From the NCBI GenBank assembly GCA_021443665.1, contig JABUTN010000004.1:92337-127858 (forward strand): a DNA stretch of 35,522 nucleotides. The letters are read 5' to 3'. The notes below the pieces were generated by a model that saw only the letters and a list, made by a program, of their open reading frames with translations, was not told the origin of the DNA and searched no databases. Source of the DNA: Bacteroidales bacterium. GTDB lineage: Bacteria; Bacteroidota; Bacteroidia; Bacteroidales; UBA932. Shown here one piece after another: positions 1 through 35,522 of this stretch (position 1 is the stretch's first letter; each line of letters starts with the position of its first letter). The position numbers were made by a program, and so were the translations under genes.

Positions 1-126
1 CTGTTCTATCTGGCTCTCGTTGCCCTTGTGATTGGAGTGATGCTGTTCCTGTGCGGGTTCCTCGCCGAACTGATTTCACGGCAGAGTCCCACACGGAACG
101 AATACGGAATCAAGGAGCGTATCTGA
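1..126 (+). CDS. Membrane glycosyltransferase family 2, C-terminal fragment
   Basis: The window opens inside this gene. The last 41 codons are in frame from base 1 and end in TGA at 124-126. They encode one hydrophobic helix (roughly residues 1-26 of the fragment, rich in L, V, A and F) followed by a short polar tail ending NEYGIKERI. A last transmembrane helix followed by an 'ELI.R.SP.RN.Y.I....I' tail is what I know from the end of Bacteroidetes family-2 glycosyltransferases of the GtrB/DPM type, which transfer sugars to lipid carriers at the cytoplasmic membrane. The catalytic domain lies outside the window, so the assignment rests on the tail alone. The gene converges on the bactofilin gene with only three bases between the stop codons, and I see no hairpin terminator there. 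Confidence 0.6.
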   Translation: MFYLALVALVIGVMLFLCGFLAELISRQSPTRNEYGIKERI

Positions 127-129
127 AAC

Positions 130-645
130 TTACATTCCGCTGAGTTCATCCTCAGTGGTCTTGGAGCCTTTGCCGACCACCTTCTCTGCCACGCTCTTGA
201 AAGTGGAAACCACTGACTTTGAAGCGGGCTTCGGGGTATTGGACTGCAGGCACTCTATAGTCTCCTTTACAGGGAATTCCTTTTCAGTGAGTTGTTTGAA
301 CTTTTCGCCGTCTATCATCTCGCAGGTGCCGTTGAACTGTGTGCCCACATCGATTCCGAGACGATGGGTGTGGAGAGTTCCGTCCAAAGATGAAATGGCC
401 TTGAGGTTGATGATGTCCTGAACATAGATATCGCCGGAAATCTTGCCCCATACGTCACAAGTCTGGCAGGCGATTTTTCCGCTTACGTATGCGTTCTCGC
501 CTACGACCAGTTTGCCATTGGTGTAAAGTTTGCCCTCCACCTGACCGTCAACCCTGATGTCGGAGATGGATGTGATATCACCTGTGATGGAGGTGCCGCG
601 GGAAATCCTGCATATTTCATTTACCTGTGTTGATTCAATTGCCAT
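130..645 (-). CDS. Bactofilin (polymer-forming cytoskeletal protein)
   Basis: A 171-residue protein. Residues about 15-110 form the repetitive beta-helix pattern typical of bactofilins, with short glycine-turn repeats (RGTSITGDI, ISDIRVDGQVEGKLYTNGKLVVGENAYVSGKI, GKISGDIYVQD). It has a short N-terminal tail and a charged, low-complexity C-terminal tail rich in K, S and T. Bactofilins polymerise without nucleotide into filaments that usually lie against the inner membrane and act in cell shape or envelope assembly. The length matches the family. It is the last gene of a minus-strand run secA-lpdA-bactofilin, 12 bases after lpdA, so it is probably cotranscribed with them. The ATG at 645 is well supported because the family fold begins soon after it. 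No peptidoglycan hydrolase partner is adjacent. Confidence 0.88.
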   Translation of the reverse strand: MAIESTQVNEICRISRGTSITGDITSISDIRVDGQVEGKLYTNGKLVVGENAYVSGKIACQTCDVWGKISGDIYVQDIINLKAISSLDGTLHTHRLGIDVGTQFNGTCEMIDGEKFKQLTEKEFPVKETIECLQSNTPKPASKSVVSTFKSVAEKVVGKGSKTTEDELSGM

Positions 646-657
646 AATAGTAAAATT

Positions 658-2046
658 TTAAAGGTTATCAATTATCTGGCGGGCGGCCTCGCTGACCGAC
701 TCGCTCATTGTGGGATGGGGGCTGACCGCCCAGGCGAGAGTATCTACAGTCGCGCCTGCGGCTCTTGCGGCCACTATCCCCGCTATTATTTCAGTAACAT
801 TGTCACCCACCAGGTGAGCTCCGAGTATCCTGCGGGTGGATGCATCGACTATCAGTTTCACGAAACCGTCCTTCTGCCCTGCGGCCACAGCCTTGCCGGA
901 CGAGAGGAAGTACACCTTGCCCACCCTGTAATCGATTCCGGCCTCCTTGGCAGCCCTTTCCGTCATTCCGACCGAAGCCACCTCAGGACTGATGTAGGTG
1001 CAGCCGGGGATGTTGCCGTAATCAACGGGAGCGACTTCCGCACCCGCTATATGACGCACGCAGCAAATGGCCTCAGCCGAGCTTACGTGGGCCAGGGCCG
1101 GACCCGGCACTATGTCTCCTATGGCATAGACTCCGGGGACAGAACTGCGATACCACTCATCCACCTTGACCTTGCCCCTGACAAGTTCCACACCAATCTC
1201 TTCAAGTCCTATCATATCGGTATTGGGCTTCACTCCGGCGGCTGAAAGCACAATTTCGGCCTCCACGGTTTCAAGTCCCTTCTTGGTCTGCACGCTCAGC
1301 ACGCAAGCCTCGCCCGAGATGTCCACACTCTGCACTCCCGCGCTCGTCATCACCTTGATGCCCATCTTGCGCATCGCACGGCTGACAGCAGCGCTTGTGT
1401 CATCATCCTCCACGGGAAGGACGCGGTCCACATACTCAATGAGGGTGACCTCGCTGCCCATAGAGCGGTAGAAGAAGGCGAACTCGCTGCCTATGGCCCC
1501 GGAACCGATAATAGCTATGCTGGCAGGAATGCGCCGGGGCATAAGGGCCTGATAATAGCAGATTATCTTCTCCCCGTCGATGGGGGCGAAGGGCAGGGCG
1601 TTGGGACGCGAACCGGTGGCGACTATGATATGCTCCGCGTGAATGCGCTCCACGGAACCGTCGGCCGCACTTGTCACTTTCACCACGCCTTCACCCTCAA
1701 GGAAGCCCTCTCCGTAAATGATTTCCACACCGGCCTTGGTCAGGAGGTGCTCCACTCCCTTTGAGAGTTGCCCGCTGACAGCGCGGCTTCGGGCCACGAT
1801 TGCCTCGATGTCGGGCTTCACCTCTGAAGCGCTGAATCCGTACTCGGAGGCAGACTGGGCGTAATGCAGGGCCTGCGCACTCTTGAGTAGGGCCTTCGTG
1901 GGAATGCAGCCCCAGTTAAGGCAGATGCCTCCCAGTTGCGAACGCTCCACCACGGCAACGGGACCGTCCAGAAGTCTTGCCGCCTGTTCCGCGGCGACAT
2001 AGCCTCCAGGGCCCGCACCTATGACTATCAATTTATAATCTTTCAT
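658..2046 (-). CDS. lpdA: Dihydrolipoyl dehydrogenase (E3)
   Basis: A 462-residue flavoprotein that reoxidises protein-bound dihydrolipoamide with NAD+ for 2-oxo-acid dehydrogenase complexes or the glycine cleavage system. Visible motifs are the FAD-binding GAGPGGYVAA at residues 10-19, the redox-active disulfide in GGICLNWGCIPT (Cys42 and Cys47), the NAD-binding GSGAIGSEFA near residue 180, the second FAD motif YAIGD, and the C-terminal His444-Glu449 pair in HPTMSE. I chose the ATG at 2046, which gives MKDYKLIVIGAGPGG as expected. The reading frame stays open 33 codons further upstream, but that stretch lies inside secA and looks like nothing in the family. The start follows the secA stop by one base, so the two are probably translationally coupled. 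No E1, E2 or GcvH gene is in the window, so the partner complex is unknown. Confidence 0.93.
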   Translation of the reverse strand: MKDYKLIVIGAGPGGYVAAEQAARLLDGPVAVVERSQLGGICLNWGCIPTKALLKSAQALHYAQSASEYGFSASEVKPDIEAIVARSRAVSGQLSKGVEHLLTKAGVEIIYGEGFLEGEGVVKVTSAADGSVERIHAEHIIVATGSRPNALPFAPIDGEKIICYYQALMPRRIPASIAIIGSGAIGSEFAFFYRSMGSEVTLIEYVDRVLPVEDDDTSAAVSRAMRKMGIKVMTSAGVQSVDISGEACVLSVQTKKGLETVEAEIVLSAAGVKPNTDMIGLEEIGVELVRGKVKVDEWYRSSVPGVYAIGDIVPGPALAHVSSAEAICCVRHIAGAEVAPVDYGNIPGCTYISPEVASVGMTERAAKEAGIDYRVGKVYFLSSGKAVAAGQKDGFVKLIVDASTRRILGAHLVGDNVTEIIAGIVAARAAGATVDTLAWAVSPHPTMSESVSEAARQIIDNL

Positions 2047-2047
2047 A

Positions 2048-5000
2048 CTACAAGTCTTTTCCGTGACAATTCTTGAACTTCTTGCCCGAACCGCAGGGGC
2101 AGGGGTCGTTGCGTCCCACCTTCTTCTCCACGCGGATCGGCGCATTGCTCTTCGGCTCGCCCGAATTGGTCACCAGATCGGTGCGCGAAGTGCGCATCTG
2201 GCTCATATCGGCCCGCCTGCGCTCGGTCACCTGGGAGGGAGCGTGCTCCGCATCGTTGGCCCTCAGAGGGATATAGCAGCGGTAGAGGAAACTGAGCACA
2301 TCGCGTGTCACCTTCTCTATCACGCCCTGGAAGAGTTCGAAACTCTCGAACTTGTAAATCAATAGAGGATCCTTCTGCTCGTAGCTTGCGTTCTGGACTG
2401 ACTGCTTCAGTTCGTCCATCTCGCGCAGATGCTCCATCCAGTAGTGATCAATCTGGGCGAGGGTGATGGTCTTGCTCACGGCACGCACGAACTCTTTGCC
2501 GGAAGTTTCATAGGCCTTCTTGAGGTTGAACACCACACCCATAGGCGCGGGCTGTCCGTTCACCTGCCTGATGCCGTCCCAGATAGGGAACACAAGTCTC
2601 TCGCGGAATGCGCCCTGTGTTTCGTAGAGATGTTTCAGTATGGGCCAGGCCTGCTGGCGCAGAATCTCCCCGTGGCGCTCGAACTCCTCTTTGAGTTTGT
2701 TGCTCAGGGCATCGGCAATCTCGCTCTGACGCGCATTCCTGTACCACTTGGCATCAAAGGCGGGATCCACCGACAGGGTGGTCATTACCTCTGTGCGGAA
2801 CTCCTCGTAGCCGAGTCCCTTGGACTGCTCGCCGAGAGTCTCGCTGAAGTCGCACACCATATTATATACATCAATGTCAATCTTGTCTCCATAGAGGGCG
2901 TTGCGGCGCTTGTTGTAGATCACGTCACGCTGGGAGTTCATCACATCGTCATACTCGATCAGTCGCTTGCGGACTCCGAAGGCATTCTCCTCGACCTTGC
3001 GCTGTGCCTTCTCTATGCTATTGGAAAGCATCTTGTGCTGGAGGGACTCTCCCTCTTCCAGGCCCATACGGTCAACAAGGCCGGCAATGCGTTCCGAACC
3101 GAACTTGCGCATAAGGTCGTCCTCGAGGCTGATAAAGAAGATTGAGGAACCAGGGTCTCCCTGACGACCGGCACGACCGCGCAGCTGGCGGTCCACACGG
3201 CGGCTGTCGTGGCGTTCCGTGCCTATGATGGCCAGACCGCCCGCCTCCTTCACACCGGGGCCGAGTTTGATGTCGGTACCACGGCCCGCCATATTGGTGG
3301 CGATGGTCACCGTACCCGCCAGACCCGCATTGGCGACCACTTCCGCCTCGTGGGCGTGGTTCTTGGCATTAAGGACATTGTGCTTGATGCCGCGAATCTT
3401 GAGCATACGACTCAGCAGTTCTGAAATCTCAACCGATGTGGTACCCACAAGCACGGGGCGTCCCGCAGCCGTAAGTTCCACCACGAGATTTATGACGGCG
3501 TTGTATTTCTCTTTCTTTGTCTTGTAAATCAGGTCGTTCTGGTCGTCACGCAGCACGGGGCGGTTGGTCGGGATGACCACCACATCGAGTTTGTAGATCT
3601 GCCAGAACTCTCCCGCTTCCGTTTCGGCCGTACCCGTCATACCGGCGAGTTTGTGGTACATACGGAAATAGTTCTGCAGGGTGATGGTGGCAAAGGTCTG
3701 GGTTGCGGCCTCCACCTTCACGTTCTCCTTCGCCTCCACTGCCTGGTGCAGTCCGTCGCTCCAGCGGCGGCCCTCCATTATACGGCCCGTCTGTTCGTCC
3801 ACAATCTTCACCTTGCCGTCCATCAGCACATAGTCCACATCCCTTTCGAACATCGCGTAGGCCTTGAGCAACTGGGTGGTCGTATGCACCCTCTCGCTCT
3901 TGAGGGCGTAGTCGGTCAGAAGGGCATCCTTTTCCTTGGCAAGATTCTCAGGGTCGAGCTGTTTCTTTTCCAGTTCGGCTATCTCGCTGCCGATGTCGGG
4001 AAGCACGAAGAACTTGTCGTCACCGACCATTCCGGCCATGAAGTCGTTGCCCTTGTCCGTCATTTCCACACTGCGGGTAACCTCCTCTATCACGAAGTAG
4101 AGTTCGTCCGTGATAATGTGCATCTGCCTGTTGTTGTCCTGCATATAGAAGTTCTCCGTCTTCTGCAGCAGCTGCTTGATGCCCTGCTCGCTGAGGAACT
4201 TGATCAGAGGCTGGTACTTGGGCAGACCCTTGTGGGCTCTGAGCAGGGCCTTTCCGCCTTCAGTCTCGTCGCCTTCGGCAATCAGACGGCGGGCGTCGCT
4301 CAGGTATTTGATGACAAGCTGACGCTGGGCGGAATAAATCTTCTCTATATAGGGCTTGTACTGGTCGAACTGCTGGTCATCGCCTTTCGGCACGGGACCG
4401 GAGATGATCAGAGGGGTACGGGCATCGTCAATCAGCACGGAATCGACCTCATCGACTATGGCGTAGTGGTGCTTGCGCTGCACGAGGTCTTCGACACTGA
4501 CGGCCATATTGTCACGAAGATAGTCGAAACCGAACTCGTTGTTCGTACCGAAAGTGATGTCCGCCCTGTAGGCCTTCTTGCGGGCCTCGGTGCTGGGCTG
4601 GTGTTTGTCGATGCAGTCAACCCTCAGGCCGTGGAACATATACATGGGGCCCATCCACTCACTGTCTCGTTTGGAGAGGTAGTCGTTGACCGTCACCACG
4701 TGCACGCCCTTGCCGGCGAGGGCATTGAGGAAGACAGGAAGAGTCGCCACGAGGGTCTTACCCTCACCGGTGGCCATCTCCGCAATCTTGCCCTTGTGGA
4801 GCACGATGCCGCCTATGAGCTGCACATCGTAGTGCACCATGTCCCAGGTGGTGGGGTTGCCGCCCGCCATCCAGGTGTGTTTCCAAACGGCGGTGTCGCC
4901 CTCGATGTTCACGAAATCGTGCGAGGCGGCGAACTCGCGGTCCATCTCGGAGGCCTTGACACGGATTTCCTCGTTCTCCTTGAAACGGCGGGCCGTGGAC

Positions 5001-5353
5001 TTCATTATGGCGAAGGCCTCGGGCAGAATCTCATCGAGCACCGTCTCTATGGTCTCGTCTATGCGTTTGGTGAGTTTGTCAATCTCAGTGGCGATGGATT
5101 CCTTCTCGGATGCTTTGATTTCGGGGTCTTCCAACTGGGCCTTCAGGGCTGCGCTGCGCTCCTCATCCTCCCTGGTGCGGTCCCAAATCCGCTGCCTGAG
5201 TGCAGCCGAATGTTCACGCAACTGGTCATCGCTGAGGATGTCTATCTTCTCGTATTCCGCCAGCACTTTCTTGAGCACCGGCGTCACTTCCTTCATATCT
5301 TTTTCAGCCTTGGAGCCGAAAAAGAACTTCAACATATTTGTAAATGTTCCCAT
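2048..5353 (-). CDS. secA: Preprotein translocase ATPase SecA
   Basis: A 1101-residue motor that drives unfolded preproteins through SecYEG at the cytoplasmic membrane. Residues 196-200 are GEGKT (Walker A), 301-305 are DEVDS (Walker B/DEAD box), and the second helicase half carries [13 protein letters not shown] and the [13 protein letters not shown] arginine-finger region. The C-terminus ends in a zinc-binding SEC-C motif with Cys1085, Cys1087, Cys1096 and His1097, which in other bacteria contacts SecB or ribosomes. The protein is about 200 residues longer than E. coli SecA, as is usual in Bacteroidetes. Part of the extra length is an insertion after the DEVDS region (about residues 330-400) and part is a charged N-terminal helix (residues 50-105). 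A full TTTG-N20-TATCTTTG promoter lies 33 bases upstream of the ATG. lpdA and the bactofilin follow in the same run. Confidence 0.97.
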
Positions 5354-5386
5354 CTTTGTTTGCTCTTATAAATATATAGTAACTTG

Positions 5387-5418
5387 CAAAGATAAGACTT
5401 TTCCGTCAAAACGACAAA
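5387..5418 (-). promoter_or_regulatory. Bacteroidetes-type promoter of secA
   Basis: On the minus strand TTTG (5418-5415) is followed after exactly 20 bases by TATCTTTG (5394-5387). This fits the TTTG/TAnnTTTG consensus recognised by the Bacteroidetes primary sigma factor. Transcription would start a few bases past 5387 and leave a leader of about 30 bases before the secA ATG. The -33 element lies inside the last codons of dapF, so the two genes probably have separate promoters although no terminator is visible between them. Confidence 0.75.
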
Positions 5419-6230
5419 TTACAGCCTTCGAACTCCGTGGGGCCGGTCAGGACAATGCAGGTATAGGCAGCCCCCGGGCAGGCGGGAGCGCAGAAAGACA
5501 CGCTCAGAATGTCATTCACGGAGTGCAGATCATATTGAAGCCTTTCGGAACTTCGTTTCATCAGGGCGAGATGATGGGCGGCCAGGGCGCTTGCCACGAT
5601 GCCGGTGCCGCAGGCAAGGGTCTCCCCCTCTACCCCCTTCTCGAAGGTGCGCACCCATATCTGTCCGTCAATCACCTTTATGAAGTCCACATTGGTGCCC
5701 TTGGGGGCGAAACGGGGGTGGCGGCGCAGGGCCGGAGCCACGTCTTCAATATCCAGATCCTTCAGGGGCAGGTCATCGGGCATTACCACAACCAGATGCG
5801 GGCAGCCCGTATTCAGGGACACGGCGGCCGTTCCCCAGGGAGAGATGCCGGCACAGTCCTCGATGGAGGCGACATCACTCATAGAGATGCTCACGAGTTT
5901 GTGACGGGCATCCCTGTCAGCGCTGAGAATCTTCGCGTGATGGGGACCGTCGGGACCCATAAAGCTGAATTCCTTGTCACAAAGCCCCAGACGCTGGGCC
6001 AGATCGGCGAAACAGCGCCCTCCGTTGCCGCACATCAAGCCTTCCGAACTGCCGTCAGGATTGTAGAAGAGCATTCTGAAGCCCTCTTCCGGGGAGCCGC
6101 AGAGCACCATCAGCCCGTCCGTCCCGTGACGGGAGCAAAGTTCCACAATCTTCTCCACTTCCACAGGGGCATCCCCCTCGCGGAAAATCAGGAAGCGGTT
6201 GCCCGCACCATTGTACATGTATCCGGCCAT
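5406..6230 (-). CDS. dapF: Diaminopimelate epimerase
   Basis: A 274-residue cytosolic enzyme that converts LL- to meso-diaminopimelate for lysine and peptidoglycan synthesis. It acts without cofactor through two cysteines. These are Cys67 in LMCGNGGR, preceded by FYNPDGS, and Cys207 in ETLACGTG. The N-terminal MYNGAGNRF corresponds to the family's 'GTGNDF' substrate-binding stretch. I chose the ATG at 6230, which puts this motif at residues 5-13 as usual. A GTG nine codons upstream is possible but adds an atypical MFLLRDIRQ. A TATCTTTG box at 6266-6259 supports transcription beginning near 6252, which would exclude the GTG. The gene stands alone between a divergent efflux operon and secA, and no other dap gene is in view. 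Confidence 0.93.
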   Translation of the reverse strand: MAGYMYNGAGNRFLIFREGDAPVEVEKIVELCSRHGTDGLMVLCGSPEEGFRMLFYNPDGSSEGLMCGNGGRCFADLAQRLGLCDKEFSFMGPDGPHHAKILSADRDARHKLVSISMSDVASIEDCAGISPWGTAAVSLNTGCPHLVVVMPDDLPLKDLDIEDVAPALRRHPRFAPKGTNVDFIKVIDGQIWVRTFEKGVEGETLACGTGIVASALAAHHLALMKRSSERLQYDLHSVNDILSVSFCAPACPGAAYTCIVLTGPTEFEGCNLSF

Positions 6231-6258
6231 CTGTCGTATATCTCTGAGCAAGAACACA

Positions 6259-6266
6259 CAAAGATA
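6259..6266 (-). promoter_or_regulatory. Promoter -7 box of dapF
   Basis: The minus strand reads TATCTTTG, matching TAnnTTTG, 28 bases upstream of the chosen dapF ATG. No good TTTG is found 19-21 bases further upstream, so this is a half match. It lies back to back with the box of the divergent efflux operon at 6280-6287, so the two promoters share about 20 bases. Confidence 0.5.
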
Positions 6267-6279
6267 TAATAAATATGTT

Positions 6280-6287
6280 TATATTTG
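6280..6287 (+). promoter_or_regulatory. Promoter -7 box of the RND efflux operon
   Basis: TATATTTG matches the Bacteroidetes -7 consensus and is followed by a leader of roughly 45 bases that is very A-rich just before the ATG at 6337. No clear TTTG is seen at the -33 position, so an activator may be needed or the promoter may be weak. I see no palindromic operator in the 106 bases between the divergent ATGs. Confidence 0.5.
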
Positions 6288-6336
6288 CAGTTTGAACTCT
6301 TTTGAAACAAAGAAATAAAAACACAATAGTAAAATT

Positions 6337-7452
6337 ATGAAACTGACACGACTGAGTCTGTACCTTGTTGCAGCAGCCGCCATTGCCTCCTCCTGTGGCA
6401 ATGAGGAACCCGCGAAAATCGAAATCAACTACCCTGTGATGACCATCAAGGACACGACAGTGGTGATTCCCACCACCATCAATGCCACCCTTACCGGCCG
6501 TCAGGATATTGCCATCATCCCCCAGGTGAGCGGATTCCTTGAGGAGTTGTGCGTAAAGGAAGGAGAAAAGGTCAAGAAAGGCCAACTCCTCTTCGTCCTT
6601 GACCAAACCAAACTGAAGGCAGCCCTCGATGTGGCATATTCAAATGTGGAGGCAGCCAAGGCGTCCGTGGCCACCGAAGAGCTGAACGTGAAATCCAGAA
6701 AGCAGCTTTTCGAGGAGGACATCATCTCCGAATACGAGCTCAAGATGGCCGAGAACAAACTCCTGGCAGCCAAGGCAAGCCTTGAGCAGGCATACGCCCA
6801 GGTGACCACAGCCAAGACCGACCTTTCATTCTCAGAGCTCAGGGCACCCAGCGACGGAGTCGTGGGTTCAATCACCTACCGCCAGGGCGCACTGGTAAGC
6901 CCTTCCATCGAGAAACCTATGACCTATGTGTCAGACAACTCGCAGATGTACGCCTATTTCGCTATGACTGAGGCAAAACTGCTCAGTTTCTACGAAATGT
7001 TCGGAACAGACAACGACCATCTCATCAGCCTCCTCCCCCCCATCGAACTGCTGATGGCCAACGGCAAGAAATACGAGCTCCAGGGCAAGGTGGAGAGCAT
7101 CTCCGGTGTCATCGACCCCCTTACCGGCACCACCAGTGTCCGTTCAGTGTTCGACAACCCCGACAGAATCCTGCGCAGTGGCGGCGCCTGCCGCGTGCAG
7201 TTGCCCGTGACCTACGACAACGCCGTGGTCATTCCCCTCTCAGCCACCTACGACATCCAGAACAAGCACTTTGTATATACCATCGTTGACGGCAAGGCCA
7301 AGGCCCGCGAGGTGACCATCGAGAACCTCGGAGACGGCAGAAACTGCGTGGTGCACAGCGGTCTCAAAGCCGGTGAGCGCATTGTTTCCGACGGAGCCGG
7401 CCTGGTGAAGGAAGGCGAGCAGATCGACCAAGTTTCAATAGACCTCAACTAA
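6337..7452 (+). CDS. RND efflux periplasmic adaptor (AcrA/MexA type, lipoprotein)
   Basis: A 371-residue membrane-fusion protein linking an RND pump to an outer-membrane channel. The N-terminus has a signal peptide ending in an ASSC lipobox (Cys20), so it should be lipid-anchored. After this come the first half of the lipoyl/barrel-sandwich domain (VSGFLEELCVKEGEKVKKGQ), an alpha-helical hairpin (about residues 90-155, heptad-like with many A, K, E and L), the second lipoyl half (RAPSDGVVGSITYRQGALVS), a beta-barrel and a membrane-proximal domain. The length fits the family (370-400). It begins a three-gene operon, with the pump 12 bases downstream and the channel after that. The substrate cannot be read from the sequence. 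No regulator gene adjoins. Confidence 0.93.
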   Translation: MKLTRLSLYLVAAAAIASSCGNEEPAKIEINYPVMTIKDTTVVIPTTINATLTGRQDIAIIPQVSGFLEELCVKEGEKVKKGQLLFVLDQTKLKAALDVAYSNVEAAKASVATEELNVKSRKQLFEEDIISEYELKMAENKLLAAKASLEQAYAQVTTAKTDLSFSELRAPSDGVVGSITYRQGALVSPSIEKPMTYVSDNSQMYAYFAMTEAKLLSFYEMFGTDNDHLISLLPPIELLMANGKKYELQGKVESISGVIDPLTGTTSVRSVFDNPDRILRSGGACRVQLPVTYDNAVVIPLSATYDIQNKHFVYTIVDGKAKAREVTIENLGDGRNCVVHSGLKAGERIVSDGAGLVKEGEQIDQVSIDLN

Positions 7453-7464
7453 TCAGACAAGGCG

Positions 7465-10400
7465 ATGAACATTAAAGAATTAGCAACCAAACCGGTATTC
7501 GCGTCCGTCATCAGCATATTCATCGTGCTGGTCGGATTGATCTGCCTGTTGGGACTTCCTGTTGAGAAATACCCCGACATTGCCCCTCCTACCGTACAGA
7601 TAGCCACAACCTACTCCGGTGCAAGCGCCGACGCCATCCAGAAATCCGTGGTGATGCCCATTGAGGAACAGGTCAACGGTGTGGACAATATGATGTACAT
7701 AACATCATCCTCTTCCAACTCCGGAGATGTGGAAATCCTCGTATATTTCGAGCAGGGAACCGACCCCGATATGGCTGCCGTAAACGTGCAGAACCGTGTC
7801 AGCCAGATTCAGGGCATACTCCCCGCTGAAGTCACCAAGATGGGTGTGGTTGTGAGCAAACGCCAGCCCTCGATGCTCCGCGTGTTCGGCGTATGCAGCC
7901 CGAACGGCACCTACGATGAGGAATTCCTCAGCAACTACGCGCAAATCAACATCAAGCCCGAAATCCAGCGTATCCACGGTGTGGGCACGGTAGTGTGCTT
8001 CTCCGGTTCCTACGCGATGTGCGTCTGGCTGGATCCCTCAAAGATGGCCTCCCACAACCTCATTCCCGAGGACATAGCGGGCCTGCTGGCCGACCAGAAC
8101 ATCGAGGCGCCCATCGGTATTCTCGGTGAGAACTCCCGGCAGATTTTCCAGACCACGATGAAATACCGCGGCCGCCACATCACCGAGGAAGAGTTTGAAA
8201 ATCTGGTGATCAGCACCCTCCCCGATGGAGGCGAACTCCGCCTGAAGGATGTGGCCACCCTGGAACTCGGTTTGGACAAATATGCCTGGAAAGCCGGTCT
8301 TGACGGCGCACCCGGTGCAGGTCTCGCCATTTATCAAATTGCCGGCTCCAATGCCACCGACATCAACAACGAGATTGACGCGCTCTTCGAGAAGATGAAA
8401 TCAACGCTTCCCAACGACGTCGAGATCATCACTCTCGAGAACGGAAACGACTTCCTCTTCGCATCCATCGATTCTGTGGTGGAGACCCTCGTCATAGCCA
8501 TCATCCTCGTGGTGCTGGTGGTACTCTTCTTCCTCCAGGACATCAGAGCCACTCTGATTCCGTCCATCAGCATCATAGTGTCACTGGTAGGCACATTCGC
8601 CTTCCTGCAGGTGGCGGGATTCTCCATCAACCTGCTGACGCTCTTCTCCCTCGTGCTTGTGATTGGTACTGTGGTGGATGACACGATTGTGGTGGTCGAG
8701 GCTGTGCAGGAGCGTTTTGACCACGGCTACAAGGACGGCAAGACCGCAACCCTCGACGCCGTTGACGGCCTCATCAATGCCCTCTTCACCACGACCCTCG
8801 TGTTCATGATGGTGTTCATCCCCGTTTCCTTTATGGGCGGCACGACCGGTATCTTCTACAGGCAGTTCGGTCTTACGATGGCCGTTGCCGTGGGCATTTC
8901 CCTCCTCTGCGCCATTTCACTCGCCCCCGCCCTCTGCGCAATCCTGATGAACCCTCTTGACGGCACCGGATTCAGCGGCTGGCTCAAGCGCATCTACGAC
9001 AAGTTCTACAACTGGCTCCTTGCAAAATACGCCGTAGTGGTGAAGTTCTTCATCCAGAGAGTTCCCATCGTGGCGGTCATCATCATCCTCAGTCTGGCAG
9101 CCCTGTTCTGGATTATGTCCACCACAAAAACAGGTATGGTGCCCGAGGAGGACAAGGGCAGCATCTATATAAGTGTCAGCACCCCTGTCGGCACCTCCGT
9201 CAAAGAGACCTTCAACATAATGTCGCAGATAGACGCCGAACTGGCCAAGATTCCCGAAGTGGACCACAGGTTGGTGATTTCAGGACAGAGTTTCATCGGC
9301 GGTGTCGGTTCCAACCAGGGCATCTGCTTCGTCCGCCTCAAACCCTGGGGCGAGCGTGAAGGCGCGGGCCAGGACGTGAACAGCGTCATCATGAAGATTT
9401 ACCTTATGACCGCACACATCAAGGCGGCGCAGATTTACTGTATGGCGCCTCCCATGATCGACGGTTACGGTACCGGCAACGGCTTCGAGTTCCACGTTCA
9501 GGACCGTCAGGGCGGCCAGATAGCCGACCTCTACAACGTCACCGTGAAATATCTTGAGGAACTCAACAAACGTCCCGAAATCGGTTCGGCGATGACTACC
9601 TACGACATCTCATATCCCCAGTATGTCGTCGATGTCGATGCCGCCAAGTGCAAGCGTCAGGGCATCCTTCCCTCAGAGGTGCTTTCCTGCCTTAGCGGAT
9701 ATTACGGAGGCATCTACGCATCCAACTTCAGCCGTTTCGGAAAATCGTATAAGGTGATGGTTCTCGGACGCCCTGACCTCCGTATGGACGAGGAGAGCCT
9801 CAACAATGTATATGTCCGCCTCAAAAACGGCGAGATGGCCCCCGCCATCCAGTTCCTGACTCTGACCAAGGTTTACGAGCCTATGCAGCTCAACCGTTTC
9901 AACCTCTTCAATTCGATCAGTGTGAACGGACAACCAGCCGACGGCTATTCTTCCGGTCAGGCCATCAAGGCCATCAAGGAAGTCGCGGCCTCCACCCTGC
10001 CCCAGGGTTATTCGATTGACTATGCCGGTCTGACAAGGGAGCAGGAGAAGAACGGCAGCGGAAACCTCGGTATGGTGTTCGCAATATGTATCCTGTTCAT
10101 CTACCTGATTATGTCAGCGCTCTATGAGTCGTTTATGATACCCTTCGCAGTTGTGCTCTCCGTGCCTGTAGGTCTGTTCGGTGCCTTCGTGTTCATCAGA
10201 ATGTACGGTCTCCAGAACGATATCTACCTCCAGGTGGGTCTGATTATGCTGATCGGTCTGATTTCCAAGACCGCCATCCTGCTGACAGAGTACGCCACCC
10301 AGTGCCGCAAGGCAGGTATGACCCTCGCACAGGCCGCATTCTTCAGCGCCAAGATGCGTCTGCGTCCTATCCTTATGACTGTGCTCACAATGATATTCGG

Positions 10401-10638
10401 TATGATTCCCATGCTTATGGCCACCGGCAGCGGCGCAAACGCGAACAAGACCATCGCGGCCGCCACAATCGGAGGTATGATCTTCGGAACCCTGGCCCTG
10501 CTGTTCTTCGTGCCATCGATGTTCATCATCTTCCAGGGCCTTCAGGAGAAACTCAAACCGATTGAGTTCGAGACAAGCGAGGACTCAGTGATCCGTAATG
10601 AAGTGGAACGCCTTAAAGCATCAAAAGACAATGAATAA
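7465..10638 (+). CDS. RND multidrug efflux pump, inner-membrane subunit (AcrB/HAE1 type)
   Basis: A 1057-residue proton-driven transporter that captures substrates from the periplasm or outer leaflet. It has the usual twofold layout: TM1 near the N-terminus, a large periplasmic loop, TM2-6, a second TM7 and loop, then TM8-12. The proton-relay residues are present: Asp405 and Asp406 in GTVVDDTIVVVE (TM4), and Lys935 in GLISKTAILL (TM10, matching AcrB Lys940). The family motif VSFMGGTTGIFYRQF is also intact. Length and residues indicate a drug/hydrophobe (HAE1) pump rather than a heavy-metal (HME) pump. It lies between its adaptor and its channel, and its last codons overlap the channel's start in ATGAATAA. 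Confidence 0.96.
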   Translation: MNIKELATKPVFASVISIFIVLVGLICLLGLPVEKYPDIAPPTVQIATTYSGASADAIQKSVVMPIEEQVNGVDNMMYITSSSSNSGDVEILVYFEQGTDPDMAAVNVQNRVSQIQGILPAEVTKMGVVVSKRQPSMLRVFGVCSPNGTYDEEFLSNYAQINIKPEIQRIHGVGTVVCFSGSYAMCVWLDPSKMASHNLIPEDIAGLLADQNIEAPIGILGENSRQIFQTTMKYRGRHITEEEFENLVISTLPDGGELRLKDVATLELGLDKYAWKAGLDGAPGAGLAIYQIAGSNATDINNEIDALFEKMKSTLPNDVEIITLENGNDFLFASIDSVVETLVIAIILVVLVVLFFLQDIRATLIPSISIIVSLVGTFAFLQVAGFSINLLTLFSLVLVIGTVVDDTIVVVEAVQERFDHGYKDGKTATLDAVDGLINALFTTTLVFMMVFIPVSFMGGTTGIFYRQFGLTMAVAVGISLLCAISLAPALCAILMNPLDGTGFSGWLKRIYDKFYNWLLAKYAVVVKFFIQRVPIVAVIIILSLAALFWIMSTTKTGMVPEEDKGSIYISVSTPVGTSVKETFNIMSQIDAELAKIPEVDHRLVISGQSFIGGVGSNQGICFVRLKPWGEREGAGQDVNSVIMKIYLMTAHIKAAQIYCMAPPMIDGYGTGNGFEFHVQDRQGGQIADLYNVTVKYLEELNKRPEIGSAMTTYDISYPQYVVDVDAAKCKRQGILPSEVLSCLSGYYGGIYASNFSRFGKSYKVMVLGRPDLRMDEESLNNVYVRLKNGEMAPAIQFLTLTKVYEPMQLNRFNLFNSISVNGQPADGYSSGQAIKAIKEVAASTLPQGYSIDYAGLTREQEKNGSGNLGMVFAICILFIYLIMSALYESFMIPFAVVLSVPVGLFGAFVFIRMYGLQNDIYLQVGLIMLIGLISKTAILLTEYATQCRKAGMTLAQAAFFSAKMRLRPILMTVLTMIFGMIPMLMATGSGANANKTIAAATIGGMIFGTLALLFFVPSMFIIFQGLQEKLKPIEFETSEDSVIRNEVERLKASKDNE

Positions 10639-11959
10639 GAAACACATCATCATAATGCTCGCAGCAATCCTGCCCGTTGTGGCCTCCTGCGGCATCACCA
10701 AGAAATACCAGAGGGACGAGAACGTCCGCAGTGAAGGACTCTATTCCTTCCTTGAGGACAACAGTCAGTCGCTCGGAAGCCTGAAGGTTTCGGAAGTTTT
10801 CACCGACCCTCATCTGCTCGCCCTGATTGACACCCTGCTGCTCAACAACAGTGACATCCAGATTGCGGAGCTCGCTATGGAACAGGCCAAGGTCGGCTAC
10901 AGCATCGGCAAGGCCAACCTGGCTCCCACCCTGAGTTTTGACCCGAGCGTGGGATACAACACCTCGACAAACTTCAGCTACCAGGTTCCCGTAAGCCTCC
11001 AGTGGCAGCTGACCTTCTTCGGAAAGCTCAACACGATGCGCCAGGCTGGGGCTTCCTACAGGATGAGCCAGGACCAGCAACAGGCCGTCACCTCACAGAT
11101 GGTGGCAACAATGGCCGCAAACTACTACGAGCTCGTGAGCCTTGACGCCGCACTTGCCCTGGCAGACGAGGCCATCAGGCGTTGGGACGAACTTGTGAAG
11201 ACAATGACAAGCATGAAGGACGCCGGTCTCGGGAATGCCGTTTCCATCGAGCAGACCAAGGGGCAGCGTGCCGACATCGCCGCAACCCGTGAGGAAGTCA
11301 TCGGTAAAATCTACGCTATGGAAGCAAACATCTGCGCCCTGATGAGGACACCCCATCACCGTATCAAACGCGGCACTATGGCAGAACAGAACTTCCCCGA
11401 AATACTCAGCACCGGCGTAAGTATGGAAATTCTGGACCGCCGTCCCGACGTAAGGGTTTCAGAGCGCAATCTCGAGTACTACTACTATGGCCAGAACATC
11501 GCCCGCAGCAAGTTCTTCCCCACACTGACCCTCAGTGCGACGGGGCTCTTCAACGGACAGTTCATCGGTGACTTCATCGCAGGCCTGAGCCAGCCCATCT
11601 TTGCCGGCTACAAGGTTGCGGGCAACTACAAGATTGCCAAGGCCGACTACGAAAAGGCCAAAATCGAGTATGAGCAGTCGCTCATCAATGCCGGACGCGA
11701 GGTGTTCACCTACCTGGGAGCCTGCAACACCTGCCTCGCCAAGAAAGAGCATCGCGTGGTTCAGATCGAGTCCCTTCTCAAGGCCGTGAAATACTCACGT
11801 TCCCTGATGATGAACGGCAGCGCCACCTATCTTGAAGTGCTCTATGCCAACCAGGACCTTTTGGGCGCCCAGAACAGCGTCATCAGCGACTGGCTCGAGT
11901 TCTCACAGAATCTCGTCTCCCTTTATCTTGCTCTCGGCGGCGGCGCGGAAATACGATAA
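10631..11959 (+). CDS. Outer-membrane efflux channel, NodT/OprM-type lipoprotein
   Basis: A 442-residue TolC-family protein completing the tripartite pump. The signal peptide ends in a clear VASC lipobox (Cys19 or nearby). The body holds two outer-membrane-efflux repeats, the first with FTDPHLLALIDTLLLNNSDIQIAE and the second around RRPDVRVSERNLEYYYYGQNIARSKFFPTLTLSATGLF. The latter is the hallmark stretch of NodT-type channels. It is slightly shorter than the usual 450-480 residues. I chose the ATG at 10631, which overlaps the pump's last codons and starts a normal signal peptide. A start eleven codons earlier would add residues with no signal character. It is the last gene of the operon, 19 bases before a strong terminator. 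Confidence 0.93.
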   Translation: MNKKHIIIMLAAILPVVASCGITKKYQRDENVRSEGLYSFLEDNSQSLGSLKVSEVFTDPHLLALIDTLLLNNSDIQIAELAMEQAKVGYSIGKANLAPTLSFDPSVGYNTSTNFSYQVPVSLQWQLTFFGKLNTMRQAGASYRMSQDQQQAVTSQMVATMAANYYELVSLDAALALADEAIRRWDELVKTMTSMKDAGLGNAVSIEQTKGQRADIAATREEVIGKIYAMEANICALMRTPHHRIKRGTMAEQNFPEILSTGVSMEILDRRPDVRVSERNLEYYYYGQNIARSKFFPTLTLSATGLFNGQFIGDFIAGLSQPIFAGYKVAGNYKIAKADYEKAKIEYEQSLINAGREVFTYLGACNTCLAKKEHRVVQIESLLKAVKYSRSLMMNGSATYLEVLYANQDLLGAQNSVISDWLEFSQNLVSLYLALGGGAEIR

Positions 11960-11978
11960 GCCGCAGCCGAGCAAGGAC

Positions 11979-12014
11979 AAAAAAACTCCCCGGACGAATC
12001 CGAGGAGTTTTTTT
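11979..12014. terminator. Bidirectional intrinsic terminator between efflux operon and rpmH
   Basis: A near-perfect inverted repeat: seven A then CTCC at 11979-11989 pairs with GGAG then seven T at 12004-12014. An inner CGGA/TCCG stem closes a CGAA loop, with one C-A mismatch between the two stem parts. Read either way the stem is followed by a run of seven T, so it can end both the plus-strand efflux operon and the minus-strand rpmH transcript, whose stop codon is 17 bases away. Confidence 0.9.
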
Positions 12015-12031
12015 CATGGAAGAAGCGGCTC

Positions 12032-12184
12032 TTAGAACCTGTCCTCTGAAGAAACGGTGAGTTTCTTACGGCCATGACGACGGCGGGCTGCAAGTACGCG
12101 GCGGCCGTTAGGGGTGCTCATACGCTCGCGGAAACCGTGTTTGTTGCGACGTTTGCGCTGTGAGGGCTGAAATGTACGTTTCAT
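12032..12184 (-). CDS. rpmH: 50S ribosomal protein L34
   Basis: A 50-residue, very basic protein of the large ribosomal subunit. It begins [20 protein letters not shown] and continues with [22 protein letters not shown], which is the universal L34 signature. It ends TVSSEDRF, slightly longer than the 44-46 residues of many bacteria but normal for the Bacteroidetes. It has its own promoter with a full TTTG/TATCTTTG match and a terminator directly downstream, so it is monocistronic. The usual neighbours in many bacteria (rnpA, yidC, dnaA) are absent, which fits the scattered rpmH locus in Bacteroidetes. Confidence 0.97.
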
Positions 12185-12222
12185 ATCTTTTTATTTTTTA
12201 TTATTTGCTGAAAAACGGACTG

Positions 12223-12253
12223 CAAAGATAACGCTTTTGCTCAAATCTGCAAA
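12223..12253 (-). promoter_or_regulatory. Promoter of rpmH
   Basis: Minus-strand TTTG (12253-12250), 19-base spacer, then TATCTTTG (12230-12223), a full Bacteroidetes promoter match. The predicted start leaves a leader of about 35 bases that is very A/T-rich. The -33 element begins directly after the rsmG stop codon at 12254. Confidence 0.75.
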
Positions 12254-12877
12254 TTATCTTCTTACAAAAACCACTTTTTTATCCACAAACTCTTCTTCCT
12301 CAAACCATTGGCCTACCGGCTCCACCAGGAAACGACCCCTGTCCATCCTCATTTTCGCGGCGGCGCAGCAGATTTCCTCCTCCAGGTCCCCACCCTTGAG
12401 ACAGAGCAGACCGTCGCGGCTGCGTCCCTTTATCCAGGGCAGCAAATCTCCCAGGGAGGCCACGGCCCGCGATACCACAAGGTCATAAGTGCCTGTCAGG
12501 CTCTCGGCCCTGCCCCATACGGCCTCCACGTTCTCCAGCCCCAAAGACGAGGCCACGGCCTCCACCACTCGAATTTTCTTCGCAATGGAATCACAGAGGG
12601 TAAACTTCACATCGGGCAGCATAATGGCAAGAGGGATGCCGGGGAAACCTCCCCCGCAGCCCAGATCCAGCACAGTGGAAGGGGCAAGGGAGTGCGAACG
12701 CATGAAGGGGATCAGGGCGAGCGAATGCAGCACGTGCCTCAGATAGAGAGAATCTATATCCTTGCGTGACACCACATTTATCTTCTGATTCCAGTCCCTA
12801 TAGAGAGGCTCCAGCGCCCTGAAGCGTTCAATCTGCAGGGACGACAGGTCGGGAAAATATTTCAGCAGCTGCTCCAT
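12254..12877 (-). CDS. rsmG: 16S rRNA (guanine527-N7) methyltransferase RsmG
   Basis: A 207-residue SAM-dependent methyltransferase that modifies G527 of 16S rRNA (E. coli numbering), next to the decoding site. The SAM-binding motif is VLDLGCGGGFPGIPLAI (about residues 67-83), preceded by the family's WNQKINVVSRKD and RHVLHSL stretches. A later VVSRAVASLGDLLPW matches the conserved 'SRA' region. The length is typical. I chose the ATG at 12877, which forms a TGATG overlap with the sigma-factor gene upstream, rather than the GTG one codon earlier. It is the last gene of the seven-gene minus-strand run. In many other bacteria this gene sits near mnmG/parAB, so the context here is lineage-specific. 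Confidence 0.95.
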   Translation of the reverse strand: MEQLLKYFPDLSSLQIERFRALEPLYRDWNQKINVVSRKDIDSLYLRHVLHSLALIPFMRSHSLAPSTVLDLGCGGGFPGIPLAIMLPDVKFTLCDSIAKKIRVVEAVASSLGLENVEAVWGRAESLTGTYDLVVSRAVASLGDLLPWIKGRSRDGLLCLKGGDLEEEICCAAAKMRMDRGRFLVEPVGQWFEEEEFVDKKVVFVRR

Positions 12878-13389
12878 CACTTCATCCTCTCTATTATCAA
12901 GGCCTTTGCCCTGGCAATTCTGGTGCGCACGGTATTGAGCGGCAGACCCGTAGCCTCAGCAATCTCCTGATAGGGATAGCACTGGATGATACGCATCTCG
13001 GCCACGGTGCGGTAATTTTCCGGAAGTTCGCGCACCACCCTGTACAACTGCGCGTAGGTCTGTTCCTGTATCAGGCTCTCCTCAGGCGAGTCCACCTTTT
13101 CCATAGCGTCCTCATCCACCAGGGTTTCCTGAAGCTGGTCCACCTTGAAGCTTGCAAAGGAAGCGATGCGGCGGAAATGGTCCAGGGTGGCATGGCGTGC
13201 GATTGAGAACAGCCAGGTATTGAAGGAATAGCGCGGGTCATAGGAATCTATCGCCAGATAGGCCCTCTGCAGGCTTTCCTGGCAAATATCCTCGGCATCC
13301 TGTGAGGAAATCCCGAACTGGGTGACGAGATATCCTATCAGGGGCGCACGGTAGCGCGTGATCAGTTCGTTGAGTTCTTTGGTATCCAT
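12877..13389 (-). CDS. ECF-type RNA polymerase sigma factor
   Basis: A 170-residue sigma-70 family protein with only regions 2 and 4. Region 2 spans about residues 12-80 (QDAEDICQESLQRAYLAID, then FNTWLFSIARHATLDHFRR). A short acidic linker follows, then region 4 at about 118-168 with a helix-turn-helix (YPYQEIAEATGLPLNTVRTR). It redirects RNA polymerase to an alternative promoter set. No FecR-like or zinc-binding anti-sigma gene lies beside it. The gene is instead wedged between polA (3 bases upstream) and rsmG (1-base overlap), so its level probably follows that run, and any activity control must come from elsewhere. Its target genes cannot be read from this window. Confidence 0.92.
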   Translation of the reverse strand: MDTKELNELITRYRAPLIGYLVTQFGISSQDAEDICQESLQRAYLAIDSYDPRYSFNTWLFSIARHATLDHFRRIASFASFKVDQLQETLVDEDAMEKVDSPEESLIQEQTYAQLYRVVRELPENYRTVAEMRIIQCYPYQEIAEATGLPLNTVRTRIARAKALIIERMK

Positions 13390-13392
13390 AGG

Positions 13393-16008
13393 CTAATGGG
13401 CATCCAGCCAGTTTGAGCCGCAATCCACCTCCACCGTAAGCGGCACAGGCAGTGACACGACATTTTCCATTTCCCTCTTCACAAGGGCGACAAGAACCTC
13501 CAACTCCTCCTCAGGCACATCGAACACAAGTTCATCGTGCACCTGCAGTATCATCCGGGACTTGAGTCCTCCGCTTCGCAGCGCCTTATCGACCCTCACC
13601 ATCGCAATCTTGATGATGTCGGCCGCCGAACCCTGAATAGGGGCGTTTATGGCATTCCTCTCGGCCACGCTCCGCACCGTCTTGTTGGAAGAGTTTATCA
13701 TAGGCAGATAGCGGCGGCGGTGGAACATCGTCTCCACCCAGCCATCCTTCCGCGCCTGCTCGAGAACTCCGTCTATATATTTTTTGATCAGGGGATAGTG
13801 TTCGAAGTACTGGTCTATCAGCCACTTGGCCTCCTTCATCGGGATGCGCAGCCTCTGGGAAAGGCCGAAAGCCGAGATTCCGTATATGATTCCGAAGTTA
13901 GCGGTCTTGGCCGTGCTTCTCTGCTCCTTGCTCACCTCCTCCGGCTTCAGCTTGTATATTTTGGCGGCCGTGGAACGGTGTACGTCCTCCCCGGCCCTGA
14001 AAGCGGCAATCATATCGGGGTCGGAACACATTGAAGCCATCAGGCGCAGTTCAATCTGGGAATAATCCGCGCTCACAATCACCCTGCCCTCCCCTGAAGG
14101 CACAAAGGCCCTGCGTATCTCGCGGCCCAGTTCCGTGCGTATGGGGATATTCTGCAGATTGGGTTTCGAACTGCTAAGCCTGCCCGTAGCGGTCAAGGCC
14201 TGGTGGAAAGTGGTGTGTATGCGTCCGTCCTTGGGGTCTATCAATCCCGGCAGAGGTTCAATATAGGTCGAAAGCATCTTTTTGAGGGCACGGAAAGAAA
14301 GTATCTTGTCCACTATCGGATGCAGGGACGCCACGGAAAGGAGCGTCTCCTCGTCCGTTGGAAACTGTCCCCTCGGGTTTCTTTTGATTTTCGGGTCAAG
14401 CGCAAGTTTGCCGAAAAGCAGTTCCCCGACCTGCTTGGGCGAAGAAATGTTCAGTCCCGGCTCGCCGCCCATCTCCCTGACCCGGTCCTCGATTTCCATC
14501 ATTCGCTCGTTAAGCTGGCGGCCGTAGTCCGCAAGCATAGCCGTATCCACACGGAAGCCTTCCGCCTCCATTGCCGAAAGCACGCGGATCAGGGGCTCTT
14601 CCATCTCGCGGTAGAGTTTCTCCGTATCACTGTTCCACTCCTTCATTATCGCCTCCCTCAGGGGCTCGAACAGTTCGACCACCCCGAAACTGCAGCTCTG
14701 CTCATCACGATGCAGATAGCCCGGAGCGATGAAATCCACCTTGTGCGAAGTCTCCGGGTTGAGCAGATAGTGCATCAGTTCCAGATCCCAAAGCATACCC
14801 GCTATGCCGATGCCGGCCTTACGCAGCACAGCCATCGATGCCTTGATGTCCACGCCGACCTTGGCTACACCTTCGTCCTCAAGCCACTCGCGGGCCTTCT
14901 CCATCTCCACCGAAGGGCAGACGTTCTCAAGCGACGCAATGGAAATCCGGCCGTCTTCCGCAAGGCTGAACGCGGCAATCCCCCTTTCGCGGCTGAGTTT
15001 CAGTATGGTGGGGAAATCTGTCTCCACGGCTGAAGAGGCGGGGGCAGCATCCGCATTGGCGGCGGCCTGAGGCTCCTGTGAGAACAGGTCCGGCTCTCCG
15101 CTGATGAAATCCAGGGCGGGGGCAAGCGTCCCCTCCAGCTTGGGCACAAGGGCCTTTAGAGAGGGCATCTGGTATTCGGAAATGATTTCCATTGTCCGGG
15201 GAGTGCTTTCGTTCCGCCAGCGGAGCGAGTCAAGGCTCACTTCGTCCAGGGGCACATCCGTCTTGATGGTCACGAGCCACTTGCTCATATCGAGATGGTC
15301 CTCAGCCTCGCGGAACGCCTCCGCCTGACGGGGCGGCAGATCGGAGATGTTTGCACGCACATTCTCCAGGGAACCGTATTTGGCCACCAGTTTGGCCGCA
15401 CCGATCTCACCCACTCCCTTTACGCCGAGCACATTGTCGGCGGTGTCACCCCAGATGGCGAGCAAATCCACAATCTGGGAAGGCTTTGAAATGCCGTATT
15501 TGGCGCACAACTGCGCGGGACCGAGAATTTCCGGCTCGTCTCCGCCCTTCCCGGGCCGGTACTGGCTCACATATTCGCTCACCAGCTGCCCGAAATCCTT
15601 GTCGGGGGTCACCATCCACACGTGGCAGTCCGGGCCGCCGAAACGGGTTGCCAGGGTGCCTATAACATCGTCCGCCTCAAAGCCTTCGCGGCTCACCACG
15701 GCAATGTGCATACTCTGCATAAGTTCAATCAAGGGATCCAGGGACGCCCTCACCACCTCCGGTGTCGCATCCCTGGTCGCCTTGTATTCGGGATAGGCCT
15801 GATGGCGGAATGTGGGGGCGTGAAGGTCGAAGGAAACCACGAGATGCGTGGGTTTGTCCCTTTTCACCAGCTCCAGCAGATATTTGGTAAAGCCGAAGAG
15901 TATGGATGTGTCCACCCCCCTGGTGTTTATCATAGGGCGGCGCAGGAATGCGTAATACATCCTGAACATCAGCGCGTGACCGTCAATCAGATAGAGGCGC
16001 TTATCCAT
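13393..16008 (-). CDS. polA: DNA polymerase I with degenerate 3'-5' exonuclease domain
   Basis: An 871-residue polymerase for Okazaki-fragment maturation and repair. The 5' nuclease (residues 1-290) keeps its acidic centres: LIDG at 7-10, SFD at 59-61, EADD at 111-114, TPDKD at 134-138 and GDTADN at 187-192. The polymerase domain keeps motif A (DYSQIELR at 648), motif B (Arg697, Lys701, Tyr709) and motif C (HDE at 824-826). The middle domain (about 330-450) is short and lacks the E. coli D355/E357 pair (AAFSLAED here), D424 (the KYD position reads KAS) and the Y497/D501 region. Proofreading is therefore probably absent, as in Taq or Bst enzymes. The ATG at 16008 gives the family start MDKRLYLIDG. 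It overlaps the YitT gene's stop by one base. Confidence 0.96.
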   Translation of the reverse strand: MDKRLYLIDGHALMFRMYYAFLRRPMINTRGVDTSILFGFTKYLLELVKRDKPTHLVVSFDLHAPTFRHQAYPEYKATRDATPEVVRASLDPLIELMQSMHIAVVSREGFEADDVIGTLATRFGGPDCHVWMVTPDKDFGQLVSEYVSQYRPGKGGDEPEILGPAQLCAKYGISKPSQIVDLLAIWGDTADNVLGVKGVGEIGAAKLVAKYGSLENVRANISDLPPRQAEAFREAEDHLDMSKWLVTIKTDVPLDEVSLDSLRWRNESTPRTMEIISEYQMPSLKALVPKLEGTLAPALDFISGEPDLFSQEPQAAANADAAPASSAVETDFPTILKLSRERGIAAFSLAEDGRISIASLENVCPSVEMEKAREWLEDEGVAKVGVDIKASMAVLRKAGIGIAGMLWDLELMHYLLNPETSHKVDFIAPGYLHRDEQSCSFGVVELFEPLREAIMKEWNSDTEKLYREMEEPLIRVLSAMEAEGFRVDTAMLADYGRQLNERMMEIEDRVREMGGEPGLNISSPKQVGELLFGKLALDPKIKRNPRGQFPTDEETLLSVASLHPIVDKILSFRALKKMLSTYIEPLPGLIDPKDGRIHTTFHQALTATGRLSSSKPNLQNIPIRTELGREIRRAFVPSGEGRVIVSADYSQIELRLMASMCSDPDMIAAFRAGEDVHRSTAAKIYKLKPEEVSKEQRSTAKTANFGIIYGISAFGLSQRLRIPMKEAKWLIDQYFEHYPLIKKYIDGVLEQARKDGWVETMFHRRRYLPMINSSNKTVRSVAERNAINAPIQGSAADIIKIAMVRVDKALRSGGLKSRMILQVHDELVFDVPEEELEVLVALVKREMENVVSLPVPLTVEVDCGSNWLDAH

Positions 16009-16958
16009 TATTTTCCGAAAACTTTTTTCTTGCGGGATTTCCTGTTCCACTGGCCATATACCTCGTGGACATCACCGGCTGTGATGAAACAGGTGATTTT
16101 CTGCTGTTCCAGCCAGTTTATGAGGTCATCGTACTCCTCAATGGTAAGGATGGAAACCACCTCCGTTCTCGGCTCGCCCGTCGCCCCGCCCCTGAGTTCG
16201 TAGAGAGAGGCTCCGCGGTGCAGCTCCTGAGTGATATGGTCGGTAATCTTCCGGTATTCGGGAGAAATGATGCAGATGCGTTTCCTGGTGTTCAGAGTGG
16301 AGTAGAAATAGTTCAGCACAAGGCCGTTGACCCAGGTGCCCATCAGACCTATAATCACGAGGTACAGGCTGCTGTCGGGCTGGAAAAACGCCGTGCAGCA
16401 GATGATGGCGCCGGACACTGTCACTGAAAGGCCTATGTCGATGTGGGCAAACTTGTTCACAATCTTGGCAAGTATGTCAAGTCCGCCCGTGGAGGCGTTG
16501 ATGCGGAAGAGCACCGCCTGTGAAAGGCTCAGCACCACCACAAAGGAGGCGAGGTAGAACCAGTAGTCCACGTGTCCATCCGTAAAGGGGAAAAGTGCAG
16601 TGGGGTCTATGTTGTATTTTGCATCTATCTTCTCGAAAAGCAGCAGCCAGGGCGAGAGCACAAGGGCCGTATATACCGTCTTGGTGCCGAACTCCTTGCC
16701 TATGAGCAGATATGCCAGAATCAGCAGAAAGCCGTTGATGGTAAAGGTGATGTAGGAAACGGGTATGCCGGTCAGACGGTGGATCACGATGGAGAGACCG
16801 GAGACGGAACCCACAATCAGGCCGCTCGGAATGAGGAAATAATGCACGGCGACAGCCGCCACACCCATCGTCAGGGTCATTATCAGAAACTCCTTAAGGA
16901 ATTTTCCGCTGCGGAAATAGTTTCTTGTTCGGTCCGAAATGTTTATTACACTTTTCAT
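16008..16958 (-). CDS. YitT family membrane protein (DUF2179 C-terminus)
   Basis: A 316-residue protein with about six transmembrane helices in residues 20-225, including the family-typical FLIPSGLIVGSVSGLSIVIHRLTGIP and FRINASTGGLDILAKI. A soluble C-terminal DUF2179 domain follows (about 228-300), where the family's ISPEYRKITDHI.ELHRGAS pattern and the TEVVSILT strand are visible. The tail after this is very basic (NRKSRKKKVFGK). The transport or regulatory role of the family is not established, and I do not assign a substrate. It lies between the metal transporter (12 bases upstream) and polA (1-base overlap), so it is part of the same transcript. Confidence 0.87.
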   Translation of the reverse strand: MKSVINISDRTRNYFRSGKFLKEFLIMTLTMGVAAVAVHYFLIPSGLIVGSVSGLSIVIHRLTGIPVSYITFTINGFLLILAYLLIGKEFGTKTVYTALVLSPWLLLFEKIDAKYNIDPTALFPFTDGHVDYWFYLASFVVVLSLSQAVLFRINASTGGLDILAKIVNKFAHIDIGLSVTVSGAIICCTAFFQPDSSLYLVIIGLMGTWVNGLVLNYFYSTLNTRKRICIISPEYRKITDHITQELHRGASLYELRGGATGEPRTEVVSILTIEEYDDLINWLEQQKITCFITAGDVHEVYGQWNRKSRKKKVFGK

Positions 16959-16970
16959 AAATCAGATATG

Positions 16971-18059
16971 TTAAAGGCCGAATAGCCGGAAGACGGCTCC
17001 AAAGGCCAGTGCAAATACAAAATTCAGTAACTTGGCTCCCACAAAAGCCCTCTTGTCGTGGGCCAGAAGAGGCAGGGCGCTGTGTCCGTCCTGGGAGATG
17101 GAACCGGCCAGCAGCACGGAAAAAGGCACGGCCCCCGAAAGATAGAGCATCACGAAAATCATATGCGGCCCGGACTCGGGAATCAGTCCCACCAGGGCCG
17201 CGAGCAGCAGCACCAGCCAGACATTGCCGTTTATCCAGGACTGGATGTCCACCGTGTCAAGCAGGAGTTCGATGGCAATCAGAGCGCCCAGAGTCCAGAG
17301 GAAAATCTTGAGGCAGTGTCTGAGCACCACGTGTCCCCAGAGATGTTCCGCCACAAAGTGGTCAGGGGCGATATAGGTCTTCAGCACCACAAACACGCTC
17401 AGAACGCAGAAGAGCAGGTTTATCCATTTCTCGTCGAATATATTGATGCCGTGGGCGTGAACCCCATCCGCCGCCTCGTGGGCGTGTTCGTGCTCAAGAA
17501 GTCCGAAGGCCAGGGCGGTGATGTAGCACACCATAAGCGCCACGAGCACCACCTTCTGCCAGCAGCAGCGGTCAAGATGCCAGCTCCGGCGGGAGAAAAT
17601 GGAGGGAAGGGGCCCCTCGTGTTCGTGGTGCTCCTCGTGGAGTTCAAAGCCCAGTTCGCATCCGGGAAGCATTTTCCGCGGCTTATAGACCAGATCCACA
17701 AAGAGTCCGCAAAGCACTCCGATTGCGCATATAAGCAGGAACAGCCCTACCGCCCTGCCCGGCATAGTGGAAAGCATCACGAAGGACTCGTCGCCCGAGG
17801 AACTGACAAGGGCCGCCACCAGTGCACCGAAACTGAGCACGCCATGGGAATAGAGCGACACCGCCGCAAAACCTCCGGCGCAGCCCGGTATCAGGCCGAG
17901 CAGGGCGCCCAGCAGGACCTGGCGGGGACGGGAAAGGCGGAGATAGTCGAAGCGATGGCCGTTTGAGCTGACATTGATCATCTCGATGGTCATCATCATG
18001 ATCATCACCATCCCGGTAATCAGTACCGCATTGCGAAGGGAATCAACGAGCAGATGCAT
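16971..18059 (-). CDS. ArsP_2-type putative manganese/heavy-metal transporter
   Basis: A 362-residue membrane protein with about ten helices in two related halves. The first half carries LGLIPGCAGGFAAVSLYSHG and the second LVGLIPESGPHMIFVMLYLSG, which look like an inverted or tandem internal repeat at the transport site. Two histidine-rich loops lie between: a HEEHHEHEG segment and a HEHAHEAADGVHAHG segment, likely metal-binding. This matches the family annotated as 'putative manganese transporter' or 10-TM heavy-metal exporter (PF11449). Direction and metal are not established by sequence. I chose the ATG at 18059 (MHLLVDSLRNAVLITG), which overlaps the meaB end by 17 bases. A longer frame adds 31 residues with no membrane character. 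Confidence 0.8.
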   Translation of the reverse strand: MHLLVDSLRNAVLITGMVMIMMMTIEMINVSSNGHRFDYLRLSRPRQVLLGALLGLIPGCAGGFAAVSLYSHGVLSFGALVAALVSSSGDESFVMLSTMPGRAVGLFLLICAIGVLCGLFVDLVYKPRKMLPGCELGFELHEEHHEHEGPLPSIFSRRSWHLDRCCWQKVVLVALMVCYITALAFGLLEHEHAHEAADGVHAHGINIFDEKWINLLFCVLSVFVVLKTYIAPDHFVAEHLWGHVVLRHCLKIFLWTLGALIAIELLLDTVDIQSWINGNVWLVLLLAALVGLIPESGPHMIFVMLYLSGAVPFSVLLAGSISQDGHSALPLLAHDKRAFVGAKLLNFVFALAFGAVFRLFGL

Positions 18060-19173
18060 ACCTGTCCAAAAGCTCCGCGGCGGCGCTGAACGAGTCAATA
18101 GTGCCGTCAAGCACTGCCTTCTCGTATTCGGGCAGCAGCACTGAAATGGCATCGTTCTCGTAGAAACTGTCTTTTATGGCATTGTTGATGCTCTCGTACA
18201 TCCAGTACATGGACTGCTCGTGGCGGCGTTGGCTGTAATATCCGTTGCCGCGCACCAGGTCGAAGTACTCGTTGATTTTGGCGTAAATATCCTCAAGTCC
18301 GATTCTCTCTATGCTTGAGCAGGTCAGCGAGGTGGGCTGCCAGCCAGAAGGAGTGGGAGGGAAAAGTTGGAGAGCGCTCTTGTACAAGCCGCTTGACACC
18401 TTTGCCTTCTCCACATTGTTTCCGTCAGCCTTGTTCACGGCAATCAGGTCGGACATTTCCATAATGCCTCGTTTGATGCCCTGCAGACCGTCGCCCGCTC
18501 CGGTAATCAGCACGAGCAGGAAGAAATCCGTCATCGAGTGGACGGCCGTTTCGCTCTGGCCCACACCCACCGTTTCCACGAGGATGTAATCGTAACCCGC
18601 CGTCTCGCATATCAGGATGCTCTCCCTGGTCTTGCGGGCCACGCCGCCGAGCGAACCTGCGCTCGGGCTAGGGCGGATGAAGGCGTTCGGGTCCTTGCAT
18701 AGCGTCTCCATACGGGTTTTGTCTCCGAGGATACTGCCTCCTGTCTTCTGCGAACTCGGGTCTATGGCCAGCACCGCGAGTTTGTGTCCCTTCGAAGTCA
18801 CCAGAGAACCGAAATTCTCGATGAAGGTGCTCTTGCCGGCACCCGGGACTCCCGTGATGCCTATACGCATCGAAGAGTCTCCCCTGCCCTCCCTGAGGCA
18901 TCTGACTATCAGTTCGTGGGCCATATCCCTGTGCTCGGGCAGGGAACTCTCCACGAGGGTGATGGCCTGGGACAGAACCACACGGTCGCCTTTGAGTATG
19001 CCCTCCATATACTCGTCTATGCTCAGCAGCCTTTTGCGTTTGCGTGGCACGAAGAAGGGATTTACGGAAGGCAGGACATTTACGCCCTCATTTATCTGGA
19101 GCGCGGAGTCGCCGTGGTGGTAATCGGGGAAGAAATCCCCCTGATGATGGTCATTATTGTGCTGTGTATCCAT
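18043..19173 (-). CDS. meaB: Methylmalonyl-CoA mutase-associated GTPase MeaB
   Basis: A 376-residue G3E GTPase that escorts the adenosylcobalamin cofactor into methylmalonyl-CoA mutase and protects the enzyme. It has GVPGAGKST at residues 108-116 (Walker A), the MeaB-specific VETVGVGQSE switch, and the base-recognition VNKADG. Family residues IDPSSQKTGGSILGDKTRM are intact. The C-terminus has the usual dimerisation helices. The first 48 residues are an added polar tail rich in His, Asn and Asp (NNDHH, YHHGD), not part of the GTPase fold. I chose the ATG at 19173, two bases after the DUF1573 gene, because the frame further upstream overlaps that gene. The mutase subunits are not in the window. 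The next gene downstream is a metal transporter. Confidence 0.92.
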   Translation of the reverse strand: MDTQHNNDHHQGDFFPDYHHGDSALQINEGVNVLPSVNPFFVPRKRKRLLSIDEYMEGILKGDRVVLSQAITLVESSLPEHRDMAHELIVRCLREGRGDSSMRIGITGVPGAGKSTFIENFGSLVTSKGHKLAVLAIDPSSQKTGGSILGDKTRMETLCKDPNAFIRPSPSAGSLGGVARKTRESILICETAGYDYILVETVGVGQSETAVHSMTDFFLLVLITGAGDGLQGIKRGIMEMSDLIAVNKADGNNVEKAKVSSGLYKSALQLFPPTPSGWQPTSLTCSSIERIGLEDIYAKINEYFDLVRGNGYYSQRRHEQSMYWMYESINNAIKDSFYENDAISVLLPEYEKAVLDGTIDSFSAAAELLDRYASAR

Positions 19174-19175
19174 TT

Positions 19176-20264
19176 CTATTTGATTGTAGCGGTAATGAAC
19201 AGGTTCACCAGGCCCCGCGAAGGAGCGTTGGTCACCAGTGTAAGGATATTGAGATATTCGGAATCGGCCTCTGCTGTGGCCCTCCACTTCACTTTTATGA
19301 CAGCCTTTTCGCCCGAAGCCACCTTGGAGGGAGCCTCCACAGTCACTATGTCACCCTCTGGGCTGCCGTCTATCTTGTAGAGCAGCAAGTCCTGACGGCC
19401 GATGTTCTTCAACTCGAACACTGCCGTATTCACGCTGCCGCGCTTCACGTCGCCGCAGTGGAAGGATGAGCGCTCGAGTGATATCTGCGGGGCGTTGGCC
19501 CTTGCCTCTTCGCTCAGGGAACTGAAATCCTCCTTTACAAGCACCTTGAGGCTGAGGCTACCGGGACATTCGCTGCCGTTTGCCGACATCACGGCCTCCA
19601 ACTGCTGACGGCCCCAGGCCTTCCCGGCGGCCGCCTTGGTGTCGTAGGAACATACCAGCGTTCCCTTGGAACGGGCGGGCAGGGGGTTGGGCTCCACCTT
19701 CACTGAAAGTCCGGGAGCAAGGCTGGAGAAGTTGACTTCGGCATCCTTGCGGCCCAGATTGGCGATTTCGAAACTGGCGGTCACGGCCTGTCCCTGGTCG
19801 AGCTGCCCGAAATTGAGCGGCTCCTCACGCAGGGCGAGCACTCCGTGGGCCTTGGGGAAGAGTTCCTCAAGGGATTTCTGCTTCTCGTGGACATTGCCCT
19901 TGATGTAGAGGCGCACGGGCTGGCTGAGCGAGGCCACATAGACGGTGATGGTCTTGTCAAAGGGATAGGGCCCCTGATCGTTGCGGTAGGTCACCTTTAT
20001 CTTGCCGCTTTCGCCCGGACGAAGGGGGGCCGCAGGCCACAGGGGCTCTGTGCATCCACAGGAGGAAATGGCCTTGTGGACCACTATGGGCTTGTTGCTG
20101 ATATTGGTGAAGGTGAACTCGCATTTCTGGGGACCGTCGCTCAGGAGGATGTCGCCGAAATTGTGGATAGTCTTGTCGAATCTGACCACTCCCTCGAAAT
20201 CGGTCTGAGCCCGTGACACTATGGAGGCAAGGGCCAAAAGCATTATCAGAGCAGCTTTTTTCAT
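19176..20264 (-). CDS. DUF1573 domain secreted protein
   Basis: A 362-residue exported protein starting with a signal peptide (MKKAALIMLLALASIVSRAQ). It then has three beta-sandwich repeats of the ASH/Hydin-like kind. The first holds the DUF1573 hallmark SSCGCTEPLWP (Cys-Gly-Cys at 69-71), and repeats begin near FGDI (36), FGQLDQGQ (about 150) and CGDVKRGS (about 265). DUF1573 proteins are common in Bacteroidetes periplasms, and their function is unknown. It heads the seven-gene minus-strand run that ends with rsmG and has a TATATTTG box 23 bases upstream. I chose the ATG at 20264. A longer frame runs 55 codons further into the divergent peptidase gene and has no signal peptide. Confidence 0.88.
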   Translation of the reverse strand: MKKAALIMLLALASIVSRAQTDFEGVVRFDKTIHNFGDILLSDGPQKCEFTFTNISNKPIVVHKAISSCGCTEPLWPAAPLRPGESGKIKVTYRNDQGPYPFDKTITVYVASLSQPVRLYIKGNVHEKQKSLEELFPKAHGVLALREEPLNFGQLDQGQAVTASFEIANLGRKDAEVNFSSLAPGLSVKVEPNPLPARSKGTLVCSYDTKAAAGKAWGRQQLEAVMSANGSECPGSLSLKVLVKEDFSSLSEEARANAPQISLERSSFHCGDVKRGSVNTAVFELKNIGRQDLLLYKIDGSPEGDIVTVEAPSKVASGEKAVIKVKWRATAEADSEYLNILTLVTNAPSRGLVNLFITATIK

Positions 20265-20287
20265 AATTTTGGATATGAATTGAAAAA

Positions 20288-20295
20288 CAAATATA
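20288..20295 (-). promoter_or_regulatory. Promoter -7 box of the DUF1573-meaB-polA-rsmG run
   Basis: The minus strand reads TATATTTG 23 bases before the DUF1573 ATG. No convincing TTTG is seen at -33. It is the only promoter-like site I see for a seven-gene run without longer gaps. It faces the box at 20306-20313 across 10 bases, so the two promoters overlap and may compete for RNA polymerase. Confidence 0.55.
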
Positions 20296-20305
20296 CATAA
20301 AATTC

Positions 20306-20313
20306 TATATTTG
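20306..20313 (+). promoter_or_regulatory. Promoter -7 box of the large M16 peptidase gene, nearly touching the ATG
   Basis: TATATTTG is followed by only six bases before the ATG at 20320. Initiation at the usual distance past this box would give a transcript with almost no leader. A weak TTG lies 23 bases upstream (20280-20282). Confidence 0.5.
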
Positions 20314-20319
20314 CGCGTT

Positions 20320-23229
20320 ATGAAACACTTATTATTGAAAGCCAGTCTGATTCTGGCCCTTATTATGGCAGCGGCAAGCTGCGGCAACAAGTATGAGAGT
20401 GTCAAGGGAGACCCCACCGGCACCCGCATCTACACACTCAAAAACGGACTCAAAGTCTATTGCAATGTGAACAAGGACGAGCCCCGCATCCAGGCATACA
20501 TCCCCGTTAGGGTGGGCGGCAAAAACGATCCCTTCGAGACCACCGGCCTTTCACACTATATGGAACACATCATGTTCAAGGGCACAAACCACTTCGGCAC
20601 CAAGGATTTTGAAGCCGAGAAGCCTATGTTGGACGAGATAGAGAGGCTCTTCGAGGTATATCGCAAGACCACCGACCCCGACAAGCGCACTGCCCTCTAC
20701 CACGAAATCGACTCCATCAGTTATGAGGCCTCCAAACTGTTCATTCCCAACGAATACGACAAACTGATGGCCCAGATAGGGGCAAAGGCGGTCAACGCCT
20801 ACACCGGATATGACGAGACGGTTTATCACGAGAACATTCCCTCCAACCAGCTCGAGACCTGGCTCAAGATTCAGGCTGACCGTTTCCAGAATATGACCAT
20901 ACGCGGTTTCCACACAGAACTTGAAACCGTCTATGAGGAGTTCAACATGAGTCTGACAAACGATATGGGAAAGTGCTTCGACACTCTTCTCAACTGCCTG
21001 TTCAAGAACCATCCCTACGGCCGCCAGACCATCCTTGGCACCCAGGAATGTCTCAAGAATCCCTCCATCACAAACATTTACAAACATTTCCACGACTGGT
21101 ATGTACCCAACAATATGGCCATCTGCCTTTCCGGAGACTTCGACCCCGACCGGGCAGTGAAACTTGTGGAGAAATACTGGGGAGAGATGAAGCCCAAGAA
21201 AGACCTCGCCAAGATGTCCTTTGAAAAGGAGGCGCCCATCACCGCCCCCATCGTTCGTGAGGTATGGGGTCAGGAGTCACCCCTGGCCATTATCGGCTTC
21301 CGCGCCCCCGCAGCCAGCGACCCCGACATCGTGAAGATTTCAATGATAAGTTCCCTGCTCAGCAATGGCGAGGTCGGCCTGATTGACGTCAACCTCAACC
21401 AGTCCCAGAAGGTGCTCGGTGCAGGCGCAGGCAACTATGCTCTCGATGACTACGGCATCTTCCTGTTCCAGGTTTATCCCAAGGAGGGCCAGAGCCTCGA
21501 AGAGGCCAAAGACCTGCTGCTCGGACAGATAGAACTCCTCAAAAGGGGTGAGTTTGACGAGCAGTTGCTCAAGGGAGTGATCGCCAACGAGAAACTTCAG
21601 GAGGCCGAGGCCATCACCTCCTCAGAGGCTATGGTCAGCACTATGGTGGACGCTTTCGTTCTCCACAGGGACTGGAAGGATGTCATAGGCGAAACTGACG
21701 CCCTCGCCAAACTCACCAAAGACGATATTGTAGCCTATGCGAACCAACTTTTCGCTGACAACTACGCCCTCATCTACAAACGCCAGGGTGAGGACCCCTT
21801 CCCCGTTGCCAAAATCACCAAGCCCTCCATCACCCCCATCCAGACCAACCGTGACGAGGTGAGCGACTTCCTCACCGAAATCAAGAACACTGAGGTCGCC
21901 CCCATTGAGCCCGTGTTCGTGGACTACGGCAAGGACCTTACAAAGGCGCAGACCAAAGCCGGCCTGCCCGTGCTCTACAAGAAGAACGAGCAGAACGGAG
22001 TGTTTGACCTGACCTACTATTTCGATATGGGCAGGGACGGGGACAAAGCCATCAGCCTTGCGTCCAACTATTGGGACTATCTCGGAACTGCAAGTATGAG
22101 CAACGAGCAGATCAAGAGGGCCTTCTACGACCTGGCCTGCTCCTGCTCCTTGACTTGCAACAGCAACAGCATCTATTTCAGCATCAGCGGCCTGGCTGAG
22201 AATATGGAAGCGGCTATGGACATAGCCGAGGCCTGGATTGCCGGATGCGTGCCCTCCGAGGAGGTGCTTGCCAACCTGGTCAGCGACGAACTGCTTGAGC
22301 GCAGGATGGCCAAGGCCCAGCAAAGGGCATGCTTCAACTACCTCAACCAATACGCCGTTTACGGCAAAGATTCCCAAGCTTTCAACATCCTGAGCGAGAA
22401 GGAGTTGAAAGTCCTAAAGGGGACAGACCTCACTGAGCGCCTCCACTCGCTCTTCGGTTACGAGCACACCGTGCTGTATTACGGCCCCGCCGACTGCGAG
22501 GAACTGATTGCCACAGTGGATGCCCGTCACAAGACTCCCGCCACACTCAAGGCTCCCCTCAAAGGCATTGACCGCAATGCGATTGTGACCACGGAGAGTA
22601 AGGTGCTGCTCGCCCCCTACGACTCCAAGCAGATTTATATGGGCAGCGTTTATTCCCCCGACCTCAAATACAAGCCCGAACTGATTCCCGTAATCAGCAT
22701 GTACAACGAATACTTCGGCGGCGGTATGAACGGCATCGTGTTCCAGGAGATGCGTGAGGCCCGCGGTCTTGCCTACTCGGCTCAAGCCCGCTATTCCGTT
22801 CCGGCCTACAAGGACAAAACCTTCGGTTTCACCACCTTCATCGCCACGCAGAACGACAAGATGATGGACGCCGTGAACGCCTTCGACGAGATCATCAACG
22901 ACATGCCCGAGTCTGAGGCGGCCTTCGGCATCGCAAAGGAATCCCTCCTGGGCAAGATCCGCACCACCCGCACCATCAAGAGCGATGTTCTGACAAGTTA
23001 CATCTCCGCACAGCGCCTCGGCCTTAACTACGACATCAATGCCCTCGTTTACGAGAAGGCCCTGGATATGACGCTTCAGGACATCATCGCCTTCCAGCAG
23101 GAATACATCAAGGACAAGCCCGCCGTCACCTATATCCTCGGAGACGGCAACGACCTCAACCTGAAGGACCTTGAGGCCAAGAAGGGCAAAATCACCCGCC
23201 TGAGCCTGTCCGACATTTTTGGATTCTAA
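20320..23229 (+). CDS. M16 family zinc metallopeptidase, lipoprotein (two-lobed)
   Basis: A 969-residue peptidase of the pitrilysin/insulinase clan. The N-terminus is a lipoprotein signal ending in AASC (Cys21), so it should be anchored on the periplasmic side of a membrane. The inverted zinc motif HYMEH is at residues 79-83 and the downstream glutamate is at about 206-207 (ETVYEE). An insertion rich in charged residues (about 95-150) lies between them. Two M16 halves follow, and the second (from about residue 545) lacks a zinc motif but has the R/Y-type FQEMREARGLAYSAQARYS stretch. Such proteases degrade peptides in the periplasm. I chose the ATG at 20320 since it begins the signal peptide. 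A second, much shorter M16 gene lies at 25753. Confidence 0.93.
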   Translation: MKHLLLKASLILALIMAAASCGNKYESVKGDPTGTRIYTLKNGLKVYCNVNKDEPRIQAYIPVRVGGKNDPFETTGLSHYMEHIMFKGTNHFGTKDFEAEKPMLDEIERLFEVYRKTTDPDKRTALYHEIDSISYEASKLFIPNEYDKLMAQIGAKAVNAYTGYDETVYHENIPSNQLETWLKIQADRFQNMTIRGFHTELETVYEEFNMSLTNDMGKCFDTLLNCLFKNHPYGRQTILGTQECLKNPSITNIYKHFHDWYVPNNMAICLSGDFDPDRAVKLVEKYWGEMKPKKDLAKMSFEKEAPITAPIVREVWGQESPLAIIGFRAPAASDPDIVKISMISSLLSNGEVGLIDVNLNQSQKVLGAGAGNYALDDYGIFLFQVYPKEGQSLEEAKDLLLGQIELLKRGEFDEQLLKGVIANEKLQEAEAITSSEAMVSTMVDAFVLHRDWKDVIGETDALAKLTKDDIVAYANQLFADNYALIYKRQGEDPFPVAKITKPSITPIQTNRDEVSDFLTEIKNTEVAPIEPVFVDYGKDLTKAQTKAGLPVLYKKNEQNGVFDLTYYFDMGRDGDKAISLASNYWDYLGTASMSNEQIKRAFYDLACSCSLTCNSNSIYFSISGLAENMEAAMDIAEAWIAGCVPSEEVLANLVSDELLERRMAKAQQRACFNYLNQYAVYGKDSQAFNILSEKELKVLKGTDLTERLHSLFGYEHTVLYYGPADCEELIATVDARHKTPATLKAPLKGIDRNAIVTTESKVLLAPYDSKQIYMGSVYSPDLKYKPELIPVISMYNEYFGGGMNGIVFQEMREARGLAYSAQARYSVPAYKDKTFGFTTFIATQNDKMMDAVNAFDEIINDMPESEAAFGIAKESLLGKIRTTRTIKSDVLTSYISAQRLGLNYDINALVYEKALDMTLQDIIAFQQEYIKDKPAVTYILGDGNDLNLKDLEAKKGKITRLSLSDIFGF

Positions 23230-23249
23230 AATAAATCTTGTTATATTTG
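23218..23249 (+). promoter_or_regulatory. Promoter of the ferredoxin gene
   Basis: TTTG (23218-23221), 20-base spacer, TATATTTG (23242-23249): a full Bacteroidetes promoter match. The -33 element lies within the last codons of the M16 gene, and the leader to the ATG at 23281 would be about 28 bases. The ferredoxin can therefore be expressed independently of the peptidase. Confidence 0.78.
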
Positions 23250-23280
23250 CATTTGTTATTAACCAATTCAATTCAAAACC

Positions 23281-23454
23281 ATGGCACATAAAATTAATCC
23301 TGACGCTTGTGTGGCCTGTGGTTCTTGCATCGACGAATGTCCAGTTGGAGCGATTTCAGCCGGCGACGTTTATGTGATAGACCCCGATGCCTGTGCTGAT
23401 TGCGGCACCTGCGTGGACGCTTGCCCCAACGGAGCCATCGCTCCCGCAGAGTAG
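23281..23454 (+). CDS. 2[4Fe-4S] ferredoxin
   Basis: A 57-residue low-potential electron carrier of the clostridial type. Two CxxCxxCxxxCP motifs are seen: Cys10, 13, 16, 20 (CVACGSCIDECP) and Cys38, 41, 44, 48 (CADCGTCVDACP), separated by a short strand. The symmetrical design and acidic composition are the hallmarks of the family, and the protein is cytosolic. The length matches the usual 55-60 residues. It has its own promoter and an intrinsic terminator 28 bases past the stop codon, so it is a one-gene unit. The physiological partner is not evident from neighbours. Confidence 0.96.
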   Translation: MAHKINPDACVACGSCIDECPVGAISAGDVYVIDPDACADCGTCVDACPNGAIAPAE

Positions 23455-23481
23455 CCTTCCGCTTTGACTACACAACACTAC

Positions 23482-23514
23482 AGACGCCCGCCCTTTCGCA
23501 GGCGTCTTTTTTTT
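23482..23514 (+). terminator. Intrinsic terminator of the ferredoxin gene
   Basis: AGACGCC (23482-23488) pairs with GGCGTCT (23501-23507) around a 12-base loop. The transcript then enters a run of T from the stem end to 23514. The T-run lies in the spacer of the next gene's promoter, whose box starts at 23517. Confidence 0.88.
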
Positions 23515-23516
23515 CT

Positions 23517-23524
23517 TACATTTG
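23517..23524 (+). promoter_or_regulatory. Promoter -7 box of the YfcC-type transporter, nearly touching the ATG
   Basis: TACATTTG fits TAnnTTTG and ends four bases before the ATG at 23529. At the -33 position there is only TTTC (23494-23497), inside the terminator loop. If used, this promoter would give a leaderless or almost leaderless mRNA. Confidence 0.5.
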
Positions 23525-23528
23525 CCCT

Positions 23529-24866
23529 ATGAAGCGATTCCCCGACACCTATGTCATCATCAGCGCCCTGATACTGTTGTGCGCAGTCTGCACCTGGGCA
23601 GTACCCGGCGCCGTTCCCCAGACCTGGCAGATATTCACGGCCCTTTATGAAGGCTTCGTGCGCCAGGCCGGCATCATAGTGTTCATACTCATCATCGGGG
23701 GAAGTTTCGCTCTCGTGAACGAATCCAAGGCGATTGAAGCCGGCATTGCAGCCTTCCTGAGGGCAAGCCGGAAACTCGAACGGCACGCCTTCTTCCGCCG
23801 CCTCGGGGTCAGCAACATAGTCCTTGTTCTGACAATGCTGCTCTTCTCGGCATTCGGGGCTATCTTCGGAATGAGCGAGGAGACCATAGCCTTCATAGTG
23901 GTGCTGGTGCCCCTGGCCATCGCTATGGGCTACGACTCCATCACGGGAGTCTGTATGGTCTATCTTGCCGCCCACGTCGGCTTTGCCGGGGCCTTCCTCA
24001 ACCCCTTCACCATAGGCATCGCCCAGGGGATGGCCGAACTGCCCCCCTTCTCCGGTATGGGCTACCGCATCATCTGCTGGATTATCCTGACCGTGGTGAT
24101 GATGGCCTTTGTGCTCAGATATGCCGCAAAAGTGAAGTGCAGTCCCGCCTCCAGCCCGATGTTCGAAGAGGACGCCCACTGGAGGGCACTCAGCCCGGAC
24201 GGGGATTTCCCGCGCATAAACGGCCGTCAGATTGCAGTGCTCTGTCTGCTGGGCCTGAGCATAGTGATGCTTGTGGTGGGCGTGGTCGTGTTCGAATGGT
24301 ATCTGCCCGAACTCTCCGCCCTCTTCCTCGTCCTGGGCCTGGCAACGGGACTGATTATGGGGCTTGGGGCGAACGATGTTTCCAGAAAGTTCATCGCGGG
24401 CACAAAGGATATACTTTCGGCCGCAATGGTGGTCGGCCTGGCCACCGGCATTGTCATCATCCTTGAGAACGGGAAAGTCCTCGACCCTATGCTCAACTCC
24501 CTCGGAAACGCCTTCAACGGCTCCGGGCCCGATGTTTCCCTGTCACTGATGTACGGGCTCCAGACCCTTATCAACCTGGCCATCCCCTCCGCCACAGCCA
24601 AGGCCGCCATCACCATCCCCATTATGGCTCCATTCTCCGACTTGATTGGCGTGTCCCGCCAGAGCATGGTGCTTGCCTTCCAGTTCGGCGACGGCTTCAC
24701 CAATATGATAACCCCCACCTCCGGCACCCTCATCGCAGTCCTCGGAATGGCCCGCATCCCCTTTGCCAAATGGGTGAAATTCATCTGGCGCTTCGTCCTC
24801 CTGCTGATAGCCCTCGGCCTCATCCTCCTGCTCTGCTCCCTCTGGCTCTCCCCCGCCGGTTATTGA
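23529..24866 (+). CDS. YfcC family integral membrane transporter
   Basis: A 445-residue membrane protein with about 11-12 helices, beginning with the family-typical FPDTYVIISALILLCAVCTWAVPG. Further conserved stretches include GMSEETIAFI, an FLNPFTIGIAQGMAELP re-entrant-like loop in the first half, and AIPSATAKAAITIPIMAPFSDLIG with FGDGFTNMITPTSGTL in the second half. This arrangement of two hairpin loops is known from the YfcC/DcuC/ion-transporter superfamily (COG1288), thought to carry dicarboxylates, amino acids or peptide-derived substrates. The exact substrate is not shown by sequence. The ATG at 23529 is chosen because the family's first conserved residues start within five codons of it. 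The longer open frame would pass through the ferredoxin gene and terminator. It ends 28 bases from the convergent small-peptide gene. Confidence 0.86.
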   Translation: MKRFPDTYVIISALILLCAVCTWAVPGAVPQTWQIFTALYEGFVRQAGIIVFILIIGGSFALVNESKAIEAGIAAFLRASRKLERHAFFRRLGVSNIVLVLTMLLFSAFGAIFGMSEETIAFIVVLVPLAIAMGYDSITGVCMVYLAAHVGFAGAFLNPFTIGIAQGMAELPPFSGMGYRIICWIILTVVMMAFVLRYAAKVKCSPASSPMFEEDAHWRALSPDGDFPRINGRQIAVLCLLGLSIVMLVVGVVVFEWYLPELSALFLVLGLATGLIMGLGANDVSRKFIAGTKDILSAAMVVGLATGIVIILENGKVLDPMLNSLGNAFNGSGPDVSLSLMYGLQTLINLAIPSATAKAAITIPIMAPFSDLIGVSRQSMVLAFQFGDGFTNMITPTSGTLIAVLGMARIPFAKWVKFIWRFVLLLIALGLILLLCSLWLSPAGY

Positions 24867-24894
24867 GCAGCCGGGTTGGAGAAGAACTTCTATA

Positions 24895-25035
24895 TTACCA
24901 ATCCACTTCCTCAATATCCTGAAGCCTGCCGCTTTTGGCAAACACTCCTTCACTTTGAATTTCGAATGTCACGAGAGCGGGTTTCTCATAACTCTCCTTT
25001 TGGGCATAGCCGGTAACTTTTTCCAAATTCTCCAT
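24895..25035 (-). CDS. Orphan 46-residue peptide with YxxP...SG pattern
   Basis: An open frame from ATG at 25035 to TAA at 24895. The peptide starts MENLEKVTGYAQKESYEKPA, continues LVTFEIQSEGVFAKSG and ends GRLQDIEEVDW. It is acidic, has no signal peptide, membrane segment or cysteine, and ends in Asp-Trp. A central Y-x-x-P, an alternating hydrophobic strand, an E-x-x-x-(F/L)-A-x-SG turn and an acidic or aromatic tail resemble short peptides that I know recur, poorly annotated, in many Bacteroidales genomes. Their function is not established. A full promoter match lies 27 bases upstream, which supports it as a real gene. It lies directly downstream of an O-methyltransferase gene (63-base gap) on the same strand. 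A small regulatory or modified peptide is possible but unproven. Confidence 0.7.
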   Translation of the reverse strand: MENLEKVTGYAQKESYEKPALVTFEIQSEGVFAKSGRLQDIEEVDW

Positions 25036-25062
25036 AATAATGAGTATTTTAGCGTCAGGTTT

Positions 25063-25094
25063 CAAAGTTAGGAACTTTCCCCAAACAATACAAA
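25063..25094 (-). promoter_or_regulatory. Promoter of the 46-residue peptide gene
   Basis: Minus-strand TTTG (25094-25091), 20-base spacer, TAACTTTG (25070-25063): a full match to the TTTG/TAnnTTTG consensus. The -33 TTTG is the end of a run of seven T that begins right after the O-methyltransferase stop codon. The leader to the ATG would be about 23 bases. Confidence 0.72.
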
Positions 25095-25098
25095 AAAA

Positions 25099-25746
25099 TC
25101 ACACCCTTCGGGCCACATACAGGCCGTCGCGGATGGGGAGGATGGTGGAACGGAAGCGCGGGTCTGCGGCGAGGGCGGAGTTGAAGGCCACAATCGCTTC
25201 CGTCTGCCTGTCGTGGGGACGGTCCTCGCGGGCAGCGAGCCCGTTCCAGAGCACATTGTCGGCGAGCAGCCAGCCACCCGGCCTTACCTTGGACGCGAAG
25301 GCCTCCAGATAGGCGGGATACTCCCTCTTGTTCGCATCTATATAGACGATGTCGTAAGAGTCCATCAGAGGGGCGGCATCAAGGGCATCCTGCAGGTGGG
25401 CGCGGATTGTCCCCGGGTCTGAAGGGCCCGTGAACGCGGCAGGGTTCACCTGGAAGCCCGCCATCTCGAAAGCCTCCAGATAGAGGTCCCTCAACTCGTC
25501 ATTGACCTCGAAAGTGTCAATCACGCAGTCCTGTTCACGGCCGACAAAGCCCCTTGCGAGGCATAGGGTGGCGTATCCGCTGAATGTCCCGATTTCAAGC
25601 ACGCGGGTAGGCCGGGCCATAAGGGAAAGGGTCTGGAGGAACTCCCCCTGCACACCGTCCGAAAGCATACGGTAGGATTTTGTGCGCAGGAAAGTCTGCC
25701 TGCGAACCCACTCAAGCGCCTTGAAATATGCCTCGGGACTGCTCAT
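25099..25746 (-). CDS. Class I SAM-dependent O-methyltransferase (CCoAOMT-like)
   Basis: A 215-residue enzyme of the caffeoyl-CoA/catechol O-methyltransferase family. SAM-binding motif I is VLEIGTFSGYATLCLARG (about residues 49-66), and the Asp of the metal/substrate site is in YDIVYIDANKREY (about 131-143). The WLLADNVLWNG strand matches the family's divalent-metal-binding 'DNVL..G'. Bacterial members methylate small catechol-like hydroxyl groups, though natural substrates are mostly unknown. The length is typical (about 210-220). It is the last gene of the long engB-to-here run, 6 bases after the M16 peptidase. The next gene on the strand is the 46-residue peptide with its own promoter. Confidence 0.9.
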   Translation of the reverse strand: MSSPEAYFKALEWVRRQTFLRTKSYRMLSDGVQGEFLQTLSLMARPTRVLEIGTFSGYATLCLARGFVGREQDCVIDTFEVNDELRDLYLEAFEMAGFQVNPAAFTGPSDPGTIRAHLQDALDAAPLMDSYDIVYIDANKREYPAYLEAFASKVRPGGWLLADNVLWNGLAAREDRPHDRQTEAIVAFNSALAADPRFRSTILPIRDGLYVARRV

Positions 25747-25752
25747 AAAAGA

Positions 25753-26964
25753 CTATTTATAAACCAAAGTACTGAGACGCGAGGGTCTGAAAACATCTTC
25801 CGCCACCTCCTTTATCTGCCGAGCCGTGACAGCATTTATCAGGGCCACCACCTCGGCATTGGGAATCACACGGCCAAATGACAGGAGGCTCTTGCCCATA
25901 GACAGCACCTGTGCTTCCCCATTGTCCTCGGAAATGGCCATTTGCCCGAGCAACTGTTTTTTCGAGGCGGCAAGGACACGTTCGCTGAGGGTCTCGTCCC
26001 TCAGTTTCGCCAGAGTCTTGTGCACCAAGGATATGCAGCGCTGCAGGTTGGCCTTGTCGCAGCCGAAATAGATGGCCACGCAGCCAGTGTCGCAAAACTG
26101 CGTGAAGGAGGACTCCACCCCATAGACCAGGGCATTGCGCTCCCGCAGGAGGGTGTTGAGCATACTGTTGGCCGCAGGTCCTCCGAGAAGGTTGGAAAGA
26201 AGAAAAAGCGCCACCCTTTTGGGATTGTTGTAACTGTAGGCGGTCGCCCCTATGATGCAATGCGCCTGGTGGCTCTTCCTGTTGCTCGTCTTTTCAAAGA
26301 CATTGCCGTCCCCGATATCCAGCATTTTCCGGACGGGACATTGCGGGGCGGGACTGACACGCACGGCGCTCCATTTGGCTAGGTTGCGCTCCACCATAGA
26401 ACGCAACTTCCGCTCATCGATGTTCGCAACGGCCGTGAACACCATATTCTCAGGCACAAAACGGCTGTGATAGTAATCCAGGAGAGTCTCCCTATTTATG
26501 CGCTTGAGCGATATCGCCTTCCCGAGCACCGGAGTGCTTAGCGGTGTGCCCTCATAGAGGTATTCCTCAAAATCGTCGAAAATCTGCTCTGCGGGGGAAT
26601 CCTTGTAGGAACTTATTTCTTCCAGAATCACTCCCCTCTCCTTGTCGATTTCCTTCTGGGGAAACACCGAATCGAAGGCAAGCTCAAAAAGCAGGGAAAC
26701 GGCTTTCGGAAGGTCTCCGCACAGGACTGTGGCGTGGATAACGGTCTCCTCCTTCGTGGTGTAGGCATTCAGGTCGCCGCCAAGCCTCTCTATGCGCGAG
26801 TTGATGGATGAGGCGCTCCGGCGGGTGGTACCTTTGAAAAGCAGGTGTTCGGTGAAATGAGCAAGCCCCCCCGGCAAGTCACCTTCGTCACGGGTGCCGG
26901 TTCTGATGCTCAAAGCGCAATATGCCACATCGGAAGTGGTCTTATGTAAGGCGAAGCCGATCAT
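25753..26964 (-). CDS. M16 family zinc peptidase (single-lobed, processing-peptidase-like)
   Basis: A 403-residue cytosolic-type metallopeptidase with no signal peptide. The inverted zinc motif HFTEH is at residues 36-40 and the third ligand, Glu116, is in VILEE exactly 76 residues beyond His40, so the site is intact. The second half (residues about 190-400) carries the family's LLGGPAANSMLNTLLRERNALVYGVESSF substrate-binding stretch. It resembles mitochondrial processing peptidase beta and bacterial PqqL/YmxG-like enzymes. The N-terminus is a little short of the usual 'LxNGLxV' strand. It sits 6 bases after the secreted unknown protein, in the same frame, with TGA-CGG-CAG between them. Confidence 0.92.
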   Translation of the reverse strand: MIGFALHKTTSDVAYCALSIRTGTRDEGDLPGGLAHFTEHLLFKGTTRRSASSINSRIERLGGDLNAYTTKEETVIHATVLCGDLPKAVSLLFELAFDSVFPQKEIDKERGVILEEISSYKDSPAEQIFDDFEEYLYEGTPLSTPVLGKAISLKRINRETLLDYYHSRFVPENMVFTAVANIDERKLRSMVERNLAKWSAVRVSPAPQCPVRKMLDIGDGNVFEKTSNRKSHQAHCIIGATAYSYNNPKRVALFLLSNLLGGPAANSMLNTLLRERNALVYGVESSFTQFCDTGCVAIYFGCDKANLQRCISLVHKTLAKLRDETLSERVLAASKKQLLGQMAISEDNGEAQVLSMGKSLLSFGRVIPNAEVVALINAVTARQIKEVAEDVFRPSRLSTLVYK

Positions 26965-26970
26965 CTGCCG

Positions 26971-27864
26971 TCAACGGAAAGAGGGACCTATGCGATTGAG
27001 GTCCTCCAGACGGAAACCGGAGCCTTTCTTCGAAGGCAGCCTGTGTTTGGCATAAAAAGCCAGTTCGCCCGTCTTGGCACTGATTAGCATCTTGTATGCG
27101 AAGGTTTTCCTCTCAGGCTCTGTGGGCGCGACCACGAGTGAAACCAGGGTGTTTTCGGCACGCTCATTCAGGGCCTTCGCGATTTCGTCTGTCCCGCAAA
27201 GCACTGCATTGGTGCCCATAATTTTTGTCAGGGTCTCCTGTGTCATATCCGCAGGCAAGTCCTCCCGTGCCATCAGAATCCTGTAACTCTCAAACTCCTT
27301 CGGGATGGCGGAGTACCTGTTCATACCGAGGTATGCGTAGAAAGTTCTGTCTATGATTGACTGGATATGGTACTGGAAAATGCTGACATAACTGTGCAGA
27401 TAGGGGAATATGCGCCCTTCGGAGTCATCCATAGGCAGCATCGGCAGGGTCATTATCACCGGCATATTCTCTATTCCCTCCTTGCAGGAGATGCTGCCCT
27501 TTAGCAGGGCCATACACTCCATCACAGGCTTGCCGCTCTTTGAGTGGAGCTGGATGATGCGGGTCAGGAAATAGCAGGACGAATCCCTTTTGAGCGTCTC
27601 GAATTCCTTGGGGGAGCATATTTCAAAGGGGGAAATGAACCAGCCCTTTTTCACGGCGTTCACAAAGAACAGGTCGGTCATCGTATTGTCTCCCATCGAA
27701 ACCACCCTGAGGGTTTTCTCGGGAAAATCGCGAAGATGCTCCTTGCGCGGGGGCACGGGGCGTTCGAATGCCGAAATGCTGTTCGACACGGTAAAATTCA
27801 TACGTTGCGCATCAAGTCCCGCAGACAGGATGAGCAAGAGGAAAAATAAAACAAGTCTTTTCAT
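26971..27864 (-). CDS. Secreted protein of unknown function
   Basis: I do not recognise a family. The 297-residue product starts with a clear signal peptide (MKRLVLFFLLLILSAGLDAQ, cleavage after LDA likely) and contains no further membrane segment. The mature part is mixed alpha/beta in character with two or three cysteines (ICSPKEF, SSCYFLT, ISCKEG), a VVSMGDNTMTDLFFVNAVKKGWFISPFE stretch near residue 55, and a C-terminal region that ends in KRLPSKKG then RLEDLNRIGPSFR. It is probably periplasmic or outer-membrane associated. Its start overlaps the lptB stop (ATGA) and it is followed 6 bases later by an M16 peptidase, so it is cotranscribed with envelope-export genes. A role in envelope or peptide handling is a guess from context only. 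Confidence 0.75.
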   Translation of the reverse strand: MKRLVLFFLLLILSAGLDAQRMNFTVSNSISAFERPVPPRKEHLRDFPEKTLRVVSMGDNTMTDLFFVNAVKKGWFISPFEICSPKEFETLKRDSSCYFLTRIIQLHSKSGKPVMECMALLKGSISCKEGIENMPVIMTLPMLPMDDSEGRIFPYLHSYVSIFQYHIQSIIDRTFYAYLGMNRYSAIPKEFESYRILMAREDLPADMTQETLTKIMGTNAVLCGTDEIAKALNERAENTLVSLVVAPTEPERKTFAYKMLISAKTGELAFYAKHRLPSKKGSGFRLEDLNRIGPSFR

Positions 27865-28619
27865 TGTTTGTCTTCTGTACGTTCCCTCAAAACGGCCTTG
27901 CGCAGCTCGAAGTTCTGTCCGAGATAGCGGCGGCGCACCTCGGGGTTGTTGGCGAGCTGTTCCGGAGTGCCGCTCTCAAGGATGGTTCCGTCATAAAGCA
28001 GATAGGCACGGTCGGTGATGGCAAGGGTCTCGTGAACATTGTGGTCGGTGATGATGACACCGATGTTTTTGTTTTTGAGTTTGGCGATGATGTGCTGGAT
28101 GTCCTCAACGGCTATGGGGTCAACGCCGGCGAAGGGTTCGTCAAGCAGGATGAACTTGGGGTCTATGGCCAGGGCGCGGGCAATCTCGCAACGGCGTCTC
28201 TCGCCGCCGCTGAGCTGGATTCCGAGGCTCTTGCGGACCTTGTGGAGGCGGAACTCGTCTATCAGGGCCTCGAGTTTCAGCTTGCGCTGCTCCTTATCCA
28301 GGGGGCCGAACTCCATCACAGACATAATGTTGTCCTCCACTGACAATTTGCGGAACACGGATGCCTCCTGAGCGAGGTAGCCGAGTCCCAGTTGCGCCCT
28401 TTTGTACATAGGAAGACTCGTAATCTCCGTATTGTCAAGAAATATACGGCCCTCATTCGGCTTGATCAGGCCCGTTATCATATAGAAGCTGGTGGTCTTG
28501 CCGGCTCCGTTGGGGCCCAGCAGACCCACAATCTCGCCCTGCTCCACTTCTATGGACACTCCCTTCACGACCGTGCGGATGCCGTATTTCTTCACCAGAT
28601 TCGTGCAATATAGCCTCAT
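27861..28619 (-). CDS. lptB: LPS export ABC transporter ATPase LptB
   Basis: A 252-residue cytosolic ATPase that powers LptFG to lift lipopolysaccharide out of the inner membrane. The Walker A is GPNGAGKTT (about residues 35-43), the signature is LSGGERRR, and Walker B is FILLDEPFAGVDPIAV. The LptB-specific 'FAGVDP' and the H-loop ITDHNVHET are seen. Its length is typical (about 240-255). The usual partners LptA, LptC and LptF/G are not adjacent, as commonly happens in Bacteroidetes. The neighbour downstream is the secreted unknown, overlapping by four bases, and dnaX lies 14 bases upstream. Confidence 0.95.
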   Translation of the reverse strand: MRLYCTNLVKKYGIRTVVKGVSIEVEQGEIVGLLGPNGAGKTTSFYMITGLIKPNEGRIFLDNTEITSLPMYKRAQLGLGYLAQEASVFRKLSVEDNIMSVMEFGPLDKEQRKLKLEALIDEFRLHKVRKSLGIQLSGGERRRCEIARALAIDPKFILLDEPFAGVDPIAVEDIQHIIAKLKNKNIGVIITDHNVHETLAITDRAYLLYDGTILESGTPEQLANNPEVRRRYLGQNFELRKAVLRERTEDKQ

Positions 28620-28633
28620 TTGTGTATCAATTT

Positions 28634-30343
28634 TTATAGTATGTCGAGGTCGAATTCGCGCTTGAGCTCGCGGACCTGCTCGTTGTCGCTGAGTATGGCC
28701 TGGGCGCGTTCAAGGGGCATATAGGGTTTGTGTTCTTCCGGAGCGCTTTCCTTTATGCGAAGCTGCACATTGAGGTCATTGCATCCCGTGCGCGAGCGCA
28801 GGTAGGTCACCATCTTGTCCAGGAGATTGCCGGCAACCCATTTCTGCTGGGCCGCATTGAGCAACTCGAACACGAACTCGTGGCCCTGTTCCGGCCATTC
28901 GGGGATATTGTTAAGTATGTAGTCACACAAGGCAGCCCTCAGGGGACGGGTGCTCTCCGCAAACTCGTTCCATGCCTTGGTGAAAGTATCCCGGCTGAAT
29001 GTCCCGGCGATAACCTCCACAGCGGGCTTGTCCGTCCCCTGGACTTTTGCCATCGCAGCCTTGATGGAGGACATTCCGGGGAGTTTTGCGGCAGGGGCGG
29101 TCTGAGCGGTCGGGGCCGCAGGTGCTTCAGGAACTGCGGGAGCAGCGGGAGCAGCGGGAGCGGACGGTGCGAACGGGGCCGGATTTGCCGCGACAGGTGC
29201 AGGAGTCTGTACCGCGGGAGCGGGTGACTGGACTGCAGCCTGTACTGGAGCGGCGTTGATCATGGCAAGTTTCATCAGCGCGAACTCCACCAAAAGCCTC
29301 TGGTTGCCGCTGCCGCGGTACTGGGCCTCACAGTTGGTGGTGACGCCGAGCGCCTTGTACAGAAATTCCACACTGCATCTGGCTGCCTGTTCGTTATAGC
29401 GCTTTATCAGTGTCGGAGGCAGGTTGAGCAGATACTGCGAAGCCTGGTTCTTGCACACCACAAGGTCACGCAGGTGGCCGCTGAGTCCCCCTACGAAATG
29501 CAGGGCGTTGAAACCCTTGGAAAGTATCCGGTCAAACAGCACGATGGCGGAAGTGTAATCCCCCGCCAGGGCCGCATCCAGAGTCTTGAAATAGTATTCG
29601 TAGTCGAGGACATTCAGGTTTCTGACCACATCCTCATAGCATATTTTGCGGCCGCAGAAGGCAACACTCTGGTCGAAAAGCGTCAGGGCGTCACGCATTG
29701 CCCCGTCAGCCTTCATCGCTATGATATGGAGCGCATCGTCGTCTATTTCCACATTCTCCTTGGAGGCAATCATCTTCAGGTTGGAGACCATATCGGCGAT
29801 GCCGATTCTGTTGAAGTCATAGGTCTGGCAACGAGAGAGGATTGTGGGCAGAATCTTGTGTTTCTCGGTGGTGGCAAGTATGAAGATGGCGTGGGCCGGG
29901 GGTTCCTCCAGAGTCTTGAGGAAGGCGTTGAAGGCCTGCTGCGAGAGCATGTGCACCTCGTCTATGATATATACGCTGTAACGGCCCACTTGAGGAGGTA
30001 TTCTGACCTGCTCGGTGAGCGTCCTAATATCGTCCACGGAGTTGTTGGAGGCCGCATCAAGCTCGTGAATGCAGTAGGAGCGGCCTTCAGCAAAGGAGCG
30101 ACAGCTCTCGCATTCGCCACATGGCTCCATATCGGGGCCGGGGTTGAGGCAGTTGATGCTCTTGGCGAAAATGCGGGCCGAGGTGGTTTTTCCGACTCCC
30201 CGGGGCCCGCAGAAGAGGTAGGCATGGGCAAGCTGGCCGCTCAGAATCGAGTTCTTGAGGGTTCTTGCTATGCCATCCTGCCCGACAAGGGTCTCAAATG
30301 ATGCGGGACGGTATTTCCTGGCTGATACTATAAATTGCTCCAT
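28634..30343 (-). CDS. dnaX: DNA polymerase III subunit gamma/tau
   Basis: A 569-residue clamp-loader ATPase. The AAA+ domain has Walker A GPRGVGKT at 46-53, a zinc knuckle with Cys65, 75, 78 and 81, DEVH at 128-131 (Walker B), and the sensor/arginine region ATTEKHKILPTILSRCQ. The lid and collar domains end near residue 360. A long linker of Ala and Pro (about 370-425) follows, then a C-terminal domain (about 440-569) likely to bind the polymerase or helicase (tau-type). I saw no obvious programmed-frameshift slippery site in the linker, so only a full-length tau form is evident. It is 6 bases after the DUF4783 gene and 14 bases before lptB. Confidence 0.96.
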   Translation of the reverse strand: MEQFIVSARKYRPASFETLVGQDGIARTLKNSILSGQLAHAYLFCGPRGVGKTTSARIFAKSINCLNPGPDMEPCGECESCRSFAEGRSYCIHELDAASNNSVDDIRTLTEQVRIPPQVGRYSVYIIDEVHMLSQQAFNAFLKTLEEPPAHAIFILATTEKHKILPTILSRCQTYDFNRIGIADMVSNLKMIASKENVEIDDDALHIIAMKADGAMRDALTLFDQSVAFCGRKICYEDVVRNLNVLDYEYYFKTLDAALAGDYTSAIVLFDRILSKGFNALHFVGGLSGHLRDLVVCKNQASQYLLNLPPTLIKRYNEQAARCSVEFLYKALGVTTNCEAQYRGSGNQRLLVEFALMKLAMINAAPVQAAVQSPAPAVQTPAPVAANPAPFAPSAPAAPAAPAVPEAPAAPTAQTAPAAKLPGMSSIKAAMAKVQGTDKPAVEVIAGTFSRDTFTKAWNEFAESTRPLRAALCDYILNNIPEWPEQGHEFVFELLNAAQQKWVAGNLLDKMVTYLRSRTGCNDLNVQLRIKESAPEEHKPYMPLERAQAILSDNEQVRELKREFDLDIL

Positions 30344-30349
30344 AATGTC

Positions 30350-30808
30350 TTATTGTTTTTCCACCTTCAGAAGTTCCACCCAATTACCGCTCTCAGAGGA
30401 CTGGACCGCCATTGTCACGCGGAATGTCTCGCCGCCCCCGAAATAGTTCACTATGCAGTATCTGTGGGGATATTCCCCGCCCTTATAGATGGTCTGCACC
30501 TCCTTGGGGCTGTAGCTGCGAAAGAACTCGCGCATAATTTCGCAAGCCTGGTTGCGGCTGCAGGTTTTCGTGGTGGTGAGCATCTGTAGGTCGATTATAT
30601 CTGCAAACCAGGCGGAAAAACTGTCCGCATCCCCTTTCTGCAGGTATTTGCACAGAGGCACGAATACATCGGAATCCTGATTCGAAGGCATCGGCGCCTT
30701 TGAGGACACACTTCCGGTGAGATATATCTTCGACGCGTCCTGGGCAGCCATCGGGCAGCATAACGCAATCAGCAGGACTGTATGCAACAAAAACTTAGCG
30801 GAACACAT
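30350..30808 (-). CDS. DUF4783 secreted protein
   Basis: A 152-residue protein with a signal peptide (about residues 1-23, ending CCPMAAQ). The mature part resembles the DUF4783 family of Bacteroidetes: a helical start (SDVFVPLCKYLQKGDADSFSAWFADIIDL), the SRNQACEIMREFFRSYSPKEVQTIYKGGE segment, and a last strand pair (ETFRVTMAVQ, NWVELLKVEK). The family has an NTF2-like alpha+beta shape and no established function. It is one base after der and 6 bases before dnaX, so it belongs to the long minus-strand run. The signal peptide indicates that the product leaves the cytoplasm, unlike its neighbours' products. Confidence 0.8.
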   Translation of the reverse strand: MCSAKFLLHTVLLIALCCPMAAQDASKIYLTGSVSSKAPMPSNQDSDVFVPLCKYLQKGDADSFSAWFADIIDLQMLTTTKTCSRNQACEIMREFFRSYSPKEVQTIYKGGEYPHRYCIVNYFGGGETFRVTMAVQSSESGNWVELLKVEKQ

Positions 30809-30809
30809 T

Positions 30810-32126
30810 CTACTTCTGCCTCATATAAATTTGAATTGGACATCCCGTGAAATCGAAATGCGAGCGCAGCTTGTTCTCAAGGAAGCGCTTGTAACTGTCG
30901 TTGATGTACTGGGGCAGGTTGCAGAAAAAGGCAAAGGAAGGGCTTGCGCTCGGGAGTTGGGTGACGAACTTTATCTTCACGGTCTTGCCCTTGATGCAAG
31001 GGGGTCTCCAGGCCTCTATTTCTGCAAGCATCACCTCATTGAGTTGGGAAGTGGGGATACGTTTCGAGTAGTTTTCGTAAACCTTGGCCGCAGCATCCAG
31101 AACATCGAGGATGCGCTGCATATTCAGTACCGAGGTAAACACGATGGGCAAATCGTTGAAGGGGGCGAGTTTCGCCTTGATGGACTCTCTCCAGCGTGCC
31201 ATGGTGTTGGATTCCTTCTGTATGGTGTCCCATTTGTTGATGACTACCACACAACCCTTCTTGTTGCGCACAATCAGGTTGAAGATGGCCATATCCTGCG
31301 CCCCTATGCCGCTCTGCGCGTCTATCATCAGGATGCACACATCCGAACTCTCTATCGCCTTCACCGCCCTCATCACGGAATAGAACTCGAGGTCTTCCGT
31401 CACCTTCGCCTTCTTGCGGAGGCCGGCCGTGTCAACGAGAATGAACTCGTGGCCGAACTTGTTGTAATGGCTCTCGAGAGTGTCCCTCGTGGTGCCGGCA
31501 ATGGGGGTGACTATGTTGCGGTCCTCCCCCAGGAGGGCGTTGGTCATTGAGGATTTGCCCACATTGGGCTTGCCTACGATGGCTATGCGGGGAATATGGG
31601 GGGCCGTATAACTCTCTTCGTTGATGGTGGTGTCGCCGGGCATCAGTTCCACTATATGGTCGAGAAGGTCGCCCGTACCGCTGCCGTTCGCGCTGGAAAT
31701 GGTCCAGATGTCGCCCAGACCAAGGGCATAGAACTGGTAGGCGTCAGCGCCCTTGTCGGGAGTATCCACCTTGTTCACCACTGTGACGACAGGCTTTGTG
31801 CATCTGCGTAGCATCTCGGCGATATGCTCATCGAAATCCGTGATGCCCGTGCCGACCTCTGTGAGGAAGAGCACCACATCAGCCTCATCTATGGCGAGCT
31901 TGACCTGTTTGCGGATCTCGCTCTCGAAAATGTCGTCCGTGCCGGAAGTGTAACCGCCCGTATCGACTACCGAAAACTCGTGGCCGCACCACTCGCACTT
32001 TCCGTAATGACGGTCACGGGTAACGCCCGCCGTCTCGTCAACAATAGCCTGACGTGTTCCGATCAAGCGGTTGAAGAGGGTGGATTTGCCCACATTGGGG
32101 CGGCCGACTATCGCCAATAGACTCAT
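30810..32126 (-). CDS. der: Ribosome biogenesis GTPase Der (EngA)
   Basis: A 438-residue GTPase with two tandem G domains and a C-terminal KH-like domain, needed for 50S subunit assembly. The first G domain starts at the N-terminus with GRPNVGKST (residues 8-16) and has DTGGYTSG and NKVDTPD. The second has [17 protein letters not shown] and NKWDTIQ. The KH-like part carries [14 protein letters not shown]. The length and order fit the family exactly. I chose the ATG at 32126 ([16 protein letters not shown]), since an open frame 23 codons longer adds only low-complexity Ala/Thr/Asn residues. It follows the small membrane protein by 19 bases. Confidence 0.96.
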
Positions 32127-32145
32127 ATCTGTTTCCTTTAAAAAA

Positions 32146-32397
32146 TTACTGTTTGTGGCAGCTGACGCTGCAGTCGCCGCAGGAGTCGGGCTCACAGCCC
32201 TCTTGCCGGCTGTTTCTGCGCTTTTTACCCCACAGTTTGCGTTCCTGCTCGTTAGCGCAGATTATGCCCCGCCGGCGAAGTTCCCTGTTATGGGAGATTT
32301 CCCCGTCGGGGAAGGGTTTGTTTCTGAAAAAGATGTTCACGCCCAGGAGCAGGACTACCAGGGCAACAAGAACAATGCATATCAGAAACAGTTTCAT
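32146..32397 (-). CDS. Small membrane-anchored cysteine-rich protein, unknown
   Basis: An 83-residue protein with one N-terminal hydrophobic helix (residues 3-23, [20 protein letters not shown]), then a positively charged stretch ([27 protein letters not shown]), and a cysteine cluster at the C-terminus: Cys68, Cys73, Cys76 and Cys80 (spacing x4, x2, x3), with Cys47 earlier. The topology suggests a signal-anchor, but the orientation is unclear. The cysteine spacing could bind a metal or a [4Fe-4S] cluster or form disulfides. A similar small 'K.P..H......R.RGI.C' protein occurs near biosynthetic genes in other Bacteroidetes as far as I recall, with unknown role. It sits three bases after nadE and 19 before der. 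Confidence 0.75.
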
Positions 32398-32400
32398 ACT

Positions 32401-33255
32401 CTATTCAATTTCAAAGCATTTGGATGCCTCCAGGAGCGGATGGGACGAGATTTTCAGTACGGGGGGCACCTGTATGGTCTTGAATCCGTTACGCGCACGA
32501 ATCTTCAGGATGCGGTCTACAAGTTTCTTGTCCACTCCGTTTTCTATGAGCTTCTCGGGACTCATTCCGGCCTCGTTGAGCGAATACAGGATAGGGTCGA
32601 GTTCGCTGTAGGGGGGAAGTGTATCGGTATCCTTCTGACCCACAGCAAGTTCCGCTGAGGGAGCCTTGGATATGGTGGAACGGGGGACCACGTCCTTCGC
32701 CAGGTTGATATAGTTCGCAAGGTCATATACCTGGAGCTTATATACATCCGCAATCACCATCAAGGCTCCGGCAAGGTCACCGTAAAGGGTGCCGTAGCCC
32801 ATTGACAACTCGCTTTTGTTGGTGGTGTTGAGCAGCAGCGCCTTGCGGCGGTTGGCGTAGGCCATCAGGATTGTGGCCCTGATGCGGGCCTGCAGGTTCT
32901 CCTGAGTGGTGTCCCAACGGTGGTTGCCCTCAAAGAAGGGAGTCACAACCTTGAGCAGCTTGTCATAGATTTTCTCAATGGGAGCCACATAATAGCGGAT
33001 TCCAAGGTTGTTTGCCAGATCCACAGCGTCGCTTATGGAGTGAAGCGTGGAGTACTGTGAAGGCATCATAATGCCCGTGACATGGTCCTTGCCGAAGGCT
33101 TCGACAGCGAGGGCGGCCACCACGGCACTGTCAATGCCGCCTGAAAGGCCAAGCACGGCATTTTCGCAGCCCGCCTTCTTGAAGAAGGAACGCAGGCCTT
33201 TGACAATCAGATCATGCAACTGATCTACCGGTATGGGGTCAAATTGAAGTGCCAT
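32401..33255 (-). CDS. nadE: NAD+ synthase (ammonia-type, no amidotransferase domain)
   Basis: A 284-residue ATP-pyrophosphatase that amidates nicotinate adenine dinucleotide to NAD+. It has the P-loop LGLSGGIDSAVV (about residues 36-47), the loop NTTNKSELSMGYGTLYGDLAGA that holds the substrate, and PSAELAVGQKDTD. The N-terminal glutamine-hydrolysing (nitrilase) domain of the longer form is absent, so this form uses free ammonia or a separate partner. The length fits the short class. It overlaps neither neighbour: two bases after prs and three before the small membrane protein. Coupling with prs is sensible because PRPP feeds NAD synthesis. Confidence 0.93.
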   Translation of the reverse strand: MALQFDPIPVDQLHDLIVKGLRSFFKKAGCENAVLGLSGGIDSAVVAALAVEAFGKDHVTGIMMPSQYSTLHSISDAVDLANNLGIRYYVAPIEKIYDKLLKVVTPFFEGNHRWDTTQENLQARIRATILMAYANRRKALLLNTTNKSELSMGYGTLYGDLAGALMVIADVYKLQVYDLANYINLAKDVVPRSTISKAPSAELAVGQKDTDTLPPYSELDPILYSLNEAGMSPEKLIENGVDKKLVDRILKIRARNGFKTIQVPPVLKISSHPLLEASKCFEIE

Positions 33256-33257
33256 AA

Positions 33258-34211
33258 TCAGAATACGAAGCTGTTGCTGATGGATTCATAGTTATACACC
33301 TTGTTGATGACATCCGCGAAGGTGTCGGCAACTGAAAGCACCTTGATTTTGGATGTATCCACATTGGGGTCTGTGGTCAGGGGTATGGTGTCGGTAACAA
33401 GCACCTCCTCGAGTTTGGAGCGGGCTATCCTTTCATAGGCCTGGCCGGAGAATACGGGGTGGGTGGCGAGGCAGCGCACGCTCAAGGCTCCTTTGTCGGA
33501 AAGCATATCGGCAGCCTTGGTGATGGTGCCCGCAGTGTCTATCATATCATCCACAATCAGGATGTTGCGGCCTTCCACATCACCGATGGCAGTCATTGAG
33601 CCCACCACATTCGGCCTCTCACGGGACTTGTGGCACATAATCAGAGGGCACCCCAGGATGCGCGAGTAGGCATTCGCCCTCTTTGCTCCGCCCATATCGG
33701 GGGCCGCAATGGAGAACTTGTCCGGCATATTCGCGCGAATGTGGCTGAGGAACACCTTGCTGGCATATATGTGATCGACGGGGAAGTCGAAAAATCCCTG
33801 AATCTGGTCTGCGTGCAGATCGCAGGTCATCACCCTGTTGCAGCCGGCGGCGGCAAGGAGGTTTGCCACCAGTTTGGCTCCTATGGACACTCTGGGACGG
33901 TCCTTGCGGTCCTGGCGTGCCCAGCCGAAGTAGGGAATGACAGCCACCACCTGGTGAGCGGAAGCCCTGCGGGCTGCATCTATCATCATCAGCAGTTCAA
34001 AAAGGTTGTCGGTGGGCGGGAATGTCGATTGTACAATGAACACTGTAGCTCCACGTACGGACTCATCGAATGCGGGTTGGAACTCGCCGTCGCTGAAGTC
34101 GGTGACCTTGGATGAGCCGAGCTCCATATTCAGTGCCCGGGCTATTTTCTCAGCGAGATAACGGCTGCTTCTGCAGGAGAAGATTTTGATGCGGTGTGTG
34201 TGCAGTACCAT
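33258..34211 (-). CDS. prs: Ribose-phosphate pyrophosphokinase
   Basis: A 317-residue cytosolic enzyme that makes PRPP from ribose-5-phosphate and ATP, supplying nucleotide, histidine, tryptophan and NAD synthesis. The flexible-loop ARQDRKDRPRVSIGAK (about residues 98-113) and the PRPP-binding ILIVDDMIDTAGTITKAADML (about 223-243) are clear, as is the N-terminal FSDGEFQPAFDESVRG. The length is typical (310-320). The ATG at 34211 follows the engB stop by 18 bases. I see no promoter box in that gap, so the gene is probably in the engB transcript, with nadE two bases downstream. Confidence 0.96.
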   Translation of the reverse strand: MVLHTHRIKIFSCRSSRYLAEKIARALNMELGSSKVTDFSDGEFQPAFDESVRGATVFIVQSTFPPTDNLFELLMMIDAARRASAHQVVAVIPYFGWARQDRKDRPRVSIGAKLVANLLAAAGCNRVMTCDLHADQIQGFFDFPVDHIYASKVFLSHIRANMPDKFSIAAPDMGGAKRANAYSRILGCPLIMCHKSRERPNVVGSMTAIGDVEGRNILIVDDMIDTAGTITKAADMLSDKGALSVRCLATHPVFSGQAYERIARSKLEEVLVTDTIPLTTDPNVDTSKIKVLSVADTFADVINKVYNYESISNSFVF

Positions 34212-34229
34212 TTTTTTGCTATGGTTATA

Positions 34230-34826
34230 TTATTGTATTTTTAAACAAGTCTCTATATAATTCAGTATCTCCTCTTTCCCAAAACGCGAGGTGGCGGAAG
34301 TGGTGAAATGCTCCGGCTCGATGCCGATCGCGTCCCTTATCTGTCCCACAATCTTGGCTGTCTGCAATTTTCGTGCAGCAGAACTGAGTTTGTCGCCTTT
34401 TGTGAAAATTATTGCCATAGGGACCTCCGCTTTGTGGGCCGCAGTGATGAAGGAAGCGTCTATGTCCTGGAGGTCGTGGCGGCAGTCGATCAAGACCATC
34501 AGGCGCCTTAGCTCGGGGCTGTGGCCTATGAAATCCTGAATCATCGTCTTCAAGGCCTCCTGGCGTTTCTGCCCAATTTTGGCGAAGCCGTAGCCGGGAA
34601 GGTCCACCAGATACCAGCTGTCGTTGATCAGAAAGTGGTTGATGAGCTGGGTTTTGCCGGGAGTGGCGGAAGTGTGCGCCAAATCCTTCTGGCCGCACAA
34701 CATATTGATAAGCGAACTCTTGCCTACATTTGACCGGCCGATAAAGGCGAACTCCGGACCTTTTCTGGCCGGTTTCTCGCTCAAGCGCGTGCTACTCCCT
34801 GCAAATGTGGCTTTGGAGATTAACAT
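34230..34826 (-). CDS. engB: Ribosome biogenesis GTPase YihA/EngB
   Basis: A 198-residue essential GTPase for 50S subunit assembly. G1 is GRSNVGKSS (about residues 30-38), then TSATPGKTQLINHF (G2), DLPGYGFAK (G3) and TKGD (G4). The length fits the family. I chose the ATG at 34826 (MLISKATFAGSSTRL) because family members begin with a strand of that type, and because a TTTG-N19-TAAATTTG promoter at 34866-34836 lies between it and an alternative start at 34865, so the longer form would not be transcribed from that promoter. It starts the long minus-strand run and follows dnaG. Confidence 0.95.
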   Translation of the reverse strand: MLISKATFAGSSTRLSEKPARKGPEFAFIGRSNVGKSSLINMLCGQKDLAHTSATPGKTQLINHFLINDSWYLVDLPGYGFAKIGQKRQEALKTMIQDFIGHSPELRRLMVLIDCRHDLQDIDASFITAAHKAEVPMAIIFTKGDKLSSAARKLQTAKIVGQIRDAIGIEPEHFTTSATSRFGKEEILNYIETCLKIQ

Positions 34827-34835
34827 AACAACCGG

Positions 34836-34866
34836 CAAATTTAACATTTTGGGGCGGTATGACAAA
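34836..34866 (-). promoter_or_regulatory. Promoter of the engB-prs-...-methyltransferase run
   Basis: Minus-strand TTTG (34866-34863), 19-base spacer, TAAATTTG (34843-34836): a full Bacteroidetes match. Only nine bases separate the box from the engB ATG, so the leader would be about five bases. The -33 TTTG is the end of a run of seven T (34870-34864) just past the dnaG stop. Confidence 0.7.
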
Positions 34867-34876
34867 AAAAGATTGC

Positions 34877-35522
34877 CTACATTCTGTTAAGTTCCTTGGA
34901 GAGTATGGCACGCACCTGCGAAAGCTGGCTGAGAGTGAGCAGAATCTTACCTTCAGCCTCGCTGTCGCCCTCCGCCTGGGCTCGACCGAGGTCTTCTATG
35001 AGGCTGTTGCACAGATATTCCACGTGCCGCTGTTTGAACACATTGACGGCCTTGGGAACGGAAAGGTGCAGAACATTCTCCTGACGCACGAGAGACTTGT
35101 TGAAAACGGCCACGGTCAGTTCCGGCCCGATTTCGGTGATACCCATCACTTCAGCCGTGAGGGCGGGGTCGAGATTGTTGTAGAAGAAATGCAGTATCTC
35201 CTCCTGCAGGACGTCCGCATCGGGGAAGTTCTCATCCCGGATATGGGCTTCCGTCACCTGCGCCTCAACCCGGTAATATATGTCATACAGATTCTTGAGC
35301 ACAGGCACGTGCAGTTCCAAATCATCCTGGGCAAGCGAGTTACTGATGTAGCGCGAAACGCTCATCTGCCCGTCATCGAAGTGTATTTGGTAAAGGCCGT
35401 AGCGCATAAGGAAGAATAGGAGGCTCTTTTCCGCCGGGGCGACAGAATCCAGTTTGTTGTCCGCCACAATTTGGGTTTCCCTGCCGAGGGGGCCGCTGCC
35501 GTCCGGGGCAAGACCCTGAGCA
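34877..35522 (-). CDS. dnaG: DNA primase DnaG, C-terminal part (runs off window)
   Basis: The frame is open from the window's right edge to the TAG at 34877. About 214 residues are visible. The first are AQGLAPDGSGPLGRE, a low-complexity linker, then VAPAEKSLLFFLMRYGLYQ, typical of the DnaG C-terminal helicase-binding domain of Bacteroidetes ('..EK.LL..L.RYG...'). The rest is helical with repeated charged residues and ends KELNRM. The toprim and zinc domains lie beyond the window. A GTG at 35467 could be taken as a start, but the frame continues without stop to the edge and the peptide is a domain tail, so I treat it as a partial gene. It is followed on the minus strand by the engB promoter. 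Confidence 0.8.
   Translation of the reverse strand, partial: AQGLAPDGSGPLGRETQIVADNKLDSVAPAEKSLLFFLMRYGLYQIHFDDGQMSVSRYISNSLAQDDLELHVPVLKNLYDIYYRVEAQVTEAHIRDENFPDADVLQEEILHFFYNNLDPALTAEVMGITEIGPELTVAVFNKSLVRQENVLHLSVPKAVNVFKQRHVEYLCNSLIEDLGRAQAEGDSEAEGKILLTLSQLSQVRAILSKELNRM

Follow-up and report, generated by a model that had tools for sequence, protein, structure and literature searches.

A small coding gene behind a Bacteroidetes-type promoter

The window analysed here is a stretch of 35,522 nucleotides from a Bacteroidales bacterium (UBA932; GenBank assembly GCA_021443665.1, contig JABUTN010000004.1, positions 92,337 to 127,858). It carries on its minus strand a 46-codon ORF, which begins with an ATG at 25035, ends with a TAA stop codon at 24895-24897 and, by direct reading, encodes the peptide MENLEKVTGYAQKESYEKPALVTFEIQSEGVFAKSGRLQDIEEVDW. 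In the ORF listing, this small gene is 10 residues longer upstream and starts with TTG. The features of the locus are listed below, with the evidence for each in brackets.

24895 to 25035 (stop codon included), minus strand: small gene, candidate 46-aa RRE-type precursor peptide (sequence, paralogue, family profile match with E=3e-15)
24928 to 24990, minus strand: conserved leader block YEKPALVTFEIQSEGVFAKSG, residues 16-36 (column statistics, comparison with LPP and lasso leaders)
24898 to 24927, minus strand: variable acidic tail RLQDIEEVDW, residues 37-46, proposed core or product region (tail statistics of family members)
25063 to 25094, minus strand: match to the Bacteroidetes-type promoter TTTG-N20-TAACTTTG (pattern count, sequence)
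25099 to 25746, minus strand: putative O-methyltransferase gene, so named in the initial annotation, upstream neighbour, not part of the system (homologous loci, see below)
25753 to 26964, minus strand: putative M16 peptidase gene, likewise named there, neighbour, not part of the system (ORF listing, neighbourhood)

The initial annotation had described a short acidic peptide with YEKP, VFAKSG and EEVDW segments, preceded at 27 bases by a full promoter. The segments are read directly in the sequence, and the promoter is present as a pattern, the last G of TTTG-N20-TAACTTTG being separated from the ATG by 27 bases. We regard it as a candidate promoter by sequence, because the pattern exceeds chance in the window, with five matches to TTTG-N19-21-TAnnTTTG against 0.13 expected from shuffles. 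The other four full matches lie at positions 5387, 12223, 23218 and 34836. Among the 138 members of the peptide family described below that have enough upstream sequence, 55 have TAnnTTTG within the 120 bp upstream, where mononucleotide shuffles gave 8.7, and nine have the full pattern with spacers of 17-21, against 0.12 in shuffles.

An Rfam search of the window gave no match, and a reading as an RNA element was therefore dropped; no tRNA was found anywhere in the window either. Comparison of the window gene with a paralogue in its own genome gave a dN of 0.18 and a dS of 1.99 over 27 aligned codons, the dS being close to saturation. The dN/dS ratio was also below 1 in 13 of 14 other close member pairs with dS>0, which are not all independent; the exception (1.2) involved tiny values, and two more pairs had dS=0. 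Judged from these substitution patterns, the ORF is a real, conserved coding gene apparently under selection at the protein level.

The peptide belongs to an unannotated family of Bacteroidales

The gene had initially been taken for an orphan. This does not hold, as a paralogue with 58% identity is present on contig C30 of the same genome, and a profile of 12 members (A1, threshold E<=0.05) found matches in 72 of the 199 genomes searched in the same family-level taxon. Up to 26 matches were found per genome, of which the weakest are perhaps chance; the peptide-rich genomes are G221 with 26 matches, G308 with 19, and G153 and G223 with 17 each. A third match in the window's own genome is weak (E=0.13, within a 426-aa frame) and was left unused. 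With a broader profile (A2, E<=0.01), 13 of 247 genomes of the order were positive. In a phylum-wide sample of 198 genomes searched with A2, the own genome was the sole match (0 of 197 others). The initial annotation had proposed a profile search for homologues sharing the pattern, and their recovery removes the possibility it had allowed for, that none exist.

Neither Pfam nor NCBIfam has a family over its cut-off for the window peptide or the A1 members. The best Pfam match of the window peptide is DUF5972 (PF19397), with 13.9 bits against a gathering cut-off of 22.6, and the A1 members gave chance-level matches at best. This bears out the earlier remark that peptides of the YxxP...SG pattern are scattered in Bacteroidales and poorly annotated. 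The 22 named relatives with a family peptide are all MAG contigs, 21 of them titled Bacteroidales, Bacteroidia or similar. A ruminant is named in 10 of the 22 record titles, and eight more are RUG isolates, which we take to be from the rumen. The remaining contig (L182, JAFPWF010000030.1) has Oscillospiraceae in its title, and its peptide has the same sequence as one found in a Bacteroidales MAG, by misbinning or transfer; it is probably a misbinned contig. As far as sequence can tell, the family is thus an unannotated one of rumen and other Bacteroidales.

Members share a conserved leader and differ in their tail

Alignment of 139 distinct members (profile E<=1e-3) showed a shared motif, Y-x-x-P...E-G-[VI]-[IL]-[CA]-x-S-G, followed by a variable acidic, aromatic tail; the fuller leader consensus reads YxxPx[IT]E[VI]xE...EG[VI][IL][CA]xSG. 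Y-x-x-P is found in 136 of the 139, a count that is partly circular because the profile was built on YxxP sequences, and the other three resemble wrongly chosen starts. Counting the Tyr as index 0, the 136 members have Glu at index 13 (109), Gly at index 14 (93), Cys or Ala at index 17 (131) and Ser at index 19 (128). In 135 of the 136 the tail carries a net negative charge, and in 127 an aromatic residue lies within its last eight positions. The window peptide agrees with the family at each counted motif and tail position, and its tail is similar to the paralogue's (QDIEEVDW against EDFPVEDW).

We propose that the YxxP motif binds an RRE, and that the A-x-S-G end of the leader block may be a region of cleavage and/or of a phospho-Ser. 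GVIC was also considered as a lipoprotein signal and rejected: 35 of 136 members carry Ala in place of the Cys, ahead of which no signal peptide is evident.

The family tracks an operon for an RRE, a kinase, a peptidase and an exporter

The YxxP leader led us to search for an RRE (PqqD, PF05402). PqqD of any kind was found in 94 of the 199 genomes of the family-level taxon, with 64 of the 72 peptide-positive genomes against 30 of the 127 negative ones (Fisher 5e-20). An HprK-like kinase, found in 82 of 199 genomes, proved a more specific marker than PqqD of any kind (62 of 72 against 20 of 127, Fisher 5e-23). Both p-values are overstated because the genomes are related, and the table by genus is fairer: 12 genera have both peptide and kinase, two the peptide only, none the kinase only and 11 neither (p=2e-5). 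By this search the kinase is missing from ten of the 72 peptide-positive genomes, two of which (G022, G050) are 99% complete; eight of the 72 lack any PqqD. At the level of the order, PqqD is present in 156 of 247 genomes and is common enough that its co-occurrence with the peptide (12 of 13 peptide-positive genomes, 144 of 234 others, p=0.035) is only weakly informative. A C39 peptidase/exporter was also tried as the processing enzyme and set aside, being too common (155 of 199 genomes) to mark the peptide-bearing ones.

Among the matches listed (150 places for the peptide and 112 for PqqD), a peptide and a PqqD gene are no more than 10 kb apart in 10 pairs, against 1.7 expected from uniform placement. 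In the DNA around 20 such RREs, HprK-like and signal-peptidase-like genes were present within a few kilobases in 16. Kinase, peptidase and RRE also occur together in eight of 11 RRE regions from other families and genera of the order. The full operon set comprises genes for an HprK-like protein of about 300 aa, a signal-peptidase-like protein of about 150 aa, an 88-aa RRE, an MsbA-like ABC exporter and sometimes NTP_transf_5, the last being found at L233, L236, L260 and L245. In the window's own genome, kinase, peptidase, RRE and exporter genes are contiguous at G000:C12:2735-7403, on a different contig from the window, and NTP_transf_5 is absent from the inspected region of this operon. At positions 4371-7403 of the same contig (locus L228), the ABC exporter and a PurD form one open frame of 1010 aa, by fusion or as an assembly effect.

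In the genomes listed, the peptides lie mostly far from the operon. They are found within about 3 kb of an operon gene at L229, L230, L231, L232, L235, L252 and L253, and at three loci from two family-level taxa the peptide, a lipoprotein and all five enzymes are contiguous:

L233 (G024), on one strand: RRE, NTP transferase, ABC exporter (by eye), HprK-like kinase, S26 peptidase, peptide, lipoprotein
L236 (G007), peptide inside the operon: RRE, NTP transferase, ABC exporter, peptide, lipoprotein, HprK-like kinase, S26 peptidase
L260 (G425, another family-level taxon): peptide, lipoprotein, HprK-like kinase, S26 peptidase, RRE, NTP transferase, ABC exporter

At two of the ten peptide/PqqD loci, a radical SAM gene adjoins the RRE. 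L234 (G226:C218, 2775-5680) is a radical-SAM variant of the same system, in which what looks like a single operon runs from a radical SAM gene and a peptide to RRE, S26 (signal-peptidase-like) and HprK-like genes; its peptide is a weak member (E=0.0016) with YEKP...AASG and then a Cys-bearing tail. At L237 (G229:C4, 6989-8935), a Cys-rich family peptide (YESP...EGIVCQSG) is followed by a radical SAM gene (PF04055) and an RRE, with no kinase or peptidase nearby. A shared type of leader before a different core is as expected of a RiPP leader.

We then considered the enzymes themselves. The RRE of the own genome matches PF05402 with E=1.4e-15. TfuB1 (6jx3), a lasso RRE with a solved structure, is matched by the RRE profile with E=7e-7 and by the own RRE alone with E=0.13; the LppB structure, whose entry is possibly absent from the database searched, was not among the matches of either. 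All nine kinases carry G[KR]SGTGKST, which marks them as putative HprK-like kinases. The predicted fold is of the PEPCK/HprK type, as PEPCK structures are the first and HprK the next matches of the AlphaFold model (pLDDT 87.6), with TM up to 0.54 by query length. In the 10 peptidases, a Ser (G-x-S-M-x-P), a His (V-[LI]-H-R) and GDGN, including its Asp, are invariant, as candidates for the Ser/His/Asp set of a putative signal-peptidase-like leader peptidase; the match to the archaeal-type signal peptidase I TIGR02228 (E=1e-8) is below the curated cut-off. The exporter matches TIGR02203 with E=1.8e-67 in the own genome and 8.6e-74 at L231, both below the curated equivalog cut-off, and the NCBIfam matches of kinase and peptidase in these two are likewise below curated cut-offs. 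HPr-rel-A/SynChlorMet cassettes also combine an HprK-related kinase with a PqqD-like protein. The present genes differ from them (TIGR04352, HprK_rel_A; TIGR04248-04251) in that their scores fall well short of the curated thresholds, HPr-rel-A for instance giving 21.5 bits where 200 are required.

Most members precede the gene of a surface lipoprotein

We evaluated the ORFs that follow 114 distinct members, each having 400 bases or more of downstream sequence, leaving out duplicates, frames of more than 260 aa and unclosed frames; the window is not among these loci. Within 300 bp and on the same strand, 97 are followed by an ORF with a lipobox signal, called by a simple in-house rule, eight by one with a looser signal, and nine by neither. 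As a control, which includes non-gene frames, we applied the rule to 570 long open frames of these loci, and 64 satisfied it. In an earlier set of 92 members that included the window, 89 had room downstream, with 75 lipobox ORFs, 10 looser ones (including a spurious antisense frame at the window) and four without; the median gap between peptide and lipoprotein was +12 bp. Several loci carry tandem peptide-lipoprotein pairs, 2-3 kb apart.

In a Pfam scan of 14 partner lipoproteins, two were over the cut-off for the fimbrillin family Mfa_like_1 (PF13149) and one for the BspA-type LRR_5. The C-termini of the partners appear to vary, given the diversity of the weaker matches (Lcl_C, Hint, BT_3987-like_N, Glug). 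One partner (L057, G002:C50, 8618-10054) has a C-terminus with a weak Hint/intein-like match, and another (L103, G051:C6, after about 1520) one that is tyrosine phosphatase-like by eye. The paralogue in the own genome has a lipoprotein partner of 477 aa, whose structure model has a mean pLDDT of 37; as this gave no usable model, the label fimbrillin-like rests on the Pfam matches of two other partners. The window copy is among the few members that have no downstream lipoprotein: 28 bp past its stop lies the end (24866) of a convergent ORF, transporter-like by eye. At L264 (G440:C10, from about 4448), peptide ORF and lipoprotein form one open frame with no stop between them.

This arrangement bears on two alternatives. 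The ORF could be a leader peptide that acts in cis on the following lipoprotein gene, as an attenuator or a translational coupler, and the window copy a stranded relic. The 97 of 114 members placed within 300 bp of a lipobox ORF, and the single frame in G440, would suit this, yet conservation is at the protein level, some members have no lipoprotein (the window copy, and the nine of 114 without a signal-bearing ORF), leaders of the same type adjoin radical SAM genes, and the occurrence of the family follows that of RRE/HprK genes; we therefore consider it unlikely. We also find it improbable that the peptide is an unmodified small protein, a chaperone or subunit acting directly with surface lipoproteins, to which the link with the RRE operon would be secondary. 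No signal peptide is apparent in it, and such a role leaves YxxP, the peptidase and kinase of the operon and the radical SAM contexts unexplained, even though lipoprotein linkage is the commonest context of the family and two partners are over the cut-off for Mfa_like_1.

The operon resembles LPP and differs from lasso clusters

The system of the linear polyphosphorylated peptides (LPP; lppAKBSDN) of Bacillota, reported in 2026, comprises, according to the available passages of PMC13381572, an SpI, a discrete RRE, an HprK-like kinase, an NTP transferase and an MsbA-like transporter. Its precursors are short, with a leader YxxPxVLxHQxIxFETxxS and a variable C-terminus. As described there, core Ser3 was multiply phosphorylated on heterologous expression and the SpI-like peptidase cleaved in an RRE-dependent manner in assays, the final product not being identified (PMC13381572). 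LPP is called restricted to Bacillota in the discussion of that paper, and its homologue network 'predominantly' Bacillota; a text search of the available passages for 'Bacteroid' found nothing (PMC13381572).

As far as those passages describe LPP, the Bacteroidales operon has the same discrete RRE, archaeal-type SpI-like peptidase, HprK-like kinase, MsbA-like exporter and, at some loci, NTP transferase, and the same short precursors with a YxxP leader, a variable C-terminus and a conserved Ser near the boundary of leader and core. The leader consensus, however, is unmatched beyond YxxP, one hydrophobic position and the Ser at a similar distance. Unlike those of LPP, the Bacteroidales precursors occur in large numbers, lie scattered and in most cases are paired with a surface lipoprotein; moreover, the NTP transferase is missing beside the operon of the window's genome, and phosphorylation here is putative. 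A paired Asn and Asp in the RRE were set by eye against the Tyr-selecting residues of LppB, and we make no claim from them. Because the five enzymes are the same and the leader consensus differs, we call the operon LPP-like and not a member of LPP.

Lasso clusters of the paeninodin and fusilassin types, with a B1 RRE, share the YxxPx(hydrophobic) leader and the RRE family, and some have HprK and NTP transferase genes, which are known to accompany lasso clusters from the available passages of PMC7533575 and PMC13381572. A lasso-peptide precursor, for which the YxxPx[L/I/V] leader, the TfuB1-like RRE and these accompanying genes would speak, is nevertheless very unlikely: the B2 peptidase PF13471 is over the cut-off in none of the 12 operon-bearing genomes (three weak matches lie below it), and no cyclase was recognised in the ORF listings of the inspected operons.

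In the literature covered, which included passages of PMC10352776, PMC12710340 and PMC7533575 and left most subscription journals and non-PMC preprints outside its scope, we found no account of the family or of its lipoprotein link, nor a small-peptide partner of Mfa/fimbrillin-like lipoproteins.

The neighbouring O-methyltransferase and M16 genes are incidental

The initial annotation had named the O-methyltransferase and M16 peptidase genes as plausible partners and had asked whether the position of the peptide beside them is kept. The O-methyltransferase was found in 54 of 59 relatives. At 30 of its loci, taken with flanks of about 1.5 kb or as far as the contig extends, a convincing peptide match was present at one, the window's own, and the position is not conserved at the other 29. 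Three more matches at such loci (E 0.3-0.7) were short or unlike the family. In G223:C13, a peptide/lipoprotein pair lies beside O-methyltransferase- and M16-like genes; as it is on the other side and divergent, we read this as coincidence. The neighbourhood is incidental, and a partnership of the peptide with the two genes, which would have in its favour that they adjoin it in the window and that G223 has a similar, divergent layout, can be set aside as extremely improbable with one locus of 30.

A proposed pathway and its meaning

The window gene most likely encodes the precursor peptide of an RRE-dependent RiPP-type pathway resembling LPP. The linkage of its family to RRE/kinase/peptidase/exporter operons also supports the initial suggestion of a modified peptide. 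By its membership of the family, the window copy would depend on the operon of contig C12. In this pathway, the leader Y-x-x-P-x-[hydrophobic] would pair, in beta-strand form, with the 88-aa PqqD/RRE protein of that contig. The HprK-like kinase would phosphorylate the bound precursor, most simply at the near-invariant Ser of [CA]-x-S-G. We take the Ser at index 19 as the simplest acceptor because the published LPP leader has its Ser at index 18, a single position away.

The signal-peptidase-like Ser/His protein may then remove the leader near [CA]-x-S-G. Signal peptidases prefer small residues at alternating positions, and we place the cut here because small residues alternate there. A cut after index 17 would leave the Ser in the product, and one after index 19 would fit small residues at -3 and -1 equally well. 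The MsbA-like ABC exporter would send the acidic, aromatic tail out of the cell, where the surface lipoprotein encoded with most relatives, fimbrillin-like in some, is its likely surface partner. The window copy would have lost, or never had, a lipoprotein gene; it would be matured in trans, and possibly also received in trans, a possibility we raise because its tail resembles that of the paralogue, which has a lipoprotein.

On a broader scale, we see an even balance for and against the idea that Bacteroidales possess an LPP-like peptide factory of their own, in which a single central RRE/kinase/peptidase/exporter operon acts in trans on as many as roughly two dozen scattered precursors per genome, most with a private surface lipoprotein. 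Such an arrangement would amount to a surface peptide-lipoprotein code of phosphorylated RiPPs, with the window gene as a free-standing member. Scattered precursors that rely on one maturation operon would escape cluster-based genome mining. The proposed pathway would give a testable function to a large unannotated family of small proteins of rumen and other Bacteroidales. It would also extend an LPP-like pathway beyond Bacillota, its stated limit according to the passages available, and may connect the maturation of RiPPs with lipoproteins of the surface, of which some are fimbrillin-like.
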